From positions 1 to 45,532 of the IMG/VR virus record IMGVR_UViG_3300030098_001102: DNA of 45,532 nt. One strand, 5' to 3'. How positions within the stretch are numbered: the first letter of the stretch is position 1; each line of letters starts with the position of its first letter. The DNA comes from a virus. Both the position numbers and the translations under genes were made by a program. This document shows positions 1 through 45,532 of the stretch, piece after piece. The notes below the pieces were generated by a model. The model was not told the origin of the DNA and made no database searches. It worked only from the letters and a program-made list of their open reading frames with translations.

Positions 1-1511
1 TCTAACAGCCAGCCATTGTCATAATTGCACAGACGTTTGAACCACAACGTTTTACCAAGGCCCTGTGCGCCCTGTAAAACAAGTATGCCTTCGAGTTCAA
101 CGCCATTGACCTCATATGCGGCGGCCACACAGCTTATCAGCCACTTCTTCATTAGCATTTCTTTTAACTGGTTTGACTCATGCGTAACCAAAGAATTAAG
201 GAAGGCCTGCAATCTATCATTGCCGTCCCAGGGTTCGCTGTCGATCCACTCTTTGACAGGATTGTATTCTTTGGCCAAGACTTTTAAATAGTCCCTAACC
301 TTGGTGTGCGGGATCCCCATGTTAATGCACCGATCTTCGATCTCAATGAGGCTGGCCTCTTCTTTCATGTCAGCGATAAACTTCATGTTGGGTATCTCTA
401 TTTCCATGCGTTTCTTAATCACGTTGTAGCGCACATCCACCTCATGTGTTTTCAACACCCCATTAATATTATCCTTGGTGTTGAGAAATCTACCGCTTGC
501 ATTGCGCTGAAAGTCATACTCAGTCGGTAGGTCTAATTTTTTGAGCGCGGGGATGACTTCACCTTCAACGGACTCGATCTCTTCGAGCTCATTCTTGTGG
601 TCGTTGTAATCTCCTTTAGTCTCTGGCATAAGCACTTCTGCCTGGCCCTTATTCTTGCGAATGTATTGACAGGCTTTGGTCGCCTCCTTCTCACCTGTTT
701 GACTGTCGTCATTATCGGCGACGAACACATGCTTGCGGTCAGCGAAGAACTCAAACATAACTTCTGCGACAGGTGTTAGGTTGTAAGCATCAAATGCCAC
801 GATAACTGGCTGTGAGTAGTCAGCGTATATGGATGCCGCTGTGGCATATCCCTCGGCGTAGTTAAGGATGTCTGAGCTTTTAAGGATCTCCGATCCAAGA
901 ATAAAAAAGCTACCGCTTTTTTTAGAACCAGTAAGAAAACGTTTGCCTCCATGTTCATCGATGTACTGGATCCCCACGATCGTCATTTGCTTGTCGTACA
1001 GCGGAATCATTAGGTTATTGTGCTCGTCCATTCTAAGGCCGTAGGAGAGGACTTTCTTGTTCTCTAGGTAAGGGTGTTTCTCACAGGGTGTGGCTTTCTC
1101 CCAGAGGCTCTGAGCGCGTTTGGCAGAGCGTGAATACTTCTCGGCCTGTTTGACCTCTGCTTGTTTCTGGAGCTCGGCTATCTCTTCTTTTTGTTTCTTG
1201 GTTATCCGTCTACGTTGTGAGTTCTCGGGTTTCCAGATAGCCGTGGGTTGGTCAGCTGAGACACGATAGTCACCCAATCGGCCAAACGGCACCGACTGAT
1301 CGGTCCACAACTGATACCAACCCACCAACTTTCTTTGACCGCCGACATTTATATATGCCCGACCAATAGACCCGTCGGCGATCAAACCCTTTTTTGGGTC
1401 TGGTTCCAATCCATGTTCAGCCAGAAATTGACTAAACTGGTATTGATAATCTGTTGTAAAAGGTGTGTTAAAATTCTTTGGTTTGCTGGGTCGGGTTATC
1501 TTTAGTGCCAC
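1..1511 (-). CDS. Primase-helicase (TOPRIM + VapE-type AAA), C-terminus cut by window edge
   Basis: Translated from a GTG at 1511, the frame stays open for 503 codons to the left edge. AGGA lies about 8 nt upstream of the GTG and supports it; the first in-frame ATG comes only around codon 161. Residues 213-270 look like a TOPRIM domain: Glu220 sits in NYAEGYATAAS and an acidic cluster follows at VADNDD (265-269). Residues 420-503 match the virulence-associated E (VapE) helicase family, with a Walker A loop GAQGLGKTLW at 481-490. A Lys/Glu-rich helix (about 98-140) links the N-terminal part to TOPRIM. No CHC2-type zinc finger is visible at the N-terminus. In related phages this gene primes and unwinds DNA during replication. 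Walker B and the rest of the ATPase lie beyond position 1. It is divergent from the SSB-like operon. Confidence 0.85.
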   Translation of the reverse strand, partial: MALKITRPSKPKNFNTPFTTDYQYQFSQFLAEHGLEPDPKKGLIADGSIGRAYINVGGQRKLVGWYQLWTDQSVPFGRLGDYRVSADQPTAIWKPENSQRRRITKKQKEEIAELQKQAEVKQAEKYSRSAKRAQSLWEKATPCEKHPYLENKKVLSYGLRMDEHNNLMIPLYDKQMTIVGIQYIDEHGGKRFLTGSKKSGSFFILGSEILKSSDILNYAEGYATAASIYADYSQPVIVAFDAYNLTPVAEVMFEFFADRKHVFVADNDDSQTGEKEATKACQYIRKNKGQAEVLMPETKGDYNDHKNELEEIESVEGEVIPALKKLDLPTEYDFQRNASGRFLNTKDNINGVLKTHEVDVRYNVIKKRMEIEIPNMKFIADMKEEASLIEIEDRCINMGIPHTKVRDYLKVLAKEYNPVKEWIDSEPWDGNDRLQAFLNSLVTHESNQLKEMLMKKWLISCVAAAYEVNGVELEGILVLQGAQGLGKTLWFKRLCNYDNGWLL

Positions 1512-1529
1512 AAATTTTTCCTATTGGTC

Positions 1530-1557
1530 TTGCTTTATATATAAAAGTGTATACAAT
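1530..1557 (+). promoter_or_regulatory. Early promoter for the 1605-4220 operon, with GTATAC element
   Basis: TTGCTT (1530-1535) and TACAAT (1552-1557) are 16 nt apart and precede the rightward operon; the expected transcript start near 1564 leaves a leader of about 40 nt with the Shine-Dalgarno TAGGAG at 1593-1598. The segment 1543-1559 recurs with one mismatch at 5461-5477, again covering a -10 box, and contains the palindrome GTATAC. The divergent primase gene starts at 1511, so this 93-nt gap must also hold its promoter. A weak leftward candidate (TTGCTT, 17 nt, TAGGAT on the minus strand) is present. Box matches are seen; promoter activity is inferred. Confidence 0.5.
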
Positions 1558-1604
1558 CCTATATTAATTTATCTAAATAAGCAAACACATTATAGGAGAA
1601 AATT

Positions 1605-2327
1605 ATGAGCTTAACTGTAAATGCGTCTGGGGGCGGAGAGGATTTTCCAAAACTGCAACCAGGTAAATATGAAGGGACTTGTTTCAGAATCGTAGATCTT
1701 GGAACCAGTGAACAAGAATACAAGGGCCAGGTTAGTAAGAAAAAAAGAATACGCCTGGACTTTGAAATCACCAAAGCTGTAGATCCAGCCGACAACGAAA
1801 TCGTCATGCAAGACGAAAGACCTTTTGGTGTTGGTAAGACTTACACTGCATCTTTATTCGAGGCCGCAACGCTGAGAAAAGATTTAGAAAACTGGAGAGA
1901 TAAAACTTTTACCGAAGAAGAACTCGAAGGTTTTGATGTTGGTGTCCTGGTGGGAATGACAGCCAGAATAGAAGTTGGCCATACCGCACCAAGCGATTAT
2001 GGTCCTGGCGGCAACGCCAAGATCCTCAAACTATCACGTCCAGATGGCGGCGTGCAAAAAGTAGCGACCGTGAATCCACAAACAACTTTTGACATTGAAG
2101 ATTATTGTGACGAATTCAATGGCAACATGGGTGAGAAGTCCAAGGCCATGGTAGACATTTACGATCAACTGCCAACCTATCTTCAGATGGAAATTGAAAA
2201 AAGTTTTGAATATCAAGCCGCTGTAGAAGATGGTGAGAAAGTAGAAACCAAACCTGCTGAACCTGGACTGGCTGATCTGGCCAAACCAGACGAGGATAAA
2301 GACGACGAACCTAACATACCGTTTTAG
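1605..2327 (+). CDS. Single-stranded DNA-binding-like protein
   Basis: A 240-aa protein, first in the rightward operon. Its ATG is preceded by TAGGAG at 7 nt. The N-terminal 150 residues alternate beta-rich stretches (KYEGTCFRIVDLG, RIRLDFEITKAV, VGMTARIEVGHT) as expected for an OB-like or DUF669-like phage DNA-binding protein. The C-terminus is a strongly acidic tail ending DDEPNIPF, which resembles the acidic tip of bacterial SSB that recruits replication partners. The acidic tail and the position next to the primase-helicase and a RecE-like nuclease support a role coating single-stranded DNA. I do not see a canonical SSB domain signature, so family membership is inferred. It could also be a recombination mediator. 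Confidence 0.6.
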   Translation: MSLTVNASGGGEDFPKLQPGKYEGTCFRIVDLGTSEQEYKGQVSKKKRIRLDFEITKAVDPADNEIVMQDERPFGVGKTYTASLFEAATLRKDLENWRDKTFTEEELEGFDVGVLVGMTARIEVGHTAPSDYGPGGNAKILKLSRPDGGVQKVATVNPQTTFDIEDYCDEFNGNMGEKSKAMVDIYDQLPTYLQMEIEKSFEYQAAVEDGEKVETKPAEPGLADLAKPDEDKDDEPNIPF

Positions 2328-2342
2328 CATCTAAAGTGCTAA

Positions 2343-2388
2343 GTGGGTGGCTTAACCTTCCAATCCACACAAGCCACCCACACCTTTT
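2343..2388 (+). terminator. Strong intra-operon hairpin, terminator or attenuator
   Basis: GTGGGTGGCTT (2343-2353) pairs perfectly with AAGCCACCCAC (2371-2381) around a 17-nt loop, and four T residues follow at 2385-2388. It lies between the stop of the SSB-like gene (2327) and the Shine-Dalgarno AAGGAG (2389-2394) of the next gene. The U-tract is short, so partial termination, attenuation or mRNA stabilisation are all possible. It would let the SSB-like gene be made in excess over the genes behind it. Confidence 0.55.
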
Positions 2389-2399
2389 AAGGAGAAGTT

Positions 2400-2744
2400 A
2401 TGGAAAATAAAGTTAATTACAGGTTTAATGAAGGGAATTTAATCCAGGAGCTTAAGGATTATATTGACTCCACTTACAGTGGACATTATTCCAAAAACAA
2501 ATTTCAATCCACAGAATTTATATCAGACTGCGGTCACGGCATAGGTTTTTCTATTGGCAACATACTTAAGTATGCACAACGATATGGTCGCAAAGGTCAT
2601 CAAGCAGATCACCGCAAAGATCTTATGAAAGTTTTGCATTATGCAATTATTGCACTAAGCGAACATGATAGAACCACAGAAGAAGATCTATGGACCATCG
2701 AACAGGTTGAGGCCGACGCAGAAAATAAACCCATAGAATTTTGA
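2400..2744 (+). CDS. DUF3310-family protein (T7 gp1.7-like)
   Basis: A 114-aa protein with ATG after AAGGAGAAGTT. The stretch at about residues 46-85 (GFSIGNILKYAQRYGRKG followed by DLMKVLHYAIIAL) is the characteristic DUF3310 pattern, in which a conserved Gly-Asn and Lys-Tyr lead into a helical segment. The family includes T7 gp1.7, described as a nucleotide (dTMP) kinase-like protein affecting nucleotide pools and drug sensitivity. This suggests a nucleotide-metabolism role during replication. No P-loop is visible. Its TGA stop (2742-2744) overlaps the TTG start of the next gene at 2741, so the two are probably translationally coupled. Confidence 0.7.
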   Translation: MENKVNYRFNEGNLIQELKDYIDSTYSGHYSKNKFQSTEFISDCGHGIGFSIGNILKYAQRYGRKGHQADHRKDLMKVLHYAIIALSEHDRTTEEDLWTIEQVEADAENKPIEF

Positions 2745-3457
2745 CCGACATTCATTACAACGTTTTTTCTTTGCCAGCGGCCCTTATGGTCGAACACGAT
2801 ATGTCAGACAAAATGGTTGATGATCTGAACAATCACTTGGACAAATTAAGAGAAGATAAAAACAAAAAATCTGCTGGCGATAAATTGATTGGCCAGATAC
2901 ATCAAGGCGAACAATTAATAATTGACTTTACTAAACCAGAAGTTCTTGAGTTTAGACAAGTGGTAGAAAATTTAGGCGTTAGTTACATTAGACATTTTGT
3001 TGAGTTTACCAAATCCCAAATACATCCCAAAAAAATAGAAATGGATCAGCTTTGGTCGGTGCATAGCTACGAGGGTGACTACAATCCGATTCACGATCAC
3101 TTAACCAAATCACCCATGGGTATATCTTTTACTTGTTGGACCAAAGTGCCAGATCAAATAACCAAACCTGGAGAAGAAGAAAAATTACATTATGATTTAT
3201 ATAATAGCTCTGGTGCCATTGATGGTTTTATTAATTTTACTTATGGTTTAAACCAAACCTCAGATCCAGAACGTTTGCGGCCATCGCAATCCAGATACAT
3301 CAAACCCGAGGTTGGCAAGCTACTTATGTTTCCGTCCTGGATGCAACATTGTGTCTATCCTTTTTTTGGCCCAGGAGAAAGACGTACCGTGGCTGGCAAT
3401 CTTAATTGTTTTAACCTAACACCCGAAGAAATACAGGAGGCTCAAAGTGGAGTTTGA
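2741..3457 (+). CDS. 2OG-Fe(II) oxygenase
   Basis: A 238-aa protein of the 2-oxoglutarate/Fe(II)-dependent dioxygenase fold. The double-stranded beta-helix core starts near residue 100 with VHSYEGDYNPIHDH, giving His118 (and His120) as metal ligands. The distal His203 is in FPSWMQHCVYPF and the 2OG-binding Arg is 214/215 in GPGERRTV. The first ligand set reads HDH instead of the usual HxD/E, so Asp119 or His120 must replace the acidic ligand. The frame starts at TTG 2741, overlapping the previous stop. There is no visible Shine-Dalgarno, and an internal ATG at 2786 is an alternative. The substrate is unknown; proteins of this type can modify phage or host proteins or nucleobases. It overlaps the downstream nuclease gene by 11 nt. 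Confidence 0.8.
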   Translation: MTDIHYNVFSLPAALMVEHDMSDKMVDDLNNHLDKLREDKNKKSAGDKLIGQIHQGEQLIIDFTKPEVLEFRQVVENLGVSYIRHFVEFTKSQIHPKKIEMDQLWSVHSYEGDYNPIHDHLTKSPMGISFTCWTKVPDQITKPGEEEKLHYDLYNSSGAIDGFINFTYGLNQTSDPERLRPSQSRYIKPEVGKLLMFPSWMQHCVYPFFGPGERRTVAGNLNCFNLTPEEIQEAQSGV

Positions 3458-4220
3458 AATAGGAATATATGACGATTTAACTTACGAAGAATATGCAAGC
3501 ATCCCAGCTTATAGATCTCACGATCTAACCTCGGCCATTAAATGTCCGTACAGCTGGAAACATGCAAAACCAATGCAACAGACTCCAGCTTTGCTGGAAG
3601 GTCGGGTCCAACACACCGTATTCCTGGAGCATCATAAATTTGATGATGAGTTTGTGATTCAACCAAACATCGATCGCAGAACAAAAGTGGGTAAAGAAAC
3701 CTATGAAGATTTTTTAGGAACCGTTGGCAACCGCACGGTCATAACTCAAGATCTTTACGACCTTTGCATGGAGCGCCGAGGTATCATCAAAGATTACATA
3801 CCCAAACCAGAACACAAAGTGGAACGTTCACTTGCTTTTATGTGGCACGGCCAACAGTTTAAATGTCGAATGGATTGGTATGACGGCCAAGATGTTTGGG
3901 ATCTCAAAACATGCCGTGACGCATCACCCAGAGGTTTTAAACAAGCGATCAATAATTTTAAGTACCACATGCAGGCCGCTTTATATTTAGATGCTTGTAA
4001 GGCTTTAGATTTACCAGCAGGTACATTTAAGTTTCTGGCCCAGGCCAAAACAGATCCATACCCTTATGCGGTTTACTCCATGTCCACCGAGGCAATCGGA
4101 TATGCAAGAGCCAAGAACGAACAGGCCCTTGCCATGATATTAGAGTGCGAGAAGTCTGGCGACTTTAAACCGTTTAACTTAGAGGGCCCACAGGTTGTGG
4201 AACTTGGAGATCTATATTAA
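3447..4220 (+). CDS. RecE-like PD-(D/E)XK exonuclease (DUF3799 type)
   Basis: A 257-aa protein starting at GTG 3447, six nt after AGGAGG and inside the end of the previous gene. N-terminal residues (YRSHDLTSAIKCPYSWKHA, then LEGRVQHTVFLE with His56) match the RecE/RecB-family nuclease start. The catalytic core reads FKCRMDWYDGQDVWDLKTC, giving Asp143 and the Asp152-Leu-Lys154 motif. YHMQAALYLDA at 173-183 supplies the conserved Gln/Tyr helix. This architecture fits phage 5'-3' exonucleases that resect double-stranded ends for single-strand annealing. No annealing protein is recognised nearby, although the SSB-like protein of this operon could be the partner. It is the last gene of the operon, followed by a hairpin at 4227-4243. 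Confidence 0.8.
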   Translation: MEFEIGIYDDLTYEEYASIPAYRSHDLTSAIKCPYSWKHAKPMQQTPALLEGRVQHTVFLEHHKFDDEFVIQPNIDRRTKVGKETYEDFLGTVGNRTVITQDLYDLCMERRGIIKDYIPKPEHKVERSLAFMWHGQQFKCRMDWYDGQDVWDLKTCRDASPRGFKQAINNFKYHMQAALYLDACKALDLPAGTFKFLAQAKTDPYPYAVYSMSTEAIGYARAKNEQALAMILECEKSGDFKPFNLEGPQVVELGDLY

Positions 4221-4244
4221 AAAAAACCCTCCATTGCGGAGGGT
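4219..4244 (-). terminator. Rho-independent terminator of the 4265-4588 gene
   Basis: CCCTCC (4227-4232) and GGAGGG (4238-4243) form a 6-bp stem, extended by A4226-T4244, around the loop ATTGC. The run of A residues at 4219-4226 becomes a U-tract on the minus strand, so this is a classic terminator for leftward transcription. The same hairpin can also end the rightward operon weakly, since only TCTTTC follows it on the plus strand. Confidence 0.85.
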
Positions 4245-4264
4245 CTTTCGGCTCTGGTTATTAG

Positions 4265-4588
4265 CTAAGAGTTAGACTCTTCTGGGACCTTTCTAAAATA
4301 CTGCATCCCAGAAGTTTCAGCATTTAGCTTTTCACCATTGTGAATAACTTTAATGCCTTCTTTCTGTGCATCTAACATGCAATCAGCACAAATGACCAGC
4401 TCACCTTTTTCGGCGTGGCCCTCGATGTGGTGCACACATAACCAGGTATCGATAGGTATGCTACGATGGGTTTTGTATTTACCCACCTGTTGCTCACCTA
4501 ACTGTTGACAGCAATCGCAGTAATCTAAAATCCTCTCCAGAGTGCTAAAGGTTACTTTTGCCATCTCACCTTTTGTTGGTTTTTCCAT
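4265..4588 (-). CDS. Small Cys/His-rich, probably zinc-binding protein
   Basis: A 107-aa protein whose ATG follows ATGGAGAAAAATTT (GGAG about 8 nt upstream). Cys and His are grouped as YCDCCQQL (about 23-29), then WLCVHHIEGHAE (about 49-60) and VICADCMLDA (about 65-74). Together they could hold one or two zinc ions. It is a monocistronic unit with its own consensus-like promoter (4648-4676) and strong terminator (4219-4244), which is unusual in this densely overlapping genome and suggests separately timed, strong expression. The family is not recognised. A nucleic-acid-binding or host-modifying role is possible but not shown. Confidence 0.7.
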   Translation of the reverse strand: MEKPTKGEMAKVTFSTLERILDYCDCCQQLGEQQVGKYKTHRSIPIDTWLCVHHIEGHAEKGELVICADCMLDAQKEGIKVIHNGEKLNAETSGMQYFRKVPEESNS

Positions 4589-4647
4589 AAATTTTTCTCC
4601 ATGAAAATGGGCGATTTCATATTCTTATAAAACCTCGACCCAAACCC

Positions 4648-4676
4648 ATTATAACATAATGTATACATTTATGCAA
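4648..4676 (-). promoter_or_regulatory. Sigma70-type promoter for the zinc-binding-protein gene
   Basis: On the minus strand TTGCAT (4671-4676) and TATAAT (4648-4653) are separated by exactly 17 nt. The spacer includes ATGTATACAT with the same GTATAC core (4661-4666) as the elements at 1549-1554 and 5467-5472, so a common regulator could act here. The expected transcript start near 4641 gives a leader of about 50 nt before the ATG at 4588. Confidence 0.75.
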
Positions 4677-4696
4677 ATTTGTATATTTATGAAATT

Positions 4697-5410
4697 TTAG
4701 AAAAGGTCTTGATATAGGTTGAAAATGCGGTCTTTGTTGCACAACCAAAAGACTAATAAATATCTATCACCAGATCCTACTGGCAAACCTTTGTGTAACT
4801 GTGTAAAGCTAGGAAAGATTAAAGCATGGCCCGTTGGCAAAGGTTTGATGGCCCCATGATTATGAAACTCGGTCCCGCCGCCTTCATAATCTCCTGTGTT
4901 AAGCGGAACCACCACACTTATATCTGCGCTTTCGTCGTGGTGCCAGGCTCCCTGCTTTTTATCTTTTAGGTTGTAGTTAGCAATCTGTATACTTGCTGGA
5001 TCTCCACAGCTCCTCTGCCAGATTGCCATAAAGATTGGGTTTAATACTGTCTGGGCCACAAACCACATGTTCCGATAAAGCTCTGGACATTGTTGTTTCA
5101 ATACAATCTCTGGGATCTGCCGCAAAGTATCTTCATCCTTGTTGCCCTCAAACCCTATCTCTTTTCGCATGCTATCAATTTCTTTGACCAGGAGCTTACA
5201 AAACTGCCTGCGAAATAATGGAATCTTATAAACGTCTGGATATATTTTCTTGGCCATACCATGGATTGGTGTCTTTGCCATTTTCTCTGTTCCAGCGTCG
5301 GCATGGTACTTGGCCACTATGGGTATTGTTTCTTGGACCGCATCATAAGTCGCCTGGTTTATCATCCAGTGAGATTGCATGCTAAGAAGGTAGTTTTTTA
5401 GTTGATACAT
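4697..5410 (-). CDS. 2OG-Fe(II) oxygenase (prolyl 4-hydroxylase-like)
   Basis: A 237-aa protein. The catalytic half has the HxD motif at AWHHDESADIS (His157, Asp159), the distal His206 in FTQLHKGLP and the 2OG-binding Arg216 in SGDRYLLVFWL. GGGTEFHNHG (178-187) fits the turn between core strands. This complete set supports an active Fe(II)/2-oxoglutarate dioxygenase. Residues 1-130 are helical and of unknown function. No Shine-Dalgarno precedes the ATG at 5410, and a -10-like TATGAT lies only about 13 nt upstream on the minus strand, so the leader may be very short. The gene is divergent from the ribbon-helix-helix regulator gene. Confidence 0.8.
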   Translation of the reverse strand: MYQLKNYLLSMQSHWMINQATYDAVQETIPIVAKYHADAGTEKMAKTPIHGMAKKIYPDVYKIPLFRRQFCKLLVKEIDSMRKEIGFEGNKDEDTLRQIPEIVLKQQCPELYRNMWFVAQTVLNPIFMAIWQRSCGDPASIQIANYNLKDKKQGAWHHDESADISVVVPLNTGDYEGGGTEFHNHGAIKPLPTGHALIFPSFTQLHKGLPVGSGDRYLLVFWLCNKDRIFNLYQDLF

Positions 5411-5446
5411 TGAAAATTATTTTATCATACATTTTTTAATATTTAA

Positions 5447-5475
5447 TTGTATATTTGTGCAAAAGCGTATACAAT
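5447..5475 (+). promoter_or_regulatory. Promoter for the RHH regulator, predicted leaderless
   Basis: TTGTAT (5447-5452) and TACAAT (5470-5475) are 17 nt apart. The transcript start expected about 7 nt downstream of the -10 box falls on position 5482, which is the A of the ATG. No Shine-Dalgarno exists, so the mRNA may be leaderless. Bases 5461-5477 repeat the element at 1543-1559 (16 of 17 identical) and contain the palindrome GTATAC, a plausible operator for the adjacent regulator. Confidence 0.6.
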
Positions 5476-5481
5476 CCCCTC

Positions 5482-5679
5482 ATGGAACAAGATATTAAAG
5501 ACAATAAAACCAGGAAAAGTTTAGCAGTTGATGTGTCAACATACGATCTTTTGCAAAAGATTTGCGACATGGAAAGAAGATCTAAAATTGACCAGCTTAA
5601 GGTTCTTATCGAAAATGAGTATGCAAGATTAAAAAGACTTGAGGCTCATACCGAAGAAGAATACAGAGGCGTTGTTTAA
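5482..5679 (+). CDS. Ribbon-helix-helix-like regulator
   Basis: A 65-aa protein when started at ATG 5482; an upstream TTG at 5455 is open too but lies inside the promoter. Residues 11-51 fit an Arc/MetJ-type ribbon-helix-helix: a short strand RKSLAVDV, a helix STYDLLQKICDME and a second helix SKIDQLKVLIENEYARL. Such dimers bind short palindromes. The promoter of this gene carries a GTATAC palindrome, shared with the promoter regions at 1549 and 4661, so autoregulation and control of the early operons is a natural hypothesis. Fold assignment rests on pattern only. It is followed closely by the small gene at 5686. Confidence 0.65.
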   Translation: MEQDIKDNKTRKSLAVDVSTYDLLQKICDMERRSKIDQLKVLIENEYARLKRLEAHTEEEYRGVV

Positions 5680-5685
5680 ACTTTA

Positions 5686-5919
5686 ATGCTTAAAAACATC
5701 ATGGCTAAAAAAACCACGCCACAATCATATAAGCCAGTGCTTGAGGCACCAGAGGTTATAGAGTTATTCAGCCGACTAACGCTACATCAACAAGCGGCGT
5801 TGTTAAGGTTAATATCTCGTAACTTAGAAGTTAAATTAAATGGAAAATCTCACATGGGTTATGAGTTAGACTATGAAGTAGTTGGGGCCATGATCCAGGC
5901 AACAGAGTCACAAGATTAG
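5686..5919 (+). CDS. Small hypothetical protein
   Basis: A 77-aa open frame directly behind the regulator gene (6 nt gap). The ATG at 5701, giving 72 aa beginning MAKKTTPQ, is an equally good start; neither has a clear Shine-Dalgarno. The sequence shows an amphipathic helical stretch (VIELFSRLTLHQQAALLRLI) and an acidic C-terminus. The family is not recognised. Co-transcription with a regulator suggests a small early or regulatory protein. Confidence 0.5.
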   Translation: MLKNIMAKKTTPQSYKPVLEAPEVIELFSRLTLHQQAALLRLISRNLEVKLNGKSHMGYELDYEVVGAMIQATESQD

Positions 5920-5972
5920 TCGCGGCTAGGCACTTTTCTCATAAATTTTTCAAGCCTACCCTCCAGAACTTT

Positions 5973-6004
5973 AGAGCGTAGTTTGCGACAGAACGCTCTT
6001 TTAC
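5973..6004 (+). terminator. Possible terminator between convergent operons
   Basis: AGAGCG (5973-5978) pairs with CGCTCT (5994-5999) and is followed by a short T-run at 5999-6002. The loop of 15 nt is long. It lies exactly between the rightward small-gene operon ending at 5919 and the leftward late operon ending at 6001, where a terminator is expected. The run overlaps the stop codon region of the leftward gene. Confidence 0.4.
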
Positions 6005-8829
6005 CCTAAACCAGCAATACCACTTTCCCTCATAGCGATCTCACGATCTAACTCGTCGGGTAATATTGTGGGTGAAATTATTTGTGGCAAAGATAATTCT
6101 GATCTTGGTTGCGCAAATAAAGGTTGCTCTATTGATGGCATCGCAAAATTACTAATAGATGTTTGTAAGTTTTGTGATCCCATTTGTGGATCTATGTTTT
6201 CAATAGGCATTTGCATAGGCATAGCCTCTAGTTGTAAGCCTTCGTCAACGTCTATTTCTAGGCTTGGATCTTTCGTCACAAGAGGCTCTTGAAAACGTTG
6301 TAAAGTTTGTCTTGCTATGTCTAACGAACTATCATCCGCTATAGGCTTTGCAAAATTTAATAAGTCTTTTTTGGCCAAAGCTGAAATCATAATATTGTTA
6401 ATATTTTCTGGATTATCCTTAATTTCTTTATTTAAACCTGGCAAAACATTTTTTTTAAACCCTTTTAGTCTTGCGACTTCTATTGGTGAAAACAAAGCAT
6501 CTACAATTTCTTTTTGCCCGTTCATCACATTAGAAAAATTTTCTGCAATGTTGCTTTGTTGTTTACTCACACTAAATGCCTTGCTAATAATTCCGTCTTT
6601 CAAAATATCTTTAACGTCAACAAATTTGTCCTCTGGCAAAGTGCTTTGTAATTTATTTATTAAAGTAGGCATGGTTTGATTAGGAGCAAACTGTTTGTGA
6701 GCAAACATAAGATTGACTACATTTTTCGGCGTGTAATCATTGTTTTCTATCTGTTGTAGTATTTTATTTGCTATTTTTTCTTTTGTATCAATAGCATCAT
6801 CTTCGTTGTTAAAATCAACAAAATTCTGATATAAATTTGGTGCATATTTTAATTGGTCAATAATCATTTCATCGCCAGTAGCAAAACCATCTTCAATGTT
6901 TTTATTTAGAGATTGATCTAATAAATTTTGCATTTTTTTTAAAGAGTCCATTTCATTAGAATTACTTTTTCTCATGTCAGCTTGTAGTCTATTTCTATAT
7001 GTTTGTATTTCTTTGTATATTTGATCTTGAAACTTTGGATTTTCTAAATCATTTTCAATTCTCAACATAGACATAACTTGTTTCTTTAATGGCTCGGTTT
7101 GTAATTCCCCTGGACTAAATGCAGATCTATACGAAAGCAATATATCATTTACAATATTGTTTGTTGTCATAGATACATCACCGCCTTCGGCCAAACTTAA
7201 AACATCTGTATCATCATCGTCATCACCGAATTGATCTTTTAACTGCAAAGCGTCTCCTTTTAGATCATTTATCTCATTGCTCTTAAAACTTTCTGTGCTA
7301 TCTTCCAGGTCTGGATTTTTTAACAACAGTCTAAGCAATTCAGCTTGATCGTCCGTATCTGTTGCTCTTTGAAACTCTCCAAACAATCTTGCGGACCTAG
7401 CCGTTTGTAAAGCTGTCCTGCTTTTTAAAGGCTGTAAAGATTTTTGCAGTTGACCTATTTTAAATGCTGTTTCTCCGACTAAACGTGGAGATTGAAGAGG
7501 CAATCCAGCCAGAGCGGCAGGATTAAAAAACCCACCATAACCAGCCATAGCTCCAGCAGTCAAACCCTGTAAACCTCTTGGAGTAATAGCATTCAATGCT
7601 TGGCCTCCAATTTCTGTGACCAAACTTGGATCTAACATGTTAAGCATGTTCAATCTGTTACCGTAAGAAGTATTAACATTATTACGCATTGCAGATTGAA
7701 GTTTTCTTAATGTGGTTCCAGCATTAGCATTTCTACCCAAAGATAATTCAGATCTAAATTGTTTTTCTAAATTGATTGCTAATTCGTAATCCTTCATTAC
7801 CTTGCCATACTCTGGAACTTCTTTAAGAATTTGCGATTTAATTGAATTTCTTATATCAGTTACAACCATGCCCGCATCGCCAACATTAATACCTGTTGGG
7901 TATTCAGCGTCGATCCTTCTTTTAAGTATGTCTAAACCTTTTGCATTATGAAGTTTTGGATTGGCCTCAAACTCAGCTACAATTTTTTTAATATTATTTA
8001 GTTTATCTTGCGCTTTAGCCGATAATTCAGACATGCCTTCAAACATTTTTGATTTTTCAAAGTCGGCTATTTTGTCCGTAATTTTAGTAAAAACTATTGG
8101 CGTGCTTTCTAACGCTAATTGCTTTTTACTGCTTTTAAAATCTTTGGTTTTTTGTCCAGACAAATCTTTCATTGCTTGTAACGCTTTTGGCACAATTTCA
8201 TCTGGTGAAACTTGACCTCGCATATTTTCTAAAAATAATTTTTGTGCCTCTGGACCCGATGCACCTGCTTTTACAGCAGTTGATATTGCGTCTGCGCCTG
8301 CTCCTGTTGTTAATCCTAACAATGGAGTAGCAACATTACCCACACCTTTTGCAGTTGCTCCGATTAATTTTGCTCCGCCTAAAACTGGATCTATGACATC
8401 ACCAACCTTAGAAATAGTTGCTGTGGTTCTTCCAGCTACGCCTGGAACTTTTGCCGCGGCCGCGGCACCACCTGTAAAAACCACAGAAATATCACTTAAA
8501 ATACCTAGTGGATCTTGCGCGAAAGACTTTTTAAAACCCTCAAATGTTCCATAACGATCCGCAAAAAATTTACCCACAGCTTTTGCTGTAGCCTCGTCGG
8601 GTTGTTCTCCTGGCGTAGTAAGTTGGTAAATGCCTCTACCTAGACTTGCTAATGATTGTGCTGTCATTATTGGGTGCCGAATTGGCATTGTGATGTCAGA
8701 AACTAATTGTCCTGCGCTTGAAGGTATGTTTTGTATTGCTTGTGTTAAAACCTCGCCGCCTGTTAAAGACTCATCCTCTTGTGCGCCGTTGTCTTTTTTT
8801 TTAGCCTCTAATCTTTCTAACAAAGACAT
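6001..8829 (-). CDS. Large internal virion / ejection-type protein
   Basis: A 942-aa protein, the last gene of the leftward late operon. Residues 100-210 are rich in Ala/Gly hydrophobic stretches (VFTGGAAAAAKVPG, AKGVGNVATPLLGLTTGAG), which could insert in membranes. The middle is predicted helical and the C-terminal third is Gln/Asn/Leu-rich and helical. A short AEGGDVS motif at about residue 546 recurs in the 583-aa and 155-aa proteins of this phage. Large helical, Ala/Gly-rich proteins at the end of podovirus tail operons are usually internal proteins ejected with DNA. That is the inference here, since no enzymatic domain such as a transglycosylase is visible. Its ATG immediately follows the upstream stop (TAA then ATG). 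Confidence 0.55.
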   Translation of the reverse strand: MSLLERLEAKKKDNGAQEDESLTGGEVLTQAIQNIPSSAGQLVSDITMPIRHPIMTAQSLASLGRGIYQLTTPGEQPDEATAKAVGKFFADRYGTFEGFKKSFAQDPLGILSDISVVFTGGAAAAAKVPGVAGRTTATISKVGDVIDPVLGGAKLIGATAKGVGNVATPLLGLTTGAGADAISTAVKAGASGPEAQKLFLENMRGQVSPDEIVPKALQAMKDLSGQKTKDFKSSKKQLALESTPIVFTKITDKIADFEKSKMFEGMSELSAKAQDKLNNIKKIVAEFEANPKLHNAKGLDILKRRIDAEYPTGINVGDAGMVVTDIRNSIKSQILKEVPEYGKVMKDYELAINLEKQFRSELSLGRNANAGTTLRKLQSAMRNNVNTSYGNRLNMLNMLDPSLVTEIGGQALNAITPRGLQGLTAGAMAGYGGFFNPAALAGLPLQSPRLVGETAFKIGQLQKSLQPLKSRTALQTARSARLFGEFQRATDTDDQAELLRLLLKNPDLEDSTESFKSNEINDLKGDALQLKDQFGDDDDDTDVLSLAEGGDVSMTTNNIVNDILLSYRSAFSPGELQTEPLKKQVMSMLRIENDLENPKFQDQIYKEIQTYRNRLQADMRKSNSNEMDSLKKMQNLLDQSLNKNIEDGFATGDEMIIDQLKYAPNLYQNFVDFNNEDDAIDTKEKIANKILQQIENNDYTPKNVVNLMFAHKQFAPNQTMPTLINKLQSTLPEDKFVDVKDILKDGIISKAFSVSKQQSNIAENFSNVMNGQKEIVDALFSPIEVARLKGFKKNVLPGLNKEIKDNPENINNIMISALAKKDLLNFAKPIADDSSLDIARQTLQRFQEPLVTKDPSLEIDVDEGLQLEAMPMQMPIENIDPQMGSQNLQTSISNFAMPSIEQPLFAQPRSELSLPQIISPTILPDELDREIAMRESGIAGLG

Positions 8830-9972
8830 TTATTGACCTCTTTTTCTAAGAAAGTTTAAAATCTTTTCTTGCTCGAGGGGATCTGCGTTTTCGTAATATA
8901 ACTCTATTTGCTCATCGGTCATGTTTTCAAAATCAGATTCTTTGGAAACAGCATCTAACAAAGTGTCAAAATCCAACACTGGTATATCATAGCCTTTGAT
9001 TGTTCCTTTTTCTTTAAAATAAGTAATAGCGTTTTGTTTTGCTCGAGCGGCCTCTTCTATAGTTGCATACAGCCTTTGTAATCTTGCAACATTTAGTGAT
9101 TCATCCAAATATGGGTTAAAAGCGGCGGCGACCAACCTATCGCCCTCTCTTTCTGTAAATTGTGCTCCTAATTTTTCTCTTAATGATTGAAAAATTACAT
9201 CCCTTATATCACTCAAAAAAGATGCGGCCTCTGGCATAAAAATACCTTTTGCGGCATCCCCAAGTAATCCTGTAATTGGCCCAGAAACATTGAGTTCGCC
9301 TGCCTCAAGTATTTCAATTTTTTCTTTAAGATTAGATAGGTTAGCCGCTATTTGCGGCGCACCTTTTAAAATATATTCACTTGCTATCTTGCCAAAATTT
9401 TTATCAACCTCTTCTTCTAATGTTGTTAAATCAACGCCACCTGGAGCACCGCCTTTTCTTTTTGCCTGCTCCAAAAGATATAATGATAAAGGGTCTTGGT
9501 TTTTCATGGTGTCCCACAATTTAGCACCTTCTTCATCTAATCCTTGCCTAAATTTAAAATTTGAAATATCAGCTGTATCACCGCCTCCACCAACGGAATC
9601 TTTAGCTAACTCGTACAAAGTTTTATCCAAGTATTCATTTGCTTGTTGTTCATTCTGTAAAGCTATTTTTGCGGCTTGCAATCCTATTTCCATTTTTTGT
9701 TGATCGTAGGCTTGTTGATTGCTTTTCATTTCCGCAGATGCTTGGTTAAAACCCATGGCCAAACCAGCGCCAATCATATCTGGTCCTGGGCCTTGTTGTT
9801 GTGCTCCAAGACCTTGAGATAATGCTGTTGCTAAATCAAAGATCCCATATTTTTTGGGAGGTGCAACAAATTTTTGCAACCTATCCTCATATTTTTGTTG
9901 TTCTTTATCAAAGTCAAAAGCATCCGCTCTTTGTCTTAGCATGTCTATGTATTCATTAGTTGGATCTGCCAT
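8830..9972 (-). CDS. Helical virion protein, probably internal
   Basis: A 380-aa protein rich in Gln, Glu, Lys and Ala, with long predicted helices (about 6-35, 80-130, 180-300) and a central Gly/Gln segment (GLGAQQQGPGPDMIGAGLAMG, about 54-74). No known catalytic motif is seen. The gene sits between two large late proteins and shares its first base with the stop of the upstream gene, so it belongs to the same assembly module. Role as an internal or ejection protein is inferred from position and composition only. Confidence 0.5.
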   Translation of the reverse strand: MADPTNEYIDMLRQRADAFDFDKEQQKYEDRLQKFVAPPKKYGIFDLATALSQGLGAQQQGPGPDMIGAGLAMGFNQASAEMKSNQQAYDQQKMEIGLQAAKIALQNEQQANEYLDKTLYELAKDSVGGGGDTADISNFKFRQGLDEEGAKLWDTMKNQDPLSLYLLEQAKRKGGAPGGVDLTTLEEEVDKNFGKIASEYILKGAPQIAANLSNLKEKIEILEAGELNVSGPITGLLGDAAKGIFMPEAASFLSDIRDVIFQSLREKLGAQFTEREGDRLVAAAFNPYLDESLNVARLQRLYATIEEAARAKQNAITYFKEKGTIKGYDIPVLDFDTLLDAVSKESDFENMTDEQIELYYENADPLEQEKILNFLRKRGQ

Positions 9973-11633
9973 TAAACCGCTCTTTGTTGATTAAACATGT
10001 TACCGATAGCGCCAAATGCCCCAAGACCTGTTGTTAGTGCCGCTTGCATGGGACTAGGCGCTTGCGTAAAGTCTGTGGTTGTTTGGAACTGTCCAGCTGG
10101 AGCCATACTCACAAACGGAGCCAATGATTGATATTGAGCCAATGGTGCTTGTTGAGCTTGTAATTGATTACGTCTTTGTGCATCTAATCTTTGTTGCTCT
10201 AATGCTTGCTGTTGTAAACCAAATCCAGCTAATTGTTGTACGTCGGCGGCTCTAGCGGCCTGTGCTTGAGTGCCGAGTCCAGATAAATTACCTGCCAAGC
10301 CAAACTGTGATTGTTGTCTTTGTTGACCGATTTGTGATTCTAAATTACCGAGTCCACTTAAGGCCCCAGCTAATTGTTGCTGTCCTGCCATTCTTGATCC
10401 TGCTAAATTAGCTAAACTACCTGCCGCTGTTCTTGCGGCTTGTTGTTGTCTGGCAAACTCACCTAAACCTAGTCTCTGAGCCTCACCGAACCCGCCTGCG
10501 CGTATTCCACTGATAGCCTCACCTAAACCCCTTCCAAGCGCCTCACGGCGTTCTGCGGCGCCTAATCGTGCTCTGGATCCAAACGCAGATTCACCACCTC
10601 TAGCAATATCCTGGGCCCTGGCCAACATATCTTGTTTATCGCCTTGTTCCATAATATCGCTTATGGTTTGTTGAACCACTTGTTGTTCAAACGGATTGTA
10701 GAATTGTCCTGTCATTCTTGGATCGTAGGCACCGAGCGTACCGCGAATCAGTCCTTCGGACTCACCGATTCCAGATAAAAGACTACCAAGACCTGCTGTA
10801 GTTGCACCTAGACCTGCTTGACCTAATCCTCTGGCCCTTTCTAAACCAACGTCTAATGCACCGACTCCAGTTCTAAATGCTTGTTCGGCGTCACCTATAA
10901 ATCTATCTTGTATGCCAATGCCTTCTCTGGCTAATTCCTGCGCTCTAAGTTGATCTGGCGTTAATCCTGCTACTTGTTCTTCAATAACGACAGGTTGGCC
11001 TTGTTCGTCAAAAAATACCTTCTCAGCGGCTCTCATGGCCCCTGGTATAAATCCGCCTCTACCGTCTAAACCGAATAATAATTGTTTGGTTAGTGGATCT
11101 AGTCCTGTTTCTATTCTTCTAATGCCAGCCGCAAAAGGAGCGTCGCCGCCTGTTTGTGTTACAGGTTGTGGTGCTGGGGACGGTGCAGGTGCAGGCGCGG
11201 TAGTTTGTACAGGCGGAACAAAAGGTACTGGATCTCCACGAAAAACTGGCATAGTTGTTATTGGCATATCGCCAAATTGTAAGTTTTCATCTACATCTAT
11301 GTATGATCGAACTGGGTCTGGCATTGAAGGAAGATCTCTAGGACTAGGCATACCCATGTTCTTGGGCAAAGTTGTTGGACTGACTGGTTGTGGCATAGAA
11401 ATGAATCTTTCTCTGCTACCAGCCCCTAGATTGATCTTTGGTTGATACAAGTAATTTTTATCTGCTAAATCTATTCCTTTACCTTTTAATTGTTGAGCAA
11501 ATTTTTCACTCATGCCTTTAGGTATAAAACCTGGAGTTGGTAGCTTTGACAATTTTGTAAAATCTAAATTAAAACGCGGTATTTGGCCAATGCCGTTTAA
11601 AATGTTTTTTGGAAGTCTAAATCTTGGTTCCAT
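9972..11633 (-). CDS. Gln/Ala-rich virion protein
   Basis: A 553-aa protein. The N-terminal third is Pro-rich with an Ala-Pro linker (QTTAPAPAPSPAPQPV at about 143-158). The C-terminal half is a long Ala/Gly/Gln/Leu-rich, repetitive helical region (for example LGLGEFARQQQAARTAAG and LAGFGLQQQALEQQRL), followed by a Phe-Gln-Thr-rich end. This composition resembles podovirus ejection proteins that form an extended conduit, but no named family is recognised. It is only 1 nt from the upstream gene and overlaps the downstream gene by 1 nt. Confidence 0.5.
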   Translation of the reverse strand: MEPRFRLPKNILNGIGQIPRFNLDFTKLSKLPTPGFIPKGMSEKFAQQLKGKGIDLADKNYLYQPKINLGAGSRERFISMPQPVSPTTLPKNMGMPSPRDLPSMPDPVRSYIDVDENLQFGDMPITTMPVFRGDPVPFVPPVQTTAPAPAPSPAPQPVTQTGGDAPFAAGIRRIETGLDPLTKQLLFGLDGRGGFIPGAMRAAEKVFFDEQGQPVVIEEQVAGLTPDQLRAQELAREGIGIQDRFIGDAEQAFRTGVGALDVGLERARGLGQAGLGATTAGLGSLLSGIGESEGLIRGTLGAYDPRMTGQFYNPFEQQVVQQTISDIMEQGDKQDMLARAQDIARGGESAFGSRARLGAAERREALGRGLGEAISGIRAGGFGEAQRLGLGEFARQQQAARTAAGSLANLAGSRMAGQQQLAGALSGLGNLESQIGQQRQQSQFGLAGNLSGLGTQAQAARAADVQQLAGFGLQQQALEQQRLDAQRRNQLQAQQAPLAQYQSLAPFVSMAPAGQFQTTTDFTQAPSPMQAALTTGLGAFGAIGNMFNQQRAV

Positions 11634-11634
11634 G

Positions 11635-13386
11635 TTATGCCGACGGACGTGCTTGTCCGCTGAATACCTCCATAAGTTGATACATTAAATCAGTGCCGTT
11701 TTCTCTGTCGGGTGAACCGTTGGGTGTCAATGTGACTATGCCGCTGTTATTTTGCATGTCAAAACTTCCCGCTCCACGGACTGCTTGGCCTGTCATTACA
11801 AACTCGCCGTCACTTAACATGGCTGGTATGTCATCACTTGTTTCTGTCCCTGGGCCATCAATACGGCCATTCATTCTTTCAAAATCTTCCATGGCCACAT
11901 TACCGCCTTCGGCGTAAGCCATTGGCATTACCATACCACCGCCATACATGCCTCTTGGTTTACCACCAGATAACTCTGGTAAAGTCCCTTCGGGTAATAA
12001 ACCAAACTCAACAGGATTCGGTGCTTGTTGGCCCATTCTTCTGGCTATCTCGGCCTCTATGTTGTATCTACCTGTAGCATCCATGGTTGTTAGTGGAGTT
12101 AAAGGTACGCCTTTTTGATCTTTGGCCTCATCGTAAGCTAACTTGCCAAGTCCTGCGGCCAAGGCTCCAATACCACCCATTTTTAACATGTCACCAAAAC
12201 CGCCTCCACCTATTCCAGTGCCCGACCCACTGCCAAGTATTCCGCCGATACCGCCAGATCCGCCACCAAAAATACTTCTTATGTTGCTACCAATACCTGT
12301 TCCACTTCCGCCTGCGGCAGTCTGTTTAATTAATTCTAAATCTGCTGGGTCCATTGCCGCCAATTGCTCTGGTGACAAAGCATCCAAAACAGTTTGAGCG
12401 CGTTGTGCTTTTTTAAAAGCCTCGACCTGTCCAGCTGTTCCGCTACCCAAGCCAAATCTATTGGCCAAACCTTTGCCTGCCTCTGGGCCACCAAAATAAG
12501 AAGATCCTGTTTCGCCGAACATACCACCACCGAGTAAACCAGATTTAGTGGTCAGTGCATCCATGATGCCACCGAAACCACCACTGGTTCCGCCTGCTAT
12601 AGATGAAATTCCTGGAATACCAGCTTTTGCGATACCGCCAGCTATGGTGCTACCGAACTCGCCTAAAGCACCACCGATGCCTGGTATTTTAGTGGCTAAT
12701 CCACCGATTCCACCAAGCACACCACCTAAAGCGGTTCCGACTCCAGGTATAAAGGCCGCGATCGGCGCTACCTTTTTAACAACTTTCTTTAATTTTTTAC
12801 CAATCTTTTTAAAGAAACCAAATTGCTCTAAACCTGTGTTTGGGTTAAGACTTGCTATACCGACACCGACAACCGCCTCTTCGGGGTTTATACCCATTTG
12901 GCTAAACTTGCTTTCTAATAAACTTTCTACTTCTGGATCTTCTATGATTTCTGGAGGGACGACCACTTCACCTGGTCTAACATGGGCCAAGGCTGTATCT
13001 TCACCACCACCCATTTGTGCTAACTCTTGAGCTAACTCACCCATAGGTGCCATGGCTTGCGCTTGCAATTTTTCCATCATAGCCAGTAAACCCTCTCTTT
13101 CTTCGGGGTCTGTAGACATTTCAGCCTCTTTAGCAATTTCCATGATTGCAGTTTCTTCATTGGTCATTTGACCTTGAGGCATCACTAAAAATCTGTTTTG
13201 GTATGCTTTTTGCTCTGGTGTTAAGGGTTGCATATTTTCTGGAGTTACTTGCATCATTTCAGCTGATCTCTGCATAGCGGCAGATTGTTCTGGCGTAAGT
13301 TCTGGTAGTTTTGCAAAAAAACCTGGATCTATATTTCCTTGCGTTAAACTATTAATTCTTCTCTGTAAATCTTCGCTAATTGCCAT
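11635..13386 (-). CDS. Gly-rich hydrophobic virion protein, candidate membrane-penetrating internal protein
   Basis: A 583-aa protein. Residues 1-130 are helical, Met/Gln/Glu-rich. GEVVVPPEII occurs near 138. From about 190 a Lys-rich patch (KKIGKKLKKVVKKV) leads into a long Gly/Ile/Ala hydrophobic region (FIPGVGTALGGVLGGIGGLA and similar) up to about 420. The C-terminus carries YAEGGNVAMEDF and then DIPAMLSDGEFVMTGQAV, a segment I associate with many phage virion proteins. The arrangement of a basic patch and Gly-rich hydrophobic helices fits a protein that enters membranes during DNA delivery; this is inference. It lies directly below the gp10-like hub in the operon. Confidence 0.55.
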   Translation of the reverse strand: MAISEDLQRRINSLTQGNIDPGFFAKLPELTPEQSAAMQRSAEMMQVTPENMQPLTPEQKAYQNRFLVMPQGQMTNEETAIMEIAKEAEMSTDPEEREGLLAMMEKLQAQAMAPMGELAQELAQMGGGEDTALAHVRPGEVVVPPEIIEDPEVESLLESKFSQMGINPEEAVVGVGIASLNPNTGLEQFGFFKKIGKKLKKVVKKVAPIAAFIPGVGTALGGVLGGIGGLATKIPGIGGALGEFGSTIAGGIAKAGIPGISSIAGGTSGGFGGIMDALTTKSGLLGGGMFGETGSSYFGGPEAGKGLANRFGLGSGTAGQVEAFKKAQRAQTVLDALSPEQLAAMDPADLELIKQTAAGGSGTGIGSNIRSIFGGGSGGIGGILGSGSGTGIGGGGFGDMLKMGGIGALAAGLGKLAYDEAKDQKGVPLTPLTTMDATGRYNIEAEIARRMGQQAPNPVEFGLLPEGTLPELSGGKPRGMYGGGMVMPMAYAEGGNVAMEDFERMNGRIDGPGTETSDDIPAMLSDGEFVMTGQAVRGAGSFDMQNNSGIVTLTPNGSPDRENGTDLMYQLMEVFSGQARPSA

Positions 13387-13388
13387 AT

Positions 13389-13700
13389 CTATCCTATCGT
13401 TACTGTTACAGCTCCTATGCTCGCTGTTGCAGACAAACCAGTAGGGTATGTCTGGTGTTCGTAGAGATTCCTAAACTCAGTGCCATCAAAGCCTTGATGA
13501 ACCTCTGTCGTACTGTTAAATATAATAGAGCCTGTTGCGAATTGCAATTCGCCAAGCTCTGTATTTGTGTAGCTCCGAATGACATCTGGATCCTCCGCGC
13601 CCAGGTTTAACTCTAATATTCTAACAAGCCTGTTGAACGTATCAACCGAAACTTCTGTTCCTTGAGCCTGCGGAAGTCGGGTTGGCAGTAATTTAGCCAT
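13389..13700 (-). CDS. Small structural protein with C-terminal TxSxGxVTV module
   Basis: A 103-aa protein whose start overlaps the stop of the tail-hub gene. The N-terminal half (EVSVDTFNRLVRILELNLG) is helical. The middle (ATGSIIFNSTTEVHQGFDG) is beta-rich, and the last 17 residues read TGLSATASIGAVTVTIG. That final module resembles the end of the 104-aa protein at 17722 and the 22-aa repeats of the protein at 44199. The tight position between hub and ejection-type genes suggests a minor virion component. The family is not recognised. Confidence 0.6.
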   Translation of the reverse strand: MAKLLPTRLPQAQGTEVSVDTFNRLVRILELNLGAEDPDVIRSYTNTELGELQFATGSIIFNSTTEVHQGFDGTEFRNLYEHQTYPTGLSATASIGAVTVTIG

Positions 13701-15592
13701 TATCTACGTCCAGATTGTTGTATATCTACACGGGTATTACCCAATCTCCATTTAAAATCTTTTCTATCTGCCTCTGTGTTGTCATCATCTGACTCGAATC
13801 GTAAAACAAATTGCCTGGTTCTTGTTCGCAAACTCGAAAAAGTAGAGCTGTTTTTTATTTGTGTGGTTGAGTCAGTGGTAAGGCTTTCACTATTAAAATC
13901 TCGTCGTTTTACCACTACGTTTAAAGCTGGATCTGGACTTGTTCCTATTTCGGTTTGGAAAAGTATATCGGGGATAATTTTTTTCAAAAATAGAAAATTA
14001 TCGCCATCTGTTATATCTATATCAGCTGATTCAATAAAAACACCATCCATGGAGCTTGTATCATCGTTGGCACCTGTTTCATGTTGATAAATAACCTTGG
14101 TTGATGAGGTTTCACCTGCGGCCAAAGGTTTTTCATTAATACCTGGATTTAACCAAGCATATCTTTCTAAGGATCCAATGCTCCAGGAATCTTCCTCGTA
14201 ATTGTAAATTACATATCTTGATATTTCATTGGTGCTGTCTGTTTTTGATGGATAGAAAAACCATATTTCGGAAAACTCTTCATTTAAACCAGCAAAACAT
14301 TTAAAAGACTGATCCACGTTTAGATCACCAAACACATAATCTTGCACACTGCAATTTAACTTTTTAATCGATCCGTTGTAAAAGTAAAAGGCGTTTTTAG
14401 ACATAAAGAAAACACCATTCGGTGCATTGACCACTGCTTTCGGGCCAATAAGACCAGCGCCTTCGTTGATTAAATTCATGGCAAAAGTTAATGGCGGGCC
14501 GATAAACTGCATGCTATAAATGGATGTATCAGTCCAAATCAAAACCTCTTGCCTTGATTTAATACCAGCAATGATAGAAGAACCGCTTGATAATCGCAAA
14601 GATCCAGCTGAGTTAGTGCTCAAAGGCTCAAACTCTAATTCGTTTTCTTGATCTGAAAAGGCCACCAACATAGGATCGATAGCTCCTGTTCTTGAACCAC
14701 CGCTAAGTGGATCTGCGCCTAAAACAATTAAATGCCTATCGGTTTCTGAGGTTATAACTTGTAAGGCTTTCGTTGGAACTTTGTTGGCCCCAGAAATACC
14801 AGATAATTCTACTGCCCGAGTTGAAAGTCCGTTGCTTTCATCCCATTTGAATATACCGCCGTTTCTTGGATTTATGATTAAATCTTCTCCGAAATTATCG
14901 TGTGTCCAAAGTCTAAGGTTGTTCGTGTCACTCAATGCAGTGGCCGCTCCCCAAGCTCCTGCACCCCATGTACCAACACCCCAACCCGTGCTGGGTACAA
15001 ACACATCTAGTCCAGAGTTAATTTGATACACTGCGTCGGTTGCAGATCCACCGTTCCCAGAATCGCTTGCATTGGCTGTAACCGTGGTGCCAGACGTATC
15101 TTTGGCAGTTATTTCGTAGGTGTTGTCACCCGTAACTAAATTTATTTGATATTCTTGGTTTAAAACAGCCGCAGTAACATTGCCACCTAAACTTACTGCG
15201 CTTGAAAAAGTCACGAAATCTCCGTTTACTGCCCCATGACCTGTTTCAGTGACAGTTATAGTTGAGGATCCATTGGTGGCCCCGAAAGTTGTTGAATTAG
15301 TTGAGGATCTTCTGATAGGGGTAACATCGTTATAGACATTACCATTTTCAACATAATATTTGTTTGTAGTTCCAACGCCTAAATATTGAGTGCCATCTAA
15401 AGCTATCCAAGCATGCAAAGCTCTAGGGGAACCGACAAGAGTAGAATCTATGTATTTTTCCCAGCCGCCAATTTTTTCAACACGACCTTTTCTAAACCGA
15501 ATAAAGTTGCCATCGACCCAACCACCCTCATTAGAATAATCGGTTTCCTCTTTATTGATTCCTGGTCTGAAATTAACTTTTGTAAGCGGCAT
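13700..15592 (-). CDS. P22 gp10-like tail hub / packaged-DNA stabilisation protein
   Basis: A 630-aa protein. The start (MPLTKVNFRPGINKEETDYS, then EGGWVDGNFIRFRKGRVEKIGGWEKY) is the typical opening of the gp10-like family, which forms the hub closing the podovirus portal vertex. A Ser/Thr/Gly-rich domain (about 99-190) appears inserted between the first blades. Then comes a tryptophan module GWGVGTWGAGAWG (203-215), followed by beta-propeller-like repeats with FKWDES, LIVLGADP, VLIWTDTSIYSMQFIGPP and DSWSIGSLERYAW. A closely similar Gly-Trp module begins the 183-aa protein at 44199. Presence of this gene without tube or sheath genes is the main reason for calling the phage a podovirus. Confidence 0.8.
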   Translation of the reverse strand: MPLTKVNFRPGINKEETDYSNEGGWVDGNFIRFRKGRVEKIGGWEKYIDSTLVGSPRALHAWIALDGTQYLGVGTTNKYYVENGNVYNDVTPIRRSSTNSTTFGATNGSSTITVTETGHGAVNGDFVTFSSAVSLGGNVTAAVLNQEYQINLVTGDNTYEITAKDTSGTTVTANASDSGNGGSATDAVYQINSGLDVFVPSTGWGVGTWGAGAWGAATALSDTNNLRLWTHDNFGEDLIINPRNGGIFKWDESNGLSTRAVELSGISGANKVPTKALQVITSETDRHLIVLGADPLSGGSRTGAIDPMLVAFSDQENELEFEPLSTNSAGSLRLSSGSSIIAGIKSRQEVLIWTDTSIYSMQFIGPPLTFAMNLINEGAGLIGPKAVVNAPNGVFFMSKNAFYFYNGSIKKLNCSVQDYVFGDLNVDQSFKCFAGLNEEFSEIWFFYPSKTDSTNEISRYVIYNYEEDSWSIGSLERYAWLNPGINEKPLAAGETSSTKVIYQHETGANDDTSSMDGVFIESADIDITDGDNFLFLKKIIPDILFQTEIGTSPDPALNVVVKRRDFNSESLTTDSTTQIKNSSTFSSLRTRTRQFVLRFESDDDNTEADRKDFKWRLGNTRVDIQQSGRR

Positions 15593-15621
15593 ATCTAAAT
15601 TCTACCATTTTAAAAATAGAA

Positions 15622-16050
15622 TTAAGCCAATCTTATAATCGCACCTGTAGCTGTCGCGCTCGGGAATACAATTGTAAAATCACCAGCCGTGCTAGTTTTA
15701 TCACCGCCAAAGTCAATAGCACAAACAGCCTTATCACTATTTGTGTCGTTGTATATTAAACAACCTCTAGCAGTAACGGTAGCATTAGTAAAAGTTAAAT
15801 CTGCAAAATCACATACAGCGGTTGTTCCAGATGTTGCTGGAGTCACATTAGTAAGCGCCGAGCCTGCGGCTGTATAATTAGTCCCAGATGCCTCTCCAGT
15901 AGTAACATAAGCTGTTGTTCCAGCACCCAAGGTAGCCGAGGATGTGTATAACGCCAATTTAAAAGAATTACCGCTACTATTAGTAAAGTTATGTGTTCCA
16001 ACCAAAAGTTCTTGTTTGAAACTTGTGCATATTGCCGATGTAATAGCCAT
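15622..16050 (-). CDS. Beta-rich virion structural protein
   Basis: A 142-aa protein with an AAGGAG Shine-Dalgarno before the ATG at 16050. It is rich in Ser, Thr, Ala and Gly with strand-forming segments (SFKLALYTSSATLGAGTTAY, CDFADLTFTNATVTARGCLI, GDFTIVFPSATATGAIIRLA). Similar small Thr/Ala-rich proteins are common in marine phage neck or tail regions, where they are probably decoration or tail proteins. No catalytic motif is seen. A 29-nt gap separates it from the hub gene. Confidence 0.6.
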   Translation of the reverse strand: MAITSAICTSFKQELLVGTHNFTNSSGNSFKLALYTSSATLGAGTTAYVTTGEASGTNYTAAGSALTNVTPATSGTTAVCDFADLTFTNATVTARGCLIYNDTNSDKAVCAIDFGGDKTSTAGDFTIVFPSATATGAIIRLA

Positions 16051-16338
16051 TTAAAGCTCCTTTATAATATCGGCCATGTCACTGTGGCCTTGTTTTTTTA
16101 ACAAATTTACATAAGTCGTATTCTTCGACTTAATTGCATTTTTAATACTATGTAAGATTACATTATAAACTTGAGTTTGGAAAGCGTGAGCCTGTTGTTT
16201 TATATGCTCTGGTGCCTCGTTAGAATAATCGCAAATTTTCTTTGTTGCTTGTTTGGCCCAAAATTCTGGTGAGTGACCTTCATTCTGTGTCGCATGAACA
16301 GATATGTTTCCAAGTTTAAATTGACTATCTACACTCAT
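16051..16338 (-). CDS. Small helical hypothetical protein
   Basis: A 95-aa protein that overlaps the upstream gene by 4 nt and ends one base before the next. It opens with a short beta segment (FKLGNISVHATQNEGHSPEFWAK) and continues as a single long helix (PEHIKQQAHAFQTQVYNVI, then NAIKSKNTTYVNLLKKQGH). Trp28 and the GHSPEFWAKQA stretch look like a conserved core. The gene lies in the tail module; a minor structural or assembly role is possible. The family is not recognised. Confidence 0.55.
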   Translation of the reverse strand: MSVDSQFKLGNISVHATQNEGHSPEFWAKQATKKICDYSNEAPEHIKQQAHAFQTQVYNVILHSIKNAIKSKNTTYVNLLKKQGHSDMADIIKEL

Positions 16339-17078
16339 CCTTTGTACGGCTCTGGAGGTGCAACATCTTCATTTATTTTCAGCCCCACTTTTTCTAATCT
16401 TTCGTTAATTTCATTATAAGGACCAATTATAAACTTACCCTCATGTGGTATTGCGACCAAGGGTTTTTCTAATCTGTGAAAACCATAAAGTTTTTCAGTA
16501 GCAGGTACATTTGAATCTAACACTGTAGATCTACCGCTCATTCCTACGAGTATGTCATTTTCCATACATTTGCTAATCCAAAACTCGACGCAAGCGCGTC
16601 CAGCCTCGGCAAAGTGCATGTTTTCTTTATAAGAAAAATCAATACCAAATAGATCTATCCTGCCAACTTGGTTCCACAATGCAAAAGCTATTGCATAAGC
16701 AACGGTGTTGTTTAGATAAGCACACTTAGTGGCATTACAAACCTCTTCAACGGGAAATACTATTGGATTTTTTAACCTTTCATCCAGCTCGCATGTGTAA
16801 ATAGGTGTTGTGGTTTTTGATAACAAACGTTGCATGACATTGGTTTGCTTACCTGCATCTTCTGTGTCAAAAAATCTGCTGGCAGGATCCAACATAAATA
16901 TTTTATGGCATGGATAAGTAGCGCCAGCTGAGTTAATGCACCAAACCTCGTCCCACGTTCTACCGTTTTGTAAACCAATAGCAAAATCTACCTGGCTTAT
17001 TCCTAAGCCAACAATAGCTACTGTTTTACCTTTTAAATTTTCGTCTGGGTTTTTTTGATTATTTTTTATTTCATCCAC
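16335..17078 (-). CDS. Rossmann-like protein (DUF115/MptE-like), possible enzyme in tail operon
   Basis: A 247-aa protein. After a Lys/Asn-rich start it shows a nucleotide-binding-type strand-loop-helix, KTVAIVGLGISQVDFAIGLQ (about 19-38). TWDEVWCINSAGATYPCHKIFMLDP follows in the manner of a Rossmann domain, then a FGIDFSYKENMHFAEAGRAC motif (about 144-163). The pattern resembles the DUF115 / 6-hydroxymethylpterin pyrophosphokinase-like group and sugar-transfer accessory proteins, but identity is not secure. It has stop/start overlaps on both sides (4 nt and 1 nt) with structural genes, so it is co-made with the virion. It may modify a virion or surface component, or be an enzyme recruited for another purpose. 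Confidence 0.5.
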   Translation of the reverse strand: MDEIKNNQKNPDENLKGKTVAIVGLGISQVDFAIGLQNGRTWDEVWCINSAGATYPCHKIFMLDPASRFFDTEDAGKQTNVMQRLLSKTTTPIYTCELDERLKNPIVFPVEEVCNATKCAYLNNTVAYAIAFALWNQVGRIDLFGIDFSYKENMHFAEAGRACVEFWISKCMENDILVGMSGRSTVLDSNVPATEKLYGFHRLEKPLVAIPHEGKFIIGPYNEINERLEKVGLKINEDVAPPEPYKG

Positions 17079-17725
17079 TAATTTACGCCAGTGCGTAATA
17101 GATCGTATCTGTACTCATCCCTGGTACCTCTACCTTCGGATATAGTTTTGATCCTCGCGACTGCCTCCTTGAAACGCCCCTCAAATTGGGTAACGACATC
17201 AAGTGGCTCTTTTAGAAATATGGCCCCCTCTACTAACGTGCCATACAACAATGCGTCTGGATAATCCGTAGACAAAAATGTTGTACCGCTGTCACTACCG
17301 CTCGTTAAAGATGCTGGTTTATGTAAATAATGCAACTCTACCGTATAGTTAGCGTCGGGTACAGGTGCAACCTCAAAAGCTGTATCATCAAACAAAGAGT
17401 AATATTTAGGCTGTCCTGTTGAGGTGGAGCCTGGTGCGTACTCTTTGATAAAAGATGAATGTTTAAAATCTAAATAATCATAAGTATTTGAGCTTATGAT
17501 TGCCAAACTAAATGGCGCATAAAAATCTGTGGGTGTGGCCAAAAATCTATTACTTGATGTAAGCGTGCCTTGAACATTTTTTCTTTGTTTTGGTAATTGA
17601 ACCAGGCTAAATATTCGATCTTCTGCCTCGGTTATAAATGTATTTAATTGTGACGTAAAAGTAGATTCAGATACTTGTAAATAGTCTTGAACCGCTGTTT
17701 TTAATGTTGCTAATGTAAAACTCAT
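17078..17725 (-). CDS. Phage adaptor / neck protein
   Basis: A 215-aa protein. N-terminal helices (LATLKTAVQDYLQ, then FITEAEDRIFSLVQLPKQRKN) are followed by a beta sandwich (RFLATPTDFYAPFSLAI, YYSLFDDTAFEVAPVPDANY, VELHYLHKPASL) and C-terminal helices (DALLYGTLVEGAIFLKEP, FEGRFKEAVARIKT). This order is typical of gp11-type adaptor proteins of podoviruses, which link the portal ring to the tail. It lies next to the gp4-like gene and upstream of the hub gene, as expected for neck components. The stop overlaps the next start by 1 nt. Confidence 0.65.
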   Translation of the reverse strand: MSFTLATLKTAVQDYLQVSESTFTSQLNTFITEAEDRIFSLVQLPKQRKNVQGTLTSSNRFLATPTDFYAPFSLAIISSNTYDYLDFKHSSFIKEYAPGSTSTGQPKYYSLFDDTAFEVAPVPDANYTVELHYLHKPASLTSGSDSGTTFLSTDYPDALLYGTLVEGAIFLKEPLDVVTQFEGRFKEAVARIKTISEGRGTRDEYRYDLLRTGVN

Positions 17726-18036
17726 GTTATTGATACCGTTACTGAGCCAACGCCCGATGTTATACCAAAGGTTGTTAGTTCCTCGCCTAACTTGCCGTCA
17801 CCTACATTAGTGTAAACAACAAAAAAATTGTTGTCATCTTTTTCCTCTGGTCTTGCATTTCTTAATGCCTGCGGATCTTGAGGTACAGGTCTTGGCATTA
17901 ACTGTGGATGTTTTGGGTCAAACTGATCTGGGCCAACCAATAAACCGTCCCAGGTTCTTTTCATATCTTTTAATTTGTAGCGAAAACCTGTTATGTCACA
18001 GATTCCGTAAGCAAATTTACCCGATGCAAAAGCCAT
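17722..18036 (-). CDS. Small neck-region protein with degenerate Cys knuckle and C-terminal TSGxGSVTV module
   Basis: A 104-aa protein. Its front half (YGICDITGFRYKLKDMKRTW and VGPDQFDPKHPQL) looks like a small zinc-ribbon family of marine phages in which I would expect Cys-x-x-Cys pairs at CDITG and VGPDQ. Here only one Cys (about residue 13) remains, so metal binding seems lost. The C-terminus TTFGITSGVGSVTVSIT (88-104) matches the repeat module found at 13389 and 44199. It overlaps both neighbours by 1-4 nt and is probably a virion component. Confidence 0.6.
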   Translation of the reverse strand: MAFASGKFAYGICDITGFRYKLKDMKRTWDGLLVGPDQFDPKHPQLMPRPVPQDPQALRNARPEEKDDNNFFVVYTNVGDGKLGEELTTFGITSGVGSVTVSIT

Positions 18037-18731
18037 TATGCGTTGTTATAACTGCGAATATCTGGAGATATTCTAAAAGAGGCCCTATCCTCATCCTGCG
18101 ACAAGGCTCTGGTGAACTCTTCTTCATACATGCTTTTTAGCATGGCAGTTCTTTCGGGTGCTCTTTTCATAGATATGTAATAAGCAAGGCCAGCAGTTAG
18201 GCATGGATAAAACCGAAATGGGACTTCCATGGTGTTAGTTGCTGAATCTGAGTCATCCATCCTGGTCAAAACATTCATAACCACGGTATAAGTGCTCGAC
18301 TTATCTGGAGTCGGCCAAACAGATATTTTTGGAGTAATTTGTTTATCTATGAAAAATTGATTTGGTTTACCTGTAGATGATTTGTTTACAATATGCGAAT
18401 ACTCTGCTCTACTAAGCCTGGTCATAGGCAAATCTGTGGTTTCAGAGCTCACAGTTTCGCGTATAAAGACGTCTAATACATCTATGGGTGCCGTACCATT
18501 GGTACTATCAATGTTGTATTCTCTGGTATCTTTCACCATAGATACTGTTTTTTCTTGAATGGTCCACTGATTTAGACCTCTGTTGGCCCATTCAGCTAAC
18601 ATCAAATTTAAACTTCTATTAGCACTTTTTAAATCGTAGCCAGTTCTTAATTCCAAACCGCAACGCTCAAAAGCCTCTTCTATGTATTCTGCTACATCTG
18701 GTTCAAAATTTTTGCTACTGGACGTTGCCAT
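18036..18731 (-). CDS. P22 gp4-like head-completion / tail accessory protein
   Basis: A 231-aa protein. The N-terminal helices (FEPDVAEYIEEAFERCGLEL, then SANRSLNLMLAEWANRGLNQW) share the alternating helical pattern and the LMLAEW-type motif of the gp4-like proteins that plug under the portal. A beta-rich middle (TVSMVKDTREYNIDS, IDVLDVFIRETVSS) and a C-terminal helical part (YPCLTAGLAYYISMKRAPER) follow. Position between structural genes and next to the adaptor protein supports a neck role. Family call is by pattern and context. Confidence 0.6.
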   Translation of the reverse strand: MATSSSKNFEPDVAEYIEEAFERCGLELRTGYDLKSANRSLNLMLAEWANRGLNQWTIQEKTVSMVKDTREYNIDSTNGTAPIDVLDVFIRETVSSETTDLPMTRLSRAEYSHIVNKSSTGKPNQFFIDKQITPKISVWPTPDKSSTYTVVMNVLTRMDDSDSATNTMEVPFRFYPCLTAGLAYYISMKRAPERTAMLKSMYEEEFTRALSQDEDRASFRISPDIRSYNNA

Positions 18732-19412
18732 TTAATCCTCCGTGTCGTTATACAAGTTATCAAAAACTCGATTTACGTCTAGCGTATAGTCTAAATCAGA
18801 TTTAGAGTAATGTATATGAGCAGAGGGTCGGAAGTCGGGTGCACCCTCTCCATGAGTAAACCATGCTGGATGTGTTACCCGAACACGATTATTAGGTAAA
18901 GCTACTATGTTTCCTGTCCATTCACCAGCATCTAAAAGCTCCATGACGTGACTTTGTTTATGTTGTGCGGGGTCATCCGCAATCTCACTTTCTGTGTAGT
19001 CAACTGTAAACATATATTTAGCTGGGTAAAACTCGCCGTCTATCTTTGCTATCCAAGGACAAGGTGTTGCCCTGTCAATTACATAAACTGCATGATGATG
19101 GGATGAGCAATCCCAGGGTTGTGCATCATGCACGGCCATAGGCTCTGGCCATTCTTCAAAAACAGTATCACCGACTAAAGCTGTAATCGGCATCCTGGCC
19201 CACATGGCACCACCATGAACCGTGTCCTCTGGCTCACCCTCTGGAGCTATGCCTGTAAAAATAACCTGGAAACTTAGACATCTACATGGCATTGATGTAA
19301 CACCAACGGCCATTGCATGTAAAAACTCACCATGATATTCCTCATGGTTATGAGTGTATTCTTTTCTTACCCAACATTTAAAATAGGGTACGTTTGAATG
19401 TAAGTACGCCAC
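18732..19412 (-). CDS. Conserved-type hypothetical protein of the structural region
   Basis: A 226-aa protein rich in His, Trp and Cys: YFKCWVRKEYTHNHEEYHG near the start, PCRCLSFQVIF (about 42-52), DAQPWDCSSHHHAVYVID (about 96-113) and RATPCPWIAKIDG. Clusters of His could bind metal. The gene ends one base before the gp4-like gene and no ribosome site is obvious ahead of its ATG. I recognise no named domain. It may be a structural or morphogenesis factor. Confidence 0.55.
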   Translation of the reverse strand: MAYLHSNVPYFKCWVRKEYTHNHEEYHGEFLHAMAVGVTSMPCRCLSFQVIFTGIAPEGEPEDTVHGGAMWARMPITALVGDTVFEEWPEPMAVHDAQPWDCSSHHHAVYVIDRATPCPWIAKIDGEFYPAKYMFTVDYTESEIADDPAQHKQSHVMELLDAGEWTGNIVALPNNRVRVTHPAWFTHGEGAPDFRPSAHIHYSKSDLDYTLDVNRVFDNLYNDTED

Positions 19413-19428
19413 AATACTTTAAAAAAAA

Positions 19429-19719
19429 CTATTTTCTGCCGTAAAGGCCTATATTACCTCTACCATTAGTTTTTTTGCCTTTAGCTTTCATTTTGCCGCC
19501 CATGGCACCGCCTTTTGACATCATTTTGCCACCTTTACGCATGCCTTTGGCTTTCATTTTTTTATTGGCTATTTTTTTTATGCCTGCGCCTAGTTTCCCA
19601 ATACCTGCCTTTCCACCTTTAGCATAACCTTTAGACTTCATCTTGCCGCCTTTTTTCATGCCTTTAGCTTTCATTTTGCCGCCTTTTTTCATGCCTTTAG
19701 CTTTCATTTTACGTTTCAT
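19429..19719 (-). CDS. Very basic Lys/Gly/Met repeat protein
   Basis: A 96-aa protein made almost entirely of Lys, Gly and Met with tandem copies of KMKAKGMKKGG near the N-terminus, a central AGIGKLGAGIKKIANKK segment, further KAKGMRKGGKM repeats, and an ending NIGLYGRK. Such composition favours nucleic-acid binding or condensation. The C-terminal NIGLYGR recurs as NMGLFGR at the end of the neighbouring protein (19728-20036). It is the last of five consecutive basic small genes; packaging with DNA inside the capsid is a reasonable inference. Start ATG is preceded by TAGGAG. Confidence 0.65.
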   Translation of the reverse strand: MKRKMKAKGMKKGGKMKAKGMKKGGKMKSKGYAKGGKAGIGKLGAGIKKIANKKMKAKGMRKGGKMMSKGGAMGGKMKAKGKKTNGRGNIGLYGRK

Positions 19720-19727
19720 ATTTACTC

Positions 19728-20036
19728 CTAAGTTCTGCCGAATAAACCCATATTCGACTTATTTGAAATTATACCGCCTTTTGCGGCAAATGTTTTAACA
19801 TTTGTAGGCTTACCACCTACCCCTTGTTTTTTAGCACGTTTTCTTTTAACCGCCGATTTTATTTCTGATTTTGACATGCTTTTTGCTTTAGATCTAGGGA
19901 CGCACTTAGGATATTTTCTTTTAGATCCTTTTGTTGAGGCCCGTCCACATGCTTGAAATTTACCGTCTTTTTTAGGCGCACCAATATCCACCCAATCTCC
20001 TTTAGGGCCTTTACCAAACCATTCTTTTAAAGACAT
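19728..20036 (-). CDS. Small basic protein (DUF5872-like)
   Basis: A 102-aa protein. SLKEWFGKG, then WVDIGAPKKDGKFQACGR and KRKYPKCVPRSKAKSMSKS, then IKSAVKRKRAKKQG: this order matches the small basic phage proteins I know as DUF5872-like. Two Cys (about 30 and 45) flank a Lys/Arg-rich stretch. The C-terminus NMGLFGRT parallels the neighbour at 19429. It overlaps the upstream gene by 1 nt. Function is unknown; DNA binding is likely from charge alone. Confidence 0.65.
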   Translation of the reverse strand: MSLKEWFGKGPKGDWVDIGAPKKDGKFQACGRASTKGSKRKYPKCVPRSKAKSMSKSEIKSAVKRKRAKKQGVGGKPTNVKTFAAKGGIISNKSNMGLFGRT

Positions 20037-20368
20037 TATTTTTTCCTGGTTTTCCTTATTTGTTCTTTGCCTCTTTTAAAAACATTAGCTATACCTGTTT
20101 TACCCATAACCTTGGCCCTTTGTTCGCCTACGGTTAATATTTGTATTTTTCTAGCAAAAGGTTTTTTAATTCTTTTTACCTTATTAACTGTGGCTGTTGC
20201 ATCTGCCATAGTCTTAAATTTAATACTTACAGTATCTTTTGGGTTTTCGTCTGTGTATAAACGTCTACCAGATCCTTTTGGTTTTTTGCCAGTGCCGACC
20301 TTTGGATCTCTTTTCTTTTTGGATCCTTTGCTAACAGATTTACCAATGCTACTTCTACTTATAGCCAT
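20036..20368 (-). CDS. Small very basic protein
   Basis: A 110-aa protein. An N-terminal Lys-rich tail (SKGSKKKRDPKVGTGKKPKG) precedes a compact alpha/beta part (TVSIKFKTMADATATVNKV, FARKIQILTVGEQRAKVMG) and ends in a basic tail (KRGKEQIRKTRKK). No family recognised. It is part of the 19429-21141 basic-protein cluster and overlaps the next gene by 1 nt, so it is probably coordinately translated. Confidence 0.6.
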   Translation of the reverse strand: MAISRSSIGKSVSKGSKKKRDPKVGTGKKPKGSGRRLYTDENPKDTVSIKFKTMADATATVNKVKRIKKPFARKIQILTVGEQRAKVMGKTGIANVFKRGKEQIRKTRKK

Positions 20369-20374
20369 GGTTTT

Positions 20375-20842
20375 TTAACCTTTAGGAACTCTTGTAGGCT
20401 TGCGTTTGCTATCCATAATTGCGCCACAACCTCTAGCTTGAACCATTACAGCACCGCCGTTTTTCATAAATCCCATTTTGTTACGAACCTTAGTCGGCAG
20501 TTTGCCTAGACCTTTGTTGCCAGCTGGTATTGGTTTTAAGTTTTTGTTACTTACTTCGCCTCCCTCTGCTTTTTTAGCGCCTTTATATCCGCCACCACGT
20601 TTTTTGTAAGTTTTAACTAACCAAGCATTAGCATAAGCAGACGGATAAACGTCAAACTTTCTTTTGGCCTCTGCTTTAACGCGTGAATACAACGCAGGTT
20701 TGGTTACGTTGCTTGGTGTTTTGGATTTTGCACTGCCGCCCTTGCCAAATTTAATACCTTCTAAGGTTTTTGCTTGACTAGCGTGTAATTTGCTTGCTTT
20801 TTTTAAGCCTTTAATAACTTTTTTTACTTTTTGTTTTGTCAT
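20375..20842 (-). CDS. Basic protein with YSRVKAEAKRKFDVYPSAYA motif
   Basis: A 155-aa protein. Its N-terminal half is Lys-rich and helical. The central segment ALYSRVKAEAKRKFDVYPSA with AWLVKTYKKRGG is a sequence I associate with a widespread group of small phage proteins of unknown role. A KAEGGEV motif (about 91-97) recurs in the two large proteins at 6001 and 11635, and the C-terminus MVQARGCGAIMDSKRKPTR looks like a separate conserved tail. High positive charge and neighbours suggest a DNA-associated internal virion protein. Confidence 0.6.
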   Translation of the reverse strand: MTKQKVKKVIKGLKKASKLHASQAKTLEGIKFGKGGSAKSKTPSNVTKPALYSRVKAEAKRKFDVYPSAYANAWLVKTYKKRGGGYKGAKKAEGGEVSNKNLKPIPAGNKGLGKLPTKVRNKMGFMKNGGAVMVQARGCGAIMDSKRKPTRVPKG

Positions 20843-20847
20843 AATTA

Positions 20848-21141
20848 TTACCAGTTTTTACAAGACCAATACCCCGCTGTAAAAACATCTTTCTTTTTTT
20901 GCACGGCATCACAATTATGCCTGGCCCGAAAAGATTTTCGTCTTTCTGGTTGATCTTTTTTGATTGACATTTTAGGATCGCCGTATCTTACGATTTTAAT
21001 TTGATCGCCTTTTTTAGCTAATACAGCAAACTTTTTGTTGGCTCCAGGTGTTCTTTTTTGTTTGTTATAACCAGGAAAAGACTCGCCGCGGTAGGAAAGC
21101 CTACCGCTAGCTGATCTTTTGACATCTTTGGTAGTTGCCAT
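20848..21141 (-). CDS. Small basic protein with ARHNCDA...YWSCKNW end
   Basis: A 97-aa protein, first gene of the basic cluster in transcription order. It reads RLSYRGESFPGYNKQKRTPG, KKFAVLAKKGDQIKIVRYGD and RRKSFRARHNCDAVQKKKD, ending GYWSCKNW. The strand-like AVLAKKGDQIKIVRYGD resembles the core of a family of small phage and giant-virus proteins. Two Cys (near 77 and 94) might form a pair. No function is known; nucleic-acid binding is suggested by composition. Confidence 0.6.
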   Translation of the reverse strand: MATTKDVKRSASGRLSYRGESFPGYNKQKRTPGANKKFAVLAKKGDQIKIVRYGDPKMSIKKDQPERRKSFRARHNCDAVQKKKDVFTAGYWSCKNW

Positions 21142-21144
21142 AGA

Positions 21145-21549
21145 TTAGTCGTATTTCTTGATTAACTCCAAAACAATCATGTAACTGTCGCCACTAGAAT
21201 GGCCAGTAGTAGTAAAATCGAGATCTCCCGTTTTACCAGAACCAGCATTATTTGGAATCGCGGTGAATGTATCGTAATATTCATCGCCAGTTGAATCGGC
21301 TGGTAAACCAATAGCTAATACGTTTGTGCTAGCATCAAAATCAATCTTTACCGACATGCCTACACAAGACCACCATATTCTTTGAATATGGACTTCTGTG
21401 CATGCTTGTCCTCTTGCGTTTGACCCTAAAGCAGAAACGTCTACTTTTTTTACAGCAGATTCACCCGTGCCATCTGAAACATTAGTGAACCGCAAAACAG
21501 CAGTTCTTTCACCATCTTGAATGGTTTGAGAGGTTACTGCGTCTGCCAT
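21145..21549 (-). CDS. Beta-rich structural protein
   Basis: A 134-aa protein with strand-forming segments (ERTAVLRFTNVSDGTGESAV, TEVHIQRIWWSCVGMSVKID, GDLDFTTTGHSSGDSYMIVL). The composition and the position ahead of the basic cluster fit a virion surface or decoration protein. Its ATG is 1 nt from the preceding gene's stop. The family is not recognised by name, although proteins of this pattern are frequent in marine phage structural regions. Confidence 0.55.
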   Translation of the reverse strand: MADAVTSQTIQDGERTAVLRFTNVSDGTGESAVKKVDVSALGSNARGQACTEVHIQRIWWSCVGMSVKIDFDASTNVLAIGLPADSTGDEYYDTFTAIPNNAGSGKTGDLDFTTTGHSSGDSYMIVLELIKKYD

Positions 21550-21550
21550 T

Positions 21551-22267
21551 TTATCTCTCTACGATAACTGTGATGTAATCGATAGTCATGGTTTTGGCCG
21601 CGGCCGCACCGTTTTGAATACCGAATGATACAGTTAATTCTTCGTTATCTGGTAGATTTGTATTTACAACACCGACTGGCTCTGCGTTGTTGACTGAATA
21701 TTGAACCAGTGCTGTATTTGGATCTACAAAGAAAGCAACAGTAACAAAAGTATCGTCTGCCATTGTATGAATTGCAGTTGTATCTGTTGATGTGCTGTCT
21801 TTTTCAACAATAAAGTCAAGGTTTGTATCACCGTCGTCTTTAATGAAGAAAATACCGTCTGAAACCGCTAATGGAGAAGTATCGGTAATTTGTAGGCCCA
21901 TAACGAAGTCAGATTGTGTAGCATCGCTTACTTTAAATCTAGCTGAAAAATAAGCTCTCTTTGAACCTGTAATTAAAAAAGACTCGCCTTTTAGGTTAAA
22001 AAAGTCATGGTCGTTATCGCCAGCCGCGTTAGTAATTAAAAACTGACCACCAGCACCAGAAGTAATTACCTCAGTTGCGGATCCCGTGCCATCCTCAGTT
22101 GTTGTGATTGTCCAATCACCACTATTGTAAGTCATAAAATCATTAAAATAACCATAGTGTGTTTGGTCAGAAGGATAAGGCATAAACATCGGTAGATCTT
22201 TTTTTGCCTTGGTTGCAACGGTGTTACCCGCCCATTGTATTTGGTTTTGAAAATGTGGATTAGCCAT
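21551..22267 (-). CDS. Jelly-roll-like structural protein
   Basis: A 238-aa protein. After a short N-terminal arm, its strands (HYGYFNDFMTYNSGDWTITT, RAYFSARFKVSDATQSDFVM, GLQITDTSPLAVSDGIFFIK, MADDTFVTVAFFVDPNTAL) resemble a LamG/concanavalin-like sandwich used for capsid or tail decoration and sugar binding. Start is ATG after AAGGAG. It is the first gene after the accessory cassette, preceded by a 92-nt gap with two inverted repeats. Confidence 0.6.
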   Translation of the reverse strand: MANPHFQNQIQWAGNTVATKAKKDLPMFMPYPSDQTHYGYFNDFMTYNSGDWTITTTEDGTGSATEVITSGAGGQFLITNAAGDNDHDFFNLKGESFLITGSKRAYFSARFKVSDATQSDFVMGLQITDTSPLAVSDGIFFIKDDGDTNLDFIVEKDSTSTDTTAIHTMADDTFVTVAFFVDPNTALVQYSVNNAEPVGVVNTNLPDNEELTVSFGIQNGAAAAKTMTIDYITVIVER

Positions 22268-22288
22268 TATGAACTCCTTTGTTTGTAT

Positions 22289-22342
22289 TAATGGAAAGCG
22301 GCAAGCCGCCCCTCATCAAGCTAATTAATTATTGTTAATTAG
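22289..22342 (-). other. Gap with two inverted repeats between accessory cassette and structural genes
   Basis: Within the 22268-22359 gap, CTAATTAA (22321-22328) and TTAATTAG (22335-22342) form a perfect 8-bp inverted repeat around TTATTG. Just below it, GCGGCAAGCCGC makes a short GC-rich hairpin. Neither is followed by a convincing U-tract on the minus strand, so a weak terminator or a regulatory site are both possible. No good promoter is seen for the gene at 22267. Confidence 0.35.
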
Positions 22343-22359
22343 ATACTACACTCAAGAAA

Positions 22360-22848
22360 TTACTTTAGCAAGTGGAGTGAGTCTAAAATATCAAGCGTTT
22401 CTTGCGGATCTTGGTGCAATATACCTGTGCCGCCAGCCTCCTCCCAATGCTCGATATTAGATTTTTTATCATCAACCAAAATATGATTGGGTCTGGCAAA
22501 TATTTTTTTGTCTTTGCCTTTAAGAGTAGAAGATACAACCACGTTTGGACAAACGTATTGACGGATCCACTCAGTCTTGTCTGCAACCACCAAGGGCCTG
22601 TTAATTAAACCAGAGCAGGTAAGGATCTCCCAGGGCAGGCCAGAATCTTTTACCCAGGCTATTAGATCTAATGCGCCTGGCATGTAAGGCAAGTTTCTAA
22701 ATAATCTTTTGTTAGTAAACTCTACCTTGCGATGATCGTAAGTTTGCTCGTTCCACAAAGGCCCGTTAAGAAAGTCTGGGCCCTGGACGCCTGTGACAAA
22801 GTCAGCTAAAACTCCGTCCATGTCTAGGTATATTTTACCTATTGCCAC
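22360..22848 (-). CDS. HAD-type 5'(3')-deoxyribonucleotidase-like phosphatase
   Basis: A 162-aa protein starting at GTG 22848, which overlaps the upstream TAG by 1 nt and follows AAGGAGG. Motif I is LDMDGVLADF with Asp9 as nucleophile and Asp11 as acid/base. LTCSG (about 76-80) is motif II, Lys residues at 110-115 supply motif III, and LVDDKKSNI (Asp126, Asp127) is motif IV. This is the complete set for a cytosolic 5' nucleotidase of the C-type HAD group, which dephosphorylates deoxynucleoside monophosphates and so could tune nucleotide pools. It is the last gene of the accessory cassette. Confidence 0.8.
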   Translation of the reverse strand: MAIGKIYLDMDGVLADFVTGVQGPDFLNGPLWNEQTYDHRKVEFTNKRLFRNLPYMPGALDLIAWVKDSGLPWEILTCSGLINRPLVVADKTEWIRQYVCPNVVVSSTLKGKDKKIFARPNHILVDDKKSNIEHWEEAGGTGILHQDPQETLDILDSLHLLK

Positions 22849-22862
22849 TATGCTACCTCCTT
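22845..22862 (-). repeat. Junction repeat copy 1 (SD-stop-start)
   Basis: Minus-strand AAGGAGGTAGCATAGTGG. The Shine-Dalgarno is read as codons for Lys-Glu-Val-Ala of the upstream gene, TAG is its stop, and GTG is the downstream start. Differs from the other copies at three to four positions. Confidence 0.75.
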
Positions 22863-23018
22863 TAAAATTAATTCTTCTTCATGGACACATACATCGCCAA
22901 CATGTCTTTGGCCTCTCCAAAGTCTTACATTGACCATTTTGTCTGTATAGTAATCCAAAATGATAGATTCATCGTTTCCATTACAAATTACTTTATCTCC
23001 AGTTTTAAATATCGCCAT
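22848..23018 (-). CDS. Small beta-rich hypothetical protein ending -KEVA
   Basis: A 56-aa protein started at ATG 23018, directly behind GAGGAGG and overlapping the upstream TGA. An upstream in-frame start at 23039 would lie inside that ribosome site and is rejected. FKTGDKVICNGNDESIIL and MVNVRLWRGQRHVGDVCV look like a small KOW/SH3-like barrel. The last codons double as the Shine-Dalgarno of the next gene and encode EVA. Function unknown. Confidence 0.65.
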   Translation of the reverse strand: MAIFKTGDKVICNGNDESIILDYYTDKMVNVRLWRGQRHVGDVCVHEEELILKEVA

Positions 23019-23032
23019 CACGCCACCTCCTC
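23015..23032 (-). repeat. Junction repeat copy 2 (SD-stop-start)
   Basis: Minus-strand GAGGAGGTGGCGTGATGG, encoding Glu-Glu-Val-Ala and TGA of the upstream gene and the ATG of the next. Identical to copy 3. Confidence 0.8.
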
Positions 23033-23395
23033 GTAACATTTATCTCTCCATTCTTTTGCATACTTAGAATCTGTTGAGGTTAAAAGACTCAAAACCTTTC
23101 TGTTTGCACCAAAGTAATAAGGACCTTCATCTTCACCGATGATTTTTTCTGATACCTCATAATCCCAAGAATAAGGATATTTTTTTATGCCAATAACTGA
23201 AACACAGCCAAATACCTCGTCACCTGTATCAACAGCTGAATAAACAGCATACTTATAAAAACCAAAGTCTTTACCAACATACTCTTTGTTGCTAGCTAAA
23301 ACCTTCCAACCATCTACTCTGTTTAAAGATTTTTCTGCCATCTTTGCAGGGTTTGGTCTATCTTTACTTCTAATAAAATCTACTGTAGTTCCCAT
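23018..23395 (-). CDS. Hypothetical protein (DUF6927-like) ending -EEVA
   Basis: A 125-aa protein started at ATG 23395, which overlaps the upstream TGA by 1 nt and follows GAGGAGG. A GTG just before it is less consistent with the other junctions. YKYAVYSAVDTGDEVFGCVS, then YSWDYEVSEKIIGEDEGPYY and TSTDSKYAKEWRDKCYE resemble proteins I know from plasmids and mobile elements (DUF6927-like); this is from memory and not verified. No catalytic motif is apparent. It belongs to the cassette under the promoter at 24200-24228. Confidence 0.6.
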   Translation of the reverse strand: MGTTVDFIRSKDRPNPAKMAEKSLNRVDGWKVLASNKEYVGKDFGFYKYAVYSAVDTGDEVFGCVSVIGIKKYPYSWDYEVSEKIIGEDEGPYYFGANRKVLSLLTSTDSKYAKEWRDKCYEEVA

Positions 23396-23409
23396 CACGC
23401 CACCTCCTC
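23392..23409 (-). repeat. Junction repeat copy 3 (SD-stop-start)
   Basis: Minus-strand GAGGAGGTGGCGTGATGG, identical to copy 2 over 18 nt although the flanking genes are unrelated. Confidence 0.8.
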
Positions 23410-23607
23410 AAGTGTAATATAGATCCACTTGGCATTTTTCATGCCGAACAAACCTTGGTTTAAAAGATCGTAGTCGTTCTTGTTGCCAACAACGATGTTG
23501 ACTGTTTTCTTTTTGATAACAGTCTTGCTAGGATTGAGTTGTTTTTGGGTTTCACGAATGAAGTCCCTGGCCTCCTCAATATCCTTAAAGTTTCTATTTA
23601 TTGCCAT
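23395..23607 (-). CDS. Small hypothetical protein ending -EEVA
   Basis: A 70-aa protein with ATG 23607 overlapping the upstream TAA by 1 nt, behind AAGGAGG. An N-terminal helix (FKDIEEARDFIRETQKQL) is followed by strands (TVIKKKTVNIVVGNKNDYD, NAKWIYITLEEVA). The alpha/beta pattern is compact but not assigned to a family. Its last codons encode the next gene's ribosome site. Confidence 0.6.
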   Translation of the reverse strand: MAINRNFKDIEEARDFIRETQKQLNPSKTVIKKKTVNIVVGNKNDYDLLNQGLFGMKNAKWIYITLEEVA

Positions 23608-23621
23608 TACGCCACCTCCTT
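23604..23621 (-). repeat. Junction repeat copy 4 (SD-stop-start)
   Basis: Minus-strand AAGGAGGTGGCGTAATGG, two differences from copies 2 and 3; encodes Lys-Glu-Val-Ala before TAA. A more diverged fifth junction (AAGGAG, then AGGTTAGCATAATG) occurs at 23880-23899. Confidence 0.8.
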
Positions 23622-23882
23622 GTAGTCATAGTTTGGATAATATCTTATGTGACAATTCTCTTGATATTTTTGTTTGAAATCTGGAAACTTGCCAAATTTT
23701 TCTCTAAAAGCCAAAAGAAAAACGCTCATATCCCAATCTTCTTCTAAGTAAGCCATGTCGCCAATCAAATAACTGTAGCCAGTAATTTTGTCAGCAATTC
23801 CTAACTCAATTAAATTGCCTAAAGGCACGGCCAACCAGCCATGCCCAGGATCCTCGTAAAATGTGTAAGTCTTGTTTTTCAT
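23607..23882 (-). CDS. Hypothetical protein with FYEDPGHGWLAVP motif, ending -KEVA
   Basis: A 91-aa protein. TYTFYEDPGHGWLAVPLGNL, LGIADKITGYSYLIGDMAYL and EDWDMSVFLLAFREKF form a recognisable block that I associate with small proteins found in many bacteria, plasmids and phages, function unknown. The ATG at 23882 follows a diverged form of the cassette junction. Three His and several aromatic residues are present but no clear active site. Confidence 0.65.
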   Translation of the reverse strand: MKNKTYTFYEDPGHGWLAVPLGNLIELGIADKITGYSYLIGDMAYLEEDWDMSVFLLAFREKFGKFPDFKQKYQENCHIRYYPNYDYKEVA

Positions 23883-24154
23883 TATGCTAACCTCTCCTTT
23901 GCAAACTCAACCAAATCATCAGTATCAATTAATTCTTCTGTGCAATCCCCAAATTGACCGCAACCAACCCAAACATCAACACCAAACTTTTTGCTCATGT
24001 AAGCAATATCGCCTTTAGAAAAGTGTTCAAATATTTGGACTTCGCCCCATTCGTTGTTTCTTGTTGCTTTCTCGTCATTGTATAAAAGTATTCCGTCCCC
24101 ACCCTCTAATTTATAATCGCAACAATCGTTACCAACAATTATTTCTTTTTTCAT
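23882..24154 (-). CDS. Small hypothetical protein, first gene of the accessory cassette, ending -RLA
   Basis: A 90-aa protein started at ATG 24154, 6 nt behind AAGGAGG. A GTG at 24193 is in frame but lies at the predicted transcript start, so it is rejected. It contains paired Cys (NDCCDYKLEGG and VGCGQFGDCTEEL) and a SKGDIAYMSKKFG stretch. The GD(I/M)AY(M/L) element also appears in the next gene, hinting at distant relatedness. Family not recognised. Confidence 0.6.
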   Translation of the reverse strand: MKKEIIVGNDCCDYKLEGGDGILLYNDEKATRNNEWGEVQIFEHFSKGDIAYMSKKFGVDVWVGCGQFGDCTEELIDTDDLVEFAKERLA

Positions 24155-24199
24155 TTTGCCCTCCTTGGCTTTTTTATTAATTTTACTTCCCACATGTTT

Positions 24200-24228
24200 A
24201 ATATACTAAATTATGCACATATTTGCAA
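24200..24228 (-). promoter_or_regulatory. Promoter of the accessory cassette 22360-24154
   Basis: On the minus strand TTGCAA (24223-24228) and TATATT (24200-24205) are exactly 17 nt apart. The transcript would start near 24193 with a leader of about 40 nt. Together with the terminator at 24268-24287, it makes the cassette a separate transcription unit between the capsid and tail modules. Confidence 0.7.
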
Positions 24229-24261
24229 GTTTTTATACACATTATTTTAATTAATTTAGGC

Positions 24262-24287
24262 AAAAAAAAGGGCCTTAAAAGGCCCTT
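24262..24287 (-). terminator. Terminator behind the major capsid gene
   Basis: AAGGGCCT (24268-24275) pairs with AGGCCCTT (24280-24287) around TAAA. The A-run at 24262-24269 is a U-tract on the minus strand. This perfect rho-independent terminator ends the head operon 46 nt below the capsid stop and insulates the cassette that follows. Confidence 0.9.
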
Positions 24288-24332
24288 AATTTGAAATACT
24301 TGAGTTATAAACGGTATTTCTAGTCGTTCAGT

Positions 24333-25250
24333 TTACGCACCTTGCGATCCGAAGATTCCTCTCCAATCAGAGAAACCAAATGAATATCTTTCACGCGCTT
24401 TGTAACGAATGTTTCCAGTAGTGAAATCTGGTTCCATGGATGTTTCCATGCCAGTTCTTTGGAACATTTTAAGGCCATCGCCCATTGCTGTTACAGAAGT
24501 TAAGATGAAGTATGCGTCTGGATCATTTAGATAATGATTTACTGAATAACCGCCAGGAAGAACACCTGTGTTCTTAATAGCGTTTAAGTCATTATCAGAT
24601 GTTCCAGTTCTGCCTGGTGAATTAAGAATCCTATCAGCAACGAAAACGAGTTGCGGAGGGACAATTAATTTATCGGCTTGCACGGATATGGTTAATCCTT
24701 TGTCATCTGTGAAAGTAGAGATACTAATTAGATCGTCCTCTAATGAAGTTTCATTAAGGTCGGCCATAGTTGTTTGTCTATTAGCCGCTGTTCCACCACC
24801 TGCAAGTGGGTGAGCAGTGTTAATTAATGAAACACCGTCTCCGCCAGTAAAACTGGATGAGAAAGCATTATTAAGAACGTCCGCACCTTTAACCTCTTTG
24901 GTATGAGCCATAGATTTTGCTAGTGCTTTAACGTATCTTTTACCGAGTGAGTCATAAAGATTATCCTCAACAGCCTCTTCTGTTAGAGCAAACGCTAATG
25001 CCACTGTGTCGTGGGTATAACGTGCACTGAAACTTTCAGATGCGTTGTCAAAGACTACTCCTTGACCTTCGGTTTTCGTAGGCGCAGATCCAAAGCCAGT
25101 AATTAATACTTCTTCTTCAAAGGCACGGTTGGAATCTTCAATAGAGAAGATTTCTTCGTATTCACGATCGTATTCATCATAGTTAAGACCAAATAATGAA
25201 TTTAGACCTGGTTCTAACTCTTTAGCGAGTTGAGCTCTTGATATAGCCAT
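24333..25250 (-). CDS. Major capsid protein (HK97 fold, Mu gpT-like)
   Basis: A 305-aa protein with ATG behind AAGGAG. Its start (MAISRAQLAKELEPGLNSLF), then ALTEEAVEDNLYDSLGKRYV, NNAFSSSFTGGDGVSLINTA and the C-terminal FTTGNIRYKARERYSFGFSD match the Mu gpT-like subgroup of HK97-fold capsid proteins. The short length without an N-terminal delta domain fits use of a separate scaffold, found three genes upstream (26341). It is the final gene of the head operon, followed by a strong terminator. It should be the most abundant virion protein. Confidence 0.85.
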   Translation of the reverse strand: MAISRAQLAKELEPGLNSLFGLNYDEYDREYEEIFSIEDSNRAFEEEVLITGFGSAPTKTEGQGVVFDNASESFSARYTHDTVALAFALTEEAVEDNLYDSLGKRYVKALAKSMAHTKEVKGADVLNNAFSSSFTGGDGVSLINTAHPLAGGGTAANRQTTMADLNETSLEDDLISISTFTDDKGLTISVQADKLIVPPQLVFVADRILNSPGRTGTSDNDLNAIKNTGVLPGGYSVNHYLNDPDAYFILTSVTAMGDGLKMFQRTGMETSMEPDFTTGNIRYKARERYSFGFSDWRGIFGSQGA

Positions 25251-25260
25251 TATTTACTCC

Positions 25261-25848
25261 TTATGCTAGGCCAGCACCTTTTTGTCCCATGATGTGGTTT
25301 TGAATCACACAAAGAACATTGGTGTTGCTTGATGCTACGTCATCGTTATCGGGATCCTGGGATATATCTATGCACTTAAGCGGTAACGTTGCGGTCGTAG
25401 CACCAGTAGTTACGTCTAGCTCAAGGTTAGATCTTCCAGACTTAGTATCGCCAACAGGTGAACCATCAACAATGTCGAAGTTACCGAACAGATCAGCTAC
25501 AGGAAATGTATCGTCTGCTTGTACTTCAAACACCACGTTTGGATCATCTATGACGCTTGCGATTATATCACTAGCAGAAATACTACCAGGATATGTGTTT
25601 TTGAAAACTTGCTCGCCTGTGGTTGGGTCAGTGTATTGAACACCATTAAACACTCCGACAATCGGAACAGTACCAGTTGCGGTATGTCTACCAATTACAC
25701 CAGCTGTCAATTGAGTTACTAAATCGCCTTGAAAAATTGGAGTTGTAGCTCCACTTGCGATTCTATATCTTGATTGACCACCAGAATAAGGTGCCCCACC
25801 CATCATACGAACAGGTTTGCATCCAAATGCGCTATCTTTATTAGCCAT
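25261..25848 (-). CDS. Probable capsid decoration / head protein
   Basis: A 195-aa protein located directly upstream of the major capsid gene with AGGAG before its ATG. It opens FGCKPVRMMGGAPYSGGQSR and is then beta-rich (GVIGRHTATGTVPIVGVFNG, DIIASVIDDPNVVFEVQADD, LELDVTTGATTATLPLKCID). Such proteins next to gpT-like capsid genes are usually decoration or stabilising proteins. The role is inferred from position and composition; no protease motif is present. Confidence 0.6.
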   Translation of the reverse strand: MANKDSAFGCKPVRMMGGAPYSGGQSRYRIASGATTPIFQGDLVTQLTAGVIGRHTATGTVPIVGVFNGVQYTDPTTGEQVFKNTYPGSISASDIIASVIDDPNVVFEVQADDTFPVADLFGNFDIVDGSPVGDTKSGRSNLELDVTTGATTATLPLKCIDISQDPDNDDVASSNTNVLCVIQNHIMGQKGAGLA

Positions 25849-25870
25849 TTTTAGCTCCTATTATATGTTG

Positions 25871-26344
25871 TTACTTTTTCCCAAAAGTAACATTAGACTC
25901 CCTTTTTGAATCATACTGAACATAACGGCTATCTTTACGTTGCTCATTGAAAATTGTGTTATCCAATGCCTCTCGTTTTTTAGCAGTTTGACCCTCGTAA
26001 TAAGCATTACGCTCATTCTTAGTCTCTACAGGAATTTTCGCTAAGAGTAGTCCATCGTTATATACTATGCCAGCGTGTCTGCCTTCTTCCATAGTAGGTA
26101 AAACAAATTCAGTGGGTAGATCAGTACCTCTTACGAGCTCCCAACCTTCTCTCATTCTTTTGCTTACGTTACTTCTATCCTCTTGACCCAGCATGGATTC
26201 TCTTATCCAACGATATTCATATCCTTCTGGTGGGGTAGGGGTTTCTAGCTTTCTAACTGGCCTCCATGGTTTTCTACGAGTAGTATTAGCGTGAGACTCG
26301 GATTCACGGGATTGTCTGGTTGTAGTTACTTTTTCTTCGGTCAT
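25871..26344 (-). CDS. Head-module hypothetical protein
   Basis: A 157-aa protein, charged and probably partly disordered at the N-terminus (TTRQSRESESHANTTRRKPW). A conserved-looking core follows (PPEGYEYRWIRESMLGQEDR, MREGWELVRGTDLPTEF, NDGLLLAKIPVETKNERNAY), and the C-terminus is basic. It overlaps the scaffold gene by 4 nt (ATGA). I would expect an assembly or minor capsid role. The family has no name that I can recall. Confidence 0.55.
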   Translation of the reverse strand: MTEEKVTTTRQSRESESHANTTRRKPWRPVRKLETPTPPEGYEYRWIRESMLGQEDRSNVSKRMREGWELVRGTDLPTEFVLPTMEEGRHAGIVYNDGLLLAKIPVETKNERNAYYEGQTAKKREALDNTIFNEQRKDSRYVQYDSKRESNVTFGKK

Positions 26345-27288
26345 TTTGCCTCCCTGTTGGCTATTTTTTGTTTTTCTTTAGCAACGGATTTTAACCACGC
26401 ATCTTCTGTCATGTTGTGTGGTTTCAATCCTCTGAGACGCTCTACTTCCGATTTAGAGAAAGTTACACCGTTCTTTTTGCCTTGTGTTTTTTGTCGACCT
26501 CCTACAGAGGTTGAGGCGACTCTTTGCACAGCGGGTCTACCTTCTGATTGCTCGACATTTCCAGATGGTTGAAGATCTGGATAAACTTTATAAACACGAC
26601 TATTTAGCTGATCGTAATAATCTTGAGAATCTGCCTCATAGCCTTCGTTTATTAAATTAAAATGAGTAAAGTACGCAAATTGCGTAGCTTGTTGATTTGT
26701 TGGGTCTGTATCATCGCCATACCAGGAATTTTCAGAGTGCCATTCTTTTGCCTCTCTTGAAGGTTCTGGTTGTGCTTGAGCTTGTCCACCCATTTCTGGT
26801 TGTTGCACAGGCTGTGGATTTTGAAAGTTTTGTTGTTCTGCCTGTTGTTTTGCAACTTTTAACTTTTCTTTTTGAATGCTGAGATCGCTTTTTAATGTGT
26901 CAGCTTTGCTAATTAGTTCAGCATCATTAGATTGAATGGCTTTTTTATACAAATCATCAGCTTGTAATTGCTTGGCCTCTAAAGCCTCTTCTTCTTTAAC
27001 CAACAACTGAGCCTTGGTTTCTTGTTGTTGTTGTAACATGCTGGCCGTTTCCATTTCTTTTTGAGCCAACATTTGTTCTAATCTAGCCGCTTTTTCCTCT
27101 GCGGCTCTATTTCTTTCGTTCAACTTATTAATTCTTTTAGATACACCCTTTGTGTAATTTTCTAATTCATCATCCGTAGAAACGGTTTCAGTCTTAGCAT
27201 CTGCGGTTTCTACTTGATCTACTACCTCTACTTCTAACTCTTCGGCCTCTGGCTGAACAGCTTGAGCATTTTCTTGTTCATTCATCAT
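26341..27288 (-). CDS. Scaffold protein
   Basis: A 315-aa protein of extreme helical, Glu/Gln/Lys composition. Residues 1-45 are acidic, and residues 45-165 form a long coiled coil (ERNRAAEEKAARLEQMLAQK and following). A Gln/Pro-rich linker then leads to a C-terminal segment with WYGDDTDPTNQQATQFAYF and LRGLKPHNMTEDAWLKS. This layout and the position upstream of the capsid gene match phage head scaffolds, whose C-terminal helices bind the capsid protein. No maturation protease is recognised in the module. It overlaps neighbours by 4 nt on both sides. Confidence 0.75.
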   Translation of the reverse strand: MMNEQENAQAVQPEAEELEVEVVDQVETADAKTETVSTDDELENYTKGVSKRINKLNERNRAAEEKAARLEQMLAQKEMETASMLQQQQETKAQLLVKEEEALEAKQLQADDLYKKAIQSNDAELISKADTLKSDLSIQKEKLKVAKQQAEQQNFQNPQPVQQPEMGGQAQAQPEPSREAKEWHSENSWYGDDTDPTNQQATQFAYFTHFNLINEGYEADSQDYYDQLNSRVYKVYPDLQPSGNVEQSEGRPAVQRVASTSVGGRQKTQGKKNGVTFSKSEVERLRGLKPHNMTEDAWLKSVAKEKQKIANREAK

Positions 27289-27704
27289 AAACTCACTATG
27301 TCATCTGGATTGATAATGGTGGCTATTACTTCGTCATCATTTATTATTCTGACCTCCGCACCATCTTCAAGTTTAAACCTAGAGCCAGAGTAGCGCCCTA
27401 TTAAAACCCATTGTTTTTCTTCGCACCATGGTTTGTCACCATATCGTGCTTTATCGTTATAACACTGTGGGCCCATTTTCACAACATAAGCTACCACAGT
27501 AGCTAGAGCCTCACGATTTACTGTTTCTTTTGCTAATACTATGCCGCCTTTTGTTTTTGTTTTACCTGCGTAAGGTAAAACCAACATTCTCCAACCTGTA
27601 GGTTGTGGCATGCGGTCTAAAATTGATTTATCTAAAAGTTCTGGATCCAAAATTCTATCATCTGGATCTATGTATGCGTCTGCCACTTTTTTAGTTTCTA
27701 CCAT
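27285..27704 (-). CDS. Phage GroES-like co-chaperonin
   Basis: A 139-aa protein. GWRMLVLPYAGKTKTKGGIVLAKETV (written in parts: GWRMLVLPYA, KTKTKGGIVLAKETV, about 37-61) shows the GroES start strand, mobile loop and the GGIVL motif that contacts GroEL. VVAYVVKMG and the WVLIGRYSGSRFKLEDGAEV stretch match the GroES beta barrel. Phage versions such as T4 gp31 replace host GroES to fold a large capsid protein. Location in the head module, between scaffold and portal, fits that use. It is longer than bacterial GroES (about 97 aa), with an N-terminal extension and an insertion near residues 85-95. Confidence 0.8.
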   Translation of the reverse strand: MVETKKVADAYIDPDDRILDPELLDKSILDRMPQPTGWRMLVLPYAGKTKTKGGIVLAKETVNREALATVVAYVVKMGPQCYNDKARYGDKPWCEEKQWVLIGRYSGSRFKLEDGAEVRIINDDEVIATIINPDDIVSL

Positions 27705-27706
27705 TA

Positions 27707-27886
27707 TTAACCTTTATATATGTCACTAAGTTCGTTTGCAATATAGTATAAAGCACTAAGCTCTCCTTGCAAATATTTATAATGTTCAATATCTTTTAAA
27801 CCACCAGACATTAAAGTTTCTTGAATTTGGCTTTCGCGGTTTTCAATTAATTTTTTGACTCTATCGAGTAGATCTATTTCATCCAT
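27707..27886 (-). CDS. Small helical head-module protein
   Basis: A 59-aa protein read from ATG 27886, which overlaps the stop of the upstream AT-hook-like gene by 1 nt. MDEIDLLDRVKKLIENRESQ and LKDIEHYKYLQGELSALYYI suggest two amphipathic helices. It ends three bases before the GroES gene start. Its conserved slot between portal and GroES genes and clean overlap argue it is real. Function unknown. Confidence 0.7.
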   Translation of the reverse strand: MDEIDLLDRVKKLIENRESQIQETLMSGGLKDIEHYKYLQGELSALYYIANELSDIYKG

Positions 27887-28215
27887 TATTTTTTGCTTTT
27901 GGATCCTGCTGGTCTACCTCGTTTTTTAGCTGGTGCCTTTTTGGCTGGCTCTTTTTTTGCCGTTGTTTTCTTTGCTGTTGTTTTCTTTGCCTCTTTCTTT
28001 TTCGGCTTTACTTCCTCAACAACAGGTTTTGGATCTGGTACGACTCCACCAGCGTCAATAATTTTTTGTTTTGCGGCTATTCTTGCGTCACTGGCCTCTT
28101 TTTTTGCCTGGGCCTCCATGACAGCTTTAGCATTGTCTTGCATTTCTTTTGCTCGACTAATAGCTTTTTCGTGTTTTAACTTTTTTACCGCATCAATTTT
28201 ATAAGATGTTGTCAT
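27886..28215 (-). CDS. Lys/Ala-rich protein with AT-hook-like tail
   Basis: A 109-aa protein. The first 55 residues form a charged helix (HEKAISRAKEMQDNAKAVME). A Pro/Val/Lys linker follows, then repeats of KKTTAKK and KKAPAKKRGRPAGSKSKK at the end. The KRGRPAGS motif is an AT-hook that binds the minor groove of AT-rich DNA; the Lys-Ala-Pro repeats resemble histone H1-type tails. A role in packaging or DNA condensation, or as a small terminase-like DNA-binding factor, is possible. It lies just below the portal gene. Confidence 0.65.
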   Translation of the reverse strand: MTTSYKIDAVKKLKHEKAISRAKEMQDNAKAVMEAQAKKEASDARIAAKQKIIDAGGVVPDPKPVVEEVKPKKKEAKKTTAKKTTAKKEPAKKAPAKKRGRPAGSKSKK

Positions 28216-28216
28216 T

Positions 28217-30700
28217 TTATCTCCTAAGTTTACTCTCTAATTCTAGCAATTTAAGATCTGCATTTTGCTTTAATCTATCTATAGCTACTTCGAGTTTATC
28301 ATCTGCTATTGATTTTTGCACATTGATACGCTCTTTTTGTAAATCTGCATCCATTAATTTTTCTTGCGCTCTTTGTTCTTGTTTGGCCACAAATTTATTG
28401 GCATCTAAATCTAATTCTTTATCTTTAAGTGCAAGTTCTGTTTTTCTGATTTCCACAAGAGGATCTTCGCTAGTGCCTTGGCCTATAGATTGGAGAAAAT
28501 CAGAAGTTAGTTCGGCCATAATAGGAGCACTAAATTGATCTAAAATCATTTGGATTTGTTGACCTATTTGTTGAGCCTCCTGTGGAGTGACTTGTTGCAT
28601 TTGCATTTGGATCTCTTGTATGCGAACCATGGTTTCTTCTGGGATCTGCTCTTGTGCTAGTTGAGCAGATAGGAATTGTAAGTGTTGCATACAATGACTA
28701 ATGATTATTGATTGTATTTGTGGATTTTCTTGCACAATGCTCGTTAAAAATAAACTCTTATGAGCATCTAAGTGAGCCGCATGATTTTGTTGTTCAAAGG
28801 CTTGAGCTGGTTGTCCCATCAATAAACCAGAATTTTCTATACCCGCATCAATTGGTTTTGGGGTCATATCTGGTGGTGGCTGTAATAATGAATCTACATT
28901 GTCTACACCAAGCGCTGAATACATGCGTCGATAAGCCTCATAAATACCCATGGGTCCGTGGACTTCTGGTGCTGATTGAACCATTTGTAACAACTCTTGG
29001 GCCAAAGTAACTCTTTGACTTTGTGAAAAAATGTTTGGATCCGATACTGGAATGACGTCTATGCGGCCGTCAAAGTCCATGCTTTTGATTTCTTGAGATC
29101 CAGAGCCAACAGCAAACTCATAAACTGGTGGTAAATACTCTGCAAATACCTTAGAAAGTATCTGAAACTCCATTTTTTGTGCGTAATGTAGTCTTTTGTG
29201 AATCGCAGACATGACCTTTGTACCGCGCTCTAATAAAGCTACCGTGGTTCCTACAGGCATAGCCTGGTTCATGTCACCAACGTTCATATCAGCTATGGCC
29301 GCGAAACGTTTACCAGAATCTACAAGCAGTCCTAGTAATTGCATCAATACACTGCTTGGCTCTTTAATTGGTAAAGGAATTAGGTTCTCTCTAAGAGATC
29401 CGCCTGTTGTGTCAATGTCTCTAAACTCTCCAGGTTGCAACGGCTCATCTTCGTCTCTTATACGCATACCCCTGGCTTTAAAACCAGCTGGTAAATTGGC
29501 TAAAGTACCGCTATCAATAAGTTGTCTAAGAATCGATGTGGAGGCCTTAGATAAACCGCCAATCATGTGCGATAAACCTAAACCATAAAAACCTAGGCCT
29601 GGTAAAAACTTGTATTGGACAAAGTAATTAATTTTATTTTTTAAAGGATCTGTTTCTAAATAGTTTCTTCTTATAGATAAAACCGTCGATGAATCTTCAT
29701 CTATGGTCACAATGTAAGGCAACTTTAGGCCAGTAGATTGCCCCGCTTGGTCCATATCTTCAAAACCTGCAATGTCTAAAACAGTGTGGATCTCGTAAAT
29801 AGTTCTGTTTCTGTCCTCTTTGTAGCTAGGCTCAATTCCCTGTATGTCGTCAATGGCCTTTTCTATTTCTGATTCTGCATCGTCATAGGTTTCTTCGTTA
29901 ATTTGTACGTTTGCATAAAAACCAGTCAGTTGTTGTTTTCTTACTTCATTCAATGACATGCTGATTGCGTGTGTAATTCTTTCAGCAGAAGTCATATCTG
30001 AGGCCTCGTAAGGCACGATTAGATCCTCTGGTGGTATAAATTTAGATACGGCTTTGCCTGTTACGCTATCAAAATACACTTTTTTAAACGCAGATCCAGC
30101 AAGGGGCAAGTAAAAAAGTAACATATCAAGCTCTGGATCGTAGTCGCTCATTACATTCATAATGTAATAATTCATAAACTCCTGGACTCTCTCAGCTTGA
30201 TCTTCTGTTTCTATTGTCCTGGCGCCAATAATTTCAGTTTTTACTGGTCCTTTGGGCGGCAACATTTCTTTATAAGCCTGGGCCTGGAATTGTGTTACTG
30301 CCTCTGCAAGTATCGGGTGTATGACTCCAGAAGATCCTTCAAACGGTTGGGATCTGGATTCATCAAACTTCATGCCTAAATATTTAAGGCCATCGGTGTA
30401 TGTTTTTTCCCACTCCGATCTTGATTGTTTATCACTCTTAACAGAGCTCAGTAAGTCTGAGGCTATTTTTTGCAAAGTAGATTCATCTATAAATTCAACT
30501 AAATTAGCATTAAAATCCACAGATGGCGCCTGTGGCTCCATCATTTCCTCATCTAATAAAACTTGTTCCTCATCAACCAATACTTGGGCCGCGTTTGCTA
30601 TTTGTTCTTGCCTAGTTTCTTCTGGAAAAACCTCGACTGTAGACGATTGATTTTTAATATCTGGTGAGTTTTCTGCGTCTAATACTTTTTCGATTGCCAT
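28217..30700 (-). CDS. Portal protein (P22-like)
   Basis: An 827-aa protein. It opens with an acidic stretch, then SDKQSRSEWEKTYTDGLKYL (about 90-109). The core follows, with ILAEAVTQFQAQAYKEMLP, FYLPLAGSAFKKVYFDSVTG and DLIVPYEASDMTSAERITH, and then RQLIDSGTLANLPAGFKARG with DEDEPLQPGEFRDID (about 385-425). The last 150 residues are Gln/Glu/Lys-rich coiled coil, as in the P22 portal barrel. Length is somewhat above P22 gp1 (725 aa). It forms the dodecameric DNA gateway and lies 184 nt downstream of TerL, as expected. Confidence 0.85.
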   Translation of the reverse strand: MAIEKVLDAENSPDIKNQSSTVEVFPEETRQEQIANAAQVLVDEEQVLLDEEMMEPQAPSVDFNANLVEFIDESTLQKIASDLLSSVKSDKQSRSEWEKTYTDGLKYLGMKFDESRSQPFEGSSGVIHPILAEAVTQFQAQAYKEMLPPKGPVKTEIIGARTIETEDQAERVQEFMNYYIMNVMSDYDPELDMLLFYLPLAGSAFKKVYFDSVTGKAVSKFIPPEDLIVPYEASDMTSAERITHAISMSLNEVRKQQLTGFYANVQINEETYDDAESEIEKAIDDIQGIEPSYKEDRNRTIYEIHTVLDIAGFEDMDQAGQSTGLKLPYIVTIDEDSSTVLSIRRNYLETDPLKNKINYFVQYKFLPGLGFYGLGLSHMIGGLSKASTSILRQLIDSGTLANLPAGFKARGMRIRDEDEPLQPGEFRDIDTTGGSLRENLIPLPIKEPSSVLMQLLGLLVDSGKRFAAIADMNVGDMNQAMPVGTTVALLERGTKVMSAIHKRLHYAQKMEFQILSKVFAEYLPPVYEFAVGSGSQEIKSMDFDGRIDVIPVSDPNIFSQSQRVTLAQELLQMVQSAPEVHGPMGIYEAYRRMYSALGVDNVDSLLQPPPDMTPKPIDAGIENSGLLMGQPAQAFEQQNHAAHLDAHKSLFLTSIVQENPQIQSIIISHCMQHLQFLSAQLAQEQIPEETMVRIQEIQMQMQQVTPQEAQQIGQQIQMILDQFSAPIMAELTSDFLQSIGQGTSEDPLVEIRKTELALKDKELDLDANKFVAKQEQRAQEKLMDADLQKERINVQKSIADDKLEVAIDRLKQNADLKLLELESKLRR

Positions 30701-30702
30701 AA

Positions 30703-30885
30703 TTAATGTAATACCTTTGGCTCTTGCTTTGTTTCAAAAGCCTGGATTATGTCTTGTAATTCACCTAAAACCTCTAGTCCCTCTGACTCAGCAATTAATT
30801 CAGCGTGGTCAAAATTTTCTGCATGAATGTTAGGTCCTGCATGTTCCTGTCCATCCCAGGTAAATTTAGTTATATATATCTTCAT
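30703..30885 (-). CDS. Small protein between terminase and portal
   Basis: A 60-aa protein. YITKFTWDGQEHAGPNIHAE and FDHAELIAESEGLEVLGELQ are alpha/beta with a helix and strand. Its ATG overlaps the TAA of the TerL gene by 1 nt. It is similar in type to small proteins often seen at this spot in marine phages. No small terminase subunit is otherwise recognised here, but this protein is too short to assign as one. Function unknown. Confidence 0.65.
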   Translation of the reverse strand: MKIYITKFTWDGQEHAGPNIHAENFDHAELIAESEGLEVLGELQDIIQAFETKQEPKVLH

Positions 30886-32369
30886 TAATAATATACTTGT
30901 CTGTTAGATTTTAAAAGCCTCACCTCGTCTTGATAATCTTCTTCAAGTGAAACAAAACCACCTTGTCTAAAACGCATTAAAGCCATTGTAGCACTATCGC
31001 AATAGTCATCATAATCGCCAAATGGAAATGATGCCATTTCTTCTATCACCTCATCGGCAAAATCGTGATCTGGGGCCCAAACCATACCCGACTCAAATAT
31101 CGGTGCTACCGAGTTCATTCTTGCTATTTTATCTTGGCCACGACTAGGACTGTAAGCGGTAACAGGAATACCCATACGCCTTAATTCGTGAGTTAGAGGT
31201 GTTCCAGATGCTTTTGCCTCAATCAATACACAATCTGGATTCCAATACCTGTACTCCTCCATGGCCAGTCTTTTTAGCTCTGGAAAGTCTACTCTTACTC
31301 TTTTAGCGTCTAAAAGTATTATTGCATCCGCTGTTTCGTCACCCGCGTTGAATATGGCCCAGGTTGTTATTGCAGAATAATCGGCAGTTTCTTTTTTAGA
31401 AAAAGCAGTATCGTAGCTTTGTATGACGTAAGAGTAAGGGGGTATATCTTCATACTCCCATCTTCCCCACCATTCTCTTTTAACAATAGATCCCTCTTCT
31501 GCTGTTGGGTTTTGCATCCACTGTGAATTCCATTTGCTCACTGGTAGAGAGGCTTTCACACCTAATAACTCTTCTTTTTTCCAAAACTCTGGCCAAAGTG
31601 GTTTTTCGGAGTCTGGCATAATTGCAGGAAACTCAACCACATCCCATTGGTCTGCGTTATCGTCACCTTGTTTTTGCAAAACTTTGCCAACCAAATCTTT
31701 TGTAGACCAACGAGTCATAACTATGACTATAATCCCTCCTGGTTGTAAACGTTGCCTAGGTCCAGAGGTATACCATTCGTAAGCACTTTCCAATGCTTTC
31801 GGTGACAAAGCATCTTGTTCAGAGTGTGGATCATCGATTACCAATAAATCAGCACCACGACCTGTAATCGCACCACCCACACCAGCGGCAAAGAATTCAC
31901 CCTCTTGGTTACTTGTCCATCTACCAGCTGACTTATTATCAGCTTGTAGCTTAGTATCTGGAAAAATGTGTTGATATTCTTCGCTATCTATAATGTTTCT
32001 TACTTTACGACCAAACCTTACTGCTAGTTCAGCTGTGTGCGTGGTTTGTATTATTTTTAGATTGCCCCTGCGGCCCATCATCCAAGCAGGAAAAAAGGTA
32101 GAGGCAAACTCAGATTTAGAGTGTCTGGGTGGCAAACAAACAATAAGTCTTTTTAATTTGCCGTCTGCTATTTTATTAAACTTGTCAGCTATTATTTTAT
32201 GATGGCGGCCCTCAATAAATTCTGGCCACATGTGTTTTACAAAACCAATAAAATCTTTTTGGCAAGCATCTTGCTTATCTAGTTGTTCATATCGGTTTAA
32301 AAGAGCTACAGCCTCGGCCTTGTCTTGTTCAGACAATATATCAAAATCTTTTAGGGAAACATCACTCAT
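30885..32369 (-). CDS. terL: Terminase large subunit
   Basis: A 494-aa protein of normal TerL length. The ATPase has a Walker A variant CLPPRHSKSEF (78-88) and Walker B ADLLVIDDP (173-181), with a VMTRWSTKD coupling motif near 218-226. The nuclease domain shows Asp320 (SYDTAFS), Glu384 (LIEAKASG) and Asp458 (DYDDYCDSA). It drives DNA into the prohead and cuts the concatemer. No Shine-Dalgarno is evident before the ATG. The 101-nt gap upstream (32370-32470) is the longest in this strand's head and lysis genes and could hold a promoter or a packaging-related site. Confidence 0.93.
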   Translation of the reverse strand: MSDVSLKDFDILSEQDKAEAVALLNRYEQLDKQDACQKDFIGFVKHMWPEFIEGRHHKIIADKFNKIADGKLKRLIVCLPPRHSKSEFASTFFPAWMMGRRGNLKIIQTTHTAELAVRFGRKVRNIIDSEEYQHIFPDTKLQADNKSAGRWTSNQEGEFFAAGVGGAITGRGADLLVIDDPHSEQDALSPKALESAYEWYTSGPRQRLQPGGIIVIVMTRWSTKDLVGKVLQKQGDDNADQWDVVEFPAIMPDSEKPLWPEFWKKEELLGVKASLPVSKWNSQWMQNPTAEEGSIVKREWWGRWEYEDIPPYSYVIQSYDTAFSKKETADYSAITTWAIFNAGDETADAIILLDAKRVRVDFPELKRLAMEEYRYWNPDCVLIEAKASGTPLTHELRRMGIPVTAYSPSRGQDKIARMNSVAPIFESGMVWAPDHDFADEVIEEMASFPFGDYDDYCDSATMALMRFRQGGFVSLEEDYQDEVRLLKSNRQVYY

Positions 32370-32470
32370 ATTTATAAAGGCGGGCCAGGCAATTAGGTAG
32401 TGACATAGTAATTACCCAACCCTAAACGCGACATGCGTCTAAGGAAAGTATAAAGTAATTTTGTTTGCTG

Positions 32471-32917
32471 TTATACCTCATGCCAGCCTGGATTATCTTC
32501 GAACAACATAGATTCGGCCAATCTTCTTCTTTCTAATCCCTCTAAGACTTTGCCTCCAGCTTTGCACCACTTACGCATTTGTCCTGGCACCTCGTCTAGT
32601 TTGTTTTCATTTAATACTTTTAACATGGTTGAATTATTAAGATTTGTTGGGCCCAAGTTATATGTCCAAGCAACCAAAGCATCAAACTGGTTTTGTGTAA
32701 GAGGCACTTTTACAGCATCATTAACATACCCGCTATACTCCTCTAGTTCTTCTTCTAGCCAAGCATCTGCTTGTTCTTGTGTGCAAGTGTCGCCAGCTTG
32801 TACGTTTTTGGTTCGGCCATAAGCAATTGTTAAAACGTCTACCGCGTCATAGTAGGCCTCTAGCTTGCACCCTTCAAATTTTTTAATTAAAGATTTTCCC
32901 TCTTCTGATATATTCAT
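32471..32917 (-). CDS. Endolysin, GH24 lysozyme
   Basis: A 148-aa T4-lysozyme-like muramidase. KKFEGCKLEAYYDAVDVLTI gives Glu15, Asp24 and Thr30 with the same spacing as the T4 catalytic triad Glu11-Asp20-Thr26. QFDALVAWTYNLGPTNL (about 77-93) and RRLAESMLF near the end are also characteristic. No signal peptide is visible, so a holin should release it to cleave peptidoglycan. The ATG overlaps the stop of the outer spanin gene by 4 nt. Confidence 0.93.
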   Translation of the reverse strand: MNISEEGKSLIKKFEGCKLEAYYDAVDVLTIAYGRTKNVQAGDTCTQEQADAWLEEELEEYSGYVNDAVKVPLTQNQFDALVAWTYNLGPTNLNNSTMLKVLNENKLDEVPGQMRKWCKAGGKVLEGLERRRLAESMLFEDNPGWHEV

Positions 32918-33300
32918 TCTTTTTCCTCTGTTGTTGTAACTTTTTTATAATAAACCACTACCTGTTTAAGTTCATTGATGTATCTTTTTAATTCCTGCAT
33001 GTTGTAGGCCATGAGCTCGTAATCTGGTACTGACATGGCAAAAAAAACAACCTGGCCTTGATCTTTTTCTACTTTTTCTAAAAATTCATTTATATTTTTT
33101 GCAGAAACAACATACCAATAAGGTTCTTTTAGATCTATCTCCCTAGGCATTATTGGTTGTATAAAAGTTCTCTCAATAGGTTTTGAGATTACTTCTACTT
33201 GTTGTTTGCTAGGGAGCAGACTGCAACTGCAAACCGTCGTCAAGGCTATCAATGTTACGACTGTCCTCTTCGATGCTGTTAAAAACTTCTTTGGTTCCAT
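32914..33300 (-). CDS. Outer-spanin-like lipoprotein
   Basis: A 128-aa protein with N-terminal KKFLTASKRTVVTLIALTTV and lipobox VCSC, so the mature protein would start at Cys27 or so and sit on the outer membrane. Its body (IMPREIDLKEPYWYVVSAKN, VFFAMSVPDYELMAYNMQEL) is a conserved block I know from marine phages, much larger than the classic Rz1. It begins 92 nt inside the preceding inner-spanin-like gene, in another frame, as in Rz/Rz1 pairs. Role in outer-membrane disruption is inferred from this architecture. Confidence 0.7.
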   Translation of the reverse strand: MEPKKFLTASKRTVVTLIALTTVCSCSLLPSKQQVEVISKPIERTFIQPIMPREIDLKEPYWYVVSAKNINEFLEKVEKDQGQVVFFAMSVPDYELMAYNMQELKRYINELKQVVVYYKKVTTTEEKE

Positions 33301-33601
33301 TATTTACTCTCGGTTCAATTAACCCTGGCTTGGCCGCGGCTAATTTGGTTAAATCATGCCTTTTAAAAATATTTAAGTATCTGTTCATTTCTGCTTGAAT
33401 TTCTTGATTTTTACTTTGCAAAGCAAGCAGTCCTTCGGATTGAACCGCAAAATCATTTTGCATGGTTTCTATTGTGGCTAATTGTTCTTGGTTTCTTATT
33501 TCAAAGGCTTGATTCAATTGTGACAATCTTGAGTTTTCATTCCACAAAAAATATGATAGTAAAGCCATAACACCAATGACGCCTAACAGTATTTTACTCA
33601 T
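33209..33601 (-). CDS. Inner-spanin-like (Rz-type) protein
   Basis: A 130-aa protein started at ATG 33601, which overlaps the previous gene by 8 nt; the frame extends further upstream to 33721 but those codons lie inside the 64-aa lipoprotein gene. MSKILLGVIGVMALLSYFLW is a single N-terminal membrane anchor. A long coiled coil follows (NSRLSQLNQAFEIRNQEQLA to EIQAEMNRYLNIF). This is the i-spanin layout: anchored in the inner membrane, rod in the periplasm. The end overlaps the o-spanin start by 92 nt. Confidence 0.75.
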   Translation of the reverse strand: MSKILLGVIGVMALLSYFLWNENSRLSQLNQAFEIRNQEQLATIETMQNDFAVQSEGLLALQSKNQEIQAEMNRYLNIFKRHDLTKLAAAKPGLIEPRVNNGTKEVFNSIEEDSRNIDSLDDGLQLQSAP

Positions 33602-33788
33602 AGTCTCTGTCCATACATTCTGACCATTGATCTCTTTGTACTTCTTCTGGATAAGCGGTATATAAAAAACCTCTACATTCTTCAAATTGTCTGCGCCAAC
33701 TAGCAGGATCGTATTTATCATTCCATTCTTTTTCTACTGGTGAGGACGCACAAGCAGTAAGAACCAAGCTAAAAATTAAAAGACGCAT
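33594..33788 (-). CDS. Small lipoprotein of the lysis module
   Basis: A 64-aa protein with signal and lipobox MRLLIFSLVLTAC (Cys13), followed by a short mature domain with two more Cys (FEECRGFLY and WSECMDRDY) that could form a disulfide in the periplasm. It overlaps the upstream gene by 1 nt and the inner spanin by 8 nt. A second lipoprotein beside a spanin pair is unusual. It may assist lysis or act at the envelope to block superinfection. No family is recognised. Confidence 0.7.
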   Translation of the reverse strand: MRLLIFSLVLTACASSPVEKEWNDKYDPASWRRQFEECRGFLYTAYPEEVQRDQWSECMDRDYE

Positions 33789-34147
33789 TATCCGCTCAGT
33801 GGGTTACTATCTTTTTTTTCTAGTTTTGTTTCAAGTTTTTGTAAATCACTGTCTAGGCTTTCAAGATCAGCTTTTATTGTTGCTATGTCTGTTTTGATTT
33901 CTGTAACGTCTGGTATTGAAATGTTATCTACTTCTTTTTCTAAGAATTGAACAGAGGTTTCTATTGATGCAAACCTTTCTTCAATTGCCTGGACGTTATC
34001 TTCTGCCTCGCTAATACCACCAATTTTAGCCTCTAGGTTTTCTAACCTATTGACATACTCAGCTCCTTGATAGCCAAACCCAGCCAGGGTGCCAACAATT
34101 CCAACAAGAGCAATTAATTGTGTTGTTTTGTTTTGAAACCAGTCCAT
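33788..34147 (-). CDS. Membrane-anchored coiled-coil protein (holin/antiholin-like)
   Basis: A 119-aa protein started at ATG 34147, 7-8 nt behind GGAG that overlaps the upstream stop; the longer frame to 34180 lacks a ribosome site. One membrane helix (TTQLIALVGIVGTLAGFGYQ, about 8-27) is followed by a long coiled coil with heptads (NRLENLEAKIGG, FASIETSVQFLEKEVDNI, LESLDSDLQKLETKLEKK). It could be an accessory holin or a spanin-like tether. No cysteine is present. Confidence 0.6.
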   Translation of the reverse strand: MDWFQNKTTQLIALVGIVGTLAGFGYQGAEYVNRLENLEAKIGGISEAEDNVQAIEERFASIETSVQFLEKEVDNISIPDVTEIKTDIATIKADLESLDSDLQKLETKLEKKDSNPLSG

Positions 34148-34151
34148 AAAC

Positions 34152-36401
34152 TTATCTCCAAATATTTGGTTGGTCCTCAATCATTTGGCCCAAACCTTTT
34201 AAATTGTCATTTACCAGGCCAAAAAAAGCCTCGGTATTGTCATCTAGTTTAGCAGAAGTATAAATATTTGCACTAATATACCAATCTGTGTTGTCTACCA
34301 TGCTTGTTTGTTGATAAGTATTAAAACCAGGAACATATCCTATTAAAGCGACTAATGTAGTTTCATCACCATATTCTCCAGTTTCTTGTTGCTCTTGCTC
34401 TATTTCTTCTTGTTGCGCCTCAATGTTAGCCGCAATAATTTTTTCTGCTATTTGATCTGCCTCTGAGGATGTCATAACACCAGAAGATGCAGTATCAATT
34501 TGTCCTTGCACGTTAGAAACTTGCACGTCTGCAATAGCCACTGAGGCTTGATTGTCAAAAGTCGGTAATGGTGTAATAGAAATGTTTGCACCACCAGATC
34601 CGCTTAAATTATCTGACATCGATAATACCTGGTTTGTTTGCTGTGTTGAGCTAGCAAATTGATCCGATACACTAGGACTATTACTTGTACTTATACCTCC
34701 ACCAGAGCTAGCAACGCTACCAGTATTAATATTCGATGTTGATGAATTAGCTGTAGTATTATTTTGCGATGCCCCAGAGGCTTGAGAATAGCTGTTAGCG
34801 GCCGTTTGCACGCCTGCTTTGACAACGTTTAAGGCAACGGTCATCAACCTGTTTTTGCCGCTTGGGTTTTCTCTTTCAACCACTTCAAATTCTTCTGCCA
34901 CTTCTTCAACAATTTCGTCTCTAATTTCTTCTTCTCTTTCAGCTATTCTTTCTTCCTCCATCATTTCTTGCATTTCTTCTATTTCTTCAAAAACCTCTTC
35001 TACTGCCTCTTCCTCAAAAATTTCTTCAATAAACTCTTCCTCTGGTTCATCCAGGTCTGCTAATCTTTCTTCATGTCTTTCTTCGTGGTGCTCATTCGTT
35101 TCTTCTTCAAACCATTCTTCTAAATCTTCTACAGTATTAAATGAAATAAAAGTATTAGGCTCGGTGTAATCCTCTACCAAAAAAGTTTCTTGAAAAACAA
35201 ATTCATCCAAAAGTAATTCATCTTGGTTATGAAAAGGCTCATCGTGTCTTGGGCCAAACTCATCTATAAATGGTAAAGGTTCTGGATCGAAAAAAATTAC
35301 TAATTCTTCTGTTATTGGGCCGTCAAAAAACTCAATTGGATTTTCAGAAAAATCATCGAAAGGTATGAACATTTCTTCTTCAAATACTTCCACAATAAAA
35401 AACTGATCTTGAAAATCATTTTCATGGTTTTCGTTACCAAATATTCCAGTAGCAAATTGTTCTTGCTCATCTACAAAACCATAATCAACATTACTGTCAT
35501 TAAAAAATGCTACCGATTGTTCTTGTCTGTACCCAGCACAAAAGGGTGCGTACTGAGGGTCATCTGCACATTGTTGGTCATCGTATGCGTCCCAATAGTT
35601 AGGACACGATTCACTATAAAGCTGTGTTATATTGCATTGTTGAGTAAGTAAAGCATCTGCGTAGCCACTACAGCTAGAATCATTTAAAGGATTACTGCAA
35701 TCAACTCCATTACCAGAACCCTCGCCGAACAAAGAGCCGCCGTTTTCTAGGGTTGTATTTATTGTTGTATTGTTCCAATTAGTGTTTACGCAAGTAGATG
35801 AGTTTGTTGTTCCAGTATTACATTCATCATGGTAATAATAAGTATACGAATTATTTTTATTGGCACCAACTTCACCAATAAGCACATCATGGTTGATAAT
35901 TTCTAATTCTCTGTAGCGAATATCAAAAGAATTGTTATTCCAAAGTATTACCTCAAAACTATTATCTGTGTTGCTACGATTAAATTCTCTTAACCTGTAC
36001 CAACCAAATATCATTTTTTCTGAGTCTCCGTATGATTTCATACGAGAATTGTTGTCTCTTATTAAGTCAGTCCAGAAAGGATATATTGTGTAGGTATGCT
36101 GTCCGTTAATAGGATCTGGAGTGTAATCAGAGCAATAGCTACCACTAGAACCAAAATGTAAACATCCGTTCGTGGCCATTCGTGCCTTTGAAAATGTAGA
36201 GCCGTAAAAAGTAAAATTAAAAGAAAGGTCAATTGCAGGAGATATGGCATCATCGGAAACCTCGTAAGCTAACTCGCCATTAAAGTTATTAGCATTATCA
36301 TGCAAATCGTATAATGCTTGATTGCTTTCGTATATGTATTGACCATATACATTAAATGATAGCAGACTAACTATTGCGTAGCATAAAACTCTTGTTTGCA
36401 T
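34152..36401 (-). CDS. Secreted nidogen-like, Cys-repeat, Glu-rich surface protein
   Basis: A 749-aa protein with a signal peptide (residues 1-20, cleavage likely after YG). Residues about 60-185 resemble a NIDO (nidogen-like) domain: TNGCLHFGSSG, YTIYPFWTDLI, SFEVILWNNNSFDIRYRELE and GEVGANKNN. Three tandem 22-residue Cys units (235-291, pattern Cys-x8/9-Cys-x2-Tyr) follow, then an acidic region (about 310-512) rich in Phe/Glu/Asp and finally Glu coiled coil. A Ser/Asn-rich stretch and a C-terminal domain with ALIGYVPGFNTYQQTSMVDN complete it. It overlaps the end of the 374-aa gene by 31 nt. Export to the host envelope during late infection is inferred. An adhesion or exclusion role is possible. 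Confidence 0.65.
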   Translation of the reverse strand: MQTRVLCYAIVSLLSFNVYGQYIYESNQALYDLHDNANNFNGELAYEVSDDAISPAIDLSFNFTFYGSTFSKARMATNGCLHFGSSGSYCSDYTPDPINGQHTYTIYPFWTDLIRDNNSRMKSYGDSEKMIFGWYRLREFNRSNTDNSFEVILWNNNSFDIRYRELEIINHDVLIGEVGANKNNSYTYYYHDECNTGTTNSSTCVNTNWNNTTINTTLENGGSLFGEGSGNGVDCSNPLNDSSCSGYADALLTQQCNITQLYSESCPNYWDAYDDQQCADDPQYAPFCAGYRQEQSVAFFNDSNVDYGFVDEQEQFATGIFGNENHENDFQDQFFIVEVFEEEMFIPFDDFSENPIEFFDGPITEELVIFFDPEPLPFIDEFGPRHDEPFHNQDELLLDEFVFQETFLVEDYTEPNTFISFNTVEDLEEWFEEETNEHHEERHEERLADLDEPEEEFIEEIFEEEAVEEVFEEIEEMQEMMEEERIAEREEEIRDEIVEEVAEEFEVVERENPSGKNRLMTVALNVVKAGVQTAANSYSQASGASQNNTTANSSTSNINTGSVASSGGGISTSNSPSVSDQFASSTQQTNQVLSMSDNLSGSGGANISITPLPTFDNQASVAIADVQVSNVQGQIDTASSGVMTSSEADQIAEKIIAANIEAQQEEIEQEQQETGEYGDETTLVALIGYVPGFNTYQQTSMVDNTDWYISANIYTSAKLDDNTEAFFGLVNDNLKGLGQMIEDQPNIWR

Positions 36402-37495
36402 TGTTTATCCGATTTAGTTTTTCTTGTGTAAGTTTTTTTAACAAATCCAACAACGTCTTTGTTAATACGGGATCTTTTTGGGTTTACTTCTTTTGTGCAT
36501 TGTTTTATAAACTCTTTTTCTTTGTCTTTTGCATCTGGCCTTTTAGATTGATTTTTGGCCCACATGGTAGATGCCTCTTTACCTATTTTTCCTTGATATG
36601 GACAAGGAGTGCCTGCCATTTCCATGGCTTTAAATACTCTTTCGTCCTGGCAAAGTAAGGCCACACTGGCCACTTTCATTCCCATGTCATACAAATATTT
36701 AGAAAGTTTTAATCTTTCACAATTTTGATCCACAATTGTTTTGCCTCCAGATAAACCAAAAACCTGGCCCTGGAAAGCGCCACTTACTCCTGTGGTACAT
36801 AAGTCCTGGCTGTAGCTCATTATACTTGGAGCTATGGCAGACGCAGGCGGGGCCTCGCTTTTTACATTTTGGTTAATCGTTTGCACAGATTTTGACTCGT
36901 TAATATTTCTATTGGTGTTATCAGACTTGGTGTTGTTGTTGTTTTGATTAACATTATTAGTCGTAACGTTTGATTCAGAGGTTGATTGATTGATGTTTGT
37001 GTTCTGATTCGTGTTATTACTGGTGCTATTATTTGTGTTGTTAACATTCTGATTTACTGTCGAATTTACCGTAGAGGTAGAGGTCGAAGTGTTAATATTA
37101 TTATTAGTGTTGTTCGAGGTAGATGTCGCCGTTGAGGTGTTAACGTTAATATTATTGTTGTTGCTGGTGTTAACGTTTGTATTCGAGTTCGTGGCCGTCG
37201 TGGTCGTATTATTAGTGTTTACGTTGGTGTTTGAGTTGGTATTATTCGCGGTCGAGGTCGAGGTGTTGGTGTTAACGTTAGTGTTCGAGTTGGTATTTGT
37301 CGTGGTCGTGGTATTTACTGTATCTAAAGAATTATTTTCGCAATACTGCGTGCCATTTACACAAGCTGTACCAGATTGTTGTGAAGATTGTGCGTTTGCT
37401 GTTATAGAAAAACCAATTACGGCCGTAATCAAAAACATTACAGCCGACCATTTTACTAACTGGTCGTGTTCAATTTGATCCTGTCTTTTTTTCAT
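36371..37495 (-). CDS. Membrane-anchored or secreted Asn/Thr-repeat protein
   Basis: A 374-aa protein. An N-terminal hydrophobic helix (WSAVMFLITAVIGFSITANA, about 16-35) is a signal or anchor. A short Cys pair follows (ACVNGTQYC), then about 150 residues made almost only of Asn, Thr, Ser and Val (61-210). The C-terminal domain (about 217-374) has Cys at SYSQDLCTTGVSG, VDQNCERLK, LLCQDERVF and GTPCPYQG and a basic tail. The cysteine-bearing domain looks conserved and folded. It lies directly upstream of and overlaps the nidogen-like gene, suggesting a joint surface function. The name of the family is not known to me. Confidence 0.65.
   Translation of the reverse strand: MKKRQDQIEHDQLVKWSAVMFLITAVIGFSITANAQSSQQSGTACVNGTQYCENNSLDTVNTTTTTNTNSNTNVNTNTSTSTANNTNSNTNVNTNNTTTTATNSNTNVNTSNNNNINVNTSTATSTSNNTNNNINTSTSTSTVNSTVNQNVNNTNNSTSNNTNQNTNINQSTSESNVTTNNVNQNNNNTKSDNTNRNINESKSVQTINQNVKSEAPPASAIAPSIMSYSQDLCTTGVSGAFQGQVFGLSGGKTIVDQNCERLKLSKYLYDMGMKVASVALLCQDERVFKAMEMAGTPCPYQGKIGKEASTMWAKNQSKRPDAKDKEKEFIKQCTKEVNPKRSRINKDVVGFVKKTYTRKTKSDKQCKQEFYATQ
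36866..37315 (-). repeat. Low-complexity Asn/Thr coding repeats
   Basis: Residues 61-210 of the 374-aa protein. The element NSNTNVNT occurs at residues 69-76, 87-94 and 103-110. Codons are mixed AAT/AAC and ACT/ACC/ACG, so the protein pattern is kept despite synonymous variation, which argues for selection rather than simple slippage. Confidence 0.7.
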
Positions 37496-37910
37496 CGGGT
37501 ATGTAAACTCCTAATTCAATTAACTTTTCTCGGTTAATTAAATGTTCTGCCTCTACATCATCTTTGCTTTGACCGTAATATTTAACTGCTAAATATTTTT
37601 CGATCATAGCGACATTGATGTTGATGTCATCTACCACTACCTCACCTAAAACTCTACCATATTTTCCCTTGGAATCTTTTAATTTTGAACGCAAAACTAT
37701 GTTTTTTCCGTTATCTATAGATTCTTTAAGAAACTTTGCGGCTAATTTGCCTCTAATTTTTTCATCTTTATCTCTGGTTCTACTTTCGGGAGTATCGATC
37801 CCGTAGAGTCTAACTCTGCATTTATGTAAGACAGAAAAACCAAGATCTAGTATGCAATCAATCGTATCGCCATCGACCACGCGAGTTACCTGGCAACTAT
37901 ACTCGTACAT
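37470..37910 (-). CDS. Thermonuclease (staphylococcal nuclease-like)
   Basis: A 146-aa SNase-fold enzyme. CQVTRVVDGDTIDC supplies the calcium-binding Asp (Asp13/Asp15), CRVRLYGIDTPESR gives Arg34 and Glu42, and KYGRVLGEV gives the second catalytic Arg86. Thus all three catalytic residues of SNase (Arg35, Glu43, Arg87 by S. aureus numbering) are present. No signal peptide is visible, so it probably acts in the cytoplasm, for example degrading host DNA late in infection. It overlaps the next gene by 26 nt. Confidence 0.88.
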   Translation of the reverse strand: MYEYSCQVTRVVDGDTIDCILDLGFSVLHKCRVRLYGIDTPESRTRDKDEKIRGKLAAKFLKESIDNGKNIVLRSKLKDSKGKYGRVLGEVVVDDININVAMIEKYLAVKYYGQSKDDVEAEHLINREKLIELGVYIPDEKKTGSN

Positions 37911-38287
37911 TAATCCTCGCCTTTAAAACCCTTAGAGGAATTTGAGGTCCCAGCGTAAAGACCAAACCATGCCGCCCCAGCACCAACTATTATTGATATT
38001 AGTCCAGATTGCTCCAGGCTAGGATCTTGTAAATTCATAAACCACATGGTTGAGTAATAAAGTAAAAAAATGTAAACGCTTAAAAAAACCCTAGGGAATA
38101 TGCGCCAAGAATCAACCGCTCTAGCTAAGTGAATCCATTTTTGGTGTGGATTAACTTTTGAGTCTGATTCTAGTTCTCTAATCTTTTCTTTTAGATCACT
38201 TATTTCTTGAACCATGGACATAAATTTTGAGAGGTCAATCTCGACCTCATTCCGACTGGTATCACCACTAAATCTATGATCTTCCAT
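37910..38287 (-). CDS. Holin-like membrane protein
   Basis: A 125-aa protein with an N-terminal coiled coil (DLSKFMSMVQEISDLKEKIR), an amphipathic middle (WIHLARAVDSWRIFPRVFLS) and two membrane helices (VYIFLLYYSTMWFMNL and GLISIIVGAGAAWFGLYAG). The SWRIFPR motif before the first helix is a pattern I associate with small membrane proteins of marine phages annotated as holins. It overlaps both neighbours by 1 nt. Function as a holin is inferred. Confidence 0.6.
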   Translation of the reverse strand: MEDHRFSGDTSRNEVEIDLSKFMSMVQEISDLKEKIRELESDSKVNPHQKWIHLARAVDSWRIFPRVFLSVYIFLLYYSTMWFMNLQDPSLEQSGLISIIVGAGAAWFGLYAGTSNSSKGFKGED

Positions 38288-38469
38288 TATAAAAATTTAG
38301 CTAACACTACGCTTATTACAATGAATGGGTAAACGCCCCATATCATGTTTTCTAGCTTATCAAACCTTTTGGATCCTGCCTCAAGTCTTTTATCAATGCT
38401 TTTATACAGAGCTCTACACTCACGTTCATGCGACTCTATAGCGTTTAACGCGTCTTTTACAGATGCCAT
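38287..38469 (-). CDS. XhlA-like small membrane protein
   Basis: A 60-aa protein: an amphipathic helix (AIESHERECRALYKSIDKRL, then GSKRFDKLENMIWG) followed by one C-terminal membrane helix (VYPFIVISVVLAKFL). This helix-then-anchor layout is that of hemolysin XhlA-type proteins that assist holin-mediated lysis. It lies next to the holin-like gene and overlaps it by 1 nt. Confidence 0.65.
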   Translation of the reverse strand: MASVKDALNAIESHERECRALYKSIDKRLEAGSKRFDKLENMIWGVYPFIVISVVLAKFL

Positions 38470-38634
38470 TTATTTTGCCTTTTTAGTTTTTTTTACTCTT
38501 TTAGTCGTGTAGGCCTCATTCACGTCTGGTGTAGATTCATCGTCTGCAACGTATCTACCTTTTTTGTTTCGGGATCTAACCTGTATTTCTTCCGTACCTG
38601 TAAAAAAATCCACTACCTTAGTCCACCAGCTCAT
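38470..38634 (-). CDS. Small basic hypothetical protein
   Basis: A 54-aa protein translated from ATG 38634, behind the AAAGGAG of the gene above. It reads MSWWTKVVDFFTGTEEIQVR, then a charged part and a very basic end TTKRVKKTKKAK. The Trp/Phe-rich N-terminus may lie on the membrane. Its stop abuts the next start (38469). Not recognised; tight packing supports it as real. Confidence 0.65.
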   Translation of the reverse strand: MSWWTKVVDFFTGTEEIQVRSRNKKGRYVADDESTPDVNEAYTTKRVKKTKKAK

Positions 38635-38635
38635 G

Positions 38636-38800
38636 CTACTTCTCCTTTGCGCGGCCTATATTTAAAGCGGCCCAATCCACCAGTTTGTAGAGCTTGCCAA
38701 TCCAAGCGTCGTCTTGGGGCGTGGGCGTGGAGGCGGCAATTAAAGAGGCCACGGTTACTATAATTGTCACCCATGTCACTAGATTTACTATCATTTCCAT
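38636..38800 (-). CDS. Small single-span membrane protein (holin candidate)
   Basis: A 54-aa protein with ATG at 38800 after TAGGAGTAACAC. VNLVTWVTIIVTVASLIAAS (about 5-24) is a membrane helix; the C-terminal part (DDAWIGKLYKLVDWAALNIG) is amphipathic with Lys near the end. Small one-helix proteins of this form occur in many phage lysis or structural regions and are often called holins; the assignment is tentative. It is the first gene of the membrane-protein run. Confidence 0.65.
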   Translation of the reverse strand: MEMIVNLVTWVTIIVTVASLIAASTPTPQDDAWIGKLYKLVDWAALNIGRAKEK

Positions 38801-38816
38801 GTGTTACTCCTAGAAA

Positions 38817-39434
38817 TTATCCTTTGTAATACGATGGTAAACCAATCATAGGTCTGCGGTCAAACCGATTTGCCTCTGCATTTTTACCATCAGCATCATT
38901 ATAATGTAAAAAAACCTGTCCACAGTCCTTGCCTGCAAAAGCATCACGCCAATGCTCCAGGTCACAACCTCTATACATCAACATATCTCCTTGTTTTAAA
39001 TTAACCTTAACCCCTTTTTTGCCTTCTTTTCCAGATGGCTCTATGTATATGGGCCACTCATCACCGCCTAAGTGCATTGTGGTAGATATTTCACAAGAGT
39101 ATCTGTCTTTGTGTCTTTTTAAAACATCACCTTTTTTATAGATTCTTGCATAAGAATAAGTTTCAATAAGGTTTACTTTCGATTCTTTTTCCATAATTGG
39201 TTTTACTTTTTGCAATAAAGTTTCCATTACTATATCTGCATAATGCGAATAAGTTTCTGGTATTTGTTGATCGTTCCAAACCCCAAAATATTCAGTGAAT
39301 TGAGATATGTATTTAGCGTCAAATAAATATCTTGCGACTGCTCGTTTATTTAAAAAGTATTGATAGCAAAAGTCTGCTAACTCTGTTGATATAGCACCTT
39401 TAATAACTTGGTATTTGTTTTTTTTAAAACTCAT
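38817..39434 (-). CDS. 2OG-Fe(II) oxygenase (phage prolyl-hydroxylase-like)
   Basis: A 205-aa protein. YARIYKKGDVLKRHKDRYSC supplies His108 and Asp110, and GCDLEHWRDAF gives His161 as the third ligand. The usual Arg or Lys ten residues further on is replaced by the QVFLHYND segment, so 2OG may be held differently, as in a phage-specific subgroup I recall. Its ATG overlaps the stop of the 32-aa peptide gene (ATGA). The partner oxygenase lies one gene upstream. The substrate may be a virion fibre or host protein. Confidence 0.8.
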   Translation of the reverse strand: MSFKKNKYQVIKGAISTELADFCYQYFLNKRAVARYLFDAKYISQFTEYFGVWNDQQIPETYSHYADIVMETLLQKVKPIMEKESKVNLIETYSYARIYKKGDVLKRHKDRYSCEISTTMHLGGDEWPIYIEPSGKEGKKGVKVNLKQGDMLMYRGCDLEHWRDAFAGKDCGQVFLHYNDADGKNAEANRFDRRPMIGLPSYYKG

Positions 39435-39529
39435 TGTAAGTTTCCTGGTCCTGGTGGCTCACTAAACCATGACATAACTAATCCGCATGATGATATTGCA
39501 CAAAATAAATTAATTAAAAAATCAATCAT
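39431..39529 (-). CDS. 32-aa membrane peptide between two oxygenase genes
   Basis: Read from ATG 39529: MIDFLINLFCAISSCGLVMS is a hydrophobic segment with two Cys, followed by a Trp, Pro and Gly-rich tail ending in GPGNLQ. Its ATG overlaps the upstream oxygenase stop (ATGA) and its TGA overlaps the ATG of the downstream oxygenase (ATGA), so all three are probably coupled. Small size limits certainty, but the double four-base overlap leaves no gap to explain otherwise. Confidence 0.55.
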   Translation of the reverse strand: MIDFLINLFCAISSCGLVMSWFSEPPGPGNLQ

Positions 39530-40152
39530 CTAAATGGGTATCCTAAATTCCAACACACTAAGGAGTGTCGTATTCCTTTTGTTACAGGTTTAACTCTATG
39601 CCAAACAAAAGAAGGAAAGATAATAACACTACCTTTTTTTCTAATTTCTTCACATATTCTAGGTTGTGAGCCTTCATCTGTGTTTCTAAAATCAAACTCT
39701 AAATCACCACCTTCGTATTCTTTAGGATCGGTGAGTGATACAGTCATGCTAAGTTTTCTTAACTTACCATGTGTATTTTCATTTTCGGGATTATTGTAAG
39801 GTTCTTCGTATGAGTCGCAATGCCAATCATAAAACTGACCTTTTTTATATTCAGTAAATTGACAAGACTCTGACCAATCCCACTCAAAATTCCAACCTGC
39901 ATTTGCGTTTGCTTGATGTATGTAAGGTTGTATTTCTTTGTATATCCACCTTTCTGACATCCATACAATATCAGATTTGCGTTTTTTTTGGATGTTTTTG
40001 AGTTCTAGTTTGGTAAGTTTTTTGTCACTATTTCCAGCATTACCCGTAAGAGCCATTTCTTTGTTTTGCTCTTTGCCATAACGAACTATGTCATCACAAA
40101 TTCTTTTGGGAATAGCCGATTGAAAAAACCAATAATAATATTTTAAATTCAC
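39526..40152 (-). CDS. 2OG-Fe(II) oxygenase (PKHD-type hydroxylase)
   Basis: A 208-aa protein. FYDWHCDSYEEPY gives His111 and Asp113, SFVWHRVKPV gives His185, and GIRHSLVCWNLG gives Arg195 for 2-oxoglutarate. The complete HxD...H...R set and length match PKHD-type hydroxylases found in bacteria and cyanophages. It lies 30 nt below the Gly-rich adhesin-like genes and is coupled to the 32-aa peptide gene, so it is made with the fibre proteins. That suggests, but does not prove, that it hydroxylates them. Confidence 0.88.
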   Translation of the reverse strand: MNLKYYYWFFQSAIPKRICDDIVRYGKEQNKEMALTGNAGNSDKKLTKLELKNIQKKRKSDIVWMSERWIYKEIQPYIHQANANAGWNFEWDWSESCQFTEYKKGQFYDWHCDSYEEPYNNPENENTHGKLRKLSMTVSLTDPKEYEGGDLEFDFRNTDEGSQPRICEEIRKKGSVIIFPSFVWHRVKPVTKGIRHSLVCWNLGYPFR

Positions 40153-40182
40153 AAGTCACTACACATTTGAATTATTATTTAT

Positions 40183-41088
40183 TTATACCCAATCATCGGC
40201 TTTTATTTGTCTATATACAGTTCTTAAATCCCACATACTTGATGCTGTTTTAAAATCAACCTCTGGCTCACTAATAACGACTATACCCGAGCCACCTGCT
40301 CCGCCTTTTTCAGAAGTACCTGGTGATGCAAAAACACCTCCACCTCCGCCACCTGTATTAGCTGTTCCTGCATTTCCGCTTTGTGGTAGTGGGTTGCTTG
40401 CACCATCTCCGCCACCTCCTGCACCACCGGGTCCGGGATTAAATCCACCACCGCCTCCGCCACCTGCATAGGTTACGCTTGAACCTGTAATTGAACTTGC
40501 TGTACCTGCTCCACCTGCACCACCAGTATTTGGAGCAGGACTACCTGCTGCTCCAGCAGCATTAGCTCCGCCACCACCAGCAGAACCAGCATTTGGACTG
40601 GCTACATTGCCAGCAACAGTTCCTCCGTCATTACCCTGTGATGGACTTACAGGAGGTGTATTTCCAGAACCACCGCTTAAATCAGCAAAGTTTGCTCCAC
40701 CACCACCAGAACCACCATCTCCAGCATTAACAGCATTGTAAGCTCCTAAACCACCGCCAGCAGATGTAATTCCAACAGCAGAAGATGCTACTCCATTGGC
40801 AGAATTTCCTGCACTGGTTGCTCCTCCTGCCCCAATAACTATTGGATAAGGTGATCCACCTGTTACTGGTGCTGGTCCTGTTCTAAAGCCACCTGCTCCT
40901 CCGCCACCGCCATTTTCAAAAGCACCTGCATCTGTGCTACCACCACCGCCACCACCGCCAACTACTAAATAAGTAACTGTACTTGTATGTGTTGCGGTAG
41001 TTAAAGTTCCGCTTGAATTAAAAGTGGTTATAACTGCATCTTGAGTTCCTGAAGTTACTGCTTGTGTTGCTCCGATTAATCTAGGCAT
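40183..41088 (-). CDS. Gly-rich adhesin-like tail protein A
   Basis: A 301-aa protein. A conserved beta start (VITTFNSSGTLTTATHTSTV, then TYLVVGGGGGGG) leads into about 200 residues of Gly-rich stretches such as NGGGGGAGGF, GAGGATSAG and AGGGGGGGFNPG, alternating with Pro/Ser/Asn loops. This suggests packed polyglycine-II helices like those of receptor-binding adhesin gp38 of phage S16. A distinct C-terminal end, ASSMWDLRTVYRQIKADDWV, is shared with its neighbour. The segment GNTPPVSPSQGN is identical in both. It overlaps the neighbouring gene by 8 nt. Receptor binding is inferred. Confidence 0.7.
   Translation of the reverse strand: MPRLIGATQAVTSGTQDAVITTFNSSGTLTTATHTSTVTYLVVGGGGGGGSTDAGAFENGGGGGAGGFRTGPAPVTGGSPYPIVIGAGGATSAGNSANGVASSAVGITSAGGGLGAYNAVNAGDGGSGGGGANFADLSGGSGNTPPVSPSQGNDGGTVAGNVASPNAGSAGGGGANAAGAAGSPAPNTGGAGGAGTASSITGSSVTYAGGGGGGGFNPGPGGAGGGGDGASNPLPQSGNAGTANTGGGGGGVFASPGTSEKGGAGGSGIVVISEPEVDFKTASSMWDLRTVYRQIKADDWV
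40631..40665 (-). repeat. Near-identical 35-bp patch in adhesin gene A
   Basis: Matches 41538-41572 at 34 of 35 positions and encodes GNTPPVSPSQGN, while flanking sequence of the two genes is clearly more diverged. Confidence 0.8.
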
Positions 41089-42016
41089 TTGTCCATGTTC
41101 CTGCTTTTACGTTTTCATAAACCGCGTTCATATTCCACATGCCAGATGCTAAAGTAGGTCCTGCGTCCTCTTTAATAATAACGACACCAGAGCCACCAGC
41201 TTTGCCAGGATTACTATTACCAGCACCGCCTCCGCCTCCGCCAGTATTGGCAGATCCCGTTCCTGCGGCACCACCATCACCACCACCTTTTCCGCCACCA
41301 CCAGGGCCACCATCACCCTCAGTCTGACTAACATCACCTCCGCCACCACCGCCACCTGCTCTTGTTACAGATGAGCCTGTGATTGAAGAGGCCGCACCAG
41401 CACCACCATCACCACCATCAAAAAAATCGCCACTTGGTACTGTTTGTTGATTTGGTTGACCTACAGCACCAGCTCCACCGCCGCCGCCACCGCCACCAAG
41501 GGCGTTTGCTCCACCGCCGCCTCTGTTACCACCAGTATTACCTTGTGATGGACTTACAGGAGGTGTATTTCCTGCGGCTCCACCTGCTCCATTTGCAGTA
41601 TTACTTCTACCACCAACACCTCCACCCGAACCACCAGCTTTAGCAGAATCACTATTGAATCCACCTCCGCCTCCGCCTCCAGCAGAAGTTATAGAAGAAA
41701 AAACTGAATTTGAACCATTACTTCCTTCTCCTTCTCCTCCAGGACCATCCTCAGCAGAACCACCTGCTCCTACAGTAATTGGATAGCTTGTAGAGGCATC
41801 AACAGGAAAACCAGTTGCAGTTCTATATCCACCTGCTCCTCCGCCACCGCCAACTGTACCACCACCGCCTGCACCACCTGCAATGACTAAGTATTCAACT
41901 GAGGTTGTATAAGAGGCAGTAGTTAAAGTACCGCTTGAATTAAAAGTTGTTGTAACTGCTGGTTGTGCAACTGTTGGGTTATCTACGCCTATTATTCCAC
42001 CATTAAGGTCGGCCAT
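41081..42016 (-). CDS. Gly-rich adhesin-like tail protein B
   Basis: A 311-aa paralogue of the downstream protein. The same plan is visible: VTTTFNSSGTLTTASYTTSV and EYLVIAGGAGGGG at the start, Gly-rich blocks (GGGGGAGGYRTATG, GGGGGGGFNSD, GGGGGGGDVSQTEGDGGPGG), the GNTPPVSPSQGN loop and the end ASGMWNMNAVYENVKAGTW. The Gly blocks differ in length and surrounding loops differ in sequence, as expected if specificity loops vary. Two tandem copies may give two receptor-binding options or a hetero-complex. The protein start follows the fibre-associated gene at 42019. Confidence 0.7.
   Translation of the reverse strand: MADLNGGIIGVDNPTVAQPAVTTTFNSSGTLTTASYTTSVEYLVIAGGAGGGGTVGGGGGAGGYRTATGFPVDASTSYPITVGAGGSAEDGPGGEGEGSNGSNSVFSSITSAGGGGGGGFNSDSAKAGGSGGGVGGRSNTANGAGGAAGNTPPVSPSQGNTGGNRGGGGANALGGGGGGGGAGAVGQPNQQTVPSGDFFDGGDGGAGAASSITGSSVTRAGGGGGGGDVSQTEGDGGPGGGGKGGGDGGAAGTGSANTGGGGGGAGNSNPGKAGGSGVVIIKEDAGPTLASGMWNMNAVYENVKAGTWTNA
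41538..41572 (-). repeat. Near-identical 35-bp patch in adhesin gene B
   Basis: Partner of 40631-40665 (34 of 35 identical). It could serve as a homology patch for recombination between the two adhesin genes. Confidence 0.8.
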
Positions 42017-42018
42017 GT

Positions 42019-42456
42019 TTAGACCTCATTCCATTCAGTATTAGTAGCATCCCATTCGTAATTGGTTAAGTTTACTTTACCTAACCATTTTTGATTATCT
42101 TCATCCCAAAATATTAAGACAGTATTAGAGCTAATTTCAGTTACAGTAGGATAAGTTACAGGTGCTTTCCAATCATCATTGCTATCTAATGACCAAGATG
42201 CGTAAGGTTTTGGTGATATAAATTTATTTTTAGAAGAATCGTAAGTATAGCCAATACCTGCGTATTGTTTTCTAAAATTATTGTTATAAGAGGTTTGTTT
42301 CCAAGCTGTTCCGCCTGTTGAGTGTGGAACGATAGATGCTACAAATGTTTCTGCATCTGCGTGTTGATCGCCACCATTGGCATCTACATCATCATTAGAT
42401 ACTACTATTACTCGTAATACTTCGTTGCTTGAATTAAGTTCTGCAAAATGAGCCAT
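42019..42456 (-). CDS. Tail-fibre-associated protein (MAHFAEL type)
   Basis: A 145-aa protein. MAHFAELNSSNEVLRVIVVS, then WKQTSYNNNFRKQYAGIGYT and KPYASWSLDSNDDWKAPVTY, ending FWDEDNQKWLGK: this is a familiar small-protein plan near tail-fibre genes of marine myo- and podoviruses. Its Trp/Tyr-rich beta strands suggest an assembly or tip-associated role. ATG follows AAGGAG. It sits between the fibre-type genes and the adhesins. Confidence 0.65.
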   Translation of the reverse strand: MAHFAELNSSNEVLRVIVVSNDDVDANGGDQHADAETFVASIVPHSTGGTAWKQTSYNNNFRKQYAGIGYTYDSSKNKFISPKPYASWSLDSNDDWKAPVTYPTVTEISSNTVLIFWDEDNQKWLGKVNLTNYEWDATNTEWNEV

Positions 42457-42467
42457 AATTTAACTCC

Positions 42468-42833
42468 TTACGCATCATCTAAGATTTCACCAGATATTAC
42501 ATACTCCAGGTCTGAGTTAGCTGACGCAGTTAATCTAAGTAAATCTGTTTCATCTAAGTAAATTTGTGAATTCTTGTCAAGCAAAACTAAGGTCGCGTCT
42601 GCTGGGACTGACACAGTTTTGGCAAGATGAAAATAATTCGAGCCGTTATTAACAGAAACTTCGGCGGTTATATCTGCCGCATTGGTTCCGTCAACGTTAG
42701 AAATTATAATGGTGTTTATTTTTCTAACCTTGTCGGCCGCAACATCTATTACGTCTGTAGCAGAGTTTGTTACTGCTCCAGCTATGGTAAATGGTGTTAC
42801 GCTAGTTACGCTTACTAAATTTGGTGTTGCCAT
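42468..42833 (-). CDS. Beta-rich structural protein
   Basis: A 121-aa protein. Strand-like segments VSVTSVTPFTIAGAVTNSAT, RKINTIIISNVDGTNAADIT and NGSNYFHLAKTVSVPADATL, then LVLLDKNSQIYLDETDLLRL, are typical of a small jelly-roll or Ig-like virion domain. ATG is preceded by TAGGAG. Located between fibre genes. No named family is recognised. Confidence 0.6.
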   Translation of the reverse strand: MATPNLVSVTSVTPFTIAGAVTNSATDVIDVAADKVRKINTIIISNVDGTNAADITAEVSVNNGSNYFHLAKTVSVPADATLVLLDKNSQIYLDETDLLRLTASANSDLEYVISGEILDDA

Positions 42834-42847
42834 AAATTACTCCTATA

Positions 42848-44170
42848 TTATCCAAATATTAAACTAAATGCTACTGCTCTACCGTTAGTAGCAATCCTAG
42901 CTGAATTTTCTGTTATGTTTCCAGTCACCGACAATGCTTGGGCCATTGCAACGTTCTGGTTTTCATCAATAGCTATAGCAGGGTTTGATCCCACTGTGCT
43001 ACCTTGTCCAATGATAAGATCGTCCGCACTGTCATCGAGTCCAATGTAAAAATCTTGTGCATTACCATCAAATACAATGGATGTATCTACCGCGGCGCCA
43101 TCACCCAATGTCACAGTATCGTCTGTAAAGGTAAGGATGTTATTGGTGCCTACAGTTGAGCCTTCGCCGATAACCAGCTTATCTGCTGAATCGTCCAGGG
43201 CCACATAAAAGTCTTTTGCATTACCGTCAAACACTAGAGCTGTATCTGCGGCCGCGCCATCGCCTAATGTGACTGTATCGTCGGTGATAGTAAGTATGTT
43301 ATTTGTACCAACGGTAGATCCTTCGCCAATAACTAATTTGTCTGCTGAATCATCGTTAGCAATGTAAAAATCTTTTACGCCATTAAATTTAATAGCCACA
43401 TCCTCATCGCCACCGTCACCTAAAGTAAGTGTCGGTGTGGTGCCTAGCAAAGACATGGTTTGCGCGGCAATATCACCTGTGGTTGATGATGCCGCTTGGC
43501 CAACACCTATCGATTGAGCAAACTTAATATCTTGGTTTTCATCGATTTCAATGGCAGGGGTTGTTCCTACTGCTGAACCGAGGCCGATAACTAAATCATC
43601 CGCTGAGTCATCTAAACCCATGTAGAAATCTTGAGCGTTGCCGTCAAACACTATTTTTGTATCTTCTGCTCCAGCATCACCAATCGTTAGGGTGGGTGTG
43701 GACCCAGATATGGTCACTGAGTCTGTTAAATTTAGATCTGTTAGGGCCTCTACCATGGCGCCACCAGATCCAGCGCCGTCTGAGTAAATGGCTTTAACGT
43801 GGCTGTTTGGCACGGTCACAGTTGCGCCCGTACCTTGTTTAATAATAATGTTGTAGGGCCCAGAAGATCCACTGTCTGTTGTAGCGTTTTCAATAAACCA
43901 AAGTTTTGAAACGGTGTTTGGGCCTATTGTGATCGTGCAATCAGAATCTAAGGCGCCTGTGTATTTTAAAAATATAGATCTACCTGGATCTGTAGATCCA
44001 TCTGCTATGGTTGTGGTATGTGTGTTCGCGTTTGTGGTTATGGCCTCGGTGCCAAAACTAAAAGCCTCTGCAATAAGTTCTAGGTTGGTATTAGTTTCAG
44101 ATCCCCAGGTACCCGAGCTTTCACCTGTTCCTATCTCTTTGAGTCTTAAATCATTTACATAAGTTGCCAT
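42848..44170 (-). CDS. Tail fibre protein with four tandem repeats
   Basis: A 440-aa protein. The N-terminus (MATYVNDLRLKEIGTGESSG, then GSETNTNLELIAEAFSFG) is the common capsid-proximal start of marine phage fibres. A beta segment with LWFIENATTDSG and AIYSDGAGSGGAM follows. Four repeats of about 50 residues then occupy 158-402, each with the core TLGDG...D..I.FDGN..DFY...DDSAD.L.IG.GS.VG. The C-terminus is short (ITENSARIATNGRAVAFSLI). Acidic Asp-rich loops may bind calcium. It is probably the fibre shaft, with receptor-binding modules supplied by neighbours. Confidence 0.7.
   Translation of the reverse strand: MATYVNDLRLKEIGTGESSGTWGSETNTNLELIAEAFSFGTEAITTNANTHTTTIADGSTDPGRSIFLKYTGALDSDCTITIGPNTVSKLWFIENATTDSGSSGPYNIIIKQGTGATVTVPNSHVKAIYSDGAGSGGAMVEALTDLNLTDSVTISGSTPTLTIGDAGAEDTKIVFDGNAQDFYMGLDDSADDLVIGLGSAVGTTPAIEIDENQDIKFAQSIGVGQAASSTTGDIAAQTMSLLGTTPTLTLGDGGDEDVAIKFNGVKDFYIANDDSADKLVIGEGSTVGTNNILTITDDTVTLGDGAAADTALVFDGNAKDFYVALDDSADKLVIGEGSTVGTNNILTFTDDTVTLGDGAAVDTSIVFDGNAQDFYIGLDDSADDLIIGQGSTVGSNPAIAIDENQNVAMAQALSVTGNITENSARIATNGRAVAFSLIFG
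42965..43699 (-). repeat. Four tandem fibre repeats
   Basis: Repeat units begin at residues about 158, 246, 299 and 352 of the fibre protein. The last two are 53 residues (159 bp) apart and closely similar. The first carries a longer linker before unit 2. Confidence 0.75.
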
Positions 44171-44198
44171 GTTGGTCCTCTTTTAAATATTCTAAACG

Positions 44199-44750
44199 TT
44201 ATGCCGCATCGCGGCCAGCGTCAATCTCAGTATATGACGGAGTTTGACTTGTTGCAACGGCGGAATAGCCAGGAGATTGATCCGTGTCTATTTCACCAAA
44301 TACTAAAATAAATCCTGTTGATGCAGTAATTTGCACTCCTACAGAGGTGACGTTTGCTTTGGCCTGCGTGGTAACAGCTCCGATACCAGAGGCTACCTGG
44401 AAACCAGTTAAATTTATAACCTCGTTTTCGTGAACAATAACAGATCCAAGCGCGGAAGTTGTGACTAAGGTTGTCGGAGTTACATTGGCTTTCGCAACTT
44501 GCGTGGTCGTGCCTAGGCCCGAAGTTATGGCCAGGGTTCCTAATGTTTGATTGGCTTTTCCGCTTTGTGTGGTTGTTCCTTGGCCCGAAGTTATGGCCAG
44601 AGTTGTTAATGTGTGGTTTGCATCTGCGGTTACAGTGACAGAGCCAAGGCCAGAGGTAATAGCGCCAACGCTGGTGAGTGTAACCGGTAGAGCTGTGCCC
44701 CAAGCTCCTTCGTCCCAAGTACCTCTGCCCCAACCGTTAATAATAGCCAT
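44199..44750 (-). CDS. Protein with N-terminal Gly-Trp module and six 22-residue repeats
   Basis: A 183-aa protein. It begins MAIINGWGRGTWDEGAWGTA, sharing the pattern GWGxGTWxxGAWG with the tail hub (13700). Residues 31-150 contain six units with period 22, the clearest being TLAITSGQGTTTQSGKANQ and TLAITSGLGTTTQVAKAN. The C-terminal part (GEIDTDQSPGYSAVATSQTP, then YTEIDAGRDAA) is acidic. The repeat core recurs once at the C-termini of the 13389 and 17722 proteins. A fibre or decoration component assembled through this module is plausible. It overlaps the upstream stop by 1 nt. Confidence 0.7.
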   Translation of the reverse strand: MAIINGWGRGTWDEGAWGTALPVTLTSVGAITSGLGSVTVTADANHTLTTLAITSGQGTTTQSGKANQTLGTLAITSGLGTTTQVAKANVTPTTLVTTSALGSVIVHENEVINLTGFQVASGIGAVTTQAKANVTSVGVQITASTGFILVFGEIDTDQSPGYSAVATSQTPSYTEIDAGRDAA

Positions 44751-44893
44751 TAGCTTGTCATTGAATCACGCAATTGTTCAAGTTGCGCTTTGATTTTGGT
44801 TAGATCTGCTCGCACTGGATCTGTCATAAAATCCAGCAGCAGCATTGATTCGATTGTTGTGATGCACCAAATGACTGTTTCGAGATCATTCAT
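44750..44893 (-). CDS. Small helical protein
   Basis: A 47-aa protein translated from ATG 44893. MNDLETVIWCITTIESMLLL then MTDPVRADLTKIKAQLEQLR suggests a helical hairpin. ATG overlaps the upstream TGA by 4 nt, and its TAA overlaps the next ATG by 1 nt. The family is unknown. Coupling at both ends supports expression. Confidence 0.6.
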   Translation of the reverse strand: MNDLETVIWCITTIESMLLLDFMTDPVRADLTKIKAQLEQLRDSMTS

Positions 44894-45045
44894 GTTTTCA
44901 CCTTAATCGCCAGGCCAAGAGGAGTAAGGCCAACACCAATTTGTCCTAAAAGGGGGACATTTTCTTCATAGGCTTTTACGCCCATATCGAGGAGATCTTC
45001 TTGGGGTGAGAAAATGTTTATGTTGTCGACTTCACTCCGGGCCAT
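44890..45045 (-). CDS. Small protein, first gene of the right-end late operon
   Basis: A 51-aa protein from ATG 45045. SEVDNINIFSPQEDLLDMGV is followed by an Ala/Gly/Leu-rich hydrophobic end (VPLLGQIGVGLTPLGLAIKV). No Shine-Dalgarno precedes it. The -10 box of the predicted promoter ends only 8 nt before the ATG, so translation may start at or near the 5' end of the mRNA. The hydrophobic tail may contact membranes or other virion proteins. Not recognised. Confidence 0.6.
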   Translation of the reverse strand: MARSEVDNINIFSPQEDLLDMGVKAYEENVPLLGQIGVGLTPLGLAIKVKT

Positions 45046-45053
45046 AATAAAAG

Positions 45054-45082
45054 ATTATAGCCTAAAGTTTACATTTTGCTAA
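45054..45082 (-). promoter_or_regulatory. Late-operon promoter, predicted leaderless
   Basis: Minus-strand TTAGCA (45077-45082) and a perfect TATAAT (45054-45059) are 17 nt apart. The expected transcript start lies near 45047, one or two bases before the ATG at 45045. It sits directly behind the recombinase stop codon and would drive the fibre, lysis and head genes as far as the terminator at 24262-24287 unless other promoters exist. Confidence 0.65.
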
Positions 45083-45532
45083 TCAAGACGTCTCGCCTAA
45101 TCCTTGAAATTTTCTGTTGAGGATCTTTTGCACCTTGTGATAAGGAAAGTGCTCATAGCCTGGGTGTGAATTTTGCACCTGCTTGGCTATCCTTCTAGCA
45201 CCTAGACCGCGTGATTTACAAGCATAAATGGTCTTGAGAACTTCTTGTTCTTCTAGCACTGGAATCAATTTTGTGTGACGCCTAGATCCATGGTCCTCGT
45301 ATTCTTTCTTGTAGCCAAATGGAACATGACCGCCAATGGAGTAGCCTTTCTCCGCCCAGGCGATTTTGCCAGCTGAAAGCCTAGACTTAATCATGTCGCG
45401 TTCAAACTCTGCGAACTGAGCCAAAGTGGCTACCAAGTTGCGGTTGTTGATGCGAACCATGTCCAGTTTAGCTGCTAGACCTTGAGCCTCTTGCTCCTGG
45501 GGTAAGACCACAGGTATGTCGCCAAACATTTC
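45083..45532 (-). CDS. Serine recombinase/resolvase, N-terminus cut by window edge
   Basis: About 149 codons, open at the right edge. LVATLAQFAEFERDMIKSRL followed by SAGKIAWAEKGYSIGGHVPF is the end of the catalytic domain with its long E-helix of resolvase-type serine recombinases, and GGHVPFGYKKE begins the recombinase domain. LKTIYACKSRGLGARRIAKQ then looks like the helical DNA-binding part. The Ser active site and Arg cluster would lie beyond 45532, so activity cannot be judged. The first Met in the window (45529) is not a likely start. Such an enzyme suggests integration or inversion ability, or descent from a temperate phage. Confidence 0.8.
   Translation of the reverse strand, partial: EMFGDIPVVLPQEQEAQGLAAKLDMVRINNRNLVATLAQFAEFERDMIKSRLSAGKIAWAEKGYSIGGHVPFGYKKEYEDHGSRRHTKLIPVLEEQEVLKTIYACKSRGLGARRIAKQVQNSHPGYEHFPYHKVQKILNRKFQGLGETS

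Follow-up and report, generated by a model that had tools for sequence, protein, structure and literature searches.

The best explanation that we find for a run of genes in the 45,532-bp window (the whole of IMG/VR record IMGVR_UViG_3300030098_001102, an ocean phage) is that two oxygenases, here called A and B, form a coupled tailoring cassette that modifies a neighbouring Gly-rich adhesin, and we give this reading a probability of about 0.5. The gene order, the coupling, the predicted enzyme folds, the mosaic gene content of relatives and the adjacency of Gly-rich genes are what the analysis shows. According to the mechanism we propose, A and B, both 2OG/Fe(II)-dependent oxygenases, would be made as one translationally coupled unit after the fibre genes in the late region, and would hydroxylate residues of the Gly-rich fibre proteins before virion assembly. 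We infer the fibre as substrate and a relevance to adsorption, and late expression is assigned by position only. The A/B junction and the position above A would act as slots for other tailoring enzymes (2OG oxygenases, PAPS-type sulfotransferases and a flavin halogenase), and through such exchanges the decoration of adhesins would vary among related phages. A cassette that modifies fibres is in keeping with the gene order, the coupling, folds like those of protein hydroxylases, a fast-evolving Gly-rich neighbour and the exchange of chemistries. A published tabulation of marine-phage metaviromic islands, in which Fe(II) oxygenases are listed under host recognition and no mechanism is given (PMC3909814), agrees with it. 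A preliminary description of this DNA had proposed hydroxylation of the adhesins by two oxygenases with a small membrane peptide as helper; its oxygenase folds and its co-occurrence with Gly-rich genes stand, while the peptide as partner and the collagen logic do not.

Table 1. Features of the fibre and oxygenase region of the window
Feature	Coordinates	Strand	Properties
First Gly-rich fibre/adhesin-like protein	41081..42016	(-)	311 aa; PF21722, E 7.6e-16
Second Gly-rich fibre/adhesin-like protein, proposed substrate	40183..41088	(-)	301 aa; PF21722, E 2.1e-20
Enzyme A, predicted 2OG-Fe(II) oxygenase	39526..40152	(-)	208 aa, GTG start; PF13640, E 1.2e-15; PHROG 61
32-aa single-span membrane micro-ORF in the A/B slot	39431..39529	(-)	ATGA overlap at each end; optional
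Enzyme B, 2OG-oxygenase fold by predicted structure	38817..39434	(-)	205 aa; PHROG 2954, labelled ferrochelatase
MAHFA-type protein	42019..42456	(-)	145 aa; PHROG 7759; recurrent neighbour of Gly-rich genes

The minus strand carries the late genes (terminase, portal, capsid and structural proteins), and reading along it the order is Gly-rich, Gly-rich, A, 32-codon ORF, B (Table 1). The ATGA at each end of the micro-ORF is shared exactly: the TGA of A with the ATG of the micro-ORF, and the TGA of the micro-ORF with the ATG of B. A gap of 30 bp separates the second Gly-rich gene from the start of A, and the two Gly-rich genes overlap at 41081-41088. The same arrangement is found in contig L135, which is 99.6% identical over 5,166 bp, and the layout described earlier (two oxygenases, a 32-codon gene with ATGA overlaps, and tandem Gly-rich genes above) is thus confirmed from both the ORFs and this contig. 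Two more oxygenase candidates of the same phage (2741-3457 and 4697-5410) lie outside the fibre module, and their placement counts against the fibre-modification reading.

By sequence and predicted structure, enzyme A belongs to the 2OG-Fe(II) oxygenases of the prolyl-4-hydroxylase/PKHD type, with predicted prolyl or lysyl hydroxylation activity. Its Pfam match spans the catalytic domain at 58.7 bits (curated cut-off 27), and the match to its PHROG is at 4.7e-38. Searched as a profile against solved structures, A recovers the PKHD hydroxylases Sbal_3634 (8.3e-7) and PiuC (1.8e-6) and, weakly, the PBCV-1 prolyl 4-hydroxylase (0.015). The closest folds to the predicted structure (pLDDT 74.6) are the PBCV-1 collagen prolyl hydroxylase (2.6e-9), followed by Pseudomonas P4H, PiuC and PHD2. 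H111, D113, H185 and the basic R195 (near H+10) are invariant in 28 sequences. Pfam, profile and fold matches agree with the original assignment of A as an oxygenase and place it in the prolyl-hydroxylase type.

Enzyme B has no credible Pfam match, and PF00762 ferrochelatase is likewise absent at E<=1. The AF2 model (pLDDT 76.7, pTM 0.77) gave 737 PDB matches at E<=0.001, of which the best 50 are all oxygenases, headed by the proline hydroxylase H11 (2.0e-9), P4H, PHD2, PHYHD1 and EctD. An HxD...H triad (H108, D110 and H161) is invariant across 15 divergent members of the family, including cyanophage "ferrochelatases" at 29-37% identity; R97 and R163 are also invariant in these members and may be basic residues that bind 2OG. 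Unlike the usual 2OG oxygenases, B lacks Arg or Lys at H+10, where Cys171 stands, and its cosubstrate binding is putative. On the modelled structure and the conserved residues, B is a 2OG-oxygenase-fold protein with a double-stranded beta-helix; Pfam is blind to it, but these two lines of evidence agree and bear out the earlier view of B as an oxygenase. Because B has a predicted oxygenase fold and an invariant HxD...H triad, we conclude that the ferrochelatase label of PHROG 2954 is wrong. The label is widespread: the family was annotated in cyanophages as "Hyp. with ferrochetalase domain" (GC 615; PMC3037559), and B has been taken as a real ferrochelatase paired with a 2OG oxygenase (PMC9599517, PMC11561400). 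Relabelling it corrects the annotation and undercuts the iron/heme reading of these two recent papers. Other names given in these clusters seem mistaken too, judging from profile matches: Syn9 gp51 and gp53, labelled "DNA endonuclease V", match no endonuclease but do match 2OG oxygenases weakly (0.0019 and 0.0003).

We collected loci of relatives from scans with A, B, the Gly-rich protein, the sulfotransferase, the halogenase and a third oxygenase, using simple ORFs as gene calls and at least 20% glycine as the definition of Gly-rich; many contigs are short and the loci are related by descent. A Gly-rich ORF stood directly above the enzyme run (<=1.3 kb from the first recognised gene) in 152/155 loci having upstream sequence, a count that includes loci picked via the Gly-rich gene and overlapping loci of one contig. 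When only deduplicated loci selected by A and B were considered, a Gly-rich gene lay within one non-enzyme gene in 100%, compared with 74% for shuffled positions. The co-occurrence of these oxygenases with Gly-rich fibre genes, offered earlier as a check, is therefore very strong. Shuffling also gave a positive result for sulfotransferase loci. For halogenase loci, the proximity to Gly-rich genes did not exceed that of shuffled positions (0.41 vs 0.63, not significant), although unlabelled oxygenases inflate the distance. Single-linkage clustering of the flanking genes merged nearly all loci, such that independent backgrounds are not separable; adjacency can stem from shared descent, and the loci are related rather than independent samples.

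The junctions set the enzymes apart from the fibre gene. Among close junctions, 218/252 between two enzymes overlapped (136 by an exact ATGA) vs 284/853 elsewhere, while 0/114 junctions from a Gly-rich gene to an enzyme did so. Overlaps within the enzyme run and none at the Gly-rich junction indicate that the enzymes form a single coupled unit that follows the fibre gene. The content of this unit is mosaic. In almost every one of 39 scanned loci, sulfotransferases (PF13469/PF00685) separate the Gly-rich gene from the oxygenases, and some relatives carry a Trp halogenase (PF04820, 6e-31). Unlabelled genes flanked by cassette enzymes fell into 45 protein groups, which at E<=0.05 gave 19 matches to PF13640, 15 to PF13759, 4 to JmjC_2 and 1 to PF05118 (Asp/Asn hydroxylase) in overlapping categories. 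Typical orders (ST, sulfotransferase; Hal, halogenase) are Gly-Gly-A-B, Gly-A-Ox182-B, Gly-A-PF13759-B and Gly-Gly-ST-A-B, as well as the longer Gly-MAHFA-ST-(2OG)n-A-PF13759-B and Gly-MAHFA-Gly-A-Hal-PF13759-B.

The 32-aa peptide had been suggested as a localiser or partner of the enzymes. By reading the A/B gaps of the loci, we found the arrangement of A, ATGA and a peptide in some eight further distinct contigs; the peptide there has 28, 29, 32 or 35 codons and is in frame and hydrophobic. Because the arrangement recurs with frame and hydrophobicity kept, the micro-ORF is a real small gene and more than chance. Both A and B were present in 102 distinct loci: A was joined straight to B in 56/102, a hydrophobic ORF of 28-32 codons stood alone in the slot in 4, and such an ORF accompanied a third oxygenase in 3; the others had a third enzyme or other spacing. 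Peptide carriers thus make up 7/102 loci, to which L149 and L158 were added later. The peptide is also poorly conserved (69% identity to L019, where A and B reach 91% and 86%), and its codon differences comprise 2 synonymous and 10 nonsynonymous changes. Since most close relatives lack it, the peptide is not a required partner, and the distribution of the frame across loci indicates that it is an optional occupant of the A/B slot, a minority insert. We considered its PPGPG tail as a hydroxylation bait and rejected this, as the tail shares sequence with the probable ribosome-binding region of B and is absent in several variants.

Both Gly-rich proteins match PF21722 (Gly_rich_2), at 74.2 and 59.2 bits against a cut-off of 24.3. 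From their position and fast divergence, we regard them as putative virion adhesins: the Gly-rich protein is at 54% identity where A is at 89% and B at 83%, as expected for a host-recognition protein. Both contain GNTPPVSPSQGN, whose Pro or Asn had been put forward as the target by analogy with collagen. That analogy did not hold up, as Pro-Gly is not enriched and the loop is common to the domain even without oxygenases. In the fibres, Pro-Gly is found at 0.83x and Gly-Pro at 0.46x of expectation, and the Gly-rich protein of the window has no (Gxx)4 run. The loop GNTPPxSPSQGN is also present in the Gly-rich fibres of L163 and L176, contigs with no recognised oxygenase gene nearby. The case for Pro or Asn of GNTPPVSPSQGN as the target is weak, and Lys, Asp, Asn, Thr and Ser are just as possible. 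That Gly-rich fibres exist without oxygenases counts against the fibre-modification reading. Separately, Gly-rich proteins differed in composition where a sulfotransferase was present vs absent (Tyr 2.6% vs 2.0%, p=0.013; Lys 1.9% vs 1.2%, p=3e-5); we set this shift aside because the p values ignore descent and multiple tests.

Cultured phages carry related clusters. The pelagiphages HTVC033P (gp58-61) and HTVC023P (gp65-67) resemble the window in that A and B homologues follow each other in the same order below fibre-region genes; they differ from the window in having a third 2OG oxygenase between A and B (A - 2OG - B) and no 32-aa peptide. This pairing of a 2OG oxygenase with a "ferrochelatase" was noted before and published as iron/heme auxiliary genes (PMC9599517). 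In HTVC008M the cassette adjoins neck genes on the other strand. Among Kyanoviridae, Mosig, S-SM2, S-SM1 and S-RSM4 have A/B-type genes near tail-fibre genes. The cyanophages Syn9, Syn10 and S-RIM44 resemble the window in combining fibres with a B homologue and numerous 2OG oxygenases; their fibre and fibre-assembly genes precede two genes of tryptophan-halogenase type, after which come the 2OG genes and B. In Syn10 the fibres and one of the two halogenases owe their annotation to similarity alone or are called hypothetical. Syn10 is the source of VirX1, the characterised viral halogenase, and PMC8407142 lists no biosynthetic context for this enzyme. Unlike the window, which has no halogenase, these phages are T4-like myoviruses with other fibre types. 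Relatives of B also occur away from fibres: in Syn30 and P-SSM7 with a DNA methyltransferase on one side and a clamp-loader gene on the other, and in S-PM2 and S-RIM32 near a helicase, downstream of a tail chaperone; these count against modification of fibres.

Solved enzymes offer further comparisons. The top fold match of A, PBCV-1 vCPH (PDB 5c5t), is likewise a virus-encoded oxygenase of P4H fold, and 4-hydroxyproline was reported in PBCV-1 viral proteins (Eriksson 1999, as cited in PMC9301287); unlike that system, which infects algae, the Gly-rich proteins here are not Pro-Gly enriched, and identity is only 17-19%. Among solved sequences, PiuC and Sbal_3634, of PKHD type, lie closest to A (about 1e-6), although the match spans only the catalytic half of A, which stands in a phage context. 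Bacterial YcfD/ROX (JmjC_2) and the Pseudomonas P4H that acts on EF-Tu are, like the enzymes proposed here, oxygenases acting on proteins (PMC4295552), and the P4H-EF-Tu structure 4iw3 is among the fold matches of A, with JmjC_2 enzymes in the cassettes of some relatives. Their targets are cellular translation proteins, not virion proteins.

The enzymes might instead modify the host surface or a small molecule, such as lipopolysaccharide or a secreted metabolite, for example in superinfection exclusion or host competitiveness, in which case adjacency to fibres would reflect a shared hypervariable late region. We consider this unlikely, albeit the likeliest of the rivals. Halogenases, sulfotransferases and 2OG oxygenases are commonly used in natural-product pathways, a capsule-decorating or secondary-metabolite role was proposed for a comparable cyanophage cluster in a jumbo-phage review (PMC7824862), and VirX1 of Syn10 takes many small aromatic substrates in vitro (PMC8407142). 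However, no scaffold-forming enzyme (synthetase, polyketide or glycan synthesis) is found among the classified cassette genes, the fold neighbours of A include enzymes acting on prolyl residues of proteins or peptides, the JmjC_2 and Asp/Asn hydroxylases belong to families with known protein substrates, and in nearly all loci the enzyme run starts below a fibre gene. Less probable is a target in another virion or late protein, such as the MAHFA protein or other tail proteins, rather than the Gly-rich adhesin: a MAHFA-type protein also recurs beside the cassette, and T4-like cyanophages place the cassette between fibres and neck genes, but here the Gly-rich gene accompanies A and B more constantly.

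Roles outside the virion appear improbable. A nucleic-acid target (repair or base modification) has been proposed for cyanophage 2OG oxygenases, those of Syn9 having been reviewed as AlkB-like repair enzymes (PMC2984593), and the methyltransferase beside the B relatives of Syn30 and P-SSM7 would suit it. Against this, A belongs to PF13640, neither enzyme matches an AlkB or TET/JBP profile of Pfam at E<=1, the best folds of both are prolyl hydroxylases and PhyH-type enzymes, and the genes here sit in the fibre module. Marginally lower still do we place auxiliary iron/heme or 2OG metabolism, with B as a ferrochelatase and A as a PiuC-like iron-uptake enzyme. The PHROG 2954 label and the two papers that follow it speak for this, as do the closeness of PiuC to A, a study that favours PiuC (PMC13184970) and a link of 2OG genes to nitrogen status (PMC3037559). 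It is at odds with the short length (205 aa), fold matches and invariant triad of B and its missing ferrochelatase domain; a hydroxylase label on A is uninformative on iron uptake, and the sulfotransferases of the mosaic do not fit.

If fibre modification extends across marine phages, interchangeable coupled cassettes would hydroxylate, sulfate and halogenate the phages' own receptor-binding fibres, and host recognition would be altered chemically, beyond sequence; we put this forward tentatively, as a doubtful but possible generalisation. If it is true, phage halogenases such as VirX1 would have a tail-fibre protein as their native substrate. 2OG oxygenases are among the commonest marine-phage "auxiliary" genes, with roles so far assigned to DNA repair, nitrogen sensing, iron uptake or heme, and modification of fibres would give them one testable role in named isolates (HTVC033P, HTVC023P, Syn9 and Syn10). 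In open-licence full texts we found no earlier proposal of fibre modification by such cassettes, apart from the host-recognition tag in PMC3909814 and what PMC9301287 remarks in general on P4H and viral collagen tail fibres; the A-B pairing itself was already known from pelagiphages.

A nucleotide search of the region against phage genomes gave a sole match of 59 bp. With the Gly-rich gene, a protein search of phages had no hits, probably an effect of low-complexity filtering. Cellular assemblies with a relative of B comprise one MAG each of Rickettsiales and Maricaulis and two contigs of Pelagibacter/Pelagibacteraceae, the latter at 80% and 67% identity. Together with the pelagiphage homologues, the Pelagibacter-type relatives of B suggest that the host is SAR11.

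Proteins of the PHROG 2954 / 3531 family, to which the second oxygenase gene of the cassette (B) belongs, are annotated as ferrochelatases in phage databases. Because the family combines an oxygenase fold in its predicted structure with an invariant HxD...H triad, we conclude that this label should be corrected. The label 'DNA endonuclease V', carried by PHROG 274 (matched by 17 of 45 cassette proteins) and PHROG 2297 (6 of 45), covers Syn9 gp51 and gp53; despite it, neither protein gave an endonuclease match, and both matched 2OG-oxygenases weakly.

The Gly-rich proteins of about 300 aa, including the one encoded at 40183-41088 (-), directly above the first oxygenase gene (A), and its relatives, end in a conserved tail, WDLRxVxRQxKAxDW. 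Those of the HTVC033P type (580-630 aa) are without this tail, yet likewise precede A. In relatives, phage sulfotransferase genes were observed upstream of A and coupled to it, and pelagiphage-type cassettes include flavin tryptophan-halogenase-like genes.

Elsewhere in the window, the 374-aa and 749-aa proteins had no match in Pfam. Of two further oxygenase candidates, one lies in the plus-strand region, next to a PDDEXK protein; the other, on the minus strand, is located where the late region ends.

Features of the window and of related loci (L-numbers)
Feature	Position	Strand	Remarks
PHROG 2954 / 3531 members	38817-39434	-	also Syn9 gp54, S-PM2 p237
'DNA endonuclease V' (PHROG 274/2297)	L179:3324-3842		Syn9 gp51
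'DNA endonuclease V' (PHROG 274/2297)	L179:4447-5031		Syn9 gp53
Sulfotransferases	L106:1179-1925; L107:1385-2173; L062:4065-4835		PF13469/PF00685
Flavin tryptophan-halogenase-like	L086; L220; L231; L274-L276		L086: between A and B
374-aa protein	36371-37495	-	hydrophobic N-terminus, long Asn/Thr-rich stretch (NTNSNTNVNTNT...)
749-aa protein	34152-36401	-	signal-like N-terminus, middle very Glu-rich
Staphylococcal-nuclease-like	37470-37910	-	PF00565, 2.7e-14; late region
Serine-recombinase-like, C-terminal part	45083-45529	-	PF00239/PF07508, weak; contig end
2OG-oxygenase candidate	2741-3457	+	PF13759, 5.7e-12
2OG-oxygenase candidate	4697-5410	-	OGFOD2-like, 4.9e-5, under cut-off
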